This document shows positions 1 through 64,000 of a stretch of DNA of 64,000 nt, in pieces. Source of the DNA: Bacteroidota bacterium (lineage in GTDB: Bacteria > Bacteroidota > Bacteroidia > Cytophagales > Cyclobacteriaceae); contig VGMW01000003.1 in the NCBI GenBank assembly GCA_016866235.1, positions 124,001 to 188,000 on the forward strand, written 5' to 3'. The translations under genes and the position numbers were made by a program. Positions within the stretch are counted from its first letter, which is position 1, and every line of letters starts with the position of its first letter. The notes beneath the pieces were generated by a model, which was given only the letters and a program-made list of their open reading frames with translations, was not told the DNA's origin and made no database searches.

Positions 1-886
1 AAGTAATCCACCAACCCATTTGCCTTTCTTCAGCCAATGCGATCCAATCCCTGGTTCCATAAAATCCACCATGCAGACCTGGTTTAAGAACAATAAAGGT
101 TGGTGAAAGGCGATCCAAAAGTCTTCCTCGGTCGGCCGAACTTACCCCTATCAATTCCTCATCCAACGCAACCGGAATAGGTGATTCCCGGCACACTTCA
201 GCCATTAAATCAAGCTGACCAGCTTTTATGGGTTGTTCAATTGATTCAGGTTTAAATACAGATAACCGCTCCAGTTTATGCCAAACATCGGGCTTATGGA
301 ATGCTCCATTGGCATCCAATCTTATATCAATTTGGTCTCCAAATTCATCCCTCAACCTTTCAAGTAAACTGCATTCTTCATCAAAATTTAGTCCGCCAAC
401 TTTTAGCTTAATGCACTTAAAACCTTCACCTATTTTTTTCCGGGCCTGCTCCAACATGGCGACCTGATCAGCCATCCAAACCAATCCATTGATTGGAATC
501 TTCTTCCCTCTCAAAAAGTCAGAATCATAATAAACACCAATGCCTCCATTGAAATAATCTCTTACCGCCATCTCCAATCCAAAACAGACCGATGAGGAAT
601 ATTCGTTACTGTTAAGTTTCTGCAACACATCATCAGCTCCATTTTGAACGGCTGATAAATTCCTAACCGCCTTCACCAATTGGTTTAGCTCCTGCAGGAC
701 TACCTGATCTGTCTCCACACTCAATCCTGCCAGAGGAGCCACCTCACCTGTACCTTTTAAGGTATTCTTCTGGTCATCAAAAAACTTGATCAGCCAAATA
801 CCACGGTCTTCCATATTGCCTCTGGAGGTCCTTGCACTGAAATTGAATTTCAGCTTCAGATATTCATACTCAAGCCGGAATGCCAT
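1..886 (-). CDS. menC: o-succinylbenzoate synthase MenC (3' end cut by window edge)
   Basis: This ORF is missing from the supplied track because it runs off the window. I translated it from an ATG at 886. It reads as an enolase-superfamily enzyme: an N-terminal capping domain, then the catalytic barrel with KLKVG (about residues 160-164, the Lys-x-Lys base), RLDANGAF (metal-binding Asp about 191), IEQPI (metal Glu) and ALDEE (metal Asp/Glu). The later motif VLKPGLHGG is typical of MenC, which dehydrates SHCHC to o-succinylbenzoate in menaquinone synthesis. Menaquinone would be the substrate of the alternative complex III encoded further along. About 295 codons are present and the C-terminus is missing. 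A dipeptide epimerase is the main alternative, but the motif spelling favours MenC. It is divergent from the QueA-like gene across 65 bp. Confidence 0.85.
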   Translation of the reverse strand, partial: MAFRLEYEYLKLKFNFSARTSRGNMEDRGIWLIKFFDDQKNTLKGTGEVAPLAGLSVETDQVVLQELNQLVKAVRNLSAVQNGADDVLQKLNSNEYSSSVCFGLEMAVRDYFNGGIGVYYDSDFLRGKKIPINGLVWMADQVAMLEQARKKIGEGFKCIKLKVGGLNFDEECSLLERLRDEFGDQIDIRLDANGAFHKPDVWHKLERLSVFKPESIEQPIKAGQLDLMAEVCRESPIPVALDEELIGVSSADRGRLLDRLSPTFIVLKPGLHGGFYGTRDWIALAEERQMGWWIT

Positions 887-938
887 GGAACAAATATGCA
901 TCGGTTAATTGATTTACGCTCCTGCAGTTCTGTTCAGA

Positions 939-946
939 TATCTTTG
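939..946 (+). promoter_or_regulatory. Bacteroidota -7 promoter motif, QueA-like gene
   Basis: TATCTTTG matches the Bacteroidota -7 consensus TANNTTTG. It ends only five bases before the GTG start at 952, so transcription would begin at or next to the start codon and the mRNA would be leaderless or nearly so. I see no clean -33 TTTG at the preferred spacing, only TTTA 22 bases upstream. Confidence 0.4.
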
Positions 947-951
947 CATCC

Positions 952-2121
952 GTGATCCGCACTGCTGAGTTCGATTATGACCTTCCGGAGGAAAAAATTG
1001 CCCGGTTTCCACCCGCCGCTCGGGGTCAATCGAAATTACTATGCTACCATTCGGGTAAAATTGAGCATCGGAAATTTCCTGAAATCACACACGGCGGTCT
1101 GCTTCCAGAGCATTCCTTGCTTGTTTTTAACAATTCAAAGGTCATTCCTGCCCGCATTATCTTTAAAAATGCAACAGGCGCGTCGATCGAATTGTTTTTA
1201 CTGGAACCTTACCACACCGATCACCTCACTGCTCTTAGCGCCAAATCCTCCTCCACCTGGAGCTGTATGGTCGGTAACCGTAAACGATGGAAAAAGGGAC
1301 AATTACTCCTTCTTGACATCAACAACATCAGGCTGACTGCAGCATGGGAATACCATGAGTCAAACATTGTCCGTTTCACCTGGACGAATGATATTCCTTT
1401 TGCCAAAGTATTGGAGTCCTTAGGCGAGGTTCCTCTTCCACCCTATTTGAATCGTGACGCAACACCAGAAGACCATTCCAGGTACCAGACGGTATACGCA
1501 ACCACGGAAGGTGCTGTAGCAGCTCCTACTGCCGGTCTTCATTTTACAGATGAAATTCTGGGAGAATTGGAAAGAAAAAATTTCAAGCTTGAAAATATGA
1601 CGCTTCATGTTGGCGCTGGCACTTTTCTTCCTGTCAAAGATGAAGATGCCCAAAACCACAAAATGCATGAAGAGGTTTTTATTTGCTCCCGACAGAACCT
1701 GGAAAACCTGGCGAACCACACGGGTCCGGTTATTCCGGTGGGCACTACATCCATGAGAATGCTAGAAAGTCTTTACTGGATTGGTATAAAAACAATCAAA
1801 GGCCTAGGGGATACCTACAACCTAGACCAAAACTTTCCTTACGAGTACGATGGACACCTATTGAAAGCCCGGGAGGTTTTTGAAGCGCTGGCCAAACAAT
1901 TTCCGAATGGTCTGCAATGCACCACATCCATTTTTATCAGACCTGGATATAATTTTAGGGTATGTAACGGCCTGATCACCAACTTTCATCAGCCCAAATC
2001 AACTTTGTTGATGTTGATCGCGGCCTTGGTTGGCCCTCATTGGAAATCCATCTATCGCGAGGCCCTTGAAAATGACTATCGTTTTCTTTCCTATGGCGAC
2101 AGCAGCCTTTTGATACCCTAA
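952..2121 (+). CDS. queA: S-adenosylmethionine:tRNA ribosyltransferase-isomerase, long QueA-type
   Basis: QueA transfers and isomerises the ribosyl group of S-adenosylmethionine onto 7-aminomethyl-deazaguanine at tRNA position 34, giving epoxyqueuosine. The N-terminal FDYDLPEEKIARFP, the central PTAGLHFT (about residue 190), HVGAGTFLPV and the C-terminal NFHQPKSTLLML are family hallmarks. At 389 residues it is longer than the usual roughly 340-350; the extra length lies between the GTTSMRMLES region and the NFHQPKS motif. Bacteroidota often carry such a long paralogue beside a standard QueA, so the exact substrate is less certain than the family. The start is GTG, with no ATG nearby giving a better N-terminus. 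Confidence 0.85.
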   Translation: MIRTAEFDYDLPEEKIARFPPAARGQSKLLCYHSGKIEHRKFPEITHGGLLPEHSLLVFNNSKVIPARIIFKNATGASIELFLLEPYHTDHLTALSAKSSSTWSCMVGNRKRWKKGQLLLLDINNIRLTAAWEYHESNIVRFTWTNDIPFAKVLESLGEVPLPPYLNRDATPEDHSRYQTVYATTEGAVAAPTAGLHFTDEILGELERKNFKLENMTLHVGAGTFLPVKDEDAQNHKMHEEVFICSRQNLENLANHTGPVIPVGTTSMRMLESLYWIGIKTIKGLGDTYNLDQNFPYEYDGHLLKAREVFEALAKQFPNGLQCTTSIFIRPGYNFRVCNGLITNFHQPKSTLLMLIAALVGPHWKSIYREALENDYRFLSYGDSSLLIP

Positions 2122-2220
2122 ATCATCAAAAGATCGGGACGTTATGTTACAAAGTGTCCTAAGAAAACTACATGGAATGGCCCTAATTCGTAAATTCGGA
2201 CCGATTTTTAAATAACCTCA

Positions 2221-3018
2221 ATGGAATTATTTCTTCAGCCCGAAACCTGGCTTTCACTGCTAACCCTCTGCTTCCTTGAGGTGGTTCTTGGCATCGATAA
2301 CATCATCTTCATTTCAATTGTCTCCAATAAACTTCCGGAGCACCTTAGGAAGAAAGCAAGAAATACTGGGCTTGCATTTGCCATGATCGTCCGGGTGGTT
2401 TTACTGCTTGGAATCAATTGGATCATCGGATTAAAAATGGAACTCTTCAATCTTACAACGTTCGGAATTCCCTTTGACCATGGCTTTAGCGGAAGGGACC
2501 TCATTTTGATTTTTGGTGGATTGTTTCTGATTGCCAAAAGCACCATGGAGATCAACCATGAAATGGAGGGTGGTGATCCCGAAGAGGAAAACAATCAGGC
2601 TGCCAAGGCTGCCATTAGTCTAAGTGGAACCATTGTTCAGATTATTCTGCTGGACATTATTTTCTCGTTCGACTCTATTCTGACTGCCGTAGGTATTGCT
2701 GATGAGGTCCTGATCATGATCATAGCGGTCATAGTATCAATTGCCATCATGATGTTCTTTTCTGGCAACATCAGCAGCTTTATTCAACGGCATCCCAGCA
2801 TGGAGGTACTTGCTCTGGGCTTCCTTATCCTGATCGGATTCACCTTGCTCCTGGAAGGATTGGGCGAAGAGATCCACAAAGGTTACATCTATTTTGCTGT
2901 GGCATTTTCACTTCTCATTGAGTTCACCAACATTCGGGTGAGAAAAAAGCGGAAGCAAAAGGTAGTTAAACTCAATAAGGACTATACCGACGAGCAACTC
3001 AAGGACGCACTCGAATAA
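2221..3018 (+). CDS. TerC/Alx-family integral membrane protein
   Basis: This is a 265-residue polytopic inner-membrane protein with about seven hydrophobic helices. The two diagnostic acidic membrane motifs of the TerC family are present: VVLGIDNIIF near residue 22 and IIFSFDSILTAVG near residue 145. The acidic residues lie in pseudo-symmetric halves and are thought to coordinate or move metal ions; family members are linked to manganese export and tellurite or pH stress. The C-terminus is a short lysine/arginine-rich cytoplasmic tail. The stop is three bases before the next start (3022), so the YfiT-like gene is probably co-transcribed. No other ter genes are nearby, so a metal-homeostasis role is likelier than a tellurite-resistance cassette. 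Confidence 0.88.
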   Translation: MELFLQPETWLSLLTLCFLEVVLGIDNIIFISIVSNKLPEHLRKKARNTGLAFAMIVRVVLLLGINWIIGLKMELFNLTTFGIPFDHGFSGRDLILIFGGLFLIAKSTMEINHEMEGGDPEEENNQAAKAAISLSGTIVQIILLDIIFSFDSILTAVGIADEVLIMIIAVIVSIAIMMFFSGNISSFIQRHPSMEVLALGFLILIGFTLLLEGLGEEIHKGYIYFAVAFSLLIEFTNIRVRKKRKQKVVKLNKDYTDEQLKDALE

Positions 3019-3021
3019 AAA

Positions 3022-3564
3022 ATGGATCAAAACCAGATCGACGCTTTACGCTATCCTATAGGAAAATTTACTCCGAAAGATCCGTACACTGCTCAAGACT
3101 TTCAATCAGATATCAATCGATTAGAATCCTTTCCGGATCGACTCAAGCAGGTGGTATCCTCCTTTTCAGCACTGGATTTCAATACACCTTATCGTAAGGA
3201 AGGTTGGACTGTTCTGCAAACCATCCATCACCTGGCTGATAGCCATCTTCATGCTTACATTCGGGTTAAATGGGCGCTAACAGAAGACAATCCATCCATC
3301 AAGGCGTACCATGAAAAACTATGGGCACAGACACCAGAAAATAACCTGCCTGCTGAAGTATCCTTGAATCTGTTATCCGCTCACCACAAAAAATGGACTG
3401 CTCTCCTACGTTCATTGGATGATGATTCATTAGCAAAATCCTTTGTACACCCCGCAAGTGGAGCCACTGTTTCCATTCAACGAATGGTTCAATTGTACGC
3501 ATGGCATGGTGACCATCACCTGGCACACATAACCGAATTGGTGCGTCGAAATTTTGATCGTTAA
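3022..3564 (+). CDS. DinB-fold protein, YfiT/bacillithiol transferase-like
   Basis: This 180-residue protein has the YfiT signature LRYPIGKF at its N-terminus. It has the DinB-fold metal triad: His in IHHLADSH (about residue 72) and two His in WHGDHHLAH near residue 160. The family is a four-helix bundle holding a divalent metal; Bacillus YfiT-like proteins act as bacillithiol S-transferases. It sits three bases downstream of the TerC gene. No bacillithiol biosynthesis gene (bshA/B/C) lies in this window, so the cofactor cannot be confirmed here. The family call is firm and the exact reaction is not. Confidence 0.8.
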   Translation: MDQNQIDALRYPIGKFTPKDPYTAQDFQSDINRLESFPDRLKQVVSSFSALDFNTPYRKEGWTVLQTIHHLADSHLHAYIRVKWALTEDNPSIKAYHEKLWAQTPENNLPAEVSLNLLSAHHKKWTALLRSLDDDSLAKSFVHPASGATVSIQRMVQLYAWHGDHHLAHITELVRRNFDR

Positions 3565-3642
3565 GGTCTCTTTTAAACCAGACTGGTTAAGGCAGGAAAT
3601 CGTCAAATTCGGTCAAAAAACTTATATTTCGAGGATTTTAAC

Positions 3643-4344
3643 ATGGTAGTCAATCGATATACCTTAACCCTCGAAGCTGAGAAATTGGGACAACGTCTTG
3701 GCGTTGTTGTGCCCGAGGCATATCGACCACGATTCAATGCTGCTCCTGCGCAACTCTTACCGGTTTTAACTGCAGGATCGGAAATTGGTATATCTTGGTT
3801 TTACTGGGGCCTCTCACCTCAGCGAAGTCAGAACAAATCCATCAGCGATAAAATTCTTAATCGTAAAGCGGAGGATGTTTCGACAAAACCTGTTTTCAAG
3901 AAATTGTTGAGAACACATCGGTGTCTGATACCGATGGATGGCTTTTATGTTTGGAAACAGATTGGAAAGAAGACCCAAACCCCCTACCTGGTTGTACTAA
4001 AATCCAGGCAATTGTTTGCTGCGGCAGGTATTTGGGAAGAGTTTGAAACGGAGCGTGACGAAACCCATCATACTTTCAGCATGCTTACGGTACCCGCACC
4101 TGATGCCTTGCGGGGACTTGGAGAACGAATACCCTGTATGGTTGCTGAAAAAGATGAAAGACGCTGGCTCAATCCGGAAACCACTGAAGTTGAACTTATT
4201 CAATTGCTTCAAAGTCCAACGGATCCTGAAATGGAATTTTTTACGGTGAGTCCGCAGATAGAAGATCCTGACCGCGATAGCCCTAGTTTAATAAAACCTG
4301 CTCCTGCCGCGGATCAGTTTGGTAATCTTACCCTTTTCGGTTAG
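3643..4344 (+). CDS. SRAP (YedK/HMCES)-domain protein lacking catalytic residues
   Basis: At 233 residues this has the full length and fold-wide motifs of SRAP proteins: FNAAPAQ (30s), YWGLSP (55-59), NRKAE (73-77), CLIPMDGFYVW (94-104) and the ERIPCMV region near 161. Active family members begin MCGR, use Cys2 to form a thiazolidine crosslink with an abasic site, and keep Glu in GFYEW and His in HDRMP. Here the protein begins MVVNRY, Glu is replaced by Val103 and His by Gly160; only the Asn of NxxxE is kept. The in-frame codons upstream of the ATG encode no Cys, so a missed start does not rescue the site. It may be a non-catalytic DNA-binding pseudoenzyme. Its end overlaps the convergent lipoprotein gene by 17 bases. 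Confidence 0.82.
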   Translation: MVVNRYTLTLEAEKLGQRLGVVVPEAYRPRFNAAPAQLLPVLTAGSEIGISWFYWGLSPQRSQNKSISDKILNRKAEDVSTKPVFKKLLRTHRCLIPMDGFYVWKQIGKKTQTPYLVVLKSRQLFAAAGIWEEFETERDETHHTFSMLTVPAPDALRGLGERIPCMVAEKDERRWLNPETTEVELIQLLQSPTDPEMEFFTVSPQIEDPDRDSPSLIKPAPAADQFGNLTLFG

Positions 4345-5008
4345 TCTTAACTTGTTTCTCTTTACCCTCAGACTTTTTGCGCCATTTCAAAAATCCCCTT
4401 TTAGCATCGGATTCCTTCCCACTGGTTGAGTCTTGAGGCGCAGGCAATTTTTTTACAACTGGTGAAGGTGGTGGAGTGTCCACGATTCCTGCTTCCTTCT
4501 TCTCCAACTGGTATCTGATGTCAGGCAGCAGCAGGGTCTTCCTGAAAAACCACATATAGAAATCCTGGTCGTTGTTGTACTTCTCTTTGGTTTTGGTGAT
4601 TCGAAAATCAGGGCTTTTGAGGACCATTCCGCTTTCTGCTTTCATTACGGCGGCAATGCTATCCGCTTTGAACATCGCCACTGAGTCGCCCAACTCTAAG
4701 GATAGATCGTCTTCTTTCTCGGTTTTGGCACTATCAATTTTAACAGGGTAAAGTGGCGTCATGTCGACGGTCTGCATACTTCGGAACTTTTTTCGATAGG
4801 ATTCCGGTACGGCCACCAGGTATTTGTTTTGGTCGGTGCTCGCGGTCAGAATTTTTGGCGTTGAGTCTTCTTTGAAGTAGCTAAACTTCTTTTGGAGTGC
4901 GACCTTATCGTAAATGAAAGAGCTTTGGTATGCCGGACAAACAGCCTTTTGAATGCACGAAGGTGCAATGAGTCCCAGGACCAGAAATAGCAAACCCGAA
5001 AGTCGCAT
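4328..5008 (-). CDS. hypothetical lipoprotein with CPAY motif
   Basis: This is a 226-residue secreted protein of unknown function. It starts with a hydrophobic signal and a probable, slightly imperfect lipobox (LIAPSC, Cys18), followed by VCPAYQSSF, a segment I associate with small lipoproteins common in Cytophagales. The middle is acidic and lysine-rich with no recognisable fold. The C-terminal 60 residues are proline- and lysine-rich and end in KTNRKG, so the tail is probably disordered. A -7 type motif (CAAAGTTA on the plus strand) lies about 20 bases upstream, suggesting its own promoter. Location at the periplasmic face of a membrane is inferred from the signal. Confidence 0.6.
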   Translation of the reverse strand: MRLSGLLFLVLGLIAPSCIQKAVCPAYQSSFIYDKVALQKKFSYFKEDSTPKILTASTDQNKYLVAVPESYRKKFRSMQTVDMTPLYPVKIDSAKTEKEDDLSLELGDSVAMFKADSIAAVMKAESGMVLKSPDFRITKTKEKYNNDQDFYMWFFRKTLLLPDIRYQLEKKEAGIVDTPPPSPVVKKLPAPQDSTSGKESDAKRGFLKWRKKSEGKEKQVKTNRKG

Positions 5009-5026
5009 TCAAATAGCCTTAATCAC

Positions 5027-5034
5027 CAAAGTTA
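5027..5034 (-). promoter_or_regulatory. possible -7 promoter motif, CPAY lipoprotein
   Basis: Read on the minus strand this is TAACTTTG, a match to TANNTTTG, 18 bases before the ATG at 5008. No clear TTTG is found at the expected upstream distance, so the call rests on the -7 box alone. Confidence 0.35.
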
Positions 5035-5134
5035 TTTAAGCCAGGTGAGGAATAAAGCTTTATAAGAATTAATAAATTTAAATAACTGATTTACAGGTAT
5101 TTATAATTATTTATATAAAGTAAAACTAAAGTCT

Positions 5135-5341
5135 TCAGTTTAGTATAAGGTGCTTGGTAACCAGGTAAATAACCGCCGCCAGAAATATGGCGATGGACAG
5201 TTTATTGACACCGTGCATCATTCTGATGTTAATGTTGCTGGGTCGGGCAGGATCATGCTTCCTGAAGAAATACCTTCCAACCTCGCCAAGTGAGAAGAAC
5301 TCTCTCAATTTTCCTTTGGTGCTTACCTTTTTCTCTTCCAT
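5135..5341 (-). CDS. small conserved membrane protein (possibly DUF6728)
   Basis: This is a 68-residue protein with a basic N-terminal half (FFSLGEVGRYFFRKHDP, then NINIRMMHGVNK) and one C-terminal membrane helix (about residues 45-62). I recall this pattern as a small Bacteroidota family, possibly DUF6728, but cannot confirm it. The track starts it at 5383, inside ispG; the internal ATG at 5341 is preferred because it falls five bases after the ispG stop and gives a normal N-terminus (MEEKKVSTKG). Co-transcription with ispG is likely. Function unknown. Confidence 0.6.
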   Translation of the reverse strand: MEEKKVSTKGKLREFFSLGEVGRYFFRKHDPARPSNINIRMMHGVNKLSIAIFLAAVIYLVTKHLILN

Positions 5342-5346
5342 AAAAT

Positions 5347-7308
5347 CTAGACCAGTGCCTTTATATCCTGCATTTCGATCCATTGTCCATCCTCCCGAAT
5401 AAGGCCAATAAGTTCATCTACGGCATCGGCCGTGGGTACGTTTCGCTTAACAACTTCTTTTCCCCTATAGAGGTTAATTCGACCGGGGCCGGAACCTACA
5501 TAACCATAATCTGCATCAGCCATCTCCCCGGGACCATTCACAATACAACCCATAATACCAATTTTGACACCTTTCAAATGATGGGTTCTCGAGCGAATTC
5601 TTGCCGTTGTTTCCTGTAAATCAAACAAGGTTCTTCCGCACGATGGACAAGAGATGTATTCTGTTTTAGAAATGCGTGTACGCGTTGCCTGCAGGATGTT
5701 GAATTGGGTGGCATTGATGAATCGCTCAGAGCCCGGGGTTCCATTGCTGAGCATAAGTCCATCACCAATGCCATCTACCAACAGTGCCCCGGCATCGGTT
5801 GCAGAATAAAGTTGGAAATCGTTCTCTGATATTTCGTTATAGTTAAAGTCCAACACCACAGGAACTTTCACAGATTGATTGATTAAATGCGATACAGCCG
5901 AGCGAATGTCGGGCATGCTATGGAGGTGATTTGTGCCTAGGAGTAAAACAAAATTATTTGTAGTTAATAACTTGTTTATCAATACTTTATTACGTATTTG
6001 ATCAGTGCTTACTTTAATAAAATTAAGCTCGGGGTGTAATTGGGACTCCTCATTAAGCAGTTCAGTCAAGCCAAGAATTGGATAATGCCTGGCCTTATGC
6101 CGATCCTTTAGCCAACAATCATAGTTCTGAATAACGCCCAGCGTCCCTGGTATTTCGAAATCAATCGAAGCGTTCCCCAGATAAACATAATCACAAGCAT
6201 TGTCTGCAATGTTCCACTTGTCCAACGGTACCGAATAGGCATAGCCTACACCAAAAAGTGAGGATGCCGCAATGGTACCTCTGCCTGACAAATCAGCTAT
6301 GACCCTTGGAACCTGATTGCCACCAATATTTGAAACTTGTTCCGTAATCCTTCGGCTGTAATTGAATGGATCAATCGGGTATGGTTCTTCCCTGGTAACC
6401 GAATCGGTTCCAATGCGCCTGTCATATCTTCTTGCAAGATCTCGGGCAACCGGAATTTCAGCTTCAGGCTCCTCGGTTAAGGAGACCCGTATGGTATCAC
6501 CCAATCCATCCTCCAAAAGCGTTCCAATTCCTACTGCGGACTTAATTCTTCCATCCTCACCATCGCCTGCCTCCGTAACACCTAGATGAAGCGGATAAGG
6601 CTTAAAACCTCCCTCGTCCAATTTCTTCACCAGTAAACGATAAGCCTGAACCATCACCTGTGGATTGCTGGCCTTCATACTTAGGACAATATTGAAGTAA
6701 GACTCATCCTCACAAATCCTTAAAAATTCGAGGGCAGACTCAACCATTCCGAGTGGTGTATCACCGTAACGGCTTAAGATCCGATCAGATAGCGATCCAT
6801 GATTGGTGCCTATCCGCATCGCTGTACCGTGCTCTTTACAAATCTTCACGAGTGGAGTAAACTTTTCCCGAATCCTATGGAGTTCCGCTTCATAAGAAGC
6901 ATCGGAGTAATCTATCTGCTCAAACCGCTTTTTATCAGCATAGTTACCTGGATTCACCCGAACCTTTTCTACAATTCTTGCTGCCAGCTCTGCCGCATTG
7001 GGTGTAAAATGAATATCTGCTACCAAGGGTGTTTTGTATCCCCTACGGTGCAATTCCTTTCTGATTTCGGCTAAATTTTGAGCTTCTTTAACGCTGGGTG
7101 CTGTAATTCTTACGTACTCACATCCAGCTTCAATCATCCGGATAGACTGCTCCACCGTACCTTGGGTATCCATGGTGTCTACCGTTGTCATGGACTGAAT
7201 TCTAATCGGATGATGTGCCCCCATTGGGACATCACCAATTTTTACCTCAATGGTTTTCCTTCGGGAATATTGAAACAGGTTGTTACAGTATGCCATACAT
7301 ATTAGCAT
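5347..7308 (-). CDS. ispG: 4-hydroxy-3-methylbut-2-en-1-yl diphosphate synthase IspG
   Basis: IspG reduces methylerythritol cyclodiphosphate to HMBPP in the MEP isoprenoid pathway using a [4Fe-4S] cluster. The N-terminal TIM barrel is clear (IRIQSMTTVDTMDT, VRVNPGNYADKKR, MRIGTNHGSLSDR). The C-terminal cluster ligands are CPSCGR (about residue 554) and GCIVNGPGE (about 587). The protein is 653 residues, against about 370 in Escherichia coli; the extra roughly 230 residues sit between barrel and reductase domain, as in other Bacteroidota, Chlamydiae and plants. The start may be Met1 or Met5 (MAYCNN). It supplies isoprenoids for menaquinone and for the farnesyl chain added by CtaB. Confidence 0.95.
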   Translation of the reverse strand: MLICMAYCNNLFQYSRRKTIEVKIGDVPMGAHHPIRIQSMTTVDTMDTQGTVEQSIRMIEAGCEYVRITAPSVKEAQNLAEIRKELHRRGYKTPLVADIHFTPNAAELAARIVEKVRVNPGNYADKKRFEQIDYSDASYEAELHRIREKFTPLVKICKEHGTAMRIGTNHGSLSDRILSRYGDTPLGMVESALEFLRICEDESYFNIVLSMKASNPQVMVQAYRLLVKKLDEGGFKPYPLHLGVTEAGDGEDGRIKSAVGIGTLLEDGLGDTIRVSLTEEPEAEIPVARDLARRYDRRIGTDSVTREEPYPIDPFNYSRRITEQVSNIGGNQVPRVIADLSGRGTIAASSLFGVGYAYSVPLDKWNIADNACDYVYLGNASIDFEIPGTLGVIQNYDCWLKDRHKARHYPILGLTELLNEESQLHPELNFIKVSTDQIRNKVLINKLLTTNNFVLLLGTNHLHSMPDIRSAVSHLINQSVKVPVVLDFNYNEISENDFQLYSATDAGALLVDGIGDGLMLSNGTPGSERFINATQFNILQATRTRISKTEYISCPSCGRTLFDLQETTARIRSRTHHLKGVKIGIMGCIVNGPGEMADADYGYVGSGPGRINLYRGKEVVKRNVPTADAVDELIGLIREDGQWIEMQDIKALV

Positions 7309-7347
7309 CGAAAATTAAGCGAATCTGAGGCTAAAAACCTTGGAAGA

Positions 7348-8070
7348 TCAGATATCACCGAGCTGAGGACGCAGAATTAGTTCCTCAACGACCGTTCTGG
7401 AGGATAAAGTATGGCAAGACCATATCGCCTTAGCGATATCCTCCACTGGCATAAACCGATTGTCTGGTAATCCGGATCCTGCCCAGCTGTCTGTCAGCGT
7501 TGCTCCGGGATAAACTGCGGTGACCCTGATGCCATGCGCTTTTGTTTCCTCTCTCAAGTTCCGGTTAAACCCCATTAAAGCAGTCTTGGCGATTCCGTAA
7601 GAACCACCCTGGGGATAGGCCTTTAAACTTGCCACCGAACAGATATTAAAAATGTCTCCCCGACCAGCTTTTTTCATGGAAGGCAAAAGCTTTCTGGTTA
7701 ATTCATATGCACTCTCCAGGTTTACGGCAAGCATCTGCCTGAGGGTTCCCTCTGCTTCTGTTTCCGTGTTCCCTGGGAGAAAATAGCCTGCATTGTTAAT
7801 TAAAACCGAGACTTCCCTACCCAAACCAACTACGAAGTCACCAAAATTCTGGACCTCACGAACCGATGCAGCATCTACTTTTTTGGTCAACACGGTCACA
7901 CCATAGGACTGCTCAATATTGTCCTTTAGGTTACTCAACAGGGCTTCATTCCGGGCATAGGTAACTACGTCATATCCTTGTGAGGCAAACTCATGGACAA
8001 GGCCTGCACCTATCCCTTTACTTCCACCAGTTACCACTGCAAGCTTGCCTGATTTTGACTTCAAAGCCAT
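7348..8070 (-). CDS. short-chain dehydrogenase/reductase (SDR)
   Basis: This is a classical SDR of 240 residues. The Rossmann motif GGSKGIGAG lies near the N-terminus, NNAGYF near residue 90, the catalytic Ser in NICSVAS and the YGIAK Tyr/Lys pair near residue 155. The track extends the ORF to 8184, but that extension (RRTNRLPRK...) is not SDR-like and overlaps the divergent MlaE start; Met at 8070 (MALKSKSGKLAVV) is the natural start. Substrate unknown; SDRs of this length commonly reduce ketones or 3-oxoacyl groups with NAD(P)H. It is divergent from mlaE across about 50 bp. Confidence 0.85.
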   Translation of the reverse strand: MALKSKSGKLAVVTGGSKGIGAGLVHEFASQGYDVVTYARNEALLSNLKDNIEQSYGVTVLTKKVDAASVREVQNFGDFVVGLGREVSVLINNAGYFLPGNTETEAEGTLRQMLAVNLESAYELTRKLLPSMKKAGRGDIFNICSVASLKAYPQGGSYGIAKTALMGFNRNLREETKAHGIRVTAVYPGATLTDSWAGSGLPDNRFMPVEDIAKAIWSCHTLSSRTVVEELILRPQLGDI

Positions 8071-8085
8071 TACCCTATTTGTTTC

Positions 8086-8093
8086 TATATTTG
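8086..8093 (+). promoter_or_regulatory. possible -7 promoter motif, mlaE-mlaF
   Basis: TATATTTG fits TANNTTTG and ends 26 bases before the proposed mlaE ATG at 8120. It also argues that the longer start at 8045 lies upstream of the transcription start. No clear -33 TTTG is visible. Confidence 0.35.
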
Positions 8094-8119
8094 AGCAATT
8101 TAAGCATTTCCGACGCTCA

Positions 8120-8854
8120 ATGCGTGAGTTTGGCAAGTATGTGATTTTCCTTGGAAGCCTGTTTGTGCGGCGGGAAAAGTTCAAGACCTATTATCAACTC
8201 GTCTTAGATGAGTCGATTCAAATTGGCGTCAAGTCAACTTTCCTTTTCGTACTGGTAGCCACCTTTATGGGTGCCGTAACCACCGTTCAGACGGCTTTTA
8301 ATCTTGTAAGTCCGCTCATTCCCAAATTTGTGATTTCTCAAGTGGTTAGGGATATGTCCATCTATGAACTTGCCCCTACCATTATGGCCGTCATTTTTGC
8401 CGGAAAAGTTGGTTCCAGCATGGCCGGTGGAATCGGAACCATGAAAATCACCGAGCAAATTGATGCACTCGAAGTGATGGGTATCAACTCATCGTCCTAT
8501 CTCGTTCTTCCCAAAATCATCGCTTCCCTATTGATGTTTCCTTTGCTGGTGGTTATCGCTGGCGTATGCGCCATCTTCGGCGGTTACCTGGCCGGAACAC
8601 TAACCGGTATCGTTACTCCAACTGAATACATTCAAGGCATTCGATCCTCCTTTGATCCTTATACCATTCAGTTTGCGTTAATCAAATCGGTGGTTTTCGC
8701 CTTTATCATTTCATCGGTTTCCTGTTTCAAGGGTTACAACACCCGGGGTGGCGCTCTTGAGGTTGGCGTCGCCAGTACCGAGGCGGTTACCACCAGTGTG
8801 ATCACCCTTTTGTTAAGTAATTATTTCCTTGCTGAACTACTGCTGAACGAATGA
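8120..8854 (+). CDS. mlaE: MlaE-family lipid ABC transporter permease
   Basis: This is the inner-membrane permease of an Mla/MCE-type phospholipid transporter. From Met 8120 it is 244 residues with about five to six hydrophobic helices. It carries MlaE-family motifs such as ELAPTIMAVIFAGKVGSSMAGGIG (only part is needed: GKVGSSMAGG) and EQIDALEVMGI, which forms the coupling region to the ATPase. The track start at 8045 overlaps the SDR gene and adds a non-conserved leader, so 8120 (MREFGKYV) is preferred. It overlaps mlaF by four bases (ATGA), implying translational coupling. No MCE-domain (MlaD) gene is in the window after mlaF; it may be elsewhere. Confidence 0.9.
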   Translation: MREFGKYVIFLGSLFVRREKFKTYYQLVLDESIQIGVKSTFLFVLVATFMGAVTTVQTAFNLVSPLIPKFVISQVVRDMSIYELAPTIMAVIFAGKVGSSMAGGIGTMKITEQIDALEVMGINSSSYLVLPKIIASLLMFPLLVVIAGVCAIFGGYLAGTLTGIVTPTEYIQGIRSSFDPYTIQFALIKSVVFAFIISSVSCFKGYNTRGGALEVGVASTEAVTTSVITLLLSNYFLAELLLNE

Positions 8855-9600
8855 TTCGCATAGATCACATCTCGAAAACGTTTCTGGATCGAAAAGTCTT
8901 GTCGGACATCTCCGGGACATTTGAAAAGGGAAAATGCAACCTCATCATCGGCGCAAGCGGTACAGGCAAAAGTGTGTTGTTGAAATGTATTGTGGGATTG
9001 GAGCAGCCTGACTCCGGATCGGTTTCATACGATTCGAGAGATTTTACACATGCCGATAAGGAAATGAAGACGGAGATCAGAAGGGAGATTGGCATGCTGT
9101 TCCAGGGTGGAGCACTGTTCGATTCAAAGACCATTGAGCAAAATGTGATGTTCCCTTTGGACGTTCTAACGAAAATGAAGAAAGATGAAAAACTCGAAAG
9201 GGTTAATTTCTGTCTGCGTCGAGTTGGGCTGGAGAACATCAATAAAAAAAGACCCTCGGAGATTTCTGGTGGTATGAAAAAGCGGGTAGGTATTGCAAGG
9301 GCCATTGTGAATAACCCCAACTACCTCTTTTGCGATGAACCGAATTCCGGACTTGATCCGCAAACCGCTGTTCGAATTGATGAATTGATTCAGGAGATTA
9401 CAGCTGAATTTGATATCACCACCGTGGTGGTTACCCATGACATGAATTCCGTTATGGGTATGGGTGAAAATATCATGTTTATTCACAGGGGTGAAAAACT
9501 CTGGGAAGGAAACAATAAGACACTTTTAAATTCAGGTATTAAGGAACTTGATGACTTTGTGTTTTCCAATAAAGTCATGAAGGCACTTAGGCCTGCATAA
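8851..9600 (+). CDS. mlaF: MlaF-family lipid ABC transporter ATPase
   Basis: This is a 249-residue ABC ATPase that pairs with MlaE to drive lipid movement between the membranes. It has Walker A GASGTGKSVLLK (about residue 34), a Q-loop in FQGGALFDS, the signature ISGGMKKRVGIARA and Walker B YLFCDEPNSGLDP, where Asn replaces the usual Thr of DEPTSGLDP. The GALFDS and GGMKKR spellings are typical of MlaF/Ttg2A ATPases. It overlaps the permease stop by four bases and ends five bases from the convergent kinase gene. Confidence 0.9.
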   Translation: MIRIDHISKTFLDRKVLSDISGTFEKGKCNLIIGASGTGKSVLLKCIVGLEQPDSGSVSYDSRDFTHADKEMKTEIRREIGMLFQGGALFDSKTIEQNVMFPLDVLTKMKKDEKLERVNFCLRRVGLENINKKRPSEISGGMKKRVGIARAIVNNPNYLFCDEPNSGLDPQTAVRIDELIQEITAEFDITTVVVTHDMNSVMGMGENIMFIHRGEKLWEGNNKTLLNSGIKELDDFVFSNKVMKALRPA

Positions 9601-9604
9601 AGAT

Positions 9605-12600
9605 CTATTGTTCACCGGAAGGAAGAACAACACTAAAGGTTGATCCAGTGCCTGGGGAGGATTCGAATGAAATTTTACCCCCTACTTGTTCAACTGCCTG
9701 CTTAATCATCGTCAGGCCTAAACCAGTGCCATCCTTTTTGGTGGTGAAATAGGGTTTAAAAATCTGCTCCTGAATGTGGAGCGGAATTCCAGGACCATTA
9801 TCTGTAAAAGTAAATTGAACTCCTCCGGATATTTTTTCCATTTTAATGACAACGTCAATGCGTCCCTCGTCAGACTGAAATGCATTGAGGACTAGGTTGG
9901 TGACCATTCGGGAAAAGAAGGAACGATCGAAGTAAACTTTGATTACAGAATTAGACGAATCAAAGCGAATGAACTTCTTTTCTATTCCGGACAACCCAGG
10001 AATTATTTTATGCATTGCCTCTATAGCATCAAAGGACTCTGAACGCAACTCTGGCATTTTGGCCAAATCACTAAACGAACCAGCAATGTTGCTAAGGATT
10101 TCCGTTTGATGTAGAACAGATTCAATGGTTTCGGTGGATTGTTTAACATCATGTTCACCTCTTCTTAGCTGCAATTGCAATCGCTGAAGACTCAACTTGA
10201 TTGGCGTAAGTGGATTTCGGATTTCATGGGCTACCCGTCTGGCCATTTCACGCCATAAAGATTCGCGCTCCTTTTCAGCCAGAACCTTTCGGCTATACTC
10301 CAGCTTATCAAGCATGGTGTTGTATGCCTCCAACATGTTTCCAAGCTCATCACTTCCTTCAGGTTGAATCTTTCTGGTTGGCCCTTCTAAACTGGTGGCC
10401 TGTAGGGCCTTGGAAATCCTCTTAACGGGCTTGATTAAGCGACGTGATAAAATGGCAGATAAAGCCAGGAAAACCACCATAAAGGGTACTGCAACACGCA
10501 ATACCGATGCCATGGCCTCCATCCTTTCGGCCTTAATGTTAACCAAAGGATCAGTCAATGGAAGCGACAACACGCCCATGACCTCCCCTGAGCTTTCAGA
10601 CCGAACCAATGCATATGAATTCATAAATTCACCCGCATCACCGTCTTCCCAAATACTAACCACTCCTGCCCCGCCGTAAAGCCTTCGAAGCGCATCCCAT
10701 GAGGGTAAAAATGGTGCACTTATTTCGTCTGAAGCAGTTCTTGCAAAATCATTAGTACCATACCAAACCATCGGAAAGCCATTTACAGCAGAAAATTCAT
10801 TCAGCCTTTCACCGATACCTCTATTGGCTTCATTTTTTGCCATATTCGATGCTGTTCTTAACAACAAATTCTCCCGTAGCGCAGTAAGCTCTTTAATGTG
10901 TTCGTTGGAAACATTTCGCACTACGACCACCACTACAAAAAACAACGGAATAAGCATTCCGGTGAACACATAGAATTGTATCCTGGTAGCATAACTGAAT
11001 TCCTTCGAAAAAAGGTTTTGTTTCCAATTAAACCTTAACAATAACATGGCTACCAAAAAAATGATTAACCAGAAGGAAAAATTGGTCAGCCAGCTTTTTA
11101 ATCTTGGGTTGGAAACGGACGCAACTATAAGGCGATGATCACCCATGGTTCCGGCAAGATGATACCAGTCATCCATTTGAAATCCACCTTGGCGTACCTG
11201 ACCTCGAATTTGAGTTGGCGTCAGAGCACTATAATCAAACCTGCCTTGTGTAAAGCGAACACCAGAAGAATCTCCTATAACCGCAAAAGCATAATCGGTT
11301 ATGGTTCCCGCCCTAAAATATGGAAGGATCCGTGTTAGATTTAAAGGTAGGCTCATCCGAATACCAAGAAATGAGCCAACGGTGTTGTTGAGTGGAATTA
11401 GAAAAAAGTAACCTGCTGAAAATTGATCTCCATTGGTATTACTGGATGAAAAAATAGTTAGGGAATCACTTCTCTCCAAAGCCACCAATGGTATGGTGCG
11501 CAATCCTGAATTTAATTGTCTCGCTGAGTCAGCTGTCAAATATTTCACTTCCGGATTTAATTCAAGAAATCCTTTTTCCAAATGAAATTCTCTTACCTTA
11601 TTCTCAATAAGGGATGCATTGAAAAAAGGGCCTTCGGCCATTACCCTGATAGACTCGTCACGCCTGATTTTACCTGCAGCCGATCTCCCTAAGAATTCAA
11701 GAAACAGATCACGCTGCTCCTCCAAAGGCTGAATTCGAAATCGTAAATCTTTGACCATTCTTTCCTCTTCCAAGCGCCAAACCATCGAGGCCATTTGTGC
11801 TGCAAGTGCGATGGTGACCACGTACCAGAAAAAGTAAGGGGAATACCGTCTTGATAAAATATAGAATCGGACCGGTAGACCAAACAATAAGAACACTACA
11901 ATCAATCCTATCGTAATGGTAAAGGTATATGGACGATCAGCCAGCCACTGATAGCCAAACCAAATGCTTGCAGTCAAGATCAGCGCCTTAAAAAATATTT
12001 TGCGCCGTGTACGAATCAGCACAGCGAGACTTGATTGAAATGTCAGTAACAGGACCACCACAGCGGCCAGACATAACAAGAGTGAGGCAATTAAAAAGTA
12101 TGAGGTGACATTCCAATCAGGGAGAAACCGGAAATCAAGTGAGATTCTAGCGTGGTGGTATAAGGCGTCGGTCCAAACCTGAATCAGTATAAACAGACCA
12201 ATTATGACAATCAATGCCAAAAGTGTTACCACCCATGTTGATTCGGGTTTATTTAATTTTCTTTTTTGATCCTGGTTGAGCGGATATAAATTTTTGATCC
12301 AAATGGCCAATAAGAAAAGAGCCAGGCTATTGAGTAGGAACTCCAATGGTGAATCGTTAAACCATGCGCTCGCAAAAAACTGAGGATTGAGAAAATCATA
12401 ATAGCCGGAGGTTCCCGGAAATTCCCGCCATAACATCAATACCCTGACAAGAAAAATGAAAATGGTTGCCACCAAAGTTTTGAGTCCGATGGAAACAATT
12501 TGCTGAATTAATAAATTGAAAAAAATGAATAGCAATAAAATGCCCAACAGAAATCCCGCCCAATGGTACCATGCTGGTAAAGAGGACTGTTCGAGTGAAG

Positions 12601-13144
12601 TGAAATTAACCCTGAACCATTCCTTTCCGCTTACCCCTATTGGGTAGGAATCTGGCCTGCCGGGAGAAGAAATCTGAATATTAAGGTCATCGAATAAAAA
12701 TTCATTCTGGATTCGCTTTTGAATTTTGCCTTCCATTGAAACATCATACACAAGAGGCGCTACTGCGATAATCAATCCACCGTTGTCCACTCTTTTTGAA
12801 AAGTGCAGGTAGGAACCATCGGCATTGCTGAAAAATCGAACAGTATCCCTGTCAGGTAGTGTCGAAGGAATTGGAAACTTCGTTTTGTTCCATGAAAGTA
12901 TGGAGTCACCTTTCGAGTAAACAAATAACAGATCGCTTTCAGGCCACGAGTCTGGATGGAGCGGATTTTTTTGAATGGATTCAAAGGAATTGGTCACCAA
13001 CTCATCCAGGCGTGCCGCTCTTTCGCGGACTAGGGAAGCAAGATTTAGCGGATCAAGCGGAGCCCTAGAGGCATGCCTTAATTGGTCGGTTGTCCAAAGC
13101 AATCCAAGCGACAAGACAAGAAACAAAACTGATTTTCTAAGCAC
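9605..13144 (-). CDS. giant membrane sensor histidine kinase (NtrY-like core)
   Basis: The C-terminal third is a standard kinase: a membrane helix near residue 880, a HAMP linker (RRLIKPVKRIS), a DHp helix with the phospho-acceptor in ARRVAHEIRNPLTPIKLSLQ (His about 972), and an HATPase_c domain with N (NLVLNAFQ), DNGPGIP and GTGLGL boxes. The NPLTPIKLS spelling is NtrY-like. The N-terminal 870 residues are unusual: a signal helix, an extracytoplasmic domain of about 170 residues, a block of roughly seven to eight membrane helices (about 205-450), a second soluble region (450-680), another helix pair and a third soluble sensor segment. No receiver domain and no adjacent response regulator are visible. 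The start is GTG and overlaps an inverted repeat. It probably senses an envelope state; signal and partner unknown. Confidence 0.88.
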   Translation of the reverse strand: MLRKSVLFLVLSLGLLWTTDQLRHASRAPLDPLNLASLVRERAARLDELVTNSFESIQKNPLHPDSWPESDLLFVYSKGDSILSWNKTKFPIPSTLPDRDTVRFFSNADGSYLHFSKRVDNGGLIIAVAPLVYDVSMEGKIQKRIQNEFLFDDLNIQISSPGRPDSYPIGVSGKEWFRVNFTSLEQSSLPAWYHWAGFLLGILLLFIFFNLLIQQIVSIGLKTLVATIFIFLVRVLMLWREFPGTSGYYDFLNPQFFASAWFNDSPLEFLLNSLALFLLAIWIKNLYPLNQDQKRKLNKPESTWVVTLLALIVIIGLFILIQVWTDALYHHARISLDFRFLPDWNVTSYFLIASLLLCLAAVVVLLLTFQSSLAVLIRTRRKIFFKALILTASIWFGYQWLADRPYTFTITIGLIVVFLLFGLPVRFYILSRRYSPYFFWYVVTIALAAQMASMVWRLEEERMVKDLRFRIQPLEEQRDLFLEFLGRSAAGKIRRDESIRVMAEGPFFNASLIENKVREFHLEKGFLELNPEVKYLTADSARQLNSGLRTIPLVALERSDSLTIFSSSNTNGDQFSAGYFFLIPLNNTVGSFLGIRMSLPLNLTRILPYFRAGTITDYAFAVIGDSSGVRFTQGRFDYSALTPTQIRGQVRQGGFQMDDWYHLAGTMGDHRLIVASVSNPRLKSWLTNFSFWLIIFLVAMLLLRFNWKQNLFSKEFSYATRIQFYVFTGMLIPLFFVVVVVVRNVSNEHIKELTALRENLLLRTASNMAKNEANRGIGERLNEFSAVNGFPMVWYGTNDFARTASDEISAPFLPSWDALRRLYGGAGVVSIWEDGDAGEFMNSYALVRSESSGEVMGVLSLPLTDPLVNIKAERMEAMASVLRVAVPFMVVFLALSAILSRRLIKPVKRISKALQATSLEGPTRKIQPEGSDELGNMLEAYNTMLDKLEYSRKVLAEKERESLWREMARRVAHEIRNPLTPIKLSLQRLQLQLRRGEHDVKQSTETIESVLHQTEILSNIAGSFSDLAKMPELRSESFDAIEAMHKIIPGLSGIEKKFIRFDSSNSVIKVYFDRSFFSRMVTNLVLNAFQSDEGRIDVVIKMEKISGGVQFTFTDNGPGIPLHIQEQIFKPYFTTKKDGTGLGLTMIKQAVEQVGGKISFESSPGTGSTFSVVLPSGEQ

Positions 13145-13164
13145 TGCTTAAAATATAGTGCTTA
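13138..13164. promoter_or_regulatory. inverted repeat across the sensor-kinase start
   Basis: TAAGCACT and AGTGCTTA form a perfect 8-bp inverted repeat with an 11-base AT-rich spacer, overlapping the GTG start at 13144. It could be an operator or a start-site hairpin. It could also be chance. Confidence 0.3.
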
Positions 13165-13187
13165 AAGTTACAAAGTAAGCCTTTGGT

Positions 13188-13538
13188 TTACCCAAACCAG
13201 TATAGCCAGATCAACCTGGAATAGCGGAAGGAAAGCGGAATTACGGCCATTACTGTAAGTATGAAGACCAGGATATAAACGTTCTCCTCTGGTTGTACGA
13301 ACCATTTTAAGAACAGCCAGCTTCCCACCATAATGGCTACTGTAAAAGCATAGCTAACGTACATGGCACCGAAATAAAAACCCGGCTCGGGCAGGAAGGA
13401 TCGTCCACAAACTCCACAGGACTTTTCCATCTGATGAAACTTGGTTGGATGATAGGCGCCTGCGGTAAAGACCTTTCCCTTACGGCAGTCGGGACATCGA
13501 CATTCAGCGACCGATTGAATCCAGCCCGGTGTTGACAT
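13188..13538 (-). CDS. DUF983 zinc-ribbon membrane protein
   Basis: This is a 116-residue protein of the DUF983 family: a zinc-ribbon-like start with two CxxC pairs (CRCPDCRKG and CGVCGRSF), then PEPGFYFGAMY, a family hallmark, and two membrane helices. The start at 13538 (MSTPGWIQSV) is preferred over 13580 because it reduces overlap with the upstream gene. DUF983 genes often lie near cytochrome oxidase genes, which fits its place at the end of this locus. A role in oxidase maturation is inferred from neighbours only. Confidence 0.8.
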   Translation of the reverse strand: MSTPGWIQSVAECRCPDCRKGKVFTAGAYHPTKFHQMEKSCGVCGRSFLPEPGFYFGAMYVSYAFTVAIMVGSWLFLKWFVQPEENVYILVFILTVMAVIPLSFRYSRLIWLYWFG

Positions 13539-13752
13539 TCTTTCTACTTGACTTGTACCAAAAGTACCAGATAACACCAAAGGCTAAATAAGGAACAGCC
13601 AACAGATAAAGTATTCCAAAGTTTATGCCTGCAGCGATGCCAATGTTTCCCTGGCTAACATTGTTTTCAAGGGTTGCTCTGCACATGGCGCATTGCGCAT
13701 GTGCAAAGTTTGAGATCATAATGGCCAATAAAAAAACCAGACTCTTCTTCAT
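13504..13752 (-). CDS. small exported membrane protein with CAMC motif
   Basis: This 82-residue protein has a cleavable signal (ISNFAHAQ), then CAMCRATLENNV directly after the predicted cleavage site, then one membrane helix (about residues 42-64) and a basic cytoplasmic tail. The lone CxxC on the periplasmic face just after export could bind copper or heme or take part in thiol exchange. It overlaps the DUF420 gene by four bases and the DUF983 gene by about 35. Its position behind the oxidase genes suggests an assembly role, but I do not recognise a characterised homologue. Confidence 0.65.
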   Translation of the reverse strand: MKKSLVFLLAIMISNFAHAQCAMCRATLENNVSQGNIGIAAGINFGILYLLAVPYLAFGVIWYFWYKSSRKNVNTGLDSIGR

Positions 13753-14264
13753 GAGTAATACGGACTAATCATCAGGTATACGATTACACCGGTCACGGCG
13801 ACATACAACCAGATTGGGAAGGTGATTTTAGCAAGCTTTTTATGCCTGTCGAATTCCGAATTAAATGCCCTAGAAAATGTAAACAGTACCAGAGGGGTTA
13901 CTGCCACCGATAGGGTAATATGAGACACCAGGATAAAATAATAAACATATTTCATTACCCCATCACCACCGTAGGAGGTTGGTTCAGAGGTAATGTGGTA
14001 GGCAACATACATCACCAGGAAGGCAAGAGAAAGGAACAAATTGACCTTCATAAGGCTTTCGTGTCTTTTACGATTACCTGATTTAATGGCCTGAATGGCG
14101 AGCAGAAGCAATACAGCGGTAAGACCATTGATACAGGCATAAATCGGCGGAAGGAATGAAAGATCATATCCGTTGATGCTTACCCGAAAGAGTAGAGCAA
14201 CGACCACCGGAATAGCGATCGATACCACCAAAATCAGCGTTTTATTTCTGAAGAGCTTTTCCAT
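13749..14264 (-). CDS. DUF420 (CtaM-like) membrane protein
   Basis: This 171-residue protein has about five membrane helices and matches the DUF420/YozB pattern: PPIYACINGLTAVLL near residue 38, RKRHESLMK in the first cytoplasmic loop, and a C-terminal DRHKKLAKITFPIWLYVAVTG. In Bacillus and Staphylococcus the DUF420 protein CtaM is needed to make active heme A oxidase. Stop/start overlaps on both sides (one base with the 14264 gene, four with the CAMC gene) show a tightly coupled unit. The role here is inferred from family and from the oxidase genes upstream. Confidence 0.82.
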   Translation of the reverse strand: MEKLFRNKTLILVVSIAIPVVVALLFRVSINGYDLSFLPPIYACINGLTAVLLLLAIQAIKSGNRKRHESLMKVNLFLSLAFLVMYVAYHITSEPTSYGGDGVMKYVYYFILVSHITLSVAVTPLVLFTFSRAFNSEFDRHKKLAKITFPIWLYVAVTGVIVYLMISPYYS

Positions 14265-14785
14265 TAGTAATCTTTTAGAAGGATTTTAATTTCCATAATC
14301 GCTCTGTCGGTTTCTTCGCGCTCAAAGGATTTAAAAACCGAACGAATGCGACCACTTTCATCCGCAAGTATAGCTGATTCATCGGAGCCAGCACCCAAGG
14401 CACAATAAATTTCAGTGCCACAAGGGATTAAAATCTTACGAAAAGGGCTGTTCAGGCCAATCCCTCCACAAGACAGGTCACGAACCAATTGTATAACGCG
14501 TATACGTGTGGTATCAACCTCCTCAGGCAACCTTTTACTGCCTTCAGGATCCATGGGCTTTAAAAGGATTAAAGCCGCTAAACCTTTAATGCCTAGCTTA
14601 CTTTGGATAGAATCGTTTATAACGAAAGGAAATGCAGGCTTCGAACATTCTGTTGGCCATTCCTCCTCATTTTCAAAGAAAACCGGAAGATCGAATTGAT
14701 TCTTTCCAAAAAACTTTAGAAATAAAAATATCACCACCGGTAGAACCAGCGAAAGCATCAATAAGATTTTTGATTTCTTCAACAT
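14264..14785 (-). CDS. exported protein in the usual Sco position, no CxxxC
   Basis: This 173-residue protein has an N-terminal membrane anchor (about 7-25) followed by FDLPVFFE and a soluble domain. Bacteroidota oxidase loci often carry a Sco-type copper chaperone here, and ILADESGRIRSVF followed by a helix with a final strand resembles the end of a thioredoxin fold. The CxxxC copper site of true Sco proteins is absent; Cys occur singly (PTEC, LSCGG) or as CGTEIYC. It may be a diverged Sco relative using other ligands, or unrelated. It begins about 28 bases after the terminator that follows the subunit IV gene. Confidence 0.5.
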   Translation of the reverse strand: MLKKSKILLMLSLVLPVVIFLFLKFFGKNQFDLPVFFENEEEWPTECSKPAFPFVINDSIQSKLGIKGLAALILLKPMDPEGSKRLPEEVDTTRIRVIQLVRDLSCGGIGLNSPFRKILIPCGTEIYCALGAGSDESAILADESGRIRSVFKSFEREETDRAIMEIKILLKDY

Positions 14786-14805
14786 CGTGGGTTTAGAGCG
14801 TCACA

Positions 14806-14837
14806 AATAAAAAAAGCTAAGTAGGATACTTAGCTTT
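14806..14837 (-). terminator. rho-independent terminator after cytochrome oxidase subunit IV
   Basis: AAAGCTAAGTA / TACTTAGCTTT forms a perfect 11-bp stem around a three-base loop (14813-14837). On the minus strand it is followed at once by a run of seven T. It lies 20 bases past the subunit IV stop, so it should end most of the long respiratory transcript before the assembly-factor genes. Confidence 0.88.
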
Positions 14838-14856
14838 CAATGAATTTCATGAAGGA

Positions 14857-15183
14857 TTATTTAGCGCCCAGTATGCTTAGGCCCTCGTAAATCATGGCTA
14901 CCAGGAACCATACCACAAAAACCATTGGAATGAGGATAGAATAATACAGGACTTTAACCTCATGTCGAAGGTGCATGAATTCTCCTACGATGTAACCAGC
15001 TTTTACAATGGTAAGCGCCACAAAAATTGACGTTTTTAAGTGGCCGGCTTCCAACGTAAAGGCAAAAATAAATTCAATACCTGTAACGATGGCCATGATT
15101 AACGCCACACGCCATAATTTTTTAATCTTCTCCTTGTCAGGAGGTAGAACTGTTATCTGAGGTTCTTCTGAGTGATGTGCCAT
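14857..15183 (-). CDS. ctaF: cytochrome c oxidase subunit IV family protein
   Basis: This 108-residue protein has three membrane helices and matches prokaryotic oxidase subunit IV: IFVALTIVKAGYIVGEFMHLRHE in the middle (short core KAGYIVGEFMHL) and a final helix before GLSIL. It is a structural subunit of the heme-copper oxidase. It is last before the terminator, 11 bases after the subunit III gene, as in other Bacteroidota loci. The N-terminus is soluble and contains the HH pair. Confidence 0.85.
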   Translation of the reverse strand: MAHHSEEPQITVLPPDKEKIKKLWRVALIMAIVTGIEFIFAFTLEAGHLKTSIFVALTIVKAGYIVGEFMHLRHEVKVLYYSILIPMVFVVWFLVAMIYEGLSILGAK

Positions 15184-15194
15184 AAATCAATTTA

Positions 15195-15956
15195 TTAAAC
15201 CAGATAGAAGAATGTGAATACGAAAACCCAAACCAAATCGACAAAGTGCCAATAGAGACCAACTTTCTCAATCATTTCATAGGATCCCCTTCTGTCATAA
15301 AGTCCCTGAACGGTCCTGAAATAAACCAGGAAATTCAGCATGACGCCACTGAACACATGAAACCCGTGAAACCCGGTTATAAAGAAGAAGAAATCCGCAA
15401 ATGCTGGTGGACCATATTGGTTGTGGGTCAGGTTTGCACCAAAAATTTCAACCTTATTTCCAAAAGTATTTTGAATGGTGGGGACATCAGTTCCAACAAT
15501 AAAATGGGTCCACTCCCATGCCTGGCAACTTAGGAAAGCAAAGCCTCCCACTATGGTCCAAAGCATCCACTTCTCAACTGCTTTTCTGTCCATCCGATGG
15601 CCCGCTTCAACAGCCAATACCATTGTTACGGAGCTCATGATCAGAATAAAGGTCATTAAGCCAACGAACACCAGAGGCAGCGGAACGCCATGGAAAAATG
15701 GAACAGCTTCAAATACCTTTTCAGGTATCGGCCAATATTCCGTAGAGAATGTAAACGGACCGGAGGCAGGATCATAGGCAGGATTCGCAGAGCGAACAAG
15801 ACCATAGGTGATGAGCAAACCGGAGAAGGTAAAGGCATCGGAAAGCAGGAAAAACCACATCATGAGCTTTCCATAGCTGACGTTCATGGGCGAAACACCG
15901 CCATTCCATGAAACTTCCTGTTCGTGATGTGCTACAGCCGCTTGAGACATATTCAA
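15195..15956 (-). CDS. ctaE: cytochrome c oxidase subunit III
   Basis: This 253-residue protein has seven membrane helices. Subunit III features include WFFLLSDAFTFSGLL (first helix), GHRM at a loop, QAWEWTHF, and the C-terminal GLYWHFVDLVWVFVFTFFYL. Subunit III binds lipid, stabilises subunit I and supports proton uptake. It has a short soluble N-terminus with HH. A second, shorter subunit III gene lies immediately upstream, so this oxidase has two subunit III-type proteins. Confidence 0.92.
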   Translation of the reverse strand: MNMSQAAVAHHEQEVSWNGGVSPMNVSYGKLMMWFFLLSDAFTFSGLLITYGLVRSANPAYDPASGPFTFSTEYWPIPEKVFEAVPFFHGVPLPLVFVGLMTFILIMSSVTMVLAVEAGHRMDRKAVEKWMLWTIVGGFAFLSCQAWEWTHFIVGTDVPTIQNTFGNKVEIFGANLTHNQYGPPAFADFFFFITGFHGFHVFSGVMLNFLVYFRTVQGLYDRRGSYEMIEKVGLYWHFVDLVWVFVFTFFYLV

Positions 15957-16011
15957 AATTCTGTTTAGGGATTAATGGATTGCGTTTTGTACCAGTTAAT
16001 TATTGCAAAAG

Positions 16012-16605
16012 CTATCTGTATAGGCTTAAAAACAGGAACAAATATAGCCAAAGTCCACCCAAAAAATGCCAATAGGTCATGCACATTTCAAACTGAGCAA
16101 GGTTACCGGACACCAACTTTCCAAGGGCAGATTTACGCCACACGACCGCCAGAAATATTACCCCACTCACCAGGTGAAGTCCATGTAGACCTGAAAGGAC
16201 ATAAACAAATGATTCTGAGGGATTACCAACAAAGTATATCTTGGAAGACACCAACTGAACCCAGCCATAAAACTGCCCAATCAGAAAGGCTATCCCCAAC
16301 AATCCGGTGATGGTGAGCAGGGTCTGAACCATCTCACGGTTATCCTTTTTGGCGTACAAATAGGCCATATGCATCGTAATACTGCTAATCACAATGGCTA
16401 TGGATGTCCAATAGAACAACGAAGGGAGTTCAAAAATCTTCCAATCACCCTCTGCCCTCCTCACGATGTAGGCTGACGTAAGGGATGCGAAAACCATTAC
16501 AACGGTAGTCAGAAAGAGCCACAAACCGAACTTCTTGGGATTCATAGCCAAGGGCTTTTTGGGCTCCTCAACTATTCGCATGTTCTCTATTTTCATGTCA
16601 CTCAT
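16012..16605 (-). CDS. second heme-copper oxidase subunit III (short type)
   Basis: This 197-residue protein has about five membrane helices and subunit III motifs: KFGLWLFLTTVVMVFASL, YVLSGLHGLHLVSGVIFL and a C-terminal MTYWHFLGGLWLYLFLFL. It lacks the first two helices of the long form, as in CyoC-type proteins. It starts within the ctaB stop (four-base overlap), so it is translated with the heme O synthase gene. Tandem short and long subunit III genes are common in Bacteroidota oxidase loci; the complex may carry both, or they may be alternatives. Confidence 0.88.
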   Translation of the reverse strand: MSDMKIENMRIVEEPKKPLAMNPKKFGLWLFLTTVVMVFASLTSAYIVRRAEGDWKIFELPSLFYWTSIAIVISSITMHMAYLYAKKDNREMVQTLLTITGLLGIAFLIGQFYGWVQLVSSKIYFVGNPSESFVYVLSGLHGLHLVSGVIFLAVVWRKSALGKLVSGNLAQFEMCMTYWHFLGGLWLYLFLFLSLYR

Positions 16606-17492
16606 AGTTTATCCAATAAATAGGCAATTTGAACGATGGGTAGGTAAAGAAAAGAACCAAACATGATTCTTCGGGCAGACTGATTGCTTCCGGTTTTCAT
16701 CAGAGAAAATGTTTGGGTAAGAAATCCTGTTCCGCACAAAGTGGCTACCACTGCACTATTGATTCCAGTTAATCCTATCCACGCCGGCAACAGACCAAGT
16801 GGAAGCAGAAATAGTGTATAGGTCATGATCTGAATGGAGGTATTATGGTCTTTCCCTCCTCCTGATGGCAACAATCTGAATCCAGCTTTTTTGTAATCGT
16901 CATCCGATACCCAGGCAATGGCCCAAAAGTGTGGGAACTGCCAAATGAACTGAATGCCAAAAATCACCATGGCCTCATAACTGATGGTTGCTGTATTGGC
17001 TATCCAGCCCAGCAGAGGAGGTAAAGCGCCAGGGATGGCCCCAACAAATACTGCGATGGGGCCAATCTTCTTCATAGGTGTATAGACGAAACTGTACAAA
17101 AGCATCGACAATACTGAAAGTAAGATGGTGAGTTGATTGGCACTCCAGTAAAGCAGCCCTAAGCTAAGACTGAAGCAAGCCAAGGCCAAGATCCATGCTT
17201 CAGCGACACTGATTCGACCGGTGGGCAATGGCCTCGCCATTGTCCGATGCATAATACCGTCCTCTTTACGTTCAATGATTTGGTTAATAATAACCGAGGC
17301 TCCAGAAAGGAGGAATCCTCCCAGTGTTAACAGGGTTAGACGAAGCCAATCCAATTTGCCCTGATTCGACAAGACAAATCCAAATGAACATGAAAAGGCT
17401 ACCAACATGGATAGCCGAGGTTTCAAAATCTCTATCCAGGTTCTAAACTTTGCCACTATCCCAATCATCTGCACTGTTTCCATGTTAACCAT
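16602..17492 (-). CDS. ctaB: heme o synthase (protoheme IX farnesyltransferase)
   Basis: CtaB adds a farnesyl group to protoheme to make heme O, the precursor of heme A. It is a UbiA-family membrane prenyltransferase of 296 residues with about eight to nine helices. The prenyl-diphosphate/Mg site is NQIIERKEDGIMHRT, followed by RPLPTGRI. The second loop has WVSDDDYKKAGFRLLP. It overlaps ctaA by eight bases and the short subunit III gene by four, so heme synthesis is built into the oxidase operon. Farnesyl diphosphate would come from the MEP pathway to which ispG belongs. Confidence 0.94.
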   Translation of the reverse strand: MVNMETVQMIGIVAKFRTWIEILKPRLSMLVAFSCSFGFVLSNQGKLDWLRLTLLTLGGFLLSGASVIINQIIERKEDGIMHRTMARPLPTGRISVAEAWILALACFSLSLGLLYWSANQLTILLSVLSMLLYSFVYTPMKKIGPIAVFVGAIPGALPPLLGWIANTATISYEAMVIFGIQFIWQFPHFWAIAWVSDDDYKKAGFRLLPSGGGKDHNTSIQIMTYTLFLLPLGLLPAWIGLTGINSAVVATLCGTGFLTQTFSLMKTGSNQSARRIMFGSFLYLPIVQIAYLLDKL

Positions 17493-18483
17493 TGACTTTC
17501 CTTCTCAGACTAAATAATACCGTATATCCAAACAATCCCGAGCCCAGCACCAAATGTATTGGTTGTATCATCCAGGGAAAACCCAGATAGGCCAATACAG
17601 CGCCTGAAAAAACCAATCCCAAAACTATCATCAACATTATTGCCGGTAAAGACCTGAGGGAAATATTTTTCCTGGAACACCAGAATATGTACCCGAAGCA
17701 GAACAAAACCAACCAGGAGAAGGTACGATGAACAATAAAATCCCATCCCGCTGCCTCTACCCAATTCCCCCTATCCACGAAAGACGATGAGACAAGATCA
17801 ATGCTTTTTCTTAGCTCGGTTCCCAAAAAAAACTGCACACCCAACAATAGGAACGCACAATAAATCAACCACACCGGTGTGTCGTGTTGAAATTTATCAA
17901 GAATTGAAAAATGCCATGCAGCTGTGAGACTTGCAACAATCACCAAAGCAAATAGAAGGTGAAGCGAAACAGTCCAACCAGTAAGGTTGGTAGAGACGAC
18001 AATACTGCCAAACCAGCCGGTTATAACAACAAAGAGCCAAGCCATAAAGCTGAAGAAAAAAACTTTCCCTCCCCTTTTGAAAGAAAAAACCAATACCAAG
18101 GTGATCAACAAGCCAATGACTGCGCCAACCAATCTATTGATGTATTCAATCCAGGTTTTGACCGCATTGAAGTCCTCCTCAACATGAATTTTCGGATCGC
18201 TTTGCAATGCTTGCGCCGTTTCATTCAGTCCTATCTTCGAAAGAAACTTTGTGAATCGCTCATTCTTTTCTCGCCGGTGCTGACCGTAGATTTCTTTATA
18301 ATCCGAAGGAAGCTGCGAAATGTTGGTGGGCGGTACATACATACCAAAGCACTTGGGCCAGTCCGGACATCCCATACCAGATCCGGTACTTCGAACAACA
18401 CCCCCGATAAAAATTAAAAAGTAAACGGCAACCAGGGTAGTCAGGCAGAGTTTGCCGAACCAGCCGGTTGCCGCTTGTTCCAA
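17485..18483 (-). CDS. ctaA: heme A synthase (CtaA/Cox15)
   Basis: CtaA oxidises the C8 methyl group of heme O to a formyl group, giving heme A. It is 332 residues with eight helices in two four-helix halves. The family motifs are VVRSTGSGMGCPDWPKCFG at the N-terminus, EYINRLVGAVIG (ligand-containing ExxHR-like site; here NR instead of HR in this copy), and the second-half VHRTFSW and QPIHLVLG His ligands. In the usual EYxHR motif the His is a heme ligand; here the text reads EYINR, a substitution worth checking. It lies 13 bases downstream of ctaD. Confidence 0.9.
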   Translation of the reverse strand: MEQAATGWFGKLCLTTLVAVYFLIFIGGVVRSTGSGMGCPDWPKCFGMYVPPTNISQLPSDYKEIYGQHRREKNERFTKFLSKIGLNETAQALQSDPKIHVEEDFNAVKTWIEYINRLVGAVIGLLITLVLVFSFKRGGKVFFFSFMAWLFVVITGWFGSIVVSTNLTGWTVSLHLLFALVIVASLTAAWHFSILDKFQHDTPVWLIYCAFLLLGVQFFLGTELRKSIDLVSSSFVDRGNWVEAAGWDFIVHRTFSWLVLFCFGYIFWCSRKNISLRSLPAIMLMIVLGLVFSGAVLAYLGFPWMIQPIHLVLGSGLFGYTVLFSLRRKVNG

Positions 18484-18495
18484 CTTAGTGGTTGA

Positions 18496-20373
18496 TCAGT
18501 GACCGTTTCCGGTCACAACACCAGATCCTGACCCCATCTCTAATTTAATCAGATCATTCTCATGCTTGAGATTTGATTCAGGGGTTTCAGAATAGGGTAC
18601 AGTCTGAGGGATAAAGTCTTCTTTTGCTCCAGGCTTACTGTAATCGTATGGCCAGCGATAAACCGTTGGGATCTCGCCAGGCCAGTTTCCATGCTGGGGA
18701 AATCTAGGTGTTGTCCACTCCAATGTTGTTGAATTCCATGGATTGGCAGGTGCGAGTTTGCCACGGAAAATCGAGTAGATGAAGTTGAACATAAAAATGA
18801 ACTGTGCGGAGAGTGTCAGGATTGCCGCGATACTCACCAGCATGTTCAGATCAGTCCAGCCACTGAATGTTTCGAAGTTCGTCCAGGAGTAGTACCTGCG
18901 AGGGAAGCCAGCGATACCGATGTAGTGCATTGGGAAGAATACAAGGTATACACCTACAAAAGTCATCCAAAAGTGAATGTATCCGAGACGGTCATCCATC
19001 ATTCTTCCAAACATCTTGGGGAACCAATGGTACACACCTGCGATCATTCCAAAGAATGAAGCACTACCCATCACAAGGTGGAAGTGCGCTACAACGAAAT
19101 AGGTATCGTGGAGCTGGATATCCACAGCCGAGTTTCCAAGGAATAATCCGGTAATACCTCCTGTTAAAAAGAAGGAAACCAGTCCAAGTGAGAATAACAT
19201 GGCCGGAGTAAATCGGATGTTACCTCCCCATAGTGTGGTAACGTAATTGAAGATTTTAACTGCGGATGGCACCGCAATGATCAAAGTTAAAATCGTGAAG
19301 ATTGAACCAAGGAACGGATTCATTCCGGTTACAAACATGTGGTGCGCCCAAACGATAAAGGAAAGAATGGCAATGAACATCATCGATCCAACCATCGCCT
19401 TGTAGCCGAAGATAGGTTTACGAGAATTCGTTGCAATGATCTCTGAAGTTATTCCAAGGGCTGGAAGCAATACGATGTACACCTCCGGGTGACCAAGGAA
19501 CCAGAACAAATGCTGGAATAAAATCGGGCTACCACCAACATTAGAGAGTGCCTCTCCTGCGATGTAGATGTCGGATAGAAAGAAGCTTGTTCCAAAGCTG
19601 CGGTCAAAAATTAACAGCAATGCTGCTGAAAAGAGTACCGGGAATGAAAGCAGTCCAATGATTGCCGTGAAGAAAAACGCCCAGATGGTCAATGGCATTT
19701 TGGTAAATGACATACCATTGGTTCTCATGTTGATAACGGTTGTGATATAGTTAATACCACCCAACAGCGTGCTCACAATAAACAGCGCCATAGAAACCAA
19801 CCAAAGAGTCATTCCCAATCCAGAACCTTGAATGGCCTGTGGCAATGCACTTAGCGGCGGATAGACTGTCCAACCACCACTGGCTGGACCTGTGCTAAGG
19901 AATAAGGACACAAACATTACAGCGCTGGAAAGGAAAAAGAACCAATAGGAGAGCATGTTCATGAATCCAGAAGCCATATCCCTCGCTCCCACTTGAAGAG
20001 GAATCAAGAAATTACTGAAAGTTCCACTCAATCCGGCCGTGAGCACAAAGAATACCATGATGGTACCGTGCATCGTAACCAAAGAAAGATAGAACTCTGG
20101 GTCCAGTTTGCCTTCAGGTGTGATCCATCCACCCAAAACCGGGCGGAGCCACTCCAGGGTAGCTTCAGGGAAACCAAGTTGTAAACGGAAGATTACTGAG
20201 AACAGGCCACCGATAAGTGCCCACGCCATACCAGTAATAAGGAACTGCTTGGCGATGGTCTTATGATCCTGACTGAAGACATAAGTTGTCCAGAAATTAC
20301 CTTCATGATGCTCATGTTCATGACCATCATCGTGGTGGACGGTTGTTTGTGGTTGAATGGTAGTTGTTGCCAT
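18496..20373 (-). CDS. ctaD: cytochrome c oxidase subunit I
   Basis: This is the catalytic subunit of the heme-copper oxidase, reducing O2 and pumping protons in the inner membrane. It is 625 residues with twelve or more helices. Visible ligands are the low-spin heme His in TMHGTIMVFF, the CuB His and crosslinked Tyr in GHPEVYI, the CuB His pair in VWAHHMFVTGM, and the two heme His in VVAHFHLVMG. An N-terminal soluble extension is strikingly His/acid-rich (VHHDDGHEHEHHEG). The EVY and TGM motifs place it with A-type oxidases. It lies between ctaC and ctaA in the operon. Confidence 0.97.
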   Translation of the reverse strand: MATTTIQPQTTVHHDDGHEHEHHEGNFWTTYVFSQDHKTIAKQFLITGMAWALIGGLFSVIFRLQLGFPEATLEWLRPVLGGWITPEGKLDPEFYLSLVTMHGTIMVFFVLTAGLSGTFSNFLIPLQVGARDMASGFMNMLSYWFFFLSSAVMFVSLFLSTGPASGGWTVYPPLSALPQAIQGSGLGMTLWLVSMALFIVSTLLGGINYITTVINMRTNGMSFTKMPLTIWAFFFTAIIGLLSFPVLFSAALLLIFDRSFGTSFFLSDIYIAGEALSNVGGSPILFQHLFWFLGHPEVYIVLLPALGITSEIIATNSRKPIFGYKAMVGSMMFIAILSFIVWAHHMFVTGMNPFLGSIFTILTLIIAVPSAVKIFNYVTTLWGGNIRFTPAMLFSLGLVSFFLTGGITGLFLGNSAVDIQLHDTYFVVAHFHLVMGSASFFGMIAGVYHWFPKMFGRMMDDRLGYIHFWMTFVGVYLVFFPMHYIGIAGFPRRYYSWTNFETFSGWTDLNMLVSIAAILTLSAQFIFMFNFIYSIFRGKLAPANPWNSTTLEWTTPRFPQHGNWPGEIPTVYRWPYDYSKPGAKEDFIPQTVPYSETPESNLKHENDLIKLEMGSGSGVVTGNGH

Positions 20374-20384
20374 GTTAAAAAATT

Positions 20385-21440
20385 TTACTGGTTACTGGTT
20401 GTTACTGCTGCTATAATGCCGGATTTTATATCGGCCAGTTCCCGATATTTTTCCGGTACAAACTTTCTATAATCTGGGTTTTGCTTGAGCCAGGTTTCCT
20501 GCTCAGCTTTCCACTTGTCGTAAGCATCTTGCTCAAGAACCAACACCGGGAACTTCATAGAGAAGTGACCTTTCCCACATACTTCAGTACAAGCCATCTC
20601 GTAATTGAAATTAGGATTTCCGGTTTCAGTTCTCATGTCCTCCGTTGACTTGGTAGGAACGAATTTAAATTGTGTTGGCATGCCGGGTACAGCGTCCATC
20701 TTGACTCTGAAATGAGGAAGGAAAACACTGTGCAGTACGTCCCTGGCTCGAATCTTCAACAGCACTTCCTTGCCTTTAGGCAACACAAGCGTCGCTGATT
20801 TAAAATCATCATAAGTATTGGGGTCATCCTGGAGATTCATTCCAAATTCATTGGAGGCATCAATCAGTCTGAAGTCATATTTCCCCAGCTCATTGTCTTT
20901 TCCAGGATAACGCGCAGTCCAAAAGAACTGTTGCCCCATCAATTCGATTACCTCAGCGTCTTTGGTAGCAGGACCGGTAATTTCAGTCCATGAATTCAAT
21001 CCTTTGAAAATCAGGATGGCCATTACGATTGCCGGAATACCTGTCCAGGTAAGTTCCAACATGTGATTATCGGTCAGGAAAACGGCCTTTCTTCCCTCCT
21101 TGTACTGGTACTTGTAGGTAAACCAAAACATTACAGCGAAAATGACAGAGAAGGCTGCAACAACGATTACCATCGTGATCCAGAAAAGCTGATCTGTAAC
21201 CTTTCCGTGCTCCGAAGCAACCGGAAGAGTGAAAGAGTCCATATGCTTAAACGAGTACCAGAAAAATGCAGCAAGGGATCCTGCCATAAACAACAGCAGC
21301 AACGTGGCGTTTGCTTTGTTGGCTGTTCCTCCAGGCTTTTCGGGTCCACTCATGACATTCACCAGATTGCCAATTCTGAAGATCATGTAAAGGATCACCA
21401 GTACCAGCAACACACCTAAACCAATCACCAAACTTGTCAT
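20385..21440 (-). CDS. ctaC: cytochrome c oxidase subunit II (CuA)
   Basis: Subunit II accepts electrons through its CuA centre. The 351-residue protein has three N-terminal hydrophobic helices, one more than the usual pair, then GQQFFWTARYPG and the cupredoxin domain. All CuA ligands are present: the His in VLHSVFLPH and the C-terminal CTEVCGKGHFSM (Cys, Glu carbonyl, Cys, His, Met). There is no fused cytochrome c domain, so electrons probably arrive from the alternative complex III cytochromes encoded just upstream. The last 40 residues are a charged tail. Confidence 0.95.
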   Translation of the reverse strand: MTSLVIGLGVLLVLVILYMIFRIGNLVNVMSGPEKPGGTANKANATLLLLFMAGSLAAFFWYSFKHMDSFTLPVASEHGKVTDQLFWITMVIVVAAFSVIFAVMFWFTYKYQYKEGRKAVFLTDNHMLELTWTGIPAIVMAILIFKGLNSWTEITGPATKDAEVIELMGQQFFWTARYPGKDNELGKYDFRLIDASNEFGMNLQDDPNTYDDFKSATLVLPKGKEVLLKIRARDVLHSVFLPHFRVKMDAVPGMPTQFKFVPTKSTEDMRTETGNPNFNYEMACTEVCGKGHFSMKFPVLVLEQDAYDKWKAEQETWLKQNPDYRKFVPEKYRELADIKSGIIAAVTTSNQ

Positions 21441-21472
21441 ATTGTCGTTTTTTATCTTTTAATAGATGATGC

Positions 21473-22807
21473 TTAAATATGATGGTTCATACTCTCCTGC
21501 ATCAGTGGATGTTGCTTTGCCACCAGCGGGAACTTGGTAAGGCTGTTCAACACCACAAAGAGGAAAGCTGCTCCAAATACCAATGCCAATCCAATTTCAA
21601 GCAGACCAAGCCCGCCCGAATATTTCATGATCCCTGGGGTAATCATGTTGTAAAAATCAAACCAGTGACCAACGATAATGATTGGGCATACCACCTTAAG
21701 CATGGCCACTTTACGTTTTGCATCCCTTGGCATCAGCAGAAGGAACGGAAGCACAAAATTCAGAATAAGGTTGGTAAAGAAAATCCAGCTGTAAGGCGCG
21801 ACTTCCCTGCGTTGAATAAAATAGACCGTCTCCTCAGGAATGTGCGCGTAGAAAATCAGCATGAACTGACTGAACCAGATGTAAGTCCAGAACACTGAAA
21901 ACCCAAAAAGGAATTTTCCTAGGTCATGGAGATGGTTGTCGTTGACCATCTTCAGGTATCCGGCATCTTTAAGGAAGGAAACGATCAGTGTTATTACTGC
22001 CAATCCGGTTACCCACCAACTTGCAAATACGTACCAGCCCATCATGGTGCTGAACCAATGGGTATCGATGCTCATCACCCAATCCCAAGCTGCCACAGAA
22101 GAGGAGAACGCAAAGAACACCAGGAAGATGGCAGAATACTTTCTTGCCGTCAACCAGTGTTGGGAGCCACCCTCCAGGTCTTCTTGAAGCATCTGCTTTT
22201 TGATCATGTTAAAGAACATAAACCAAATGCCAAAGAAGAGGACCAGTCTTAAGATGAAAAACAATGGGAAAGATCCACTAGCAAGTGGCCAAAAAAAGTA
22301 TCCACCTTTTCCATCAATAATTTCATCATAGTCTGCACTTGACTTGTCATACAGATCGCTGTGGGTCCAATGGAAGAGGTCGTGATTTCCGGCGAACCAA
22401 ATCACCAGCATCAGTGCGCCAGCAATCGGAATCCAGTGACCTACGGCCAAAGGAATTCTTTTGATTGGCGCTGACCACCCCGCCTGTGCGGCGTATTGGA
22501 TAGCAATAAAGAACAAGCCGATAATTCCAATCCCTGCGAAGAACACATTGTTGTGCCAAAGGGAGGTATAAATTCTTGTCATCAGGGAAGGACCGTGTTC
22601 TTCAGCAACTGCTGTAGCGCCTTTTTCAACTGATGCTACCATTGCCGAAGCGTGACCTGAGCCATGTTCCTCATGGGAACTATTTCCCGCCAGGAATACA
22701 CCCAGGAAAAAAAGGACGAGTCCAACAATCCCTGTGATCAGGATTTGTCGCTTTAAAGAGGCGCTGAAAACAAAATGTTCATCAGCGATTTGGGTATGGT
22801 TTGACAT
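21473..22807 (-). CDS. actF: alternative complex III subunit ActF
   Basis: This is a 444-residue integral membrane protein with about ten helices, homologous to ActC and the NrfD fold but more diverged. It forms part of the membrane arm of alternative complex III, which oxidises menaquinol. Recognisable segments are QYAAQAGWSAPIKRIPLAVG and SRDAKR-like loops (here LLMPRDAKRK), with WYVFASWWVTGLAV in a central helix. A His/Glu-rich loop (SSHEEHGSGH) follows the first helix. It sits between actE and ctaC, the standard order in Bacteroidota. Confidence 0.9.
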   Translation of the reverse strand: MSNHTQIADEHFVFSASLKRQILITGIVGLVLFFLGVFLAGNSSHEEHGSGHASAMVASVEKGATAVAEEHGPSLMTRIYTSLWHNNVFFAGIGIIGLFFIAIQYAAQAGWSAPIKRIPLAVGHWIPIAGALMLVIWFAGNHDLFHWTHSDLYDKSSADYDEIIDGKGGYFFWPLASGSFPLFFILRLVLFFGIWFMFFNMIKKQMLQEDLEGGSQHWLTARKYSAIFLVFFAFSSSVAAWDWVMSIDTHWFSTMMGWYVFASWWVTGLAVITLIVSFLKDAGYLKMVNDNHLHDLGKFLFGFSVFWTYIWFSQFMLIFYAHIPEETVYFIQRREVAPYSWIFFTNLILNFVLPFLLLMPRDAKRKVAMLKVVCPIIIVGHWFDFYNMITPGIMKYSGGLGLLEIGLALVFGAAFLFVVLNSLTKFPLVAKQHPLMQESMNHHI

Positions 22808-22815
22808 GGCTCTCT

Positions 22816-23472
22816 TTATTTCTGAAGTGTCTTAACGTACTTAGCAATTTTCCAACGCTCGTCGGGATTGATCTGTCCGCCGTGCGAACCCATCAGACCT
22901 TTTCCTTGCGTGATAACATGAAAGATGTGTCCTTCTGAGATATTTTTTAATGCATCGCTCTTTAGGTTAGCAACGCCACCTACCTGGCTTTTTTGTACAC
23001 CATCGATGGTAACGCCTGTGGCTACTTTTCCATCTCCCTCTCCTTTCGCTCCGTGGCAATGCTTGCAATAGGTCTCATACAACACCTTTCCCTCATCGAG
23101 CACCGAAGCAGCGGAGTCAAATGGATTTTTCAAAACTTTGGATGCATAGTCGAGGCTGTCTTTACTGATGCGATAGGGCAACCAACCGTATTTATTTCTC
23201 TTGACGGTATTCGGTGCTGGTTCCCGCATGTTCATGCGGTGCGGATTGTACCGGTTGGAGTTAAAATATTCTCCGGAGCGGTTGTCCAATGCATTCACCC
23301 ATGCACCTGCATCTTCGTCCGTGATTTGAGACAAAGGCTCATAGGCAACGGAGTGGTACATGTTGGGGGCATATTCCCTTCCAGGATTGTCTCCTTTTGC
23401 AGCACAGGAAGCCAAAACGGCGGCCAAAGAAACTGCAATCAAAGTGGATATGATTCTGTTGAATTTCATCAT
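22816..23472 (-). CDS. actE: alternative complex III monoheme cytochrome c subunit ActE
   Basis: This 218-residue lipoprotein (AVLASC, Cys23) carries one heme-c motif, YCKHCHGAKGEGDGKVA, near residue 136, with a C-terminal QGKGLMGSHG that can supply the Met ligand. The N-terminal half (MYHSVAYEPL, then NPHRMNMREPAPNTVKR) is typical of ActE and lies against the complex. It carries electrons out of alternative complex III, here probably straight to the CuA oxidase. It overlaps no neighbour but follows actD by two bases. Confidence 0.92.
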   Translation of the reverse strand: MMKFNRIISTLIAVSLAAVLASCAAKGDNPGREYAPNMYHSVAYEPLSQITDEDAGAWVNALDNRSGEYFNSNRYNPHRMNMREPAPNTVKRNKYGWLPYRISKDSLDYASKVLKNPFDSAASVLDEGKVLYETYCKHCHGAKGEGDGKVATGVTIDGVQKSQVGGVANLKSDALKNISEGHIFHVITQGKGLMGSHGGQINPDERWKIAKYVKTLQK

Positions 23473-23474
23473 AA

Positions 23475-23999
23475 TCAGTAGCTCTTTTCGTTAACCTCTT
23501 CTGCTCCAGCTTTCTTTAAAATATCTGAGATGTCGTTTTTAGAAAGCTTATTGGAACCAAGATTGATGGCCATCACGTGCTTATCGTCTGTGCACCTGAT
23601 GTCATGAAGTTTTGGCCATTTGTATGGCTTCAGGTCTGAAACGATAAAAAAGGTGCCTACCATTCCAAAAGCAGACAGCAGAACGGTGAATTCAAATGTT
23701 ACCGGGATAAATGGAGGAATGGACGCGTGGTTTTTTCCACCAATGATCATAGGCCAGTCGAAACCCAACATCCAGATCTGGGTTGAAAGCGCCAGAATCG
23801 TTCCAGTCATTCCGAAAAGAAATGCTGCGATTGGCAAACGTGAACGGCGATAACCTAAGGCCTCATCAAGTCCGTGCACTGGAAAAGGTGAGTAAACTTC
23901 TTCGATTTTCACCCCCTTTTCGCGGATGCCATGCACTGCGTCGAGAAGTACATCTTCGTCGTTAAAGATGCCGACCAGATAATTTTTTTGTTCGCTCAT
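23475..23999 (-). CDS. actD: alternative complex III subunit ActD (DUF3341)
   Basis: This 174-residue protein has an N-terminal cytoplasmic domain beginning YLVGIFNDEDVLLDAVHGIREKG and two central membrane helices with the DUF3341 signature GFDWPMIIGGK-HASIPPFIPVTFE (cores DWPMIIGGK and PPFIPVTFE). The C-terminal domain ends with an alternating hydrophobic stretch and KKAGAEEV. It is a structural membrane subunit of alternative complex III. The gene starts four bases from the actC stop. Confidence 0.93.
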   Translation of the reverse strand: MSEQKNYLVGIFNDEDVLLDAVHGIREKGVKIEEVYSPFPVHGLDEALGYRRSRLPIAAFLFGMTGTILALSTQIWMLGFDWPMIIGGKNHASIPPFIPVTFEFTVLLSAFGMVGTFFIVSDLKPYKWPKLHDIRCTDDKHVMAINLGSNKLSKNDISDILKKAGAEEVNEKSY

Positions 24000-24003
24000 A
24001 TCG

Positions 24004-25374
24004 TTACTTCTTTTCAGAGGTTGATTTGATGATGCTCTTCACTTCAGCCATGTTGATTACCGGGAAAAACTTGGCAAACAGGAAGAAGAAGGTGAAGAAC
24101 AGTCCAAAAGTGAAAATGTATTGACCTATATCGTAAATCGTTGGATGGAACATGGTCCATGACGATGGAAGATAATCGCGGTGAATTGAGGTTACAATAA
24201 TTACGAAACGCTCGAACCACATTCCAATGTTAACAATGGCAGCAAGGATAAAGGTTGCCATCAGGTTGGTCCTGATCTTTTTAAACCAGAACAGCTGGGG
24301 GCTGATTACGTTGCAGGTCATCATTGACCAATAGGCCCACCAATAAGGACCGGTGGCACGGTTGTAGAAGGCATAGTATTCAGCATCTACCTGACCATAC
24401 CAAGCGATGAAAAACTCCGTGATGTAGGCCACACCCACGATTGAGCCTGTGATGATGATAATGATGTTCATCAGCTCGACGTGGTAAATGGTGATGTAAT
24501 CTTCCAGCTTAAATACTTTCCGTGTTACCAACAACAGGGTTAACACCATTGCGAAACCAGAGAAAATTGCACCCGCTACGAAATATGGAGGAAAGATGGT
24601 GGTGTGCCATCCAGGAATAACAGAGGTTGCAAAGTCGAAGGATACAATGGTGTGTACGGACAACACGAGCGGTGTGGATAATCCTGCGAGGATTAATGCT
24701 ACGGATTCATAACGCATCCATGTTTTTGCAGCGCCATCCCAGCCGAAGCTTAATGCATTATAAATACGGGCTCTGGTCATGTGACCCATTTTTACTGCGC
24801 GGTCACGAATAACGGCGAAGTCGGGGATCAAACCCATGTACCAGAAAACCAATGAAACGGAGAAGTACGTTGAAATTGCGAATACGTCCCACAACAGTGG
24901 TGAATTGAAATTCACCCAGAGAGATCCAAAGGTATTTGGTAGTGGTAGCGCCCAATAAAAACCAAGCCACAATCTTCCCATGTGGAATCCAGGGAAGGAA
25001 GCAGCACAGATAACGGCAAAGATTGTCATTGCTTCAGCTGCACGGTTAATCGACATTCTCCAGCGCTGACGGAATAAAAGCAGGATCGCTGAAATCAAAG
25101 TTCCAGCGTGACCAATGCCGACCCACCATACGAAGTTGGTGATGTCCCATGCCCAACCTACAGTTTTGTTCAGACCCCAAACACCTACCCCGTGCCACAA
25201 GAGCATCCAACAGGAATAGGCTCCAAATACCAACAACACCAGTGAAATGCCAAAAGCAGCCCACCATGATCTGGTTGGCTTGCCTTCAACCTGTCGGCTG
25301 ATATCGTGTGAAACATCGGCCACGGACTTTCCGCCGGTGACCAGAGTTTCGCGCAATGTAGAAGTGACTTGCAT
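24004..25374 (-). CDS. actC: alternative complex III subunit ActC (NrfD family)
   Basis: This 456-residue membrane protein has about ten helices and belongs to the NrfD/PsrC family. Loop motifs include [36 protein letters not shown] and VVSFDFATS-like HTIVSFDFA. ActC carries the quinol site next to the iron-sulfur subunit ActB. It is encoded directly after actB with 21 bases between them. Confidence 0.94.
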
Positions 25375-25395
25375 AATGTTCCCTGTGTTGTTGAT

Positions 25396-28300
25396 TTAAG
25401 CTTTGGCTTCCTCTTTGTTTCTGATTTTGGTCAGATAGAAAACGTTGGGTTTAACACCAACTTCTTCCAATACCGTATAGGCTCTGGGGTTTCCGATTTT
25501 CTTATCGATTCCATTCGGGCGCTCTGGGTTCTTTTCAACCTGCAACAGCTTGCTGATCTTGCTCTCAGCATCATTGATGTCTCCGAACACAATTGCACCG
25601 GATGCACATGAAGCCTGACAAGCGGTGACCACATCCCCGTCCTTCATGGTACGCTTTTCCTTTTTGGAAGTCAGCTTTGCGGATTGAATCCGCTGCACGC
25701 AGAACGAGCATTTCTCCATTACGCCACGTGAACGAACGGTTACATCCGGATTCAATACCATTCTACCCAAATCGGTGTTCATGGCTGGATTAACCTCAAA
25801 GAACTTCTGGTTGTCGTGGTATTTGAACCAATTGAAACGACGAACTTTATAAGGACAGTTGTTGGCACAGTATCTGGTTCCAATGCAACGGTTGTAGGTC
25901 ATTTGGTTAAGACCTTCGGTGCTGTGGGTAGTTGCTGCAACCGGGCACACTGTTTCACAAGGCGCATTGTTACAATGTTGACACATCATAGGCTGGAAAA
26001 CCACCTCAGGGTTTTCACTGGCCACTTCCAAACCTCTTAGATCATCAACGGTTGCATCGCTGCTGTAATAGCGGTCGATGCGAAGCCAATGCATTTCTCT
26101 TCTTCTGATCACCTCGTCCTTGCCCACCATCGCCACGTTGTTTTCCACGTTGCACGCAACGATACAAGAGCCGCAGCCTGTACAAGAATTCAGATCGATG
26201 GCCATCGCCCAGTGGTGGTCGTTGTAGTCGTGACCCTTCCACAAGCTCAAGGTTCCAGGAGCAACTTTATCATCCCATTTGGAGATGGCTGGTTCATAGC
26301 GACCAGCTTTAGGATCTTTCTGGAAACGTGCCAGAACAGATTCCTGAATAACCGAATCGCGACCCATATATGTATTGTGGGTCTGTGTCTGAGCAATCTG
26401 GTATGAAGCGTTCGTGTTGGTAAGCTTAACTCCGCTAACTACCGCTCTGCTAAGCGATCCGTTAACCATTTTCATCAACGGATAAACATTGACACCAAGA
26501 TTTTCTGCTACACGCCCCACCTTAGTTCTTCCATAGCCAACAGAAATACCAATGGTACCCGCTGCTTGTCCAGGTTGAATCAATACAGGCACGTTGGCCT
26601 TGAAGGATCCGACAGAAAGTTCTGCCAATTGCGTATTGCTTTCACCATCGTTGGTAAATCCAAGCGCTGCAGCATCCTTGACGGAAATGGTCAGTACATG
26701 ATCCCATACCACTTTGGTAATTGGATCTGGAAGTTCATGAAGAAGCGGGTTGTTTGCCTGTGCGCCTGTACCAACGCCATAGCTTTGGTAGATAACCACT
26801 TCCAAACCGCTCGCTGCTGTGGAAGTAAGTGCAGTCGCCGCACCTGAAACATTACCAACAAATTTTAGCGCAGAGGACGTTACGGCCGTTTCATAAACGC
26901 CGTCGTACAGGCATTTATCCCAGAACATCTGAAAATCAGAAGCTCCGGAGGCATTGTAAAACCATGCTTTCCAATTGCCTTTTACAAAACTGAAATAGTC
27001 TGGTCTTTCAACACCAGACCACTTTAATAAACTTTCCTGACCCTGACGGGTGATGAAGATTGGTGTGATGGCGGGTTGGGACAAACTAAAAGAGCCTTTT
27101 CTGGGCTCAGCATCGTTCCATGATTCCAGGAAATGATGATCAGGAGCCTTAACGCCACACAAAGATGCCGTCTCATCCTCAGATGATGCTGTAGATACAG
27201 TCAACGAAGCCTTGGCTATTGATTTTGCGATCTTCTCTCCTTCCGGATGGTCGTAAACAGGATTGCAGTTATAGAAAATTACAGCCTTCGTCTTTCCAGA
27301 TTCAAGATCAGAAACGAACGAAGACATTTGTTCATCATTTCCTTTTCTTACCAAGGCTGGTCGTTCGGTTGTAATCGTTGTACCGTAATTACCCAATAGT
27401 GCGTTGATGGCATTTACTACAACCTGGATGTTCTTATCATTGGAGCCGGATACAACAACAGAGGCACCCTTTGCAGCCACCAGATCATTGGCAGCGTTTT
27501 CCAATTGCGCGAATTTGTCATTACCACCACTAACGGTTGCTGCACCCAACTTTTGCGCAACAAGATTGTACAATTGAACTGCTACTGCTCCTTCCTGCGA
27601 AGCGCGGATAGCGGTTCTATAGTCAGCGTTGGCGCCTGTCAAACTTAAATTGCTTTCAAACTGGTAATGTCTGGACATTTCCGTCTTCCCATCATCCAGT
27701 TTCCTGGTTGAAGCATACTGAGTAGCTGCTTCAATGGCTCCATGCCAACTTCCAAGGAAATCACATGCGATGCCAACGATGACCTTGGCCTTTGAAAAGT
27801 CGTATGATGGAATCATGGCAACCCCAAAAGACTCTTCATTTGATTTTAACACACCGTAAGATGAAACAGCGTCATATTGAATGTGACGAGCGGTTCCATA
27901 TTTCGAAGTGAACTTATTGATGGCAGAAAAAGTACTAGGACTGATGATCGTATTGCTGACCAGGACTATCTGTCCGCCAGCGGCAGCGACAGCATCGAGC
28001 TTGCCGATAACTTCCTTATCAACTTCTTCCCAGGAAACTGCTTTGTCACCAAGTTTTGGCTTTCGCAGTCTGAAATCATCATAAAGCGATAAAACGCTGG
28101 CCTCTACCTGAGCATTAACGCCGCCTTTGGTAACCGATGAAAGCGTGTTGCCCTCAATCTTAATCGGTCTACCCTCCCTGGTTTTTACGACAATACTGCA
28201 ATAATCGCCGCCATTGATGTAGGTACTGGCATAGTAATTAGGAATACTGGCATCGATGTCAACTGGCTTATTAACATACGGTATCGCTTTTCTGACGGGT

Positions 28301-28482
28301 GTTTCGCACGCAGCAAGTGTTGCGGCAGAAATACCAAATCCCATCATTCTCAGAAAATCCCTTCTGGAATGACCAGGATCTGATTCATCGTTTGAAAATT
28401 CCTGATGGGCGTGCTGAACGAAAGATTCGTCGTTTCTCAGCTGTTCAAGCCCTTTCCAGTATATCTTTTTTTGTTCACTCAT
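25396..28482 (-). CDS. actB: alternative complex III iron-sulfur subunit ActB
   Basis: This 1028-residue fusion combines a molybdopterin-oxidoreductase-like domain (about 1-720) with a ferredoxin-like domain (about 740-1000). A twin-arginine export signal RRDFLRMMGFG is followed by LAACE. Cluster motifs are CTGCGSCIVAC, CQHCNNAPCETVC, CIGTRYCANNC and CSFC with a distant CQASC. In the third, Thr stands where the second Cys of a 4Fe-4S site would be, consistent with the 3Fe-4S cluster known in this complex. As in other ActB proteins, the large domain is thought to lack the molybdenum cofactor. It relays electrons from quinol to ActA. Confidence 0.95.
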   Translation of the reverse strand: MSEQKKIYWKGLEQLRNDESFVQHAHQEFSNDESDPGHSRRDFLRMMGFGISAATLAACETPVRKAIPYVNKPVDIDASIPNYYASTYINGGDYCSIVVKTREGRPIKIEGNTLSSVTKGGVNAQVEASVLSLYDDFRLRKPKLGDKAVSWEEVDKEVIGKLDAVAAAGGQIVLVSNTIISPSTFSAINKFTSKYGTARHIQYDAVSSYGVLKSNEESFGVAMIPSYDFSKAKVIVGIACDFLGSWHGAIEAATQYASTRKLDDGKTEMSRHYQFESNLSLTGANADYRTAIRASQEGAVAVQLYNLVAQKLGAATVSGGNDKFAQLENAANDLVAAKGASVVVSGSNDKNIQVVVNAINALLGNYGTTITTERPALVRKGNDEQMSSFVSDLESGKTKAVIFYNCNPVYDHPEGEKIAKSIAKASLTVSTASSEDETASLCGVKAPDHHFLESWNDAEPRKGSFSLSQPAITPIFITRQGQESLLKWSGVERPDYFSFVKGNWKAWFYNASGASDFQMFWDKCLYDGVYETAVTSSALKFVGNVSGAATALTSTAASGLEVVIYQSYGVGTGAQANNPLLHELPDPITKVVWDHVLTISVKDAAALGFTNDGESNTQLAELSVGSFKANVPVLIQPGQAAGTIGISVGYGRTKVGRVAENLGVNVYPLMKMVNGSLSRAVVSGVKLTNTNASYQIAQTQTHNTYMGRDSVIQESVLARFQKDPKAGRYEPAISKWDDKVAPGTLSLWKGHDYNDHHWAMAIDLNSCTGCGSCIVACNVENNVAMVGKDEVIRRREMHWLRIDRYYSSDATVDDLRGLEVASENPEVVFQPMMCQHCNNAPCETVCPVAATTHSTEGLNQMTYNRCIGTRYCANNCPYKVRRFNWFKYHDNQKFFEVNPAMNTDLGRMVLNPDVTVRSRGVMEKCSFCVQRIQSAKLTSKKEKRTMKDGDVVTACQASCASGAIVFGDINDAESKISKLLQVEKNPERPNGIDKKIGNPRAYTVLEEVGVKPNVFYLTKIRNKEEAKA

Positions 28483-28522
28483 ATAGCGCGGGTAGCGTTA
28501 GAGACCTGGTTATTCTTAGTTA

Positions 28523-29764
28523 TTAGTAATGGCACTTTGCACATTCAAGACCACCGATGTCCTCAACCTTTAAATTGGTCTTGGAAGTCTTGCCGTGAAG
28601 CTCGACCAACTTATCGTAGTAGGCGTTGCCTTTGGTATTGACGTCCGTTTTACGGTGACAATCGATACACCAGCCCATGGTGAGCAGTGAGTATTGCTTA
28701 ACCACATCCATTTGCTCGATCGGTCCGTGGCAGGTCTGACATTGGATGTTGCCTACGGTCACGTGTTGCGCATGGTTGAAATATGCCAGGTCAGGAAGGT
28801 TGTGAATCCTTACCCATTCTATAGGCTTATTGTTTTGAACGGCGGCGTAAATCTTGGCAATCTCGCCCTCACCGGTTACGGTGCCCGACTTAATCTGAGT
28901 ATGGCAATTCATACAGACGTTGGCAGAAGGGATGTTGGCGCTCTTACCTTTTGCTGCACCCGTGTGGCAATACTTACATTCAATTTCGTATTGACCTGCA
29001 TGAACTTTATGAGAAAAAGCAATGGGTTGTTTCGGTTCGTAGTTTTGTTGAACACCGATGGTGTATAACCCGTCGATAACGGTTTTGAATCCTACTGCTG
29101 CAACGATAAAGCAAACGATGAAAAGGAAGGCAGGGCTTTGCAGCGTACCCGAAATCGTGAAGGGTGAATGCACCACCTCTTTATCCTCATCCGTTAAACT
29201 TCTTTGATCGAGGAATTTCTTGAGCGTTGTTAAAATAAAGCCAAGAATCACCACCAAAAGCACCAGGATGATGATCATCCCCACCAGGATAAGGTTCAGG
29301 TAACCTTCAGGAATCCCAGCCCCAGCAGCTGGAACTGCAGCACCTGGCTGCGCAGCGGCAACAGTTTGCTCTGGCTTTTCAGCTTCTGATTTTACATAAG
29401 CGAGAATCGCAAGAACCTGATCATCCTTAAAACCAGTAAAGGCCGTCATCTGGGCCTTTTGGTATTCTTCATAAATTTTTACTGCATAAGCATCGCCGCT
29501 GGCTATAACCTTGGCAGGATTTTTTACCCACTCTATAATCCATTTAATGGATGGGGCTCGTCCTTCGACACCAGCCAAGGCAGGACCGACCAGCTTTCGT
29601 TTTACAGCATGGCAGGATTTACAGTTGGCGTTGAAGAGACTTTCGCCTTCTTTAATGACTGCCGCATCGGTTGGAATTTCCTGAGAATGCCCTGCTGCAG
29701 AAAAGAGGACAAAGGCCAGCAGTAGTGTTGCACGACCAAGTCCATTCTTTAGGGTTCTAATCAT
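28523..29764 (-). CDS. actA: alternative complex III multiheme cytochrome c subunit ActA (hexaheme)
   Basis: This 413-residue protein has an N-terminal signal, a monoheme cytochrome c domain (CKSCH near residue 50, with the Met-containing AQMTAFTGF), an Ala/Pro linker, a membrane helix (about 158-180) and a C-terminal pentaheme domain with CKYCH, CMNCH, CQTCH, CIDCH and CAKCH. The total is six heme-c sites. The extra N-terminal domain is a fusion not found in the simplest five-heme ActA. It is the first gene of the respiratory operon, with a strong promoter match immediately upstream. It passes electrons from ActB to ActE and the oxidase. Confidence 0.94.
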   Translation of the reverse strand: MIRTLKNGLGRATLLLAFVLFSAAGHSQEIPTDAAVIKEGESLFNANCKSCHAVKRKLVGPALAGVEGRAPSIKWIIEWVKNPAKVIASGDAYAVKIYEEYQKAQMTAFTGFKDDQVLAILAYVKSEAEKPEQTVAAAQPGAAVPAAGAGIPEGYLNLILVGMIIILVLLVVILGFILTTLKKFLDQRSLTDEDKEVVHSPFTISGTLQSPAFLFIVCFIVAAVGFKTVIDGLYTIGVQQNYEPKQPIAFSHKVHAGQYEIECKYCHTGAAKGKSANIPSANVCMNCHTQIKSGTVTGEGEIAKIYAAVQNNKPIEWVRIHNLPDLAYFNHAQHVTVGNIQCQTCHGPIEQMDVVKQYSLLTMGWCIDCHRKTDVNTKGNAYYDKLVELHGKTSKTNLKVEDIGGLECAKCHY

Positions 29765-29801
29765 GAGGATTTGGGATCCGGTTTTTTACTAAAAATCGCC
29801 C

Positions 29802-29832
29802 CAAATCTAAGGCAGGAAGCCGTTTTTTCAAA
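29802..29832 (-). promoter_or_regulatory. Bacteroidota promoter of the act-cta operon
   Basis: On the minus strand TTTG is followed after exactly 19 bases by TAGATTTG, matching the TTTG-N19-TANNTTTG consensus in both boxes and spacing. The -7 box ends 37 bases before the actA ATG, giving a leader of about 30 bases. This is the best promoter match I found in the window. Confidence 0.75.
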
Positions 29833-30149
29833 TTTATTTCTTGAATCGGGAACTATTTTTTGAGTTAGGCAACCGACCAAAAAATGTAAGAGAAAATTCT
29901 CCCAGCCCTACATCGAAAAATGATGATAAAAGTCATACTTCATTGGCCCAGAAAATGTAAAAATGTAACTAACTCAAAACAAGTTAATTCAGGATAATCG
30001 CTAAAGTCAACTGATAAATGAAATGGGGTTTTCGAACCCACTTTTAAGGAAAAATCAATCAGGCTAAGAGCAAAACTTTGCTCAAAAGCAGTCACCAAGG
30101 GCGACTCTGGAAAAGCAAAAAGAAATTTGATTTTTTTTTAAGTGAGGGC
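29833..30149. other. intergenic region between actA and DUF3276 gene
   Basis: About 320 bases upstream of the act promoter and downstream of the DUF3276 stop hold no ORF of note. I see small hairpins: GGGTT/AACCC around a TTCG loop near 30025-30038, and a 7-bp palindrome GAGCAAA-AC-TTTGCTC at 30068-30083. The second lies past the DUF3276 stop and could weakly terminate that minus-strand gene, but no T-run directly follows it. I cannot assign a regulator site. Confidence 0.4.
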
Positions 30150-30515
30150 CTAGTCCCACTTAAGCTCGGAGTCCTGAGCAGATCCCTGAGGTGCTCTGTA
30201 GGAACCTTCCTCCGATTCACGCTGCTGGTCGAACTGTGAGAAATCGACGTTGGGCATTAATTCGGTTTTAACATGGTTCACAATATTGTTCATGGCTTCC
30301 ATGAACTTATTGAAGTCTTCCTTATAAAGGAAAATCTTATGTTTTTCATACGTAAACCCATCACCGTCACCATGATACCTCTTTTTACTTTCTGTGATGG
30401 TTATGTAGAAGTCGTTGCTTCTGGTTGCCTTCACATCAAAAAAATACATACGCTTTCCAGCCTTTACCTTTTGGGAATAAATCTCCTCACGTCCAGGTAC
30501 ATTCGAATCTTCCAC
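30150..30515 (-). CDS. DUF3276 (PUR-domain) nucleic-acid-binding protein
   Basis: This 121-residue protein contains the PUR-like fold seen in bacterial DUF3276 proteins: EIYSQKVKAGKRMYFFDVKAT, then DFYITITESKKR and KIFLYKEDFNKFMEAM (a strand-rich sheet and a helix). Relatives bind single-stranded DNA or RNA; the Borrelia homologue BpuR regulates expression. The last 40 residues are polar and likely disordered. It is a single-gene unit, divergent from the DUF58 gene. Confidence 0.88.
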   Translation of the reverse strand: MEDSNVPGREEIYSQKVKAGKRMYFFDVKATRSNDFYITITESKKRYHGDGDGFTYEKHKIFLYKEDFNKFMEAMNNIVNHVKTELMPNVDFSQFDQQRESEEGSYRAPQGSAQDSELKWD

Positions 30516-30658
30516 GGTTTCTGTCAGTTTGTTAAGAGGTTAAACTGTCTGAAAATTAATCATTAATCGTTATGAGACAAATCAATTACTTGATTTTTGA
30601 GCCAATTTCAGGCATTTAGGACTTTAATGTTGAACAGCGTCCTTACATTTAAAGCTTC

Positions 30659-31615
30659 ATGGAAAAATTATCCCTTCAAGAAGCCTCCAGAAAGGCCATG
30701 TCCCACGGTTTGGAATTCCTTGCCCGTCAGCTTGTTGAGGGATTTGTTACTGGTTTGCATAAGTCACCCTACCACGGTTTCTCCGTAGAGTTTGCAGAAC
30801 ACAGGTTGTACAACAACGGTCAGTCCACCAAAAACATCGATTGGAAGGTATTTGCACGTACCGACAAGCTTTTCACCCGCCAATACGAAGAGGAAACAAA
30901 CCTCAGGTGCATGTTGTTGCTTGATTGCTCTCCATCCATGTTTTATCCGGACCGTGATGAGAATAAGTTCAGGTTTAGTGTTCTAGCCTCGGCAGCCCTG
31001 GCATGGCTCCTATACAAGCAGAGGGATGCAACAGGTCTGTGTTTGTTTGATGATGAGATCAAGGCCATCACGCCAGTGAAATCAACGCGGGCAGGCATTG
31101 AACAGATCTTCAGTGCCCTTCAGCAGGCACAGGAAAATCCCATCAAAGCCCAAGGACAAGGAAGTCAATCCCTTTCCTCTTCGACCAGGCGGACCACCAC
31201 TTCCATCCCAAGCGTTCTTCATGAGATTGCAGAAAAGATCCACAAACGCGCACTTATCATCCTTTTTTCTGATTTGCTGAGCAATGAGGATCCAGATGAA
31301 ACTTTCAAGGCATTACAACACCTCAAACACAACAAGCACGAGGTGATCATCTTTCACATTTTCGATCGGAACACTGAACAAGCGTTTGATTTCGAAGACC
31401 GTCCCTATGAGTTCATCGATATCGAAACCGGTGAAAAGATCATGCTCAGGCCAACCGATGTACGAGCATCCTACCTTCAGAGGGTAGGAGAATTTGAAAG
31501 TGAACTCAAGCACCGCTGCCACCAACTTAAAATAGACCTGGTGGAGGCTGACATCAATTCAGGGTTTGAACCCATCCTGGAAGCCTATCTTCTAAAGCGA
31601 AGGAAGTTGGCTTAA
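30659..31615 (+). CDS. DUF58 domain protein with VWA-like fold
   Basis: This 318-residue cytoplasmic protein has the DUF58 block STKNIDWKVFARTDKLF near residue 55 and a VWA-like metal site LLLDCSPSMFY near residue 87, where the usual DxSxS reads DCSPS. Later motifs are LIILFSDLLSN and HIFDRNTEQAFDF. DUF58 proteins normally work with a MoxR-type AAA ATPase in chaperone-like or metal-insertion systems; no MoxR gene is next to it, so the partner must be elsewhere. It has a weak promoter-like sequence TACATTTA just upstream. Confidence 0.85.
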   Translation: MEKLSLQEASRKAMSHGLEFLARQLVEGFVTGLHKSPYHGFSVEFAEHRLYNNGQSTKNIDWKVFARTDKLFTRQYEEETNLRCMLLLDCSPSMFYPDRDENKFRFSVLASAALAWLLYKQRDATGLCLFDDEIKAITPVKSTRAGIEQIFSALQQAQENPIKAQGQGSQSLSSSTRRTTTSIPSVLHEIAEKIHKRALIILFSDLLSNEDPDETFKALQHLKHNKHEVIIFHIFDRNTEQAFDFEDRPYEFIDIETGEKIMLRPTDVRASYLQRVGEFESELKHRCHQLKIDLVEADINSGFEPILEAYLLKRRKLA

Positions 31616-31627
31616 AGCTTTTTGATA

Positions 31628-31987
31628 TTACCCTTGCAGCGTTTCGTTGTGAAGCCAGGCCTTCTTGGCCATCAGCTCATCTTTTGATTCAACATAATCA
31701 GGGTCAGGAACGCAACAATCCACGGGGCATACCGCGGCACACTGGGGTTCTTCGTGAAAGCCCGTACATTCCGTACACTTACCAGAAACGATGTAATAGA
31801 ACTCGTTCGAAACGGGAAGCTGGTCTGCATTAGCATCTACAGTGGAACCGTCTTCTAATTGAACCTCTTTTAATGCTGTACCGCCAGCCCAGGTCCAATC
31901 TCTACCACCCTCATAGATGGCAGTATTGGGACACTCTGGTTCACAGGCCCCACAATTGATACACTCTTCTGTAATTTTGATCGCCAT
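31628..31987 (-). CDS. 4Fe-4S dicluster ferredoxin
   Basis: This 119-residue protein binds two [4Fe-4S] clusters. The first motif is CINCGACEPECP at the N-terminus; the second is CTECTGFHEEPQCAAVCP, whose extended CxxC-x8-C spacing is typical of Bacteroidota and Allochromatium-type ferredoxins. The second set ends in DCCVPDPDY. The start at Met 31987 (MAIKITEECIN) is preferred over the track start, which adds nine unconserved residues. A -7 motif lies 17 bases upstream. The gene is divergent from the LuxC-like gene, an arrangement I associate with Bacteroidota. Confidence 0.92.
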   Translation of the reverse strand: MAIKITEECINCGACEPECPNTAIYEGGRDWTWAGGTALKEVQLEDGSTVDANADQLPVSNEFYYIVSGKCTECTGFHEEPQCAAVCPVDCCVPDPDYVESKDELMAKKAWLHNETLQG

Positions 31988-32003
31988 TGCTGAAAAATCA
32001 GTG

Positions 32004-32011
32004 CAAAAATA
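32004..32011 (-). promoter_or_regulatory. possible -7 promoter motif, ferredoxin gene
   Basis: TATTTTTG on the minus strand fits TANNTTTG, 16 bases before the ATG at 31987. The expected -33 position reads only a partial match (GAAA on the plus strand). Confidence 0.4.
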
Positions 32012-32063
32012 CAAACACGCGTTGCATTAACGAAATCCGGTAAATCAGGTTTAATCCCAAGCT

Positions 32064-33077
32064 ATGTTAACCTTTGAACAACGTATCGAAGACTTCTCAA
32101 AACTAGGCGATTTGCTTATTGACGATGGGTATGTTTCAAGCCTGGCCGGTGAAGCACAAATGCGTAACGGATGGTTCACTCCGGAAAATGTGCATCTGGC
32201 GGTCAGAAACATTTCAACCTGGCTTAAAAAAGAGGCCTTATCTGCCTGGATTCGTCCATATGTAGCCACACCACAGAGAAAAATGATTGTTGGGACGGTC
32301 ATGGCAGGCAACATTCCACTGGTTGGCTTTCATGATTTGCTTGCAGTTTTATTGTCGGGACACACCCTGCATGCCAAGCTTAGTCACCAGGATAACTTTT
32401 TATTGCCCCGGTTGTTTGGTGAACTCTGCCGCATTAATCCAGCCTGGGAAAGCGAAGTTGTTTTCACGGAACAACTGAAACAAGCTGAGGCTGTTATCGC
32501 GACGGGTAGCAACAACAGTGCACGGTACTTTGAATATTACTTTAAAGATCGACCACTGTTGTTAAGGAAAAACCGGTCTTCTGTTGCTGTGCTCAATGGA
32601 ATGGAATCACCTGAGTCGTTGCTTCAACTTGGCCATGATTTGTTTTCCTACTTCGGCTTAGGTTGCAGAAACGTATCGAAGATCTACATGCCAGAAGGCT
32701 ACGATCTTAATACGGTCATCAAAAATATTTTACCGTTTGGAAAGCTTCTGGATCATCATAAATATGCCAATTGTTATACCTACCAACGGGCAGTGTTACT
32801 GGTCGATCAACAAACTTTTACGGATAATGGATTTTGTGTCTTTCAGGATTCAAAACAAATTTCATCACCTGTTTCGGTAATTTTTACAGAAACCTATAAG
32901 CATCCCGATTCACTCAGGGAAACTCTTGAGTCCAGAAAAGAAGAGATACAATGTGTGGTTTCAGCGATGAAGGAATTTCCTTCGGCTGTTGAATTCGGAA
33001 AAACTCAGTCACCAGGGCTGACAGACTATGCCGACGATATGAATACCCTTGAATTTCTTTCTAAGCTAAACGGCTGA
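32064..33077 (+). CDS. acyl-CoA reductase, LuxC family
   Basis: This 337-residue protein resembles the LuxC-type aldehyde dehydrogenase superfamily that reduces acyl-CoA to aldehyde. GTVMAGNIPLVGFHD (nucleotide-binding side), ATGSNNSARYFEYYF and the catalytic Cys region YFGLGCRNVSKIY near residue 205 are present. It is shorter than luminous LuxC proteins (about 480). No luxDABE genes follow, so bioluminescence is unlikely; fatty-aldehyde formation or another acyl-CoA reduction is possible. The stop lies two bases from the end of the convergent LON-domain gene. It is divergent from the ferredoxin gene. Confidence 0.82.
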   Translation: MLTFEQRIEDFSKLGDLLIDDGYVSSLAGEAQMRNGWFTPENVHLAVRNISTWLKKEALSAWIRPYVATPQRKMIVGTVMAGNIPLVGFHDLLAVLLSGHTLHAKLSHQDNFLLPRLFGELCRINPAWESEVVFTEQLKQAEAVIATGSNNSARYFEYYFKDRPLLLRKNRSSVAVLNGMESPESLLQLGHDLFSYFGLGCRNVSKIYMPEGYDLNTVIKNILPFGKLLDHHKYANCYTYQRAVLLVDQQTFTDNGFCVFQDSKQISSPVSVIFTETYKHPDSLRETLESRKEEIQCVVSAMKEFPSAVEFGKTQSPGLTDYADDMNTLEFLSKLNG

Positions 33078-33079
33078 AA

Positions 33080-33661
33080 TCAATTCAAATGGAAGACACC
33101 CTTTGAACGCTCCGTGGCTTTGAGCAAGGCCATCTCATATTCGAGTCTTGACGACAGAAATTTCTCACGTTTCTCACCGGAGCGACCCACCAGTGCCAGG
33201 CGCTCGGTAAGGCTAAGGTTTAACGCAGTCGCGATCTCCCACAGGCTGATCTCACCACTTCGCACATACCAGCGTGCTTTATCGCGGTACTCCGTGAATT
33301 GAGCCACCAGCGATTCACCTGCGAGGTCCCCATCATTGCTTGCCAATTCATTTACAGTACCACCCGGATACAGCTTATCCTTGAAATAAGGCTGAAGCCC
33401 CTCAAGTCTGAAAAGTCCAGTGCATTTTACAATGATGTCTGACTCACCGCCCTGGTGGCGTTTGATCACCCGTTCCAACTTAACCAAAGATCCAAAGTTT
33501 GATTCATTGGCAGCGTGCTCTGGAAAAATACCGAATACGAGATCAGATTTTTCAGCATCACTTAACAGTTGCCTGTAACGAGGCTCAAAAATATGCAGTG
33601 GCACCAGCTCTGAGGGCAGCGGAAAAATCCGCAAGGGAAACATTGGAATATGCATGCTCAA
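33080..33661 (-). CDS. LON substrate-binding domain protein
   Basis: This 193-residue protein starts with the LON N-terminal domain pattern MFPLRIFPLPSELVPLHIFEPRYRQLL (core PLHIFEPRY) and continues with VFGIFPE and a short sheet, ending in the helical segment SLTERLALVGR. It has no ATPase or protease domain, so it is a stand-alone substrate-binding or regulatory domain. It overlaps apt by four bases and is the last gene of a four-gene coupled unit. Confidence 0.87.
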   Translation of the reverse strand: MSMHIPMFPLRIFPLPSELVPLHIFEPRYRQLLSDAEKSDLVFGIFPEHAANESNFGSLVKLERVIKRHQGGESDIIVKCTGLFRLEGLQPYFKDKLYPGGTVNELASNDGDLAGESLVAQFTEYRDKARWYVRSGEISLWEIATALNLSLTERLALVGRSGEKREKFLSSRLEYEMALLKATERSKGVFHLN

Positions 33662-34188
33662 AAATCGAATAATGATCGAACCGGTGCACCAAAGGATTGC
33701 TCCAAATTCTTTTTTCCACTTAAAAACTGGAGTGAAATGACGAAGGAGAAACCTGTAACCTCACCCCCTAACCTTTTGACCAATCGACCTGCCGCTGCGG
33801 CTGTTCCGCCGGTAGCGAGAAGGTCGTCATGGATCAAGATTTTTTGTCCATTGCGAACGGCATCTTCATGCATCTCAACAGTAGCCGTTCCATACTCCAG
33901 ATCATAGGTTTCAGAGAGACGCTTGTATGGGAGTTTTCCAGCTTTGCGAACTGGTAAAAACGGAACATTCAATGCATCGGCTAAGGCCATCCCAAAAAGA
34001 AATCCCCTTGCCTCGATTCCTGCCACCGCCTCTATACCATGCGATGCATATTGATCTGTTAATAAGGTTGTTAATAGTTTTCTCGCTTTTGCATTCGCGA
34101 GAATGGGTGTAATGTCTTTGAAAACAATACCGGCTTTTGGGAAATCTTTTACATCCCGTATCAACGACTTGACTTCCTCTAAGTTCAT
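33658..34188 (-). CDS. apt: adenine phosphoribosyltransferase
   Basis: Apt salvages adenine to AMP using PRPP. The 176-residue protein shows the PRPP-binding motif ILIHDDLLATGGTAAA near residue 121, the family N-terminus VKDFPKAGIVFKDITPIL, and AGIEARGFLFG near residue 58. It overlaps the downstream LON gene and the upstream hutI gene by four bases each, suggesting translation coupling. In Bacteroidota this purine-salvage gene is usually independent of histidine degradation, so the pairing with hutI is not functional in an obvious way. Confidence 0.96.
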   Translation of the reverse strand: MNLEEVKSLIRDVKDFPKAGIVFKDITPILANAKARKLLTTLLTDQYASHGIEAVAGIEARGFLFGMALADALNVPFLPVRKAGKLPYKRLSETYDLEYGTATVEMHEDAVRNGQKILIHDDLLATGGTAAAAGRLVKRLGGEVTGFSFVISLQFLSGKKNLEQSFGAPVRSLFDF

Positions 34189-35432
34189 CTCTTGTTTGCG
34201 TTTCTATTGAATCGTATTTGCCCATCCAGCATCACCATATCAACTGCATTCATTCCGTAATGGTAAGGCAAGAAAGCCAGTCGTTCCGAAGGTCTGGTAA
34301 TAATGAGCGATGCACGCTTCCCCGGCCAGATAGAACCAAGGCTGGACTGCCATTCTAATGAAATGGCAGGGTTAATGGTTAAGGCATGAAGACCCTCTTC
34401 AGGTGTCATTTTCATTCGGATACAGGCCAATGACCACATCAACATCAGGTTTCCAGATGGCGAACTGCCCGGATTGTAATCGCTGGCAATACTTATGGGC
34501 AAACCTGCTTCAATCATCTTTCTTGCCGGAGGCATGGACAATCCAAGAAAATTGGCAGCACCAGGAAGTGCTGTTGGCATGACCTGACTGCTTGCTAAAA
34601 TTTTAATCTCCTCCTCTCCTATTTGCTCCAGGTGGTCGGCACTGAGCGCTTTGGTTTTGACGGCAGCCTGAACCCCGCCTGAATTCGATAATTGATTGGC
34701 GTGCACTCGTGCTTTCATTCCTGCACGCACACCCGCTTCCAGAATTTCTATGGACTGGTCCATGGAGAAAAATCCCTCCTCACAAAAGACATCGATATAA
34801 TCGGCAAGGTGCTCAGCAGCCACGGCGGGGATCATTTCTCCGATGACCATGCGCACATAATCATCCTTTGTAATTCCAGCGGGCACTGCATGCGCTCCAA
34901 GGAAGGTGGTTCGAACGGGGATATCGCAGGCCTCGCCCAACCTACGGGCTACGCGCAGCATCTTAAGCTCACTTTCAACGGAGAGCCCGTAGCCACTTTT
35001 TATTTCCAAAGCGCCAGTTCCGTGCTCAACAACTTCCTGCACCCTGCCGCTTGCCAGGTGAAACAGTTCATCTTCTGAGCACTGATTAAGCTTACGCGCA
35101 CTATTCAAAATTCCTCCTCCCGAACGTGCAATGTCCTGATAAGATACACCCCGAATCTTCATCACAAACTCCTCTTCACGGTAGGCTGGAAAAACAATGT
35201 GCGTATGACTATCGATGAATACCGGAAGTACCAATCTTTCTTTAGCATCCAACACCACATCGGCATGTTCAGGTGCATCTTCAGCCGGACCAAAGCGATC
35301 AATCAGGCCATCCCGAATAAACAAGTAAGCATTTTTTAAGGATGGCGAATCGGCCATGGCCTTACCGCAAACCGCAGAACTGCCTTCAAAAATCTGAAAC
35401 AACTCGCGGATGTTGTTGATCAGGATGGTCAT
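34185..35432 (-). CDS. hutI: imidazolonepropionase HutI
   Basis: HutI hydrolyses imidazolone-5-propanoate to N-formimino-L-glutamate, the third step of histidine breakdown. The 415-residue amidohydrolase has the metal motif DSHTHIVF near residue 76, EIKSGYGL near 144, FLGAHAVP near 170, and DYNPGSSPSGNL near 325. No hutH, hutU or hutG lies in the window. It overlaps its neighbours by four bases at each end. Confidence 0.95.
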   Translation of the reverse strand: MTILINNIRELFQIFEGSSAVCGKAMADSPSLKNAYLFIRDGLIDRFGPAEDAPEHADVVLDAKERLVLPVFIDSHTHIVFPAYREEEFVMKIRGVSYQDIARSGGGILNSARKLNQCSEDELFHLASGRVQEVVEHGTGALEIKSGYGLSVESELKMLRVARRLGEACDIPVRTTFLGAHAVPAGITKDDYVRMVIGEMIPAVAAEHLADYIDVFCEEGFFSMDQSIEILEAGVRAGMKARVHANQLSNSGGVQAAVKTKALSADHLEQIGEEEIKILASSQVMPTALPGAANFLGLSMPPARKMIEAGLPISIASDYNPGSSPSGNLMLMWSLACIRMKMTPEEGLHALTINPAISLEWQSSLGSIWPGKRASLIITRPSERLAFLPYHYGMNAVDMVMLDGQIRFNRNANKR

Positions 35433-36478
35433 TCTATGAATTCGATGTCCTCGTGTTCGTTTGGACGACGATCGCGTTTAAAGAGAAAACTGCCAAACAT
35501 AGGAATGGTAACCTTGACATTGGCAAAGACACCCTGCTTGGTTGGTCCAGGCCTAATCCCTGCTTCAGCCCCAAATCCCCATCCGAGATGGCGGTTGAAC
35601 TTGCCGTCTAATCCAGCACGAAACCCTAACGGACTGAATGAAACTTTAGTAACCGGATATGGGGTATTGAGGTAACGAACCGGATCTATACTTAAGGCCG
35701 GAGCGTACATTACATCGGCATATACCACCATGATTCCATCGTCCAGGGTATTTTCAAAATGCTTGAACTCAACGGCTACATTCCGGATGGTGGTTACACC
35801 TGTTCCCAAATAGAAAGTAGTTGCCGTCATGCTGCTAAATCCACGGAGTGGAATATCCCTACCCAATGCATCGCGATAAATCTCAGGAAGAAAAATATCG
35901 GCGTTGGATAATCCTTGTCGTTCCAAAATAGTTGAGACGTCTACCGTAGATCGCCATTGAACTGCCCCGGCACGGAATCCATAGATCTTCCGAACTTTTG
36001 AAGGGATCTTAACTTTCCGTGGAACCGTGGCGGTCCAGGCATTCTTAGTTAACGCGGCATTGTATAAGATCACCTTGGAATGTCCCTTTCGTTCAACATC
36101 ACGGATATGAATGTTAACCGATGCTTCTACATAGTAAAAACCTACCGGTGAATTTTCAGTCTTACTGTTTTTGGAAGCATTCTCTCTGGAAACATCTAAA
36201 AGTGATTCAGAATAGGGCCTACGGAACTGCAGTCTATAATCTGCTTTATGATCCGGGAGGTAATGCGCATCTACGCCCCAACCTGCATTGGAGGAGGTGG
36301 AAAAGTATTCACCATAGAAAGGTTGAACACCTGCAAAAAGATATCGGATATAATTCGGGCGATCGTAGATTACCCTTGCACCCAGACTGTCCTGGGCAAG
36401 AGAAGTTAATGAAAATAAAAACGAGGATACAGCCAGACCAACACGGAAGGAAAACAAAAAAAAGGGCCTGGAAATCAT
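35429..36478 (-). CDS. hypothetical exported protein, probable outer-membrane barrel
   Basis: This 349-residue protein has a signal peptide (LFSLTSLAQ) and no family I recognise. Alternating short strands with aromatic ends (FYLGTGVTTIRNVAVEF, LGWGFGAEAGIRPG) in the C-terminal half suggest an outer-membrane beta-barrel; the last 25 residues are charged, which is not a typical barrel end. It is the first gene of the overlapping hutI-apt-LON unit. Role unknown. Confidence 0.6.
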   Translation of the reverse strand: MISRPFFLFSFRVGLAVSSFLFSLTSLAQDSLGARVIYDRPNYIRYLFAGVQPFYGEYFSTSSNAGWGVDAHYLPDHKADYRLQFRRPYSESLLDVSRENASKNSKTENSPVGFYYVEASVNIHIRDVERKGHSKVILYNAALTKNAWTATVPRKVKIPSKVRKIYGFRAGAVQWRSTVDVSTILERQGLSNADIFLPEIYRDALGRDIPLRGFSSMTATTFYLGTGVTTIRNVAVEFKHFENTLDDGIMVVYADVMYAPALSIDPVRYLNTPYPVTKVSFSPLGFRAGLDGKFNRHLGWGFGAEAGIRPGPTKQGVFANVKVTIPMFGSFLFKRDRRPNEHEDIEFIE

Positions 36479-36521
36479 CAGTCAAATTTAGTCAATAGGA
36501 ACGATTGGATGACCATCCCGG

Positions 36522-38210
36522 TTAACGGATTCTCACCAATGCGCCTTCCTTCAAGGTGATCACCGGGACTGCCTGATTGTCCTGACCTCCATTGTAATCG
36601 GTCCCTTGAAAAATGACGCCCGCATTTTTACCCGACAATACCACCGCCGACTTTGGACTTGAGGAATTTCCGGACAGCTTACTTCCTAAAAACATCATAA
36701 ACTCAAATCCGATCCTTGCGTAATTAGAAGGCGCCATTCCATGCACGGCTAAATACTTTTTTTCAAAATTTTTATACTCGGCTGAATGGACATCGTAATA
36801 GTTGGGAGCAATCAAAGCAATGCGAAGCTCTTCAAACTTCATCCAGTCCATTCCTGGCTTATCCAACCAACTCTCCTGACCAATTATTACTGTTCCATCA
36901 TCTCTTGAATCGACACTTCTAATCACCTTGGTAAAAATCAATTCCGAGTCAGAGGCAACAAAAATGCTGGCCAGACTATCCTTCGGCAGCTTAAACTCAA
37001 TGGGATTTTTGAATTTGTCAAATTTGACAGCCGTTGCGAGGATGGAATTAATGACGGAAGAATTATCACGGTCAATTTTTCGAAACAATCCAACTTCCAA
37101 TTTCAATTCCTTTGCACGTTGAAGAAAGGCGTGAGCAACAATTGAATCCTTGGCCGTATTCTCGAAAAATACGTAGCACGGACCTTTTCGGTCTAGGCCA
37201 GCCGCATAATCAGCACTCTTTTTTCCAAGGGTTACGTAGGACGGTTGGAAAAGAACCGCATTGGCATTACCTGACAAATAATCAGGGTTGCTGCTTACCG
37301 GATGCATCATCAAAATATTTTCATTGGATGAAAACTTTTTGACCAGCTCTATTTCATCGGCAAACAACGGCCCGATCAATGCAGAGGAGGATTTTACCTC
37401 ATTGAGCGAGAGGATTGATTTAAGTTTTTCAGGATTCCGCTCTGTATCGTATAAACTCAATTCAACCGGAATATCCAATTGCTCCAAAGAGTCGGCGGCA
37501 AGCCGAATACCATGATATAAATCCAAGGCATACTGATTCTTTTTGGTGCCGGGTGATGGATCGAGGGATGAAGCCAGAAATGGAAACAGTAACGCTACGC
37601 GTTTTGCATTCTGGATTTTCCGAGGGGGCAAAATGACGAAATCGCTTTCTCTTAATCCTTGCAAATTGATCATCCTCTTGGCTTCAGCGATAGACTCTTC
37701 GGAAGCCTGATAGAATAACCGTTGAATCAGCGTTTTAATTACAATAGGATCATGGAAGTCATCCATAAGCATTCTCAGAACTTCAACATCCTTTATTTTA
37801 GGAATAAACTTTTCCTTTAAAGGAGTCGTGCCCGAAGAATTTTTCATGGCCTTGAGTTTGGCCATCGCCTGAAATGGTTCACCATCCTCAAAATATATTT
37901 GTGCAAGCCAATATTTTACATCATCGTTTTGAGACCAATTTGGATATAGAGAGTCGACACTTGCTAAAGTTCGACGTGCAACAGAACGATAATTTCTATT
38001 GTAGGCACTCAGCGCGTAATAAAATCCTGCATACTCTGTGTAAGGGTTTGATGCATCATAAACCATCAGCTTTTTGAACGCATCTAAACTGGCGTCATAG
38101 TTTGCTGCCTCAAATAACTGTTTGGCATTTGAGTAGCGTTGTTTGAAATCCTGAGAAAAGGATTTTTCAGAGAGCAACGAGCATACTATGATGAAAAAAA
38201 GAATTCGCAT
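36522..38210 (-). CDS. exported TPR plus type I periplasmic-binding-fold protein
   Basis: This 562-residue protein has a signal peptide (SEKSFSQ), TPR-like helices (about 20-180, e.g. YDASLDAFKKLMVYDA) and a type I periplasmic-binding fold from about 200 (VALLFPFLAS, then LYHGIRLAADSLEQ, ALIGPLF and NYARIGFEF). The layout recalls LpoA-like activators of penicillin-binding proteins and Leu/Ile/Val-binding relatives. No ABC permease is adjacent. It begins 15 bases after the guaA stop and may be read through from guaA. A cell-wall or envelope sensing role is only an inference. Confidence 0.72.
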   Translation of the reverse strand: MRILFFIIVCSLLSEKSFSQDFKQRYSNAKQLFEAANYDASLDAFKKLMVYDASNPYTEYAGFYYALSAYNRNYRSVARRTLASVDSLYPNWSQNDDVKYWLAQIYFEDGEPFQAMAKLKAMKNSSGTTPLKEKFIPKIKDVEVLRMLMDDFHDPIVIKTLIQRLFYQASEESIAEAKRMINLQGLRESDFVILPPRKIQNAKRVALLFPFLASSLDPSPGTKKNQYALDLYHGIRLAADSLEQLDIPVELSLYDTERNPEKLKSILSLNEVKSSSALIGPLFADEIELVKKFSSNENILMMHPVSSNPDYLSGNANAVLFQPSYVTLGKKSADYAAGLDRKGPCYVFFENTAKDSIVAHAFLQRAKELKLEVGLFRKIDRDNSSVINSILATAVKFDKFKNPIEFKLPKDSLASIFVASDSELIFTKVIRSVDSRDDGTVIIGQESWLDKPGMDWMKFEELRIALIAPNYYDVHSAEYKNFEKKYLAVHGMAPSNYARIGFEFMMFLGSKLSGNSSSPKSAVVLSGKNAGVIFQGTDYNGGQDNQAVPVITLKEGALVRIR

Positions 38211-38225
38211 ATCTAAATCCCCAAA

Positions 38226-39752
38226 TTACTCCCACTCAATGGTTGAAGGCGGTTTACTGCTGATGTCATAAACGACGCGGTTAACTCCTTTAACTTTATT
38301 GATGATGGATGAAGAAATCTCACTCAAAAATTCAAAAGGCAAATGTGACCAGTCGGCTGTCATGCCATCGACAGAAACCACGGCTCTCAAGGCCACCACT
38401 TGTTCATAAGTCCTTTCATCACCCATTACACCCACCGAATGAATCGGAAGCAAAATGGCACCTGCTTGCCAAACCTGATCGTAAAGCCCATGGGATTTTA
38501 ATCCACTGATAAACAAATGATCCACTTCCTGAAGCAGCGCCACCTTTTCCGCTGTAATATCCCCAAGGATTCTTATGCCAAGTCCCGGGCCTGGAAATGG
38601 GTGACGACCGAGGATGGCAGGATCGATTCCCAAGGTATGGCCTACCCGTCTAACTTCATCTTTAAAGAGCGAGCGAAGCGGCTCTACCACCTTAAGTTTC
38701 ATGTGCTCTGGCAGTCCACCCACATTGTGGTGCGATTTTATCGTTACAGAAGGACCTTTCACCGATACAGACTCAATAACGTCTGGATAAATAGTGCCCT
38801 GACCCAACCAACTTACACCAGATATAAGGTGGGCCTCTTCATCAAAGACCTCAATAAAAGTTTTACCAATGGCTTTTCGCTTGGCTTCAGGCTCCGTTAA
38901 ACCCTTTAAGGCAGCATAGAACCTCTGTTTTGAATCAACGCCCTTGATGTTTAATCCCATGCCACGGTAAGAAGCCAAAACCTGATTGAACTCATCCTTA
39001 CGAAGTAAACCATTATCGACAAAAATGCAGCTCAGTGATTGTCCAATGGCTTTGTGAACAAGAACAGCAGCCACCGTTGAATCCACTCCGCCGGAGAGTG
39101 CCATGACAACCTTATCGCTGCCCAGTTGCTCCTTAAGCTTGTGAACGGTGTTTTCTATGAACTGACCCGGTGTCCAATCCTGGCGGCAACCACAAATGGA
39201 GACAGCAAAATTTTGTAACAGTTTTTGACCCGGGATTGTGTGGGTGACCTCAGGATGAAACTGAATGCCATAGCAATTGGTGTTTCTTTTCCTGTAGGCT
39301 GCTACGTTCACCGAATCGGTGCTGGCTGTAATTTCATATTCGGGTGCAAGTGCCGTGATGGTATCGCCGTGTGACATCCAAACTTGCTCTCCGGTTGAGA
39401 TGCCCGCAAGAAGCGGATCACTGTTCAACACCGAGGATAGCCTTGCTCGACCATATTCCCTGATTTTGGATGGCGTAACCGAACCGCCGGTTTTTTGCGC
39501 CATAAGCTGAGCACCATAACATATTCCCAATACAGGCAGGTTGCCGAATACACCCAGATCCACATCTGGCGCATCCTCGTCCCGAACAGAACACGGGCTA
39601 CCGGAAAGGATTATTCCTTTTACATCAGGCGTGATCGTTGGATAATGATTGAATGGGAAAATCTGACAATAAATGTTCAGCTCACGTATCCTTCTGGCAA
39701 TCAGCTGAGTATACTGAGAGCCGAAGTCCAGAATAAGGATTTGTTCAGGCAT
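38226..39752 (-). CDS. guaA: GMP synthase (glutamine-hydrolysing)
   Basis: GuaA converts XMP to GMP using glutamine and ATP. The 508-residue protein has a class I glutamine amidotransferase domain with the nucleophile in VLGICYGAQ (Cys about 78) and His/Glu in [10 protein letters not shown]. It is followed by the ATP-pyrophosphatase P-loop [12 protein letters not shown] and the C-terminal dimerisation domain ending [10 protein letters not shown]. The start at 39752 gives the standard N-terminus [18 protein letters not shown] -7 motif lies almost on the start codon. Confidence 0.98.
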
Positions 39753-39756
39753 GCGG

Positions 39757-39764
39757 CAAAAATA
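39757..39764 (-). promoter_or_regulatory. Bacteroidota -7 promoter motif adjoining guaA start
   Basis: Minus strand TATTTTTG fits TANNTTTG and ends four bases before the guaA ATG, so the predicted transcription start falls on or within a few bases of the start codon. No TTTG at the ideal upstream distance is seen. Confidence 0.4.
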
Positions 39765-39790
39765 ACCTTTGGCAGGTATTTAGTCTGAAA

Positions 39791-40414
39791 TTACCAGTTA
39801 AGATACACCAGCCCGACCTGAAGGTTCAGGGACGAAAGTCCTTTGTAATCGAAGTCAGGCGCCTTCACAAACGAATGGTCAAGGCTAAGGGTGGTAAATG
39901 CGCCCCAGGAAGTCTTGTTTCCAAACCTGAAAATGGCACCACCATAAGGTCTGATGATACCGGACCATTTTCTTTCTGAATTCTGATAAACATTGTAATA
40001 AAGTCTTAAGGATGAATAAGAGGCTCCGCCACCAAAACCGGCATATGGAATTATTTTTTTATCCGGAGTAAACAAATATTCTCCTGACATGGTAATGGCG
40101 TACTGATCCACATAGCCAAAATAGTCTGTGAAGACCGCACCATTGCCTGTAGGATATACTCTCGGTTCTGTGTAGTCGTTGTAACCTGAATAGGTAAAAT
40201 CAAATCCTGCTGAAAGTTTTTCATTCAGCAGTTCCCGATACAGGAGTTTAATTCCCCTAACGGAGGGCCTGTTAATGAATTCTCTGTTTGACAAGGGCAT
40301 TGAACCTACCGCAGCAACGCCATAATATTTATCGAAATACTGTGCCTTAACACCAAAAGAGCACAGCGAAATTACAATCGCCAGAATTATAGACTTCAAT
40401 TGGAAACACTTCAT
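39791..40414 (-). CDS. outer-membrane beta-barrel protein
   Basis: This 207-residue exported protein (signal ISLCSFGVKAQ) has repeated amphipathic strands (KLSAGFDFTYSGYND, KIIPYAGFGGGASYSS, KTSWGAFTTLSLDH) and ends in NLQVGLVYLNW, a typical C-terminal barrel strand with a final aromatic residue. It overlaps the DUF4136 lipoprotein gene by four bases, so the two are probably made together and may interact at the outer membrane. Specific function unknown. Confidence 0.75.
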   Translation of the reverse strand: MKCFQLKSIILAIVISLCSFGVKAQYFDKYYGVAAVGSMPLSNREFINRPSVRGIKLLYRELLNEKLSAGFDFTYSGYNDYTEPRVYPTGNGAVFTDYFGYVDQYAITMSGEYLFTPDKKIIPYAGFGGGASYSSLRLYYNVYQNSERKWSGIIRPYGGAIFRFGNKTSWGAFTTLSLDHSFVKAPDFDYKGLSSLNLQVGLVYLNW

Positions 40415-41037
40415 TTTTTCTTCAGATAGGGAGATTGGTCGAAGGCCTGATCGACAGCCACTAAAACCTTCGAAAGCGGATCGGGTGAATTATACAGGTC
40501 GCCGATCCTTGCCACCCAAACCACCTGATACTTTTTATCGGGTGTAAGATTTTTCAGGTCGATGATTTCGATTACCAATGTTCCGGTCTGGTAGGAGAAA
40601 TTTTGGACCAACGGATAGCCGTAAAATCCACCAAAACCATAATTATAAAATCCAGAATAACCGTAGCCAGGGTAACCGAACATATAATTCGGATAGCTGA
40701 CGGACTGGTAAAATCCCTGGTTATCGAGTACATAAGCACTTATACCCAGGTCTGGCTCATTCTTTTTATTGGTGAGCGTGTAGCCCCCTTTGGACATCCT
40801 GAAACTGATTTTTGAGACTACATCCGCGGCATAGCGTCCAACCACGAGCGTATCTTCAGATGCGTTGCTGACGTACCCGAGGGTATCCGGTGGAATGGCA
40901 TACGAGGTGTATTTCGAGAAATCGATGTTGTCCAAAAAGCTGGTTTGAACCAGCATGTTTTGTGTTAGGTCGTTAACATCCGGTTCTGCTCCGCAACCAA
41001 CCAGGAAAGGCAACAATAAAAAGAGTAATCTTTTCAT
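40411..41037 (-). CDS. DUF4136 lipoprotein
   Basis: This 208-residue lipoprotein (LLPFLVGC, Cys15) matches the DUF4136 pattern: DFSKYTSYAIP near residue 40, a Ser/Lys region, and TGTLVIEIIDLKN followed by VVWVARIGDLYN near the C-terminus. A striking 30-residue Tyr/Gly/Phe-rich insert (YGYSGFYNYGFGGFYGY) lies mid-protein. The family is found in Gram-negative envelopes with no settled function. It overlaps the barrel gene 39791-40414. Confidence 0.85.
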   Translation of the reverse strand: MKRLLFLLLPFLVGCGAEPDVNDLTQNMLVQTSFLDNIDFSKYTSYAIPPDTLGYVSNASEDTLVVGRYAADVVSKISFRMSKGGYTLTNKKNEPDLGISAYVLDNQGFYQSVSYPNYMFGYPGYGYSGFYNYGFGGFYGYPLVQNFSYQTGTLVIEIIDLKNLTPDKKYQVVWVARIGDLYNSPDPLSKVLVAVDQAFDQSPYLKKK

Positions 41038-41119
41038 GCTTCAAATTTCGAAACCATTAGACGTAAAAGTAGTAGAACTGGTTTAAAGAAAATTTGAAAT
41101 TGAGCCTGAAATCCGGAAA

Positions 41120-41992
41120 TCAGCGCTCTATAGGATAACAGTACTCACTCAGATAATCACCCGCATCGTCTATACCTGCATAAAATGCGCGGTTGAACAG
41201 GCTGCAAGCTTCGTCAGTCCTACCCCACTCCTGAAAAACAACGCCCTTAAGAAAGATCAATTCAGGGGTTTCAGGTTCTGCCAGCAATCCAAGGGTGATG
41301 TAGGTCATAGCCTTATCATTCTGATTCTGCTCTAAACAATATGAAGCCGCATACTGATAAGTGGCCACAAAAGTAAAGTCCAGTCCAATGGCCTTATTGT
41401 AGTTAAACATGGCGCTATCATAATCTCCTTTTTTATAATAGATATAACCCAACAAGGCAACACCCTCAGCATTCTCTTCAACAGAAAGACCACGCTTCAA
41501 ATCAATCAATGCGGAATCTAATTTTTCCAATCCAAGATAGGCAGCGGCACGCAGCCGGTATATCCTTGGCCACTCTTCTTCCTGAAGGAACGATAGTGCA
41601 TTGTTGAGGCTCGCGAGCTGGTCATTAAATCGTAACTGCTTTTGATAGATAATGGACTTAAGAATATAAGCCTGAGGAAAAGTTGGTATCCCAGTAATGA
41701 ATAAATCCAAATCTGAAATGGCATATTCCCATTCATCTAGATAGAAGTAGCACACAGCCCTGTAATACCGTGCTTCAAAGTATTTTGATTCCGGAGTGAT
41801 TTCATCCCCTTTTGAGGCTTGTGCAGCCTCAATGATTCTGGTGTAGATATCGACAGCCTTAAAATAATCCTCCTCTTCCATTGCGGCTCGACCTTCTTCT
41901 ATCCACTGCTCAGGTGATGCGACAGGCGTTACCTGAGCAACCAGATCAAAGAAAAAACTCACTGCCAATACGAAAAGGAAGGCCTTACGCAT
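41120..41992 (-). CDS. exported tetratricopeptide-repeat protein
   Basis: This 290-residue protein has a signal peptide and roughly six TPR-type helical pairs: AMEEEDYFKAVDIYTRII, KKGDYDSAMFNYNKAIGLD and ATYQYAASYCLEQNQNDKAM are clear units. TPR proteins scaffold protein-protein contacts; nothing points to a particular partner. It lies 23 bases downstream of typA and may be co-transcribed. Confidence 0.8.
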   Translation of the reverse strand: MRKAFLFVLAVSFFFDLVAQVTPVASPEQWIEEGRAAMEEEDYFKAVDIYTRIIEAAQASKGDEITPESKYFEARYYRAVCYFYLDEWEYAISDLDLFITGIPTFPQAYILKSIIYQKQLRFNDQLASLNNALSFLQEEEWPRIYRLRAAAYLGLEKLDSALIDLKRGLSVEENAEGVALLGYIYYKKGDYDSAMFNYNKAIGLDFTFVATYQYAASYCLEQNQNDKAMTYITLGLLAEPETPELIFLKGVVFQEWGRTDEACSLFNRAFYAGIDDAGDYLSEYCYPIER

Positions 41993-42015
41993 GCTGCGGA
42001 ATTTAAAACATCACA

Positions 42016-43833
42016 TTATGACGAGGTCTTGTTTCGGTCACGCTTTCTGTCGTTTTCGTTCAAAAGAATTTTTCTCAAACGAATGGACTTGGGGGTTACC
42101 TCAACATATTCATCAGACTGAATATATTCTAACGCTTCTTCCAGGGAGAACTTGATGGCAGGAGCAATCTTCATTTTTTCATCAGAGCCGGATGCTCGGA
42201 TGTTCGTGAGCTTTTTGGTCTTGGTGACGTTTACCACCAAGTCTCCACTTCGACTGTTTTCACCAATTACCTGTCCTTCATAAACTGGGTCATTTGGATC
42301 AATAAAGAACTTTCCACGGTCTTGAAGATTGTGTAAACTGTAAGGGATGGCCTCACCGGGCTCCATGGAGATCAATGAACCGTTGATCCTTCCAGGAATT
42401 TCACCTTTGAATGGCTGATATTCTTTATACCGATGGGTAACTACTGCTTCTCCAGCGGTTACGTTCATGAGATAATTCCTCAAGCCAATGATACCACGCG
42501 AAGGAATAATGAACTTCAATATCATCCGATCACCCTTCGGCTCCATGTTGGTCATTTCACCTTTTCTAATTGACACGGTTTCAATGGCTTTACCCGCATC
42601 TGTTTCGGGTAGGTCTATGGTAAGTTCTTCCACCGGCTCACTGCGTACTCCATCGATTTCCTTGAAAATTACCTGAGGCTGTCCAATTTGTAACTCGTAG
42701 CCTTCTCTCCTCATGGTTTCAATCAACACGGATAAATGAAGCACACCACGGCCGAAAACCAGGAATGAATCTGCTGAACCGGTTTCGCCAACCCTTAGCG
42801 CAAGATTCCGTTCCAGCTCTCTGTCCAGCCTTTCCTTGATGTGTCGTGAGGTAACAAATTTTCCTTCTTTTCCATAGAATGGCGAGTTGTTGATGGTGAA
42901 CATCATGCTCATGGTAGGTTCATCGATGGCGATGCTCTTCATGCCTTCCGGCTGTTCAGCATCTGCGACAGTATCGCCGATTTCAAATCCTTCCAATCCG
43001 ACAATCGCACAAATCTCACCTGCTTTTACCACCTCAACTTTTTGCTTTTCAAAACCTTCAAAAACATAAAGTTCTTTAATACGGTGTTTAATCGTCGTGC
43101 TTTGATCTCTCTTGACGAGTGAAATTTGTTGTCCCGCTCTGATCTCACCACGGTGGACCCGACCAATGGCCACTCTACCGATGTAGGATGAATACTCGAG
43201 TGAGGTGATCAGCATTTGCAGGTTTCCGGTGGCTGTTTTAGGCGCTGGGATATATTGTATGATGCCATCAAGCAAACTGTTGATGTCCGTTGTTGGCTTC
43301 TTCCAATCGGTGCTCATCCATCCTTGCTTGGCTGAACCGTAAAAAGCAGGGAAGTCAAGCTGATCTTCAGTAGCGTCGAGGGCAAACATTAAATCAAATA
43401 CCGATTCATGTACTTCCTCTGGCGTACAGTTTTTCTTATCAACTTTATTAATCACTACGATGGGTTTAAGACCCATTTGAATGGCCTTTTGGAGAACGAA
43501 TCGGGTCTGTGGCATAGGACCTTCAAAAGCATCGACCAGCAACAAACATCCATCGGCCATATTTAAGACGCGCTCTACTTCACCACCAAAATCACTGTGG
43601 CCGGGCGTATCAATAATATTGATTTTATAGTCCTTGTAGCGAACAGATACGTTTTTTGCCAGAATGGTAATACCCCGCTCACGTTCGAGGGGATTGGAGT
43701 CCATGATTAACTCACCTGGATTTTCATGTGCTTTAAACAATTGTCCTGCATGAAGCATTTTATCAACCAAAGTAGTTTTTCCATGGTCGACGTGCGCAAT
43801 GATTGCGATGTTCCTGATCTTCTCAACCTCCAT
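42016..43833 (-). CDS. typA: ribosome-associated GTPase TypA/BipA
   Basis: TypA/BipA is an EF-G-like translational GTPase linked to ribosome assembly and stress adaptation. The 605-residue protein has G1 [15 protein letters not shown]2/effector RGITILAK, G3 [15 protein letters not shown]4 NKVDKK and the BipA-specific C-terminal domain ([37 protein letters not shown]). A -7 promoter motif sits about 40 bases upstream. The basic tail [16 protein letters not shown] is typical. Confidence 0.97.
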
Positions 43834-43871
43834 AATAAGCCTAAAAAAGGGCGTTAATAAAATTTAAGCGG

Positions 43872-43879
43872 CAAAGATA
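43872..43879 (-). promoter_or_regulatory. possible -7 promoter motif, typA
   Basis: Minus strand TATCTTTG fits TANNTTTG, 38 bases before the typA ATG. No good TTTG partner is seen at 17-23 bases upstream. Confidence 0.35.
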
Positions 43880-43941
43880 ACCCAATAAGCCGACCCACCC
43901 CTATCGGTTGGACAGATTTAGGGAAATAGAAACAGAAAGGA

Positions 43942-44832
43942 TTAAAACTTGATTCGAACAAAACTTCCCATCGGAAGGGGAACTGATTTTTCGGATCGAA
44001 TAAGAAATTCTCCGAAGGTCTGTTCACCGGTTTTAAAGTGACGACGAACAACATTCATTCCCACTTGAGCAGAATAACCAGCCGCATATAGGCTCATCAA
44101 AAAGAACACAGGCTCCTTGCTTAGCAATCTGGATGTTTCGCTGACAAGCTCATCGATTTTTTCAGCCAGTGTCCACTTCTCGCCATCCGGCCCTCTTCCA
44201 TACGGCGGCGGATCCATGATAACGGCATGATAACTATTCCCACGTTTTACTTCACGCTTAACAAACTTCATGGCGTCCTCATAAACCCATCGAATTGAAT
44301 CAAGCCCGTTCAACAACATATTCTGACTTGCCCAGTTCAATCCAGGCCTTGAAGCATCAACATGAGTAACCTCTGCACCTGCCATCCTGCACACCATTGA
44401 AGCAGCTCCGGTATAGGCGAAAAGATTGAGGACCTTAGGTTTATGAACCGGGGACGATTTAAGTGCGTCAAAAATAAAATTCCAGTTGGCGCCCTGCTCC
44501 GGAAAAATACCCACATGGCCAAATCCAGTTAAGGCGAGTCGGAGTTTTAGATCGAACTTATGGTCATATCGATACGAGACATTCCACGATTCCGGCATCT
44601 TTCCTTTCCAACCGCCTTTAACCTCATCGGTAAAACGATAATGCTCCTTCTGCTCCCGATCAAACCGTGCGTCTGAAAGTTTTTTCCATTCAGACTCAGG
44701 CAACACAGGTTCCCACAATGCCTGAGGTTCAGGACGGATGATTCGGTATGGCCCAAACCGCTCCAACTTTTCACCAAAGCCGCTGTCAATCAATTCATAT
44801 TCGGTCCAGGAATCAGGTGAGAGGGTAAGCAT
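43942..44832 (-). CDS. class I SAM-dependent RNA methyltransferase (COG1092-type)
   Basis: This 296-residue protein resembles RlmI/RlmK-type methyltransferases. It has the SAM-binding VLNLFAYTGAASMVCRMAGAEVTHVDAS (core NLFAYTGAAS), LNWASQNMLLNGL and the catalytic VIMDPPPYGRGPDGEKW motif. It lacks the N-terminal PUA domain of E. coli RlmI. The target nucleotide is not predictable. It ends near the typA start and is separated by 24 bases from the SpoU-type methyltransferase upstream. Confidence 0.88.
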   Translation of the reverse strand: MLTLSPDSWTEYELIDSGFGEKLERFGPYRIIRPEPQALWEPVLPESEWKKLSDARFDREQKEHYRFTDEVKGGWKGKMPESWNVSYRYDHKFDLKLRLALTGFGHVGIFPEQGANWNFIFDALKSSPVHKPKVLNLFAYTGAASMVCRMAGAEVTHVDASRPGLNWASQNMLLNGLDSIRWVYEDAMKFVKREVKRGNSYHAVIMDPPPYGRGPDGEKWTLAEKIDELVSETSRLLSKEPVFFLMSLYAAGYSAQVGMNVVRRHFKTGEQTFGEFLIRSEKSVPLPMGSFVRIKF

Positions 44833-44856
44833 TAGTTTAAAATTATTGAGTAAGCA

Positions 44857-45648
44857 TCAATTTTTTTTCATTGCACGCTGTCTAACTGCTTCGTAAACAA
44901 CCACAGCAGCGGCATTCGAAACGTTGAGTGAATCATTGTTGCCTTTCATTGGGATAATAACCCTGGCATCTGCACCCTGCCACCAAAACTCGGTAAGACC
45001 TGTTGCTTCAGTTCCAAGGATCAGTGCAGTGCCGGTTGTATAATCCTCGAGATAATAAGGACTTGATGATTCCAAGTGTGTGGCCACCACCCTTATTTTA
45101 TTTTTTCTAAGCCATTCCATAGCCTCCTGGGAACTCGCCAATGCCAATGGAACTGTAAAAATGCAGCCCAGACTTGACCTTACCACATTTTGGTTGTAGG
45201 GATCGGTCTGTGGATCGCATACAATCACTGCATCAACCCCTGCCCCATCCGCTGTTCGTAATACCGCACCGAGATTCCCTGGCTTCTCAACCGATTCCAA
45301 AACCAGCAACAACGGATTTTTTGAAATCCGAATATCTGAAAGCTGATGCATTTTCATTTTTGCTACCACCAGCATCCCGCCGGAGTTTTCGCGAATGGCA
45401 AGCTTTGAAAAGACATCCTGAGTGACTTCAATTTTTTCATCCACCTGATTGAAGAAAGCAAGTTCAACATCCTGTGGAATCAGGTCTTTGCTAAAGACAA
45501 TTGCCTTGAATTCATAGCCTGCAGCAGCAGCATGCCCTATCTCCTTAACACCCTCTATCAGAAAAAGTCCACTAGACCTTCGATTCCGAGGCTTTTCAAG
45601 GTCTAGGATGCTTTTTAACCTTGGATTTTTGATGCTGGAAATAATCAT
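44857..45648 (-). CDS. TrmH/SpoU-family RNA methyltransferase
   Basis: This knotted (SPOUT) RNA 2'-O-ribose methyltransferase shows an N-terminal substrate domain (SSIKNPRLKSILDLEKPRNR, GLFLIEGVKEI) and the three SpoU motifs: LVLESVEKPGNLGAVLRTADGAG, LILGTEATGL and IPMKGNNDSLNVSNAAAV. It may modify 23S rRNA or tRNA. I prefer the start at 45648 (MIISSIKNPRL), giving 263 residues, because the track's extra 25 residues are unconserved and lie in the short space before divergent mtaB. Confidence 0.9.
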   Translation of the reverse strand: MIISSIKNPRLKSILDLEKPRNRRSSGLFLIEGVKEIGHAAAAGYEFKAIVFSKDLIPQDVELAFFNQVDEKIEVTQDVFSKLAIRENSGGMLVVAKMKMHQLSDIRISKNPLLLVLESVEKPGNLGAVLRTADGAGVDAVIVCDPQTDPYNQNVVRSSLGCIFTVPLALASSQEAMEWLRKNKIRVVATHLESSSPYYLEDYTTGTALILGTEATGLTEFWWQGADARVIIPMKGNNDSLNVSNAAAVVVYEAVRQRAMKKN

Positions 45649-45732
45649 GTCGTAATCAGGCTGTAAAGATGCCGAAAAATCAGGCTCAAGATCCAATACA
45701 GCATCCACCAATCGGATCTTCAAGGATTCATC

Positions 45733-45740
45733 TATTTTTG
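45733..45740 (+). promoter_or_regulatory. Bacteroidota -7 promoter motif adjoining mtaB start
   Basis: TATTTTTG fits TANNTTTG and ends four bases before the GTG start at 45745, again predicting a leaderless or nearly leaderless message. No clear -33 TTTG. Confidence 0.4.
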
Positions 45741-45744
45741 CCCC

Positions 45745-47082
45745 GTGAAAAAAGTTGCTTTTTATACGCTCGGATGCAAACTGAATTTTTCAGAGACAAG
45801 CTCACTGGCGAGATCCTTTGAGGAACGTGGTTATAAGAAGGTGGACTTCACCGATCGTCCTGATATTTTCATCATCAATACCTGCTCGGTTACAGAAAAC
45901 GCCGATAAAAAATGCAGGAAGGTAGTGAGAGAAGCAAGATCCATTTCGCCTGATGGATATGTGGCCCTGGTTGGATGCTATGCACAACTGAAGCCAAAGG
46001 AGATAGCTGAAATCCCAGGCGTGGATGCCGTGCTGGGTGCAGCTGAAAAATTCAGACTTCACGAATTGATAGGCGATTTTATTCGGAAGGAAATTCCTGA
46101 GGTGCACGCCGGACCCATTGAAGAAGCGAAACAATTTACAGGCACCTGGTCATCGCAAGATCGAACAAGGTCTTTTCTTAAGGTTCAGGATGGTTGTGAC
46201 TATTCCTGTACATTTTGCACCATCCCTAAAGCAAGAGGAAGCAGTAGAAGTGACAGCAGCGATTCATTGGTGAATATTGCAAGGCAAATTGGTGCCAATG
46301 GCGCGAAGGAAATCGTTCTCACGGGTGTTAACACGGGGGACTTTGGAATCAGGGATGGGGTAAGGACAGAAAAGTTTATTGACCTGATCCGGAAGTTGGA
46401 CGAGGTTGAGGATGTAGAGCGGTTTAGAATATCCTCTATAGAGCCCAACTTACTTACCGATGAAATCATTGCGTTTGTAGCTGGTTCAAAACGGTTTATG
46501 CCCCACTTTCATATCCCGCTTCAATCGGGTTCAGACCGCATACTCAAGCTTATGAAGCGTCGGTATTTAAGACAGACATACACCTCACGGGTAGAGGAAA
46601 TAAAAAAACGAATACCAAATTGTTGTATTGGTGTAGATGTTATCGTGGGATTTCCCGGTGAGTCTGATGAAGACTTTGATGAGACCTACCGTTACCTGGC
46701 AGATCTCGATATTTCTTACCTCCACGTTTTTACGTACTCGGAGCGGGAAAATACAATAGCGGCCACGATGGATGGTTCAGTGCCGGTCAAAGTCAGAGCT
46801 GAACGTTCGGCGCGATTGCATGGCTTATCTGACAGAAAGCGAAGAAAATTTTATCTGGATAATGTTGGTGGGTTGTTCAACGTTCTTTTCGAAAATGACA
46901 TCAGCGATCAAAAGATGTTTGGGTTTACCGAAAACTATATTCGTGTCGGAATCCCTTATGATCCTTTGATGGTGAATGAAACTAGACATGTCAGGTTGGA
47001 TAAAATTCTGGATGACATGACCGGTGAAGCTGAGGTATTAGAGGCGCATGAAGAAAGGCCATCATTCCCCATTCAGAGGTAG
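45745..47082 (+). CDS. mtaB: tRNA t6A37 methylthiotransferase MtaB
   Basis: MtaB converts t6A37 in tRNA to ms2t6A37. The 445-residue radical-SAM protein has the N-terminal UPF0004 domain with Cys in YTLGCKLN (about 11), INTCSVT (about 47) and VGCYAQ (about 82), the radical-SAM cluster motif GCDYSCTFCTIPKARG near residue 155, and a C-terminal TRAM-like region. The KLNFSE and FCTIPKARG spellings match MtaB rather than MiaB or RimO. The start is GTG. It is the last gene before the repeat-filled interval. Confidence 0.93.
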   Translation: MKKVAFYTLGCKLNFSETSSLARSFEERGYKKVDFTDRPDIFIINTCSVTENADKKCRKVVREARSISPDGYVALVGCYAQLKPKEIAEIPGVDAVLGAAEKFRLHELIGDFIRKEIPEVHAGPIEEAKQFTGTWSSQDRTRSFLKVQDGCDYSCTFCTIPKARGSSRSDSSDSLVNIARQIGANGAKEIVLTGVNTGDFGIRDGVRTEKFIDLIRKLDEVEDVERFRISSIEPNLLTDEIIAFVAGSKRFMPHFHIPLQSGSDRILKLMKRRYLRQTYTSRVEEIKKRIPNCCIGVDVIVGFPGESDEDFDETYRYLADLDISYLHVFTYSERENTIAATMDGSVPVKVRAERSARLHGLSDRKRRKFYLDNVGGLFNVLFENDISDQKMFGFTENYIRVGIPYDPLMVNETRHVRLDKILDDMTGEAEVLEAHEERPSFPIQR

Positions 47083-47123
47083 TGATATTTGAGATCATTT
47101 TTCAATAAGCAATAAAATACAAA

Positions 47124-47140
47124 GGGTCCCGATGGGACCC
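47124..47140. repeat. hairpin GGGTCCC-GAT-GGGACCC
   Basis: Perfect 7-bp stem with a 3-base loop. It lies 42 bases after the mtaB stop and could end that transcript, though no T-run follows. Confidence 0.85.
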
Positions 47141-47173
47141 CATCGATCAATTAATTCCATAGCAAGAAGCAAT

Positions 47174-47190
47174 TGGTCGCGATGCGACCA
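47174..47190. repeat. hairpin TGGTCGC-GAT-GCGACCA (unit 1)
   Basis: Perfect 7-bp stem with a GAT loop within repeat unit 1. The next outer pair is mismatched. Confidence 0.85.
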
Positions 47191-47338
47191 TTGTTGTTCA
47201 TATAAGATCTTTTAGAATTCAACAATAAATTGTGGATTCAATTGACCTATAAATCGTTTTAAAAATTTAATTACTAGAATCAAATATTAAGCCAGCCATC
47301 AAAGGTCCCATCGATCAATTAATTCCATAGCAAGAAAC

Positions 47339-47361
47339 CATTGGTCGCGATGCGACCAATG
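47339..47361. repeat. hairpin CATTGGTCGC-GAT-GCGACCAATG (unit 2)
   Basis: Perfect 10-bp stem with a GAT loop. Unit 2 extends the stem by three pairs relative to unit 1. Confidence 0.87.
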
Positions 47362-47470
47362 TTGTTCATATAAGATCTTTTTGAATTCAACAATAAATTG
47401 TGGATTCAATGGACCTATAAATCGTTTAAAAAAATTAATTACTAGGATCAAATATTAAGCCAGCGATCAA

Positions 47471-47487
47471 AGGTCCCATCGGGACCT
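47471..47487. repeat. hairpin AGGTCCC-ATC-GGGACCT
   Basis: Perfect 7-bp stem with an ATC loop at the end of repeat unit 2. The left arm is also present at the end of unit 1 but its right arm is missing there. Confidence 0.85.
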
Positions 47488-47521
47488 ATTGTCCTTAACG
47501 CACGAATTAAAATTCATATAA

Positions 47522-47538
47522 GGGTCCCATAGGGACCC
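47522..47538. repeat. hairpin GGGTCCC-ATA-GGGACCC
   Basis: Perfect 7-bp stem with an ATA loop, about 35 bases past the preceding hairpin and outside the tandem repeat. Confidence 0.85.
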
Positions 47539-47720
47539 ATTCATTCCTATTTCTAATTTTTCAAATCAATCAATTTCATTAGGACCATTATTATTTACGT
47601 GTCGTTAACAAATAATATGATGGATCATCCAGGATTCAATCGACCCGTAAATCATTCCAAAAAATAAAGGCTAAAAAAATCTAAGTCTTGAAATGAAATG
47701 CAACCAATCGATAATAGCCC

Positions 47721-48380
47721 TTAATCCCCCTCCACCACCAAGCCATCATTTAAGCGCAAGATTCGATCGGAAAGGTCAGCCAGCGCAGGGTTATGCGTAA
47801 CCAACACAAACGTCTGACCCAATTCATTCCTAAGCTGTAGAAAAAGCTCATGCAATTCCGCCGCATTTTTTGAATCGAGGTTACCGCTGGGTTCGTCGGC
47901 TAAAACAAGGTCAGGCTTGTTGATCAGTGCCCTGGCAACGGCAACACGCTGCTGCTCTCCTCCAGACAATTCCGATGGCTTATGATCCCCTCGGTCAGAA
48001 AGCCCTAAATAACCCAACAACTCTTTCACACGGTTCTCAAGCGCAACCATCGACGTGCCGGCAATCATGCCCGGGATCATGATGTTCTCCCTTGCAGAAA
48101 ATTCAGGAAGTAGATTATGAAACTGAAAAATAAATCCAATATGCCTGTTCCTGAAGGCAGCCAACTGATTAGAATTTAAATTGAATACGTTCGTACCGCT
48201 GATCACCACCTCACCAGCATTCGGATGGTCAAGGGTACCGATGATGTGCAACAAGGTTGATTTCCCGGCACCGGATGCCCCCATCACCGAAACAATCTCG
48301 CCTTGGGCAATGGTCAGATCAATGCCCTTCAAGACCTGAAGCGATCCATAGGATTTCTTTAATTGTCTGGCACTGACCAT
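47721..48380 (-). CDS. lolD: ABC transporter ATPase, LolD-type
   Basis: This 219-residue ATPase has Walker [13 protein letters not shown] near residue 34, a Q-loop at [12 protein letters not shown], the signature [15 protein letters not shown] and Walker [13 protein letters not shown]. The [14 protein letters not shown] and PSGNLDS spellings are those of LolD, which powers lipoprotein release from the inner membrane with LolC/E-type permeases; MacB-like efflux ATPases are the alternative. No permease is adjacent. It is divergent from sucC. Confidence 0.85.
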
Positions 48381-48436
48381 GGCTTGGTGTTGAATTAAAG
48401 GTTTAAAAAATTTAGCTTGCCACCAAATTCCGAGCT

Positions 48437-49648
48437 ATGAACATTCATGAATATCAGGCCAAAGATATCCTCAAAAAATTCGGCGTCGCAGTCCAGAACG
48501 GCATCGTTGCCGACACGCCCGACAAAGCACTGGCCGCAGCCAAAGAACTTCAGCAAACAACTGGTACTAAGTGGGTTGTAGTGAAATCTCAAATCCACGC
48601 CGGCGGACGGGGGAAAGGTACTATTCGTGAAACTGGATCCCGTGGTGTCGTACTCGCTAAGTCGCTGGACGAAGTAGTGGAGAAATCCAAAGCCATCCTG
48701 GGCGGCACCCTTGTAACCCACCAAACCGGTCCCGCCGGAAAAAAGGTCAGCAAGGTCCTAATCGCTGAAGATGTCTACTATCCAGGTGAATCAGAGCCTA
48801 AGGAATATTACATGAGCATCCTGTTGGATCGCGCGACCAGCAAGCCCGTTATAATGGCTTCAACCGAAGGCGGAATGAACATTGAGGAGGTTGCAGAAGC
48901 AACACCGGAAAAAATCATTAAGGAGTGGATCGATCCTGCTTATGGATTACAACCCTACCAGGCAAGAAAGGTTGCTTTTGCGCTAGGTCTGGAGGGTAAT
49001 GCTTTCAAGGAAATGGTGAAATTCATTCACTCGTTATACAGTGCCTACATAGGACTTGACGCATCGATGTTTGAAATTAACCCCGTCCTAAAAACCTCCG
49101 ATAGCAAAATTCTGGCTGTTGATGGTAAGGTGAATCTCGATGACAATGCCTTGTTCCGCCACAAAGATTTGGAGGCATTGAGGGACATATCGGAGGAAGA
49201 TCCACTTGAAGTGGAGGCAGGAAAATCAGGATTGAATTACGTCAAGTTGGACGGCAACGTTGGTTGCATGGTCAATGGCGCTGGCTTGGCAATGGCGACA
49301 ATGGATATCATCAAACTTTCAGGCGGTGAGCCAGCTAATTTTCTGGATGTCGGAGGTGGCGCGAATGCCCAAACCGTAGAAGCAGGTTTCCGAATTATCC
49401 TAAAGGATCCTAATGTAAAAGCGATTTTAATCAATATTTTCGGCGGAATTGTGCGGTGCGATCGTGTAGCCAATGGTGTAGTGGAAGCCTATAAAAAGGT
49501 GGGTGATATCCCTGTGCCGATTATTGTTCGGTTGCAGGGAACCAATGCGGAAGAGGGAGCAAAAATCATCCGTGAATCCGGATTAAAAGTATTTTCGGCC
49601 ATTCTTCTGAAAGACGCTGCAAAAAAGATCTCGGAAGTATTGCAATAA
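48437..49648 (+). CDS. sucC: succinyl-CoA synthetase subunit beta
   Basis: SucC is the nucleotide-binding half of the TCA-cycle enzyme that makes ATP or GTP from succinyl-CoA. The 403-residue protein starts [17 protein letters not shown], has [12 protein letters not shown] in the ATP-grasp domain near residue 55, and the C-terminal domain motifs [22 protein letters not shown] and [15 protein letters not shown]. The alpha subunit gene sucD is not adjacent in this window; the DUF6089-like gene follows instead. Confidence 0.97.
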
Positions 49649-49685
49649 AACCTTTCTGGGTAAATTTAATCTCCAAAATTTCATC

Positions 49686-50552
49686 GTGGTGAGATTAAAC
49701 CTTTTACTGATTGCGATCCTTCTACCATTTATTTGTGACGCGCAATCGTTTTTTAATCTCCGAAGACATAGAAACCTTACAGTTTTCGCTGGTTCCGGGA
49801 CTGCAGCATATTTTGGTGAATTATCGAATCCTGGTAAGCTCAACAAGCCCAGGTATAGTTTCGTTGCAGGCTCTGAATTCTTTTTTCTGCCACGATTTTC
49901 ATTGCGCGCAGAAGCCATTTGGTTCCGGATCGCAGGGGATGATGCGATTGCAAACGATGACCGAAAACTTCGCAACCTCTCCTTTTTTGCGAACAACAAA
50001 GAGTTCAACGCCGTAGCAACGGTCAATCTCGTGCCGCTACCCTCCCGGTTTGATCTTCGATCGTATTTTAATGTCTATGGTTTTGCCGGAATGGGATTAC
50101 TGGTCATGAACCCGAAAACCAAGTACGATGGAAAAACTTATGCCTTACAGCCCATTCAAACCGAAGGCGTGGCATACAGTCGATTTCAACCTGCCTTTCC
50201 GGTTGGATTTGGAATCCGATTCACCTACAAAATGGCGGCAAGTATTGTCGCCGAGGGTGGCTATCGGTTTTTGAGAACAGATTACTTGGATGATGTAAGT
50301 GGAATTCCAGACCCTGATCGGCCAACAAAAGGAAAGTTTCCAGATCCAGCCACGCTTTCAAGTGATATCGCTAGAACACTTTCAGATCGTAGTAACGGAC
50401 AAGCTGTGGTCCGTGGAAATCCAACATTTAACGATGGTTATTTCCTTTTCAACATCAAGCTGGAATACTATCTCGAGCATGCCTTTGACCCATTTCATAA
50501 GGATCGCCTGAAGACCATACGAGCCATAGATAAGGCCCCGAGGCGAAAATAA
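49686..50552 (+). CDS. DUF6089-like outer-membrane barrel protein
   Basis: This 288-residue exported protein has a signal (LPFICDAQ) and a Bacteroidota-type barrel: TVFAGSGTAAYFGELSNPG near the N-terminus, SFFANNKEFNAVATVNLVP, YFNVYGFAGMGLLVMNPKT and GFGIRFTYKMAASIVAEGGYRFL. This layout matches what I know as DUF6089. The start is GTG at 49686 or the following GTG at 49689. It lies 37 bases after sucC. Function is not established. Confidence 0.78.
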   Translation: MVRLNLLLIAILLPFICDAQSFFNLRRHRNLTVFAGSGTAAYFGELSNPGKLNKPRYSFVAGSEFFFLPRFSLRAEAIWFRIAGDDAIANDDRKLRNLSFFANNKEFNAVATVNLVPLPSRFDLRSYFNVYGFAGMGLLVMNPKTKYDGKTYALQPIQTEGVAYSRFQPAFPVGFGIRFTYKMAASIVAEGGYRFLRTDYLDDVSGIPDPDRPTKGKFPDPATLSSDIARTLSDRSNGQAVVRGNPTFNDGYFLFNIKLEYYLEHAFDPFHKDRLKTIRAIDKAPRRK

Positions 50553-50555
50553 CCC

Positions 50556-53500
50556 TCATCGACTCACCACCCATTTGATCGTTTTTGTACTGGCTGATGT
50601 GCTGATTTCAACCAGATATACGCCTGGCTTGATGCCTTCGATGCTAAGTTCATTTCCAGGAGTTGGCTGATGTTTTTCCAATACCATTCTACCGAGTTGA
50701 TCCCTGACCACAACCCTGACCAGATGCTCACCTCCTGTAAAAATTCTAAATCTGCCGTCTGCAGATGGATTAGGATAAAGTCTGAATGCCTCCTTTGTGT
50801 CCATAAAATCCGCTTTACGCTTCCTAATGAAAAACCGGTTCAAGGAAACGCTGTCACGAAGTTCAAATGAATACGAACCCCCTGTAATCCTATGGGCTTC
50901 ATTTAGTTCCCGATCAACAAGCTCCAGGTCATCCAAGTTAAACCCTGATGCTGGTTCAAATCGAAGGCTCATACTTGATGTTTTAGGTGCTCTTATTTCA
51001 ATCGGTATTTCCGTAACATCCGAGATGGCATAATGCGCCATGGACTGCCCATCTTCAGATCGGAGATTCACAGATAATTTCTCGCCAGGAAGGGCAAATC
51101 CATGTTGATGTGAATCAATATTACCCTTTGATGTTGAGTTCATTACAAAGAAAGAACTTACCTCTGCTTGATCTGATTTAAGTATGATTCTTAGGTGTGG
51201 ATAAATCGACGCTGACTGGCGATAAAACCGCGCCTGACTTGTTTTGGCTTGCTCATGTGCCACCAACCTTGGATTGGCTCCGGTGCTATGTATCCAGAAG
51301 GCCTGCCCCAGCGCGATCTTTCCACCAGGTAAATCACCAATTCCTGTAGACGCGTCATAAGTTTTATAGGTTCCATTGGACACATCTTTAACAAATATCA
51401 GCGGATGGATATTCACCATTGGCCCTCCCCGACCATCAGACCATTTGGACGGATCCAATGACCAAACAATGTCCGAGGGGTAAGGATTCGCCACCAGGTT
51501 CCATCCATCATCGGGCCAGTTGGGTGGATTGGAGAACGTATGGGTGACTTTCAAATCAACATCGCCTCTTGATTCCCCTGACTTCAATTCACCCTTGACC
51601 GTCCAATGGAATCCCTTCCAGGCCCAGTAGTCATTTGGCATAAGTATATACCCTCTACCAGACCACAATGGACTGGTAAAACCCTGTCGAACAAACCCAT
51701 AATCCTTATACCCGAGTACAGTTTCTTCATAACTGTAGGAATATCGAAGGTTAAACCAATCGCAAGGAACTAGGTCCTGGAAACGGGCACCTGACACCGG
51801 ACTACCAATGTAGCGGTAATCCCGACCCACCGGAGGCATGTACCGTCTAACTGAAATCTGTCCAATAAGCCGTGTGGTTAACGGTATTGGATCGATCCCG
51901 GCAGACCCCGCAGGACTTGTCTCTAACACCAGCAGTCCATCGCCACAATGGAGAATCGAATGATCGCCCAGTTTGAGCCTGCCTGTAAGATTTATTCCCG
52001 TTTGAACGGTAACCGTATCCTTTGTAAGAACTTTTAGATCACGTACCGCGAGCCTATGAGTACCTGAAATGATCTGCTTTCCCTGCCCGATTAAATCCAC
52101 CTGTGCCGAATCAGCATGGATTGGGCCGTTCAACCTTAGATCTCCCCCAATTTGTACCTGCTCTGGAATTAACAGTGATCCCGAAACAGTCAAATGATTC
52201 AATGCTAGCGGTGCATTACCCTTCAATTGACCTTCACCTGAAAATTGAACAGTACCATTCGCCGCTTCAAAAACTCCATTGTTGTCAAAAATCCCATCAA
52301 TCTCCATGACTGCAGGTGCTTTGATGTATGCATTATTGACCACGGAGCCAGTCTTTAATGTATCACCTGTTATTTTAAATCTACCACTATTGATTATCAA
52401 TGATTTATCAATCTCTAATTGATTTAAAATCTCAATTGAATCTTTCACTCCAACCACCACATTATTCAAGGAACCTAGGGCCTCATTTCCTGATTTCATG
52501 GATTGTCCATAATAATAAAGGTCATAGGATCCCGATCTAGGCGGTATGCCCGTGTATTCAGCACTAGACCATCTGATCACTTTTGAATCAGTCCCAATGG
52601 TTAATGAGTCGGTAAGATTTGCAAGTCTACCATTAGACAGGATCAATGAGTCAGAAACCATAACCGCCCGATTTAATGAAACCACACCCCCAAGGTCAAC
52701 CTTCATTGTACTTAAAGCACCTCTTGACTCCGGGCCAGCCTCCAATGAATTGAATACCTGCCCACTTGCATATTCCAGATGGTAGGGGCCTCCGGTCGGT
52801 GGATTTGAATTCAATGCCGCTAAAGCAGCGTCGGGTGTTCTGATTATGGAGGCATTAGGATCCATGGAAAGGAAATTTCCAACCTCAAACTCACCATCCT
52901 TCAGAAAAAGCTGACCTGTAATATTGAGTGGTGACTTTAAACGAATGTGCGGCGTGATCGGAACGCCAGTAATAGGATTGGTCTGCGCAGATCTGTCCAA
53001 TATGAGTTTTCCAAGGTTATTCGCGGAACCTGAGAAGGCAAGGTTGTTATCAATCCCTCCGAAGGCTGATGTAATCAGCAAAACTGAACTCATGTCGGAC
53101 ATCAGGACTCCGTTAGGCTGGTTGGTCTGGATGTTTCTTTGTAGCTCTAGGCTCGTGCCACCAAAATCCAGTCTGCCGCCGAATAGAATCATCGGGGAAA
53201 TTATTTTAAGTGGTGCCGTTATTTTCAGATCACCAGATTGGATGGTCAGTCCACCGGTGTATCCTGATGCAGTGGAAAAATTTCCAAGTACCAGTTCCTG
53301 ATCGATTTGTAATCGGGTATTTCCTCCGGGAATATTCAGATTTAGTGATTCTAGGTTAAAAGGTTGATCAACTGGAAATGATCTGGAGAAAACCCTTGGT
53401 GAACCACCAATGTTAACCTGAGAATTATTTCCACGGAATTGAATAAATCGACTTCCCCTGAAATCACCATTTAAATTGAGGACAGTATTCCCCGTATTGG

Positions 53501-55061
53501 ACGTAAGGCTACTGGAAATCACCATGCCATTTCCTTCCAACACCAATGCGCCATCGACCGTAAGTGCCACAGCCGATGTTTGATTACTGGTATTTACCTC
53601 TATACCACCACCGGAGATATCCAGATTACCCCTGACCGTCAGGTTATTTTTAGACACCACGAGATTACCTCGTATAATAGAGAGATCACCTCCGCAAACA
53701 GCAGTTGTACCGGTGGCTGCGGTGGATACCCCTGTGGAATTATCAATGATGGATTTAACTCCACTGGTTGATGGATGGTCACCTCCAATAAATTGTGGAC
53801 TTGTGCCGCCATAAATAATGGTTGATCCTGAACGCCAGGTTTGTGTTCTGACCTTTATGGAACCATTATTGTTCTGCCCTTTTTGAATGGCACCCAGCGG
53901 GTCAGATGACTCCACGATCAATGTCGCGCCGCCGGTAAGGTCACCACATTCGAAAGTGTTACCGACAAAACTTGATCCATCAGGAACCCTTACAAATGCA
54001 CCTGGTGCCAGATGATAATGGAATGATCCTACGATATTTCCACGATTGATGAATAGCTGTGTTGTTCTTCCCTCTAAAAACAAATCCCCTACCCGATTGG
54101 AGTAAGCAACACTGGCATCAATGGTACCGCCCTCTAAACGAAAGTCACCCTTTACCCTCAAATCAGCACCAGAGGAAGATGTACCACCGGATCCGCTGCT
54201 GAAATAGAGTAAGCCCTGATTCATAAAAAATCTACCCGCAATATTGAACACTGAAATTCCTTGTTCACAGTATCGTGATCCAAGTGGATTGGAAGACCGA
54301 AAATTAAAATCACCACCTACGGAAACCGTTACTAAACTATTGCATAACCCTGTTTTTGAAATAGAGAATCTGGCGCTTCCATCAACATTAAAATCACCAC
54401 CGATTGAAAGATTGTGGTTGGAAGCTTTGGTTAGCCTAAGGACTTGTCCATTGGTCGTTTTTATGGTGAAGGAGCCGCTAATATTGCTCAGTAAACCATT
54501 CAAAAAGAAGTCGGCTGTGAGCAGAGGTGTATCCCAAACCACATTTCCGAAAGATTGTGACCATTGTCCAGCGGACGTAGCCTCGGTGGTTGATGTATAG
54601 CCAATGATAGAAACAGTTGAAAAATTTGACCAGCTGGCCAAAGGAATGACACCCTCTGAATCTGAGAAGTTGTGCAGATAGGTAGATTCCGGACCGAAAA
54701 TTAGGCCATCGCGGTCACCTTGAAGTGCGCCTCGATTGATGATCTTTCCACCCGATCCAACGATAAGGTATCGGTTTGAAGGCCCCTTGGTTACTTCAGC
54801 TGTTGAGGAGAGTTCTAGTGTTCCAAGGATAAGCGTGTTATCAAGCGCAATCTTTTCGTTGATCAACAGTTGATGCCCTGATTGCACGGTTATGGAATCG
54901 CTGCTTGCATTTGGGAATGTACTGGATGTAATCCATCCGCTGGTTGAATAAACTTCCCAAACCGTTTTATCGATCCAGTTTCCACTTTTTGCAGATCTGA
55001 ATACCTGCGAATAAGAAGGGATGCAAAAAAGTAGAAATAGTAAAGGCGTTAGAATTTTCAT
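50556..55061 (-). CDS. giant T9SS-exported beta-solenoid-like protein
   Basis: This 1501-residue protein has a signal peptide (CIPSYSQ), a N-terminal 'SGNW...W' module (SAKSGNWIDKTVWEVY, then SDSITVQSGHQLLI) and a long run of short repeats rich in Gly, Asn, Ser and Val with patterns such as LTVRGNLDISGGGIEV and LNLNGDFRGSRFIQFRGN. This suggests a right-handed beta-helix of many rungs (about 100-1050). A region with Trp/Tyr-rich segments (about 1090-1290) follows. The last 75 residues form a type A T9SS sorting domain (YPNPSADGRF, then GIKPGVYLVEI and KTIKWVVSR). It is therefore secreted and probably surface-anchored or released. Ligand unknown; an adhesin or polysaccharide-active role is possible. 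Confidence 0.85.
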   Translation of the reverse strand: MKILTPLLFLLFCIPSYSQVFRSAKSGNWIDKTVWEVYSTSGWITSSTFPNASSDSITVQSGHQLLINEKIALDNTLILGTLELSSTAEVTKGPSNRYLIVGSGGKIINRGALQGDRDGLIFGPESTYLHNFSDSEGVIPLASWSNFSTVSIIGYTSTTEATSAGQWSQSFGNVVWDTPLLTADFFLNGLLSNISGSFTIKTTNGQVLRLTKASNHNLSIGGDFNVDGSARFSISKTGLCNSLVTVSVGGDFNFRSSNPLGSRYCEQGISVFNIAGRFFMNQGLLYFSSGSGGTSSSGADLRVKGDFRLEGGTIDASVAYSNRVGDLFLEGRTTQLFINRGNIVGSFHYHLAPGAFVRVPDGSSFVGNTFECGDLTGGATLIVESSDPLGAIQKGQNNNGSIKVRTQTWRSGSTIIYGGTSPQFIGGDHPSTSGVKSIIDNSTGVSTAATGTTAVCGGDLSIIRGNLVVSKNNLTVRGNLDISGGGIEVNTSNQTSAVALTVDGALVLEGNGMVISSSLTSNTGNTVLNLNGDFRGSRFIQFRGNNSQVNIGGSPRVFSRSFPVDQPFNLESLNLNIPGGNTRLQIDQELVLGNFSTASGYTGGLTIQSGDLKITAPLKIISPMILFGGRLDFGGTSLELQRNIQTNQPNGVLMSDMSSVLLITSAFGGIDNNLAFSGSANNLGKLILDRSAQTNPITGVPITPHIRLKSPLNITGQLFLKDGEFEVGNFLSMDPNASIIRTPDAALAALNSNPPTGGPYHLEYASGQVFNSLEAGPESRGALSTMKVDLGGVVSLNRAVMVSDSLILSNGRLANLTDSLTIGTDSKVIRWSSAEYTGIPPRSGSYDLYYYGQSMKSGNEALGSLNNVVVGVKDSIEILNQLEIDKSLIINSGRFKITGDTLKTGSVVNNAYIKAPAVMEIDGIFDNNGVFEAANGTVQFSGEGQLKGNAPLALNHLTVSGSLLIPEQVQIGGDLRLNGPIHADSAQVDLIGQGKQIISGTHRLAVRDLKVLTKDTVTVQTGINLTGRLKLGDHSILHCGDGLLVLETSPAGSAGIDPIPLTTRLIGQISVRRYMPPVGRDYRYIGSPVSGARFQDLVPCDWFNLRYSYSYEETVLGYKDYGFVRQGFTSPLWSGRGYILMPNDYWAWKGFHWTVKGELKSGESRGDVDLKVTHTFSNPPNWPDDGWNLVANPYPSDIVWSLDPSKWSDGRGGPMVNIHPLIFVKDVSNGTYKTYDASTGIGDLPGGKIALGQAFWIHSTGANPRLVAHEQAKTSQARFYRQSASIYPHLRIILKSDQAEVSSFFVMNSTSKGNIDSHQHGFALPGEKLSVNLRSEDGQSMAHYAISDVTEIPIEIRAPKTSSMSLRFEPASGFNLDDLELVDRELNEAHRITGGSYSFELRDSVSLNRFFIRKRKADFMDTKEAFRLYPNPSADGRFRIFTGGEHLVRVVVRDQLGRMVLEKHQPTPGNELSIEGIKPGVYLVEISTSASTKTIKWVVSR

Positions 55062-55158
55062 GGTCTTTTTTGACCACGAAAATGATTAACCGGTTACTTT
55101 CAGGCTACGGGAAAAACACCCAATTGGAAGGGGATTTTGACGGGTTTTTTTGGCCTGC

Positions 55159-56298
55159 CTACCCTTCCGAAACTCTAAATTTATAATAAGTTGATTTGAA
55201 TTCAGGGACTATCTCTTTCATCAAGGCTACCATTTTTAGTTCATTCCGATCCTGAATCAACTCATAAAACAGATCAACTAAAATTGAGATTTCTTTAAAG
55301 TCCATTTCTTGAATCTTTGCCTTCAAAATTTTTGGATGGTGTGTAGGAATGGTGTTTTCAGTTTGATAGAATAATTCCTCAGATAGCTTTTCGCCCTCAC
55401 GCAGACCTGTAAATACAATTTCAATATCTTTTCCTTGTTCTTTACCCGACAATTCAATCATTCTTTTAGCCAGGTCTAAAATGCTAATTGGCGTACCCAT
55501 ATCAAAGAGAAAAATTTCTCCTCCCTGACCAATTGCACCTGCTTCGAGGACAAGCCTGCATGCCTCCGGTACAGACATAAAATATCGACACACCTCGGGA
55601 TGAGTAACTGTAAGAGGTCCACCAGATTTAATTTGACGTTGGAAAATCGTGAAGACTGAGCCACTGGAACCCATTACATTACCGAACCGCGTAGTAACAA
55701 ATTGAGCATATCCGTAATTAGATTTTCCCAAAGACTGCACATAGAGCTCCGCGACCCTTTTCGTGCAGCCCATGATACTTGTAGGATTTATAGCCTTATC
55801 GGTTGAAATCATAATGAACTTTTCAACTCCAAATTTAAGCGCAAAGTCAGCAACTATTTTTGTCCCAAGTATATTAACACGGACGGCCTCAGAAGGATTT
55901 TTTTCCATCATCGGTAAATGCTTATACGCGGCAGCGTGATAGATGACTTCAGGCTTGAATTCCTCGAATATAGATTCCATTCTACCCTTATCTGTTACAT
56001 CGGCAAGCAAGTAAACCAAGCGTGCCTTTCCCTTGATCTCAGCAAGCTCCAATTCAAGTTCGTACAGCTGTGTTTCTACCTAATCAACTAAGATTAGGAC
56101 ACGAGGCTGAAGGTTTAATATTTGCCTGAAGAGTTCAGAGCCTATGGAACCTGCAGCCCCTGTAATTAAAACAGACTTGTTAACGGTGGTTGACAAGAGA
56201 ACGCTGTCAGATAAAACAATTTCATCTCTACCAAGAACATCTTCTACGGTGAAGTTTTTTATTTTACTTAATTCATCCTTAATTATTCTATCCTTCAT
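55159..56298 (-). pseudogene. broken CapD/FlaA1-type nucleotide-sugar dehydratase
   Basis: The reading frame matches the catalytic half of a UDP-GlcNAc 4,6-dehydratase-like protein: SVLITGAAGSIGSELFRQIL (NAD site), ILVD, then an in-frame TAG at 56080-56082, then VETQLYELELELAEIKG, YHAAAYKHLPMME, STDKAINPTSIMGCTKR and TRFGNVMGSSGSV. The same frame continues on both sides of the TAG, where relatives have Gln (LVDQAET), so one CAG-to-TAG change explains it. The roughly 250-residue N-terminal membrane domain of full-length relatives is also absent: an in-frame stop lies just upstream of Met 56298. The MGCTK motif keeps the catalytic Lys. I call it a decayed gene; the track lists it as two ORFs. 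Confidence 0.8.
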
Positions 56299-56370
56299 GT
56301 CAGAGTATTTAGGTCGTTTTTTAGGATGTTATCATGAAAACAAATCCAATGAAGGACCAAAAAAATAAAG

Positions 56371-56574
56371 TCATAAGGACTGACTTTTTTTAGTAGAGAA
56401 TCTTGTAATCAGAAGGGAAAAAATAAATCCAGAAAAGCAACCCATGATCACCAACATCCATATGAAATCATCAACGGGCACGGTACCAGGGTTGGATGGC
56501 GGCGGAGGAGGTTGCCCAGCCATCAAGTCAACAAAAGAGATACTATAAATGACAAATAATAAGAATCTTTTCAT
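56371..56574 (-). CDS. tiny membrane protein with proline-rich leader
   Basis: This 67-residue protein has a signal (IYSISFVDLMAGQ), a PPPPPSNPGTVPVDD linker and one C-terminal membrane helix (FIWMLVIMGCFSGFIFSLL) followed by a basic tail. Short Bacteroidota proteins with a proline-rich stretch and PVDD/PIDG followed by a helix are common next to exported or polysaccharide-related genes. It lies between the broken dehydratase and the T9SS fragment, and its function is unknown. Confidence 0.55.
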   Translation of the reverse strand: MKRFLLFVIYSISFVDLMAGQPPPPPSNPGTVPVDDFIWMLVIMGCFSGFIFSLLITRFSTKKSQSL

Positions 56575-56589
56575 TCGGATATACTCAAA

Positions 56590-57159
56590 TTAATGTTTTG
56601 GAATAATTAATTTCTTCATTTGTTGACCCGAGCTATGAGTCAATTTCAGGAAATATACACCCGGCTTAAACTCAGTTAAATCAATTCGATTATCAGTTAG
56701 CCCTGAAAAATGACTGATCTTCAACCCTGAAGAATTAAATATCTGCAATACACAATCTGAGATTCTTTGATTGGAATTGATAAATACAAAGTTACTAAGT
56801 GAAGGATTTGGATAAATTTCAAATGCCAGGAAATCCTTTTTTGTTTTTGGCTTAAGGGAGAGATAAAACCTATCTCTAACGTCATTACCGGGTTCATGAA
56901 CAACAAAATCATATTTCCGATTTTCAATAAGCACAGAGTGACCAGTATAGTTATCAATAAGATAAAGATTGTGACTAAAAATAAAATCTTCCGCAAACTC
57001 AAAATTTAAACTGTACAATCCTTTATCTCGCACCCTATAACCAATTGGAATTCTCAAAGAATCAAGTATCGAAAGTTTGGTGAACTCAGGATTTAATTTG
57101 TTTTGAATTAAGACATCTAGGAAACTCGCACTCCCGCGTGTTCCTTTTCTAATCCTCAC
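56590..57159 (-). pseudogene. headless T9SS C-terminal fragment
   Basis: This 189-residue ORF has no signal peptide and opens inside a beta-rich domain. It includes NLYLIDNYTGHSVLIENRKYDF, which resembles the segment preceding sorting domains in large exported proteins, and ends with a type A T9SS domain (YPNPSLSNFVF, FKPGVYFLKL, KKLIIPKH). Without a signal peptide it cannot reach the T9SS, so it is probably the remaining end of a larger exported gene. Its GTG start overlaps the stop of the upstream gene by four bases. Confidence 0.65.
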
Positions 57160-59015
57160 TTCCCAATAACCTTACCATCTTTAGAAACTACGACCGCAGA
57201 AGGTCCATTGGCGGTATCGATGGTGATGCTGAGTTCACCGGTCTCTTTGATAAAATCAACAGCCAGCGGCAGTCCATCCAACATCAACAAAGGAGACCAG
57301 ACCACAAATCCATCGCTGGCATAAATCTTGGCTACCATTACCGGCACTTTACCATTTACTTTTTCCTGAGAAATAATAACAGGGAAGAAAATTGAATTGC
57401 CCTGGCCTGCAACAGCAAATCCTTTAAAGAATGACTTTTTGCTCACCGCAAAAATTGCTTTATCCAAAGGGAAATCAACTTTAATTCCCACACCTTGTCC
57501 CCCTCCCTGTGAAACCTTTCTGTTTCCTGTTATCTGATAAAAGTAACCAAACGGATGGAGCAAACTATCGTAACGAACTCCTGCTGTGTATGTCTCATCA
57601 TTAAAAACCAACGGCACAAAACCCTCTGATTCTATTCCAGCCTGTGCAGGAACAAGTTTTTTACCATCACGGATGTATTTCAACTCCTCCTTGAGTGCTG
57701 AAACTTGTTGCTCCAAACGACTTAATTCACGGGCAGCGAATTCACGGTAAGTCCGCATGGAGGCCGCCACCATACTTCCCTCCCGATACGTATCCTTAAT
57801 GAATACCCTGAAATCCAATACCTCACTTTCTAAATCTCTATTCAACTCCTTTGATGCAACACTGTCCATCACCCGGATTGCACGCAATTCATTGGAAAGC
57901 CTGTTGAACCTTAGCATCAAATTATCGGTCAGCTTATCCTCACGACCAAGTGCCTGCTCCGATCCATATTGCAATTCCGCCATCTTAATTCTGAACAATG
58001 CATAAGGAAGCGGATCCTCATCATACTTGTATAAGTCAGCATTGAAAATCGTCTTGGATAGCGCCTGCAATTCACCCATCACTGAAACAGAGTCCTGTCT
58101 GATTTTTGACATCAATTCACCCAATTTTATGTCGGAAGCCACAAGGCTTTCGTTGATGGGAAGAATCTCATTTTTTATTGCGTCAATGCAATCCGTGGAG
58201 AACTGGCTGAAATCCCACAGCCTCAAATCATCCTGATAAAAATCAGCACCACCTTGTCCATCCTGCCTGATATCCTTTATTTCCTGCGCCTTCAAAACCT
58301 GATTGTAAGGAACATGGCCGATTTGAGTTTTGATGGACTTGTACATGTTGAGCGAATAATACAAAGAGTCCTGTCTTGATTTCAGTTTTTCTAGGTTGGC
58401 CACAACATCCTCATCGGCCCTCAATAAAAACTGGTTAAGGTTTTCATATGCACCGGTGATCTCTTTAAAAAACTGAACATTGGATTCATATACTGTTTGA
58501 GCCTGAACAAAATAGCGCTTCATGCGCTGCACTTTTTGAAGGCGCTCACGGTTATCGCGAACCTGTTTTTCCAAACGGTAGCGAACATCCTCTAGAGAAA
58601 TACCAAACTTACCTGTACGTTGGTCACGTCGGGCAAAGGATTGAAAGAAATCTTCGTAACGACTTAGTTCTTTATCATCCAGGTTTTTAATAGAAAGTTC
58701 TAAAAAGTAATTGGAGGAGTCCCCCATGATTTTCAATCGATCGGTATCCTTCAGCACATCTGCAGCATTGTATCGCGCCTGATAGATGAACCCCATAAAC
58801 ATGAAAGCATTGGAGTTATCGGTATTCTCAACCAAATACCTTTTCAGGTCATTGAATAAAGTATTGCTGACGTTGCAGATCTGATCTTCGCCCGCACCTT
58901 TTGCGATACCCGCAACAAGCTCAGGGGCAAGTTCCTTCTTGTAGTTTTTTGCTTTCTGGCCATAGACATAACCAGAAAAGTTCAGTGCCAATATGATCAG
59001 GACAAACTTTCTCAC
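57156..59015 (-). CDS. exported coiled-coil protein of unknown function
   Basis: From the GTG at 59015 this is 619 residues: a signal (LNFSGYVYGQ), a mostly helical body with heptad-like stretches (VRYRLEKQVRDNRERLQKVQRMKR near 150; SRLEQQVSALKEELKYIRDGKK near 440) and a C-terminal beta-rich domain of about 150 residues. The track start at 59030 is TTG inside a -7 promoter motif, so the GTG 15 bases on is preferred. I do not recognise the family. The protein is probably periplasmic, with the coiled coil as a spacer or oligomeriser. Confidence 0.7.
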   Translation of the reverse strand: MRKFVLIILALNFSGYVYGQKAKNYKKELAPELVAGIAKGAGEDQICNVSNTLFNDLKRYLVENTDNSNAFMFMGFIYQARYNAADVLKDTDRLKIMGDSSNYFLELSIKNLDDKELSRYEDFFQSFARRDQRTGKFGISLEDVRYRLEKQVRDNRERLQKVQRMKRYFVQAQTVYESNVQFFKEITGAYENLNQFLLRADEDVVANLEKLKSRQDSLYYSLNMYKSIKTQIGHVPYNQVLKAQEIKDIRQDGQGGADFYQDDLRLWDFSQFSTDCIDAIKNEILPINESLVASDIKLGELMSKIRQDSVSVMGELQALSKTIFNADLYKYDEDPLPYALFRIKMAELQYGSEQALGREDKLTDNLMLRFNRLSNELRAIRVMDSVASKELNRDLESEVLDFRVFIKDTYREGSMVAASMRTYREFAARELSRLEQQVSALKEELKYIRDGKKLVPAQAGIESEGFVPLVFNDETYTAGVRYDSLLHPFGYFYQITGNRKVSQGGGQGVGIKVDFPLDKAIFAVSKKSFFKGFAVAGQGNSIFFPVIISQEKVNGKVPVMVAKIYASDGFVVWSPLLMLDGLPLAVDFIKETGELSITIDTANGPSAVVVSKDGKVIGK

Positions 59016-59027
59016 GATGCGGGACTC

Positions 59028-59062
59028 CAAAAATAGAACAAATACCCTTTTGTTTTAACAAA
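59028..59062 (-). promoter_or_regulatory. probable Bacteroidota promoter, coiled-coil protein gene
   Basis: Minus strand TTTG-N23-TATTTTTG: the -7 box fits and the -33 TTTG lies 23 bases away, at the long end of the accepted spacing. The -7 box ends 12 bases before the GTG start at 59015. Confidence 0.5.
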
Positions 59063-59072
59063 AATCATAGCG

Positions 59073-60134
59073 TTATAGATCCGTTCTTGTTACCCGCTCA
59101 CAATCCATAATGAGTTCAGAACCAAAGAGCTGTGCAGGGGTTCGATAGCCGCCGCTGCCCTTAAATGATCCAAGCCTCAAGGCTATGTTAATACTCATCA
59201 AATAGGTGACCGTGTATCCATTGGGGGTCTCCATCAATGATTGTACCAAATGCCCTTTTTCATTGGATGCCTGCCCCCATAGCAAGGTTTTCCCCGTTTT
59301 TAAGGTATTATCCGAAGGACCGGGAGGCCTGGAGTCAATCTGCTTTTTAATAAAGGTTCTTAGCCAGTTTGTTTTAAAAATCCAACCGAACCGGGTCAGC
59401 AACCTAAACATTCGTATTTGCTTTGCGGAGGCACCCAGGTAAATCCGGATCGATGGAATTCCGGTCGTGTGAAAAGCCGTAGATATATCACCCCAGGAAA
59501 TGCACCATGATTCCATTTTAACAGAACCAAAATCAATCTGACGTTGTCTCAAATTTTCAGGAACAGGCACAAGCTTACCATTCGATCGCATCAAAGATGG
59601 TTCACCAAAATTTTGTAGTGCAGTCTTAGCGGTTCCTCTGGAAACACCTGAAGGAACGGATGCAAATGCCATAACGAGGTTGTTTGCATCCGGTAATCGA
59701 TTTTTCAAGTGTAGGGCAAGGCAATCGGTGGGAACAACATCAAAACCTGTTCCTGGCATTAGCACAACTCCACGCGATGAAGCTTTACCATCCAATAATT
59801 TCAAATCTTCGAAAACTTTATATTCACCGGTGATGTCGAGATAATGTGTTCCGGCTTCGATGCACGCGAGTGCCATGGATTGTGCCGTTGATGAAAATGG
59901 ACCTGCACAATGCAAAACTACAGTGCTCTTTTTAAGCAAATCAACCAAACCCTGATGGTCGGTAATGTCAACAGTGTTACAGGAATAACCAGATTGTTGG
60001 CTTTGAACATTCAATTTTTCAGCGCTGCGGCCTGACAATAAAATCTTCAAGCCTCTGCGTTTACACTCCTGAACAATCAGATTTCCGGTATAACCGTAGG
60101 AGCCATAAACGATTAAATCAAATTCACGATCCAT
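59073..60134 (-). CDS. saccharopine dehydrogenase-like NAD(P)-binding protein
   Basis: This 353-residue protein begins with a Rossmann motif (IVYGSYGYTGNLIVQEC) and has STVVLHCAGPFS, LMPGTGFDVVPTDCLAL, SGVSRGTAKTAL and a C-terminal region typical of saccharopine dehydrogenase-like and trans-acting enoyl reductase proteins. Close relatives in Bacteroidota are usually annotated as saccharopine dehydrogenase NADP-binding domain proteins; the substrate is unknown. Lysine degradation by this protein is unlikely, since the catalytic domain of lysine-forming enzymes is different. It lies 26 bases from the next gene. Confidence 0.78.
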   Translation of the reverse strand: MDREFDLIVYGSYGYTGNLIVQECKRRGLKILLSGRSAEKLNVQSQQSGYSCNTVDITDHQGLVDLLKKSTVVLHCAGPFSSTAQSMALACIEAGTHYLDITGEYKVFEDLKLLDGKASSRGVVLMPGTGFDVVPTDCLALHLKNRLPDANNLVMAFASVPSGVSRGTAKTALQNFGEPSLMRSNGKLVPVPENLRQRQIDFGSVKMESWCISWGDISTAFHTTGIPSIRIYLGASAKQIRMFRLLTRFGWIFKTNWLRTFIKKQIDSRPPGPSDNTLKTGKTLLWGQASNEKGHLVQSLMETPNGYTVTYLMSINIALRLGSFKGSGGYRTPAQLFGSELIMDCERVTRTDL

Positions 60135-60159
60135 TTTATCAATAGAGGTTTAGCATACT

Positions 60160-61290
60160 CTAAGCCTTATAGGTAATTCGGTAGACCACGCCGCGTTTAT
60201 CATCGCTAACCAACATGGATCCATCTGCCATAATCAGAATGTCCACCGGGCGACCAGATACTTTCTGACTTTCTTCGTTTAGCCATCCAGAGGCAAATGT
60301 TTCATAGGCAATTACCTTACCGTTTTCGACCGTGGCCATCCCGATTTTATACCCACTTTTTTTAGACCGATTCCAGCTGCCATGCTCGGCAATAAAAAGT
60401 TTGTTTCGGTATGCGGACGGGAACATGGATCCAGTATAAAATTTCAATCCAAGGGGCGCGACATGGGCGCCCAGTTTTTTTGCAGGAGCAGTAAACTCCT
60501 TGCAGTTACGTTTGTCGCCAAACTCAGGATCAGAAATCTCTCCGGCATGGCAGAAAGGAAATCCGAAATGCTGTCCAGGACCGGAAGCCATATTTAACTC
60601 ACATGGCGGAACATCATCGCCTAACATGTCACGGCCATTGTCGGTGAACCATAAGGAACCATTATCAGGTTGCCAGGTAAAGCCCACAGTGTTGCGAATT
60701 CCCTTGGCAAAAACCTCTAACCCTGAACCATCCGGATTCATCCTGGTCAAAGAAGCGTAAACCGCATCGCCTTTGTCACAAACATTACAGGGCGCACCAA
60801 CGGGTACATAGAGTTTACCATCAGGACCAAAGGCAATGTATTTCCATCCGTGCCATCCATCGGTAGGAAATTTATCATAGACAATCACAGGTTTGCCCGG
60901 TGAAGTCAATTGCTTTTCAATGGACGGGAACTTTAGGATCCGGCTTACTTCTGCGACATACAAATCACCGTTGCGGAAGGCTACACCGTTGGGCATATTT
61001 AAACCTTTTGCGATGGTATATTTTTGCTCAGCTTTTCCGTCGCCATCCTGATCCTTTACGGCATAAACTGCATCACCGGATTTATTTCCGACAAATACCG
61101 TTCCTGATGGCGAGATTGCCAATGATCTGGCGTCATCAACTGTTGCGTACAGGGAAATTGAAAATCCCTTGGGCAGCTTTACTTCTGGGAAGTTTGTTTC
61201 ACCCGTTGCTGTCTCCTTTATTTCAGATTTTCCGGAGCAAAACAATAAAAGTCCGGAACAGATGATGGCAGAAAAACCTGACAATTTCAT
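60160..61290 (-). CDS. sorbosone dehydrogenase-type beta-propeller lipoprotein
   Basis: This 376-residue lipoprotein (LLLFC, Cys18) belongs to the PQQ-dependent sugar/sorbosone dehydrogenase-like family: KLPKGFSISLYA near 38, NMPNGVAFRNGDLYVAEVSRI, NVCDKGDAVYASLTRMNPDGSG, GIRNTVGFTWQP, FTDNGRDMLGDDVPPCELN and FIAEHGSWNRSKKSGYKI. The six-bladed propeller is periplasmic. It may oxidise a sugar or aldehyde, but many members have no known substrate. It is followed by the saccharopine-type gene on the same strand. Confidence 0.88.
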   Translation of the reverse strand: MKLSGFSAIICSGLLLFCSGKSEIKETATGETNFPEVKLPKGFSISLYATVDDARSLAISPSGTVFVGNKSGDAVYAVKDQDGDGKAEQKYTIAKGLNMPNGVAFRNGDLYVAEVSRILKFPSIEKQLTSPGKPVIVYDKFPTDGWHGWKYIAFGPDGKLYVPVGAPCNVCDKGDAVYASLTRMNPDGSGLEVFAKGIRNTVGFTWQPDNGSLWFTDNGRDMLGDDVPPCELNMASGPGQHFGFPFCHAGEISDPEFGDKRNCKEFTAPAKKLGAHVAPLGLKFYTGSMFPSAYRNKLFIAEHGSWNRSKKSGYKIGMATVENGKVIAYETFASGWLNEESQKVSGRPVDILIMADGSMLVSDDKRGVVYRITYKA

Positions 61291-61361
61291 AATGCGTTGG
61301 TTTTTGGTTAAAACGCCTTAGACCTAGTTTTCAATCTTAAAATCAAGTCTGAAAAGTACCT

Positions 61362-61369
61362 TATTTTTG
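61362..61369 (+). promoter_or_regulatory. possible -7 promoter motif, ABC-F gene
   Basis: TATTTTTG fits TANNTTTG, 16 bases before the ATG at 61386. No clean -33 TTTG is seen. Confidence 0.4.
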
Positions 61370-61385
61370 CCGCTCTTTCAGTAGA

Positions 61386-63284
61386 ATGCTTTCAATAAAC
61401 AACATTTCATACTTCATTGGCGGTCGAGCCCTCTATGAAAATGCTTCTGCGGTGGTCAAACCGGGCGACCGCATCGGACTGATAGGGCTAAATGGCAAAG
61501 GAAAGTCTACCCTACTGAAAATTATTGAAGGCTCTATTACGCCTGACGCCGGTACGATTAGTAAGAGTCGAGATTGCACCATTGGATTTCTAAATCAGGA
61601 CCTCTTATCCTTTCAGTCCGACGACCCGATTCTGGAGGTTGCGCTTGGCGCATTCCGGGAGGCTCGTGAGGTTCATGCGGAAATCGATAAAACCATCCAT
61701 GAGATGGAAACCAATTACTCAGATGTATTGGTTACCAAGCTCACCAACCTGCAGGAAAAATTTGAGCAGCTGGATGGTTACACCATGCAGGCACGAGCAG
61801 AGGAAGTTCTGGAGGGAATTGGATTTTCTACCACCGATTTGAGTCGTCCACTGCGACAATTCTCCGGTGGTTGGCGCATGAGGGTTATGCTCGCCAAGCT
61901 CCTATTGGAAAAGCCATCCTTATTGATGCTGGATGAGCCTACCAACCACCTGGATCTTCCCTCCATTGAATGGGTTGAGAATTACCTGAAAAATTATGAT
62001 GGCGCGGTAATGGTGGTTTCACACGACCGGGTTTTTCTAAACGGAGTCACCACCAAAACCATCGAGGTGACCAACCAGCAGCTGGTCACTTATGAGGGTA
62101 ATTATGATTATTATCTGACTGAAAAAGAACTCAGGGAAGAAATTCAGCAAAATGCATTTGAAAATCAGCAACAAAAAATAAGACAAGCAGAAAGATTCAT
62201 AGATCGCTTCAGGGCCAAAGCCACCAAAGCCCGTCAGGTTCAATCTAGGATTAAGATGATTGAGCGGATGGACATGATTGAGGAAGTCACTGATGATCAG
62301 GCTTCAGTTAATTTTCGGTTTAATTTGAAGCAGCAGAGCGGAAGGAATGTTGTTCAGCTTAATCATATTTCAAAGTCGTATGGTGATCTCTCCATTCTTA
62401 AGGACACAACCATAACGATTGAACGTGGTGATAAAATTGCGTTGATTGGCGCCAATGGAAGAGGAAAATCAACCTTGTTAAGGATTTTATTTGGATCAGA
62501 GCCTATTGAAGGCGAGCGGATCGGAGGATACAATGTGATTACCGGGTTTTATGCACAGCACCAATTGGAATCGCTGCATGTTGAAAATGAAATACTGGAT
62601 GAACTCAAACAGGCGGGATCTGGAAAAACAGACCTTGAACTAAGAAATGTCCTGGGGTGTTTTTTGTTTTCAGACGACGATGTGTTCAAAAAAATCAAGG
62701 TTTTGTCCGGTGGAGAAAAATCGAGGGTTGCGCTGGCAAAAACACTGATTTCAGAAGCTAATTTTTTGCTCCTGGATGAGCCTACCAACCACCTTGATTT
62801 CATTTCAGAAAATATTTTGGTTCAAGCCTTACAGCAATACCAGGGATCGTTTGTGATTGTCTCCCACAACCGACATTTCATTTCTCAGGTTGCCAATAAA
62901 ATCTGGTACATCGAAGACGGACAAATCAAACAATATCCTGGTACCTACGAAGAGTATCAGTATTGGAAGACCAAACAGGTCAAGCTTGAACCTGAAGTCA
63001 AAGTTGCTCCTAAGCCAAAGGAGGTGAAACAGGAGAAGCAGGAAAAGAAAACTGATCCTGGTTTTCCGAAAAAGGACCTTGAAAAAAAGATTTCAAAAGT
63101 TGAAGAGGAGATTGCAGCGCTTGAAACAGAGAAAAGGGGGATTGAATTGGAGATGGCTATGCCTGAAACTTATAGTCAACCTGACCGGTTTCAGGAATTG
63201 AATGACAAGCGCATCAAATGTGAGGATTCGCTTAGGGTTAAAAATCAATATTGGACCGATTTGATGGAAAAGCTTGATAACTAA
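61386..63284 (+). CDS. ABC-F family ATPase
   Basis: This 632-residue soluble protein has two ABC cassettes and no membrane segment: Walker A GLNGKGKSTLLK (about 36) and GANGRGKSTLLR (about 356), signatures FSGGWRMRVMLAKLL and LSGGEKSRVALAKTL, and Walker B LLMLDEPTNHLD and LLLDEPTNHLD. The linker helix between cassettes (KELREEIQQNAFENQQQKIRQAERFI) and the coiled-coil C-terminal 90 residues (DLEKKISKVEEEIAALETEK) are typical of the Uup/YdiF-type ABC-F group. Such proteins act on the ribosome in translation or antibiotic protection; which one here cannot be told. The next gene begins one base after its stop. Confidence 0.92.
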   Translation: MLSINNISYFIGGRALYENASAVVKPGDRIGLIGLNGKGKSTLLKIIEGSITPDAGTISKSRDCTIGFLNQDLLSFQSDDPILEVALGAFREAREVHAEIDKTIHEMETNYSDVLVTKLTNLQEKFEQLDGYTMQARAEEVLEGIGFSTTDLSRPLRQFSGGWRMRVMLAKLLLEKPSLLMLDEPTNHLDLPSIEWVENYLKNYDGAVMVVSHDRVFLNGVTTKTIEVTNQQLVTYEGNYDYYLTEKELREEIQQNAFENQQQKIRQAERFIDRFRAKATKARQVQSRIKMIERMDMIEEVTDDQASVNFRFNLKQQSGRNVVQLNHISKSYGDLSILKDTTITIERGDKIALIGANGRGKSTLLRILFGSEPIEGERIGGYNVITGFYAQHQLESLHVENEILDELKQAGSGKTDLELRNVLGCFLFSDDDVFKKIKVLSGGEKSRVALAKTLISEANFLLLDEPTNHLDFISENILVQALQQYQGSFVIVSHNRHFISQVANKIWYIEDGQIKQYPGTYEEYQYWKTKQVKLEPEVKVAPKPKEVKQEKQEKKTDPGFPKKDLEKKISKVEEEIAALETEKRGIELEMAMPETYSQPDRFQELNDKRIKCEDSLRVKNQYWTDLMEKLDN

Positions 63285-63285
63285 A

Positions 63286-64000
63286 GTGAATATTGTTGAT
63301 CTACTAAGAAAAAGTTCATTGGTCATCATCCTTTTGATGCTATTGAGCGAAGTTCAGGGGCAGCCTTTGAATGGAATAGAAATTCCAGACGGCAAGATCA
63401 AATCCATTATGATCTATCAGGAGACTGGAGGACCTTATCAGGAAATGCAATCGCCTGCAGCACCATTAGAAGAACAACGGTTGGTGGTAGAGTTCGATGA
63501 TTTGCGCGAGAATTCCGAAACCTATTACGCTAAAATTTTGCATTGTGACCACCGTTGGTCCAGGTCAAGGTTAAGAGACCTGGATTTTCTTGCCGTGTAT
63601 AATGAATTCAATCTTAATGATTTTGCCTTTTCCAACGATACGCACATACCCTATGTGCATTTCAGATTTCCGATACCGGAAGTGAAACTTCCTGGGAATT
63701 ACATTTTATTGGTTTACAGGGATGGTGACTTAAAAAATCTTGCTTTTTCAAGAAGGTTCATGGTGTTCAGCAATCAGATGATGGTGGCACCAATGAATAG
63801 GCCGGGACAAGGAACCTTATATCGAAATCTTCAGGAAATCAATTTCTCGGTAAGCTATGCAGGACTGAATATCCCTGATCCGACCGCAAATATTTTTGTG
63901 GTGGTCCGACAGAACAATCGATGGGATAATGCTCTATATGGGCTCACCCCATCCAGAACAGATACATACCGCGAAAATCTGGAGTTCCAGTTTTTTGATC
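63286..64000 (+). CDS. T9SS plug-family protein (DUF5103-like), 5' part
   Basis: This ORF is absent from the track because it runs off the window. I translated it from the GTG at 63286, one base after the ABC-F stop; 238 codons are visible. It has a signal peptide (LLMLLSEVQGQ), then EIPDGKIKSIMIYQ, ILHCDHRWSRSRLRDLDFL, NEFNLNDFAFSNDTHIPYVHFRFPIP and GNYILLVYRDGD followed by FSRRFMVF. This spacing matches the DUF5103 domain now linked to the plug of the T9SS translocon SprA. It would close the outer-membrane channel used by the T9SS-sorted proteins at 50-57 kb. The C-terminal half is outside the window. Confidence 0.8.
   Translation, partial: MNIVDLLRKSSLVIILLMLLSEVQGQPLNGIEIPDGKIKSIMIYQETGGPYQEMQSPAAPLEEQRLVVEFDDLRENSETYYAKILHCDHRWSRSRLRDLDFLAVYNEFNLNDFAFSNDTHIPYVHFRFPIPEVKLPGNYILLVYRDGDLKNLAFSRRFMVFSNQMMVAPMNRPGQGTLYRNLQEINFSVSYAGLNIPDPTANIFVVVRQNNRWDNALYGLTPSRTDTYRENLEFQFFD

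Follow-up and report, generated by a model that had tools for sequence, protein, structure and literature searches.

A SRAP-domain protein of a Cyclobacteriaceae bacterium that lacks three catalytic residues and carries a conserved, candidate clamp-binding tail

Knowledge of SRAP proteins so far centres on the suicide crosslink made by Cys2. The paper that founded the family described the second-residue Cys as "absolutely conserved" (PMC3765255). E. coli YedK without the Cys2 thiol no longer crosslinks to abasic sites; its crosslinking is severely reduced by E105A or E105Q and made ~10-fold slower by H160A or H160Q, and Asn75 has little importance at internal abasic sites. YedK C2A retains Schiff-base and lyase activity, most of which is lost in C2A/E105Q; in a C2A background, lyase activity is a further 25-fold slower with E105Q (PMC9436759). 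Human HMCES has been proposed to travel with the sliding clamp PCNA via its C-terminus (PMC8053108). Proteins that bind the bacterial clamp DnaN carry the consensus motif QLxLF, usually at the C-terminus (PMC4549789). In the largely open-access literature searched, no paper linked a bacterial SRAP to DnaN.

The window (the whole 64,000-nucleotide stretch of DNA that was analysed) contains a SRAP ORF with an ATG start and an intact frame (Table 1). The Pfam profile PF02586 matched residues 5-208 of the predicted protein, and the whole-domain score of 164 bits (cut-off 27.1) places it in the SRAP superfamily. The top PDB matches by sequence were BT_1218 (2f20) and E. coli YedK. An AF2 model built on 44 aligned sequences had pLDDT 87.6 and pTM 0.87; the alignment comprised the window protein, Cyclobacteriaceae SRAPs and phage SRAPs, and the dominance of catalytic phage SRAPs in it favours the canonical fold. 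Foldseek aligned the model to 2f20 (BT_1218), 6nua (YedK) and 6oov (HMCES) with TM 0.79. The fold, as modelled, is that of SRAP. The C-terminal tail was the least certain part (blocks of 45-70 pLDDT), as expected of a flexible end. An earlier model built on 8 sequences (pLDDT 35) was discarded.

Table 1. Coordinates of the SRAP gene, its landmark residues and its neighbours in the window
Feature	Position	Strand	Basis
TerC-family membrane protein, neighbour in conserved locus	2221..3018	+	Pfam PF03741, synteny
DinB_2/YfiT-like protein, directly upstream of SRAP	3022..3564	+	Pfam PF12867, synteny
SRAP-domain protein, predicted non-catalytic, 233 aa	3643..4344 (including stop)	+	ORF, Pfam SRAP 4.4e-48, AF2 model, Foldseek
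Altered N-terminus VVNR	3646..3657	+	Sequence, alignment with orthologues
Asn73, equivalent of YedK Asn75, kept, in ILNRKAE	3859..3861	+	Alignment
Val103 replacing catalytic Glu105 (GFYVW, canonically GFYEW)	3949..3951	+	Sequence
Gly160-Glu-Arg162; catalytic His160 replaced by Gly, Arg162 retained	4120..4128	+	Sequence
Tail DQFGNLTLFG, candidate DnaN clamp-binding tail	4312..4341	+	Conservation, ends of related SRAPs
Conserved protein, convergent	4328..5008	-	ORF; no Pfam match; cluster c8 in four relatives

Residues are compared in YedK numbering, which for Cys2, Asn75, Glu105 and His160 was taken from PMC9436759 and for the remaining equivalences from alignments. The N-terminus M-V-V-N-R5-Y is one residue longer than usual; Arg5 corresponds to Arg4, which is kept, and Val3 (codon 3649-3651) occupies the position of Cys2 (MVVNRY, not MCGR). 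The motif HDRMP reads GERIP, with Gly160 at codon 4120-4122. The three losses (Cys2, Glu and His) in an intact ORF that the earlier note had described were thus read as stated. Its remark that only the Asn remained was too strong: besides Asn75, the equivalents of Arg4, Asn37, Pro40, Trp61, Glu79, Trp106 and Arg162 are kept. Arg77 is replaced by Lys, and a Trp near position 67 by Arg. We take Arg4, Pro40, Arg77, Trp106 and Arg162 to contact DNA, as in the YedK and HMCES structures. Because all three groups, which serve to open the abasic sugar and make the thiazolidine crosslink, are absent, the protein presumably neither crosslinks abasic sites nor nicks them efficiently via the known route. 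Judged by its sequence, the gene is an orthologue of the YedK/HMCES abasic-site SRAP protein that has presumably turned pseudoenzyme. YedK resembles the window protein in fold and in the DNA-site frame (Arg4, Pro40, Asn75, Trp106 and Arg162 equivalents) but has Cys2, Glu105 and His160, crosslinks abasic sites, and has a C-terminus without the LF tail. HMCES shares the SRAP fold and the proposed C-terminal clamp contact; unlike the window protein, it is a Cys2 crosslinker, and it has a eukaryotic type of clamp motif.

We sampled 36 other genomes of the window's genus. Intact orthologue loci (L004-L032) were present in 29 of them, with 39-48% identity to the window protein, which lies on a long branch (48% identity to the nearest orthologue). 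All 29 lack Cys2 and His160, and their N-termini read MIERY, MIERF, MFDRY, MITRY, MSSRY and others. Glu105 is lost from most (A, V, C, I or T instead) and retained in L009, L015 and L017. Three genomes (G013, G018 and G023) carry copies broken by stops or frameshifts (L123, L124 and L125), and no orthologue was detectable in four of the 36; some of the genomes with broken or missing orthologues are incomplete assemblies. In the species with broken copies, the SRAP orthologue is either dispensable or misassembled.

Orthologues without the catalytic residues (below, dead orthologues) extend beyond the genus, with 40 dead rows in family f1 and 7 in its sister family f8 (family and genus labels are ours). 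Those of f8 (L078-L084) start MIDRY or MVNRY, end in the tail NQYGNYSLFD and belong to streamlined genomes of 1.0-1.6 Mb. The Cys2 and His losses recur in the 29 intact genus orthologues and in others beyond the genus. This excludes chance and also sequencing error, which the earlier note had named as a possible source of the missing Cys. The note had suggested examining whether close homologues share the triple loss; they do in the genus and beyond, with the Glu105 loss in most members rather than all. Three second SRAP copies of family f5 (L071, L073 and L077) keep Cys2 (MCDRY or MCERF) and have lost the Asn75, Glu105, His160 and Arg162 equivalents; the order of losses therefore differed between lineages.

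Other departures from the canonical N-terminus were also seen. L086 (G064) starts MPGRYS, with Cys2 replaced by Pro alone and Glu and His intact; the same genome has a second SRAP, L087. L110, L111 (minus strand) and L114 were considered as Cys-less SRAPs and rejected, as their full frames start MCFHKS or MCYHKA with an insertion. These three are of the active type, with GFFEW or GFYEW and a His-containing RMP motif; a large insertion follows their N-terminus, and they bear a C-terminal extension. A scan of viral sequences with the tail-group alignment revealed no relatives; canonical SRAPs as queries brought up 80 phage loci, and Cys2 was present in all 41 rows read.

The Cyclobacterium-type SRAP (L033-L036, L045-L047 and L050-L061) belongs to the lineage of the window protein and shares its tail (DQFGNYTLFG), but it has the full catalytic set MCGRY, GFYEW and HDRMP; its gene adjoins YheT. 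In the window the gene order is TerC, DinB_2, SRAP, the convergent gene, an IspG-like gene and an SDR-like gene. In relatives the order is the same except that a YheT-type hydrolase gene stands between DinB_2 and SRAP. In the window this hydrolase gene is missing from 3564-3643, and only 78 bases separate DinB_2 from SRAP. The active f1 locus reads HslV-like, PDH-E2, YheT, SRAP, FabH, and the dead f8 locus HslV-like, PDH-E2, SRAP, FabH; the dead SRAP of genus g26 is flanked by FabH and PDH-E2/HslV. Because dead and active forms are linked via YheT or the HslV-E2-FabH frame, they are the same gene. The f5 copies have no shared locus and were assigned to the lineage through sequence and tail only. 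According to the earlier note, homologues with the same gene order and an MCGR start would speak against its reading. Genes with the window's order start MIERY, so the objection fails there; it holds in part at the other locus of the lineage, where an MCGR orthologue adjoins YheT. The neighbours (HslV-like, PDH-E2, YheT-like hydrolase, FabH, MBL-fold, TerC, IspG-like and YjbR proteins) have housekeeping or unrelated roles and offer no clue to function. A defence-system library gave no match, and a promoter and terminator scan was not above shuffled sequences.

The C-terminal segment DQFGNLTLF, absent from the earlier note, is the best-conserved segment of the lineage. Active and dead orthologues of f1, f5 and f8 share the motif [DN]Q[FYH]GN[LY]xLF, in which Q, G, N, L and F are invariant; in an 11-sequence spread, 5 of the 17 invariant columns fell within the tail. 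The 3' ends of the SRAP gene and the convergent gene overlap by 17 bases, so that the last tail codons lie within the overlap; the tail is conserved also at loci without that neighbour. The window tail QFGNLTLF (NLTLF or NYxLF follows QFG in the lineage) has an LF end and the invariant Q, and no strict QLxLF. An LF-type end was carried by 68 of 69 members of the tail group, by 35 of the 50 further SRAPs from the order, by 2 of the 41 phage SRAPs and by 20 of the 177 neighbouring ORFs. For the strict clamp motif the corresponding counts were 0/69, 17/50, 0/41 and 0/177. Clamp motifs of the same genome are AQTNLFG in DnaE and QISLF in DinB. At the same position, ordinary Bacteroidota SRAPs often have VQGSLF, EQGNLF, VQLSLFE, AQLDLFS or QTSLFDE, and SRAP ends across the class include QLDLFS, QTSLFDE, QASLF and QGSLF. 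From its conservation and the ends of related SRAPs, the tail of the window protein may dock on DnaN. A degenerate DNA pattern of the tail, run over 395 genomes of the class, gave mostly out-of-context matches and missed known members, and is uninformative on distribution.

Clamp-like ends were also observed outside the lineage: many ordinary catalytic Bacteroidota SRAPs (L090-L093, L104, L108, L311, L313, L315, L317 and others) end in QGSLF, QLSLF, QGDLF, QLDLFS or QASLF. Phage SRAPs mostly lack such ends.

We tentatively propose, at a little under an even chance, that the window protein is a SRAP pseudoenzyme which DnaN keeps at the replication fork and whose contact with abasic or junction DNA is reversible, not a crosslink. 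The SRAP domain would bind abasic-site or single-/double-strand junction DNA and release it again, and the QFGNLTLF tail would dock on the clamp. Held in this way at the fork, the protein could serve as a removable shield or landing mark rather than as a suicide crosslinker. The arrangement would be comparable to that of HMCES, proposed to ride PCNA via its own C-terminus.

Phylogenetic analysis was used to place the losses. In a SRAP tree of 114 rows, the tail-bearing lineage (f1, the second f5 copy and f8) stood apart from other SRAPs (100/99), and dead rows were grouped separately from active f1 rows (91/95). Three rows outside the lineage (L110, L111 and L114) are wrongly marked as Cys-less in this tree, and the tail-group result is independent of them. 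In the RpoB tree, the active clade adjoined dead g26 (98/93) and was nested among dead lineages; this placement, with vertical descent, requires about four losses. The SRAP tree rejects neither a grouping of active rows with g26 (AU p 0.225) nor one of all f1 rows together (0.341). A single loss with later replacement in the active clade is also compatible with the trees. A wider reading, which we regard as somewhat unlikely, is that this is a vertically inherited, clamp-tethered SRAP lineage in which the crosslinking chemistry was lost several times independently (in f8, in f5, in f1 genus g26 and in f1 genera g1/g23/g31) while the clamp tail stayed invariant. Non-covalent handling of lesions from the clamp would then be the core SRAP function of these bacteria, with crosslinking as an optional addition.

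The dead form is held by purifying selection across a bacterial family and its sister family. The dN/dS calculation suggested by the earlier note (pairwise Nei-Gojobori, pairs with estimable dS) gave 0.03-0.15 in close dead pairs, for example 0.064 for L032/L031, 0.12 for L025/L029 and 0.059 for L013/L018; the lowest values are based on nearly saturated dS. In the sole estimable active pair, L033/L035, dN/dS was 0.02, also with nearly saturated dS. Between the window gene and L004 or L006, differences at the three codon positions were 0.44, 0.29-0.30 and 0.61-0.69, which shows constraint and, dS being saturated, gives no rate. Dead f1 rows conserved the equivalents of Arg4 (92%), Pro40 (100%), Asn75 (90%), Trp106 (97%) and Arg162 (92%). 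In the dead clade the Glu105 column is lost, with Ala in 57%, and so is the His160 column, with Thr in 52%. With the losses shared and dN/dS this low, the general suggestion of the earlier note, selection for a non-crosslinking function, agrees with the data. Families f5 and f8 have additionally lost the Arg77 and Arg162 equivalents and, often, that of Asn75; with the DNA-site residues thus degraded, DNA binding cannot be a role common to every dead member.

The low dN/dS of close dead pairs also bears on the possibility that SRAP is dispensable and on its way to a pseudogene under relaxed selection. Decay of this kind could account for the broken copies in G013, G018 and G023, the long branch of the window protein and the loss of its YheT neighbour. 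However, full-length intact ORFs occur in 29 genus genomes, the tail is invariant, and the dead copy is kept as the sole SRAP in genomes of 1.0-1.6 Mb. The catalytic columns drift while the remainder is held, a pattern that uniform decay would not yield. We therefore consider decay improbable. Neutral selection, which the earlier note had named as a result that would overturn its reading, is thus unlikely for the lineage as a whole, yet three members of the genus have broken copies.

About as improbable is a role as regulatory subunit of a translesion (Y-family) polymerase. A 2026 survey describes a SRAP-like group linked to UmuC-like polymerases (PMC12926913); like the window protein, its members are divergent SRAP relatives with a proposed non-standard role, and both SRAP and polymerase would sit on the clamp. 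However, that group is defined by linkage to polymerase genes, no Y-family gene was recognised beside the locus in the relatives examined, and this genome has its only Y-family gene on a different contig (C5:84366).

Regulation of an active paralogue had been offered by the earlier note as a further role. The paralogue it suggested looking for is present at C1:428312 (L001), with intact catalytic residues (MCYHKQ, GFYEW and HKKRMP), and is of the MCYH type, not MCGR. Both proteins have a SRAP domain and are encoded in the same genome, but they are only 32-33% identical and belong to different clades and loci. Competition for sites, for example, would be conceivable here and in the 14 genomes with a second SRAP among the 25 genus genomes whose completeness is 90% or more. 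In the other 11 of these 25 (by Pfam profile) and in all 15 f8 genomes (1.0-1.6 Mb; many of these assemblies incomplete), however, the dead protein is the sole SRAP, so paralogue regulation is not its general role, and we consider this explanation very improbable for the window protein. The dead protein is likewise the sole SRAP in 2/2 g23 and 2/3 g26 genomes, and exactly one SRAP was present in each of the 15 active-type f1 genomes examined.

Val at position 2, as in the window protein, is compatible with Met removal and could free an N-terminal amine; Ile or Phe, found there in most orthologues, should block it. Enzyme action by another route, with this amine nicking abasic sites through a Schiff base as an AP lyase would, is likewise very improbable: YedK C2A keeps such chemistry (PMC9436759) and some Cys-less orthologues (L009, L015 and L017) retain Glu, but in the window protein His160 is missing and so is Glu105, without which the residual activity falls 25-fold.

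A clamp-held pseudoenzyme that binds lesions reversibly remains the reading we favour, with the reservation given above. If the tail binds DnaN, the contact would be a bacterial counterpart of the HMCES-PCNA contact, one that many ordinary Bacteroidota SRAPs would share. Occurring naturally and under selection, a SRAP that lacks Cys2 separates the non-chemical job of finding and holding lesions and sitting at the fork from the chemistry. Dead SRAPs are thus natural separation-of-function proteins.
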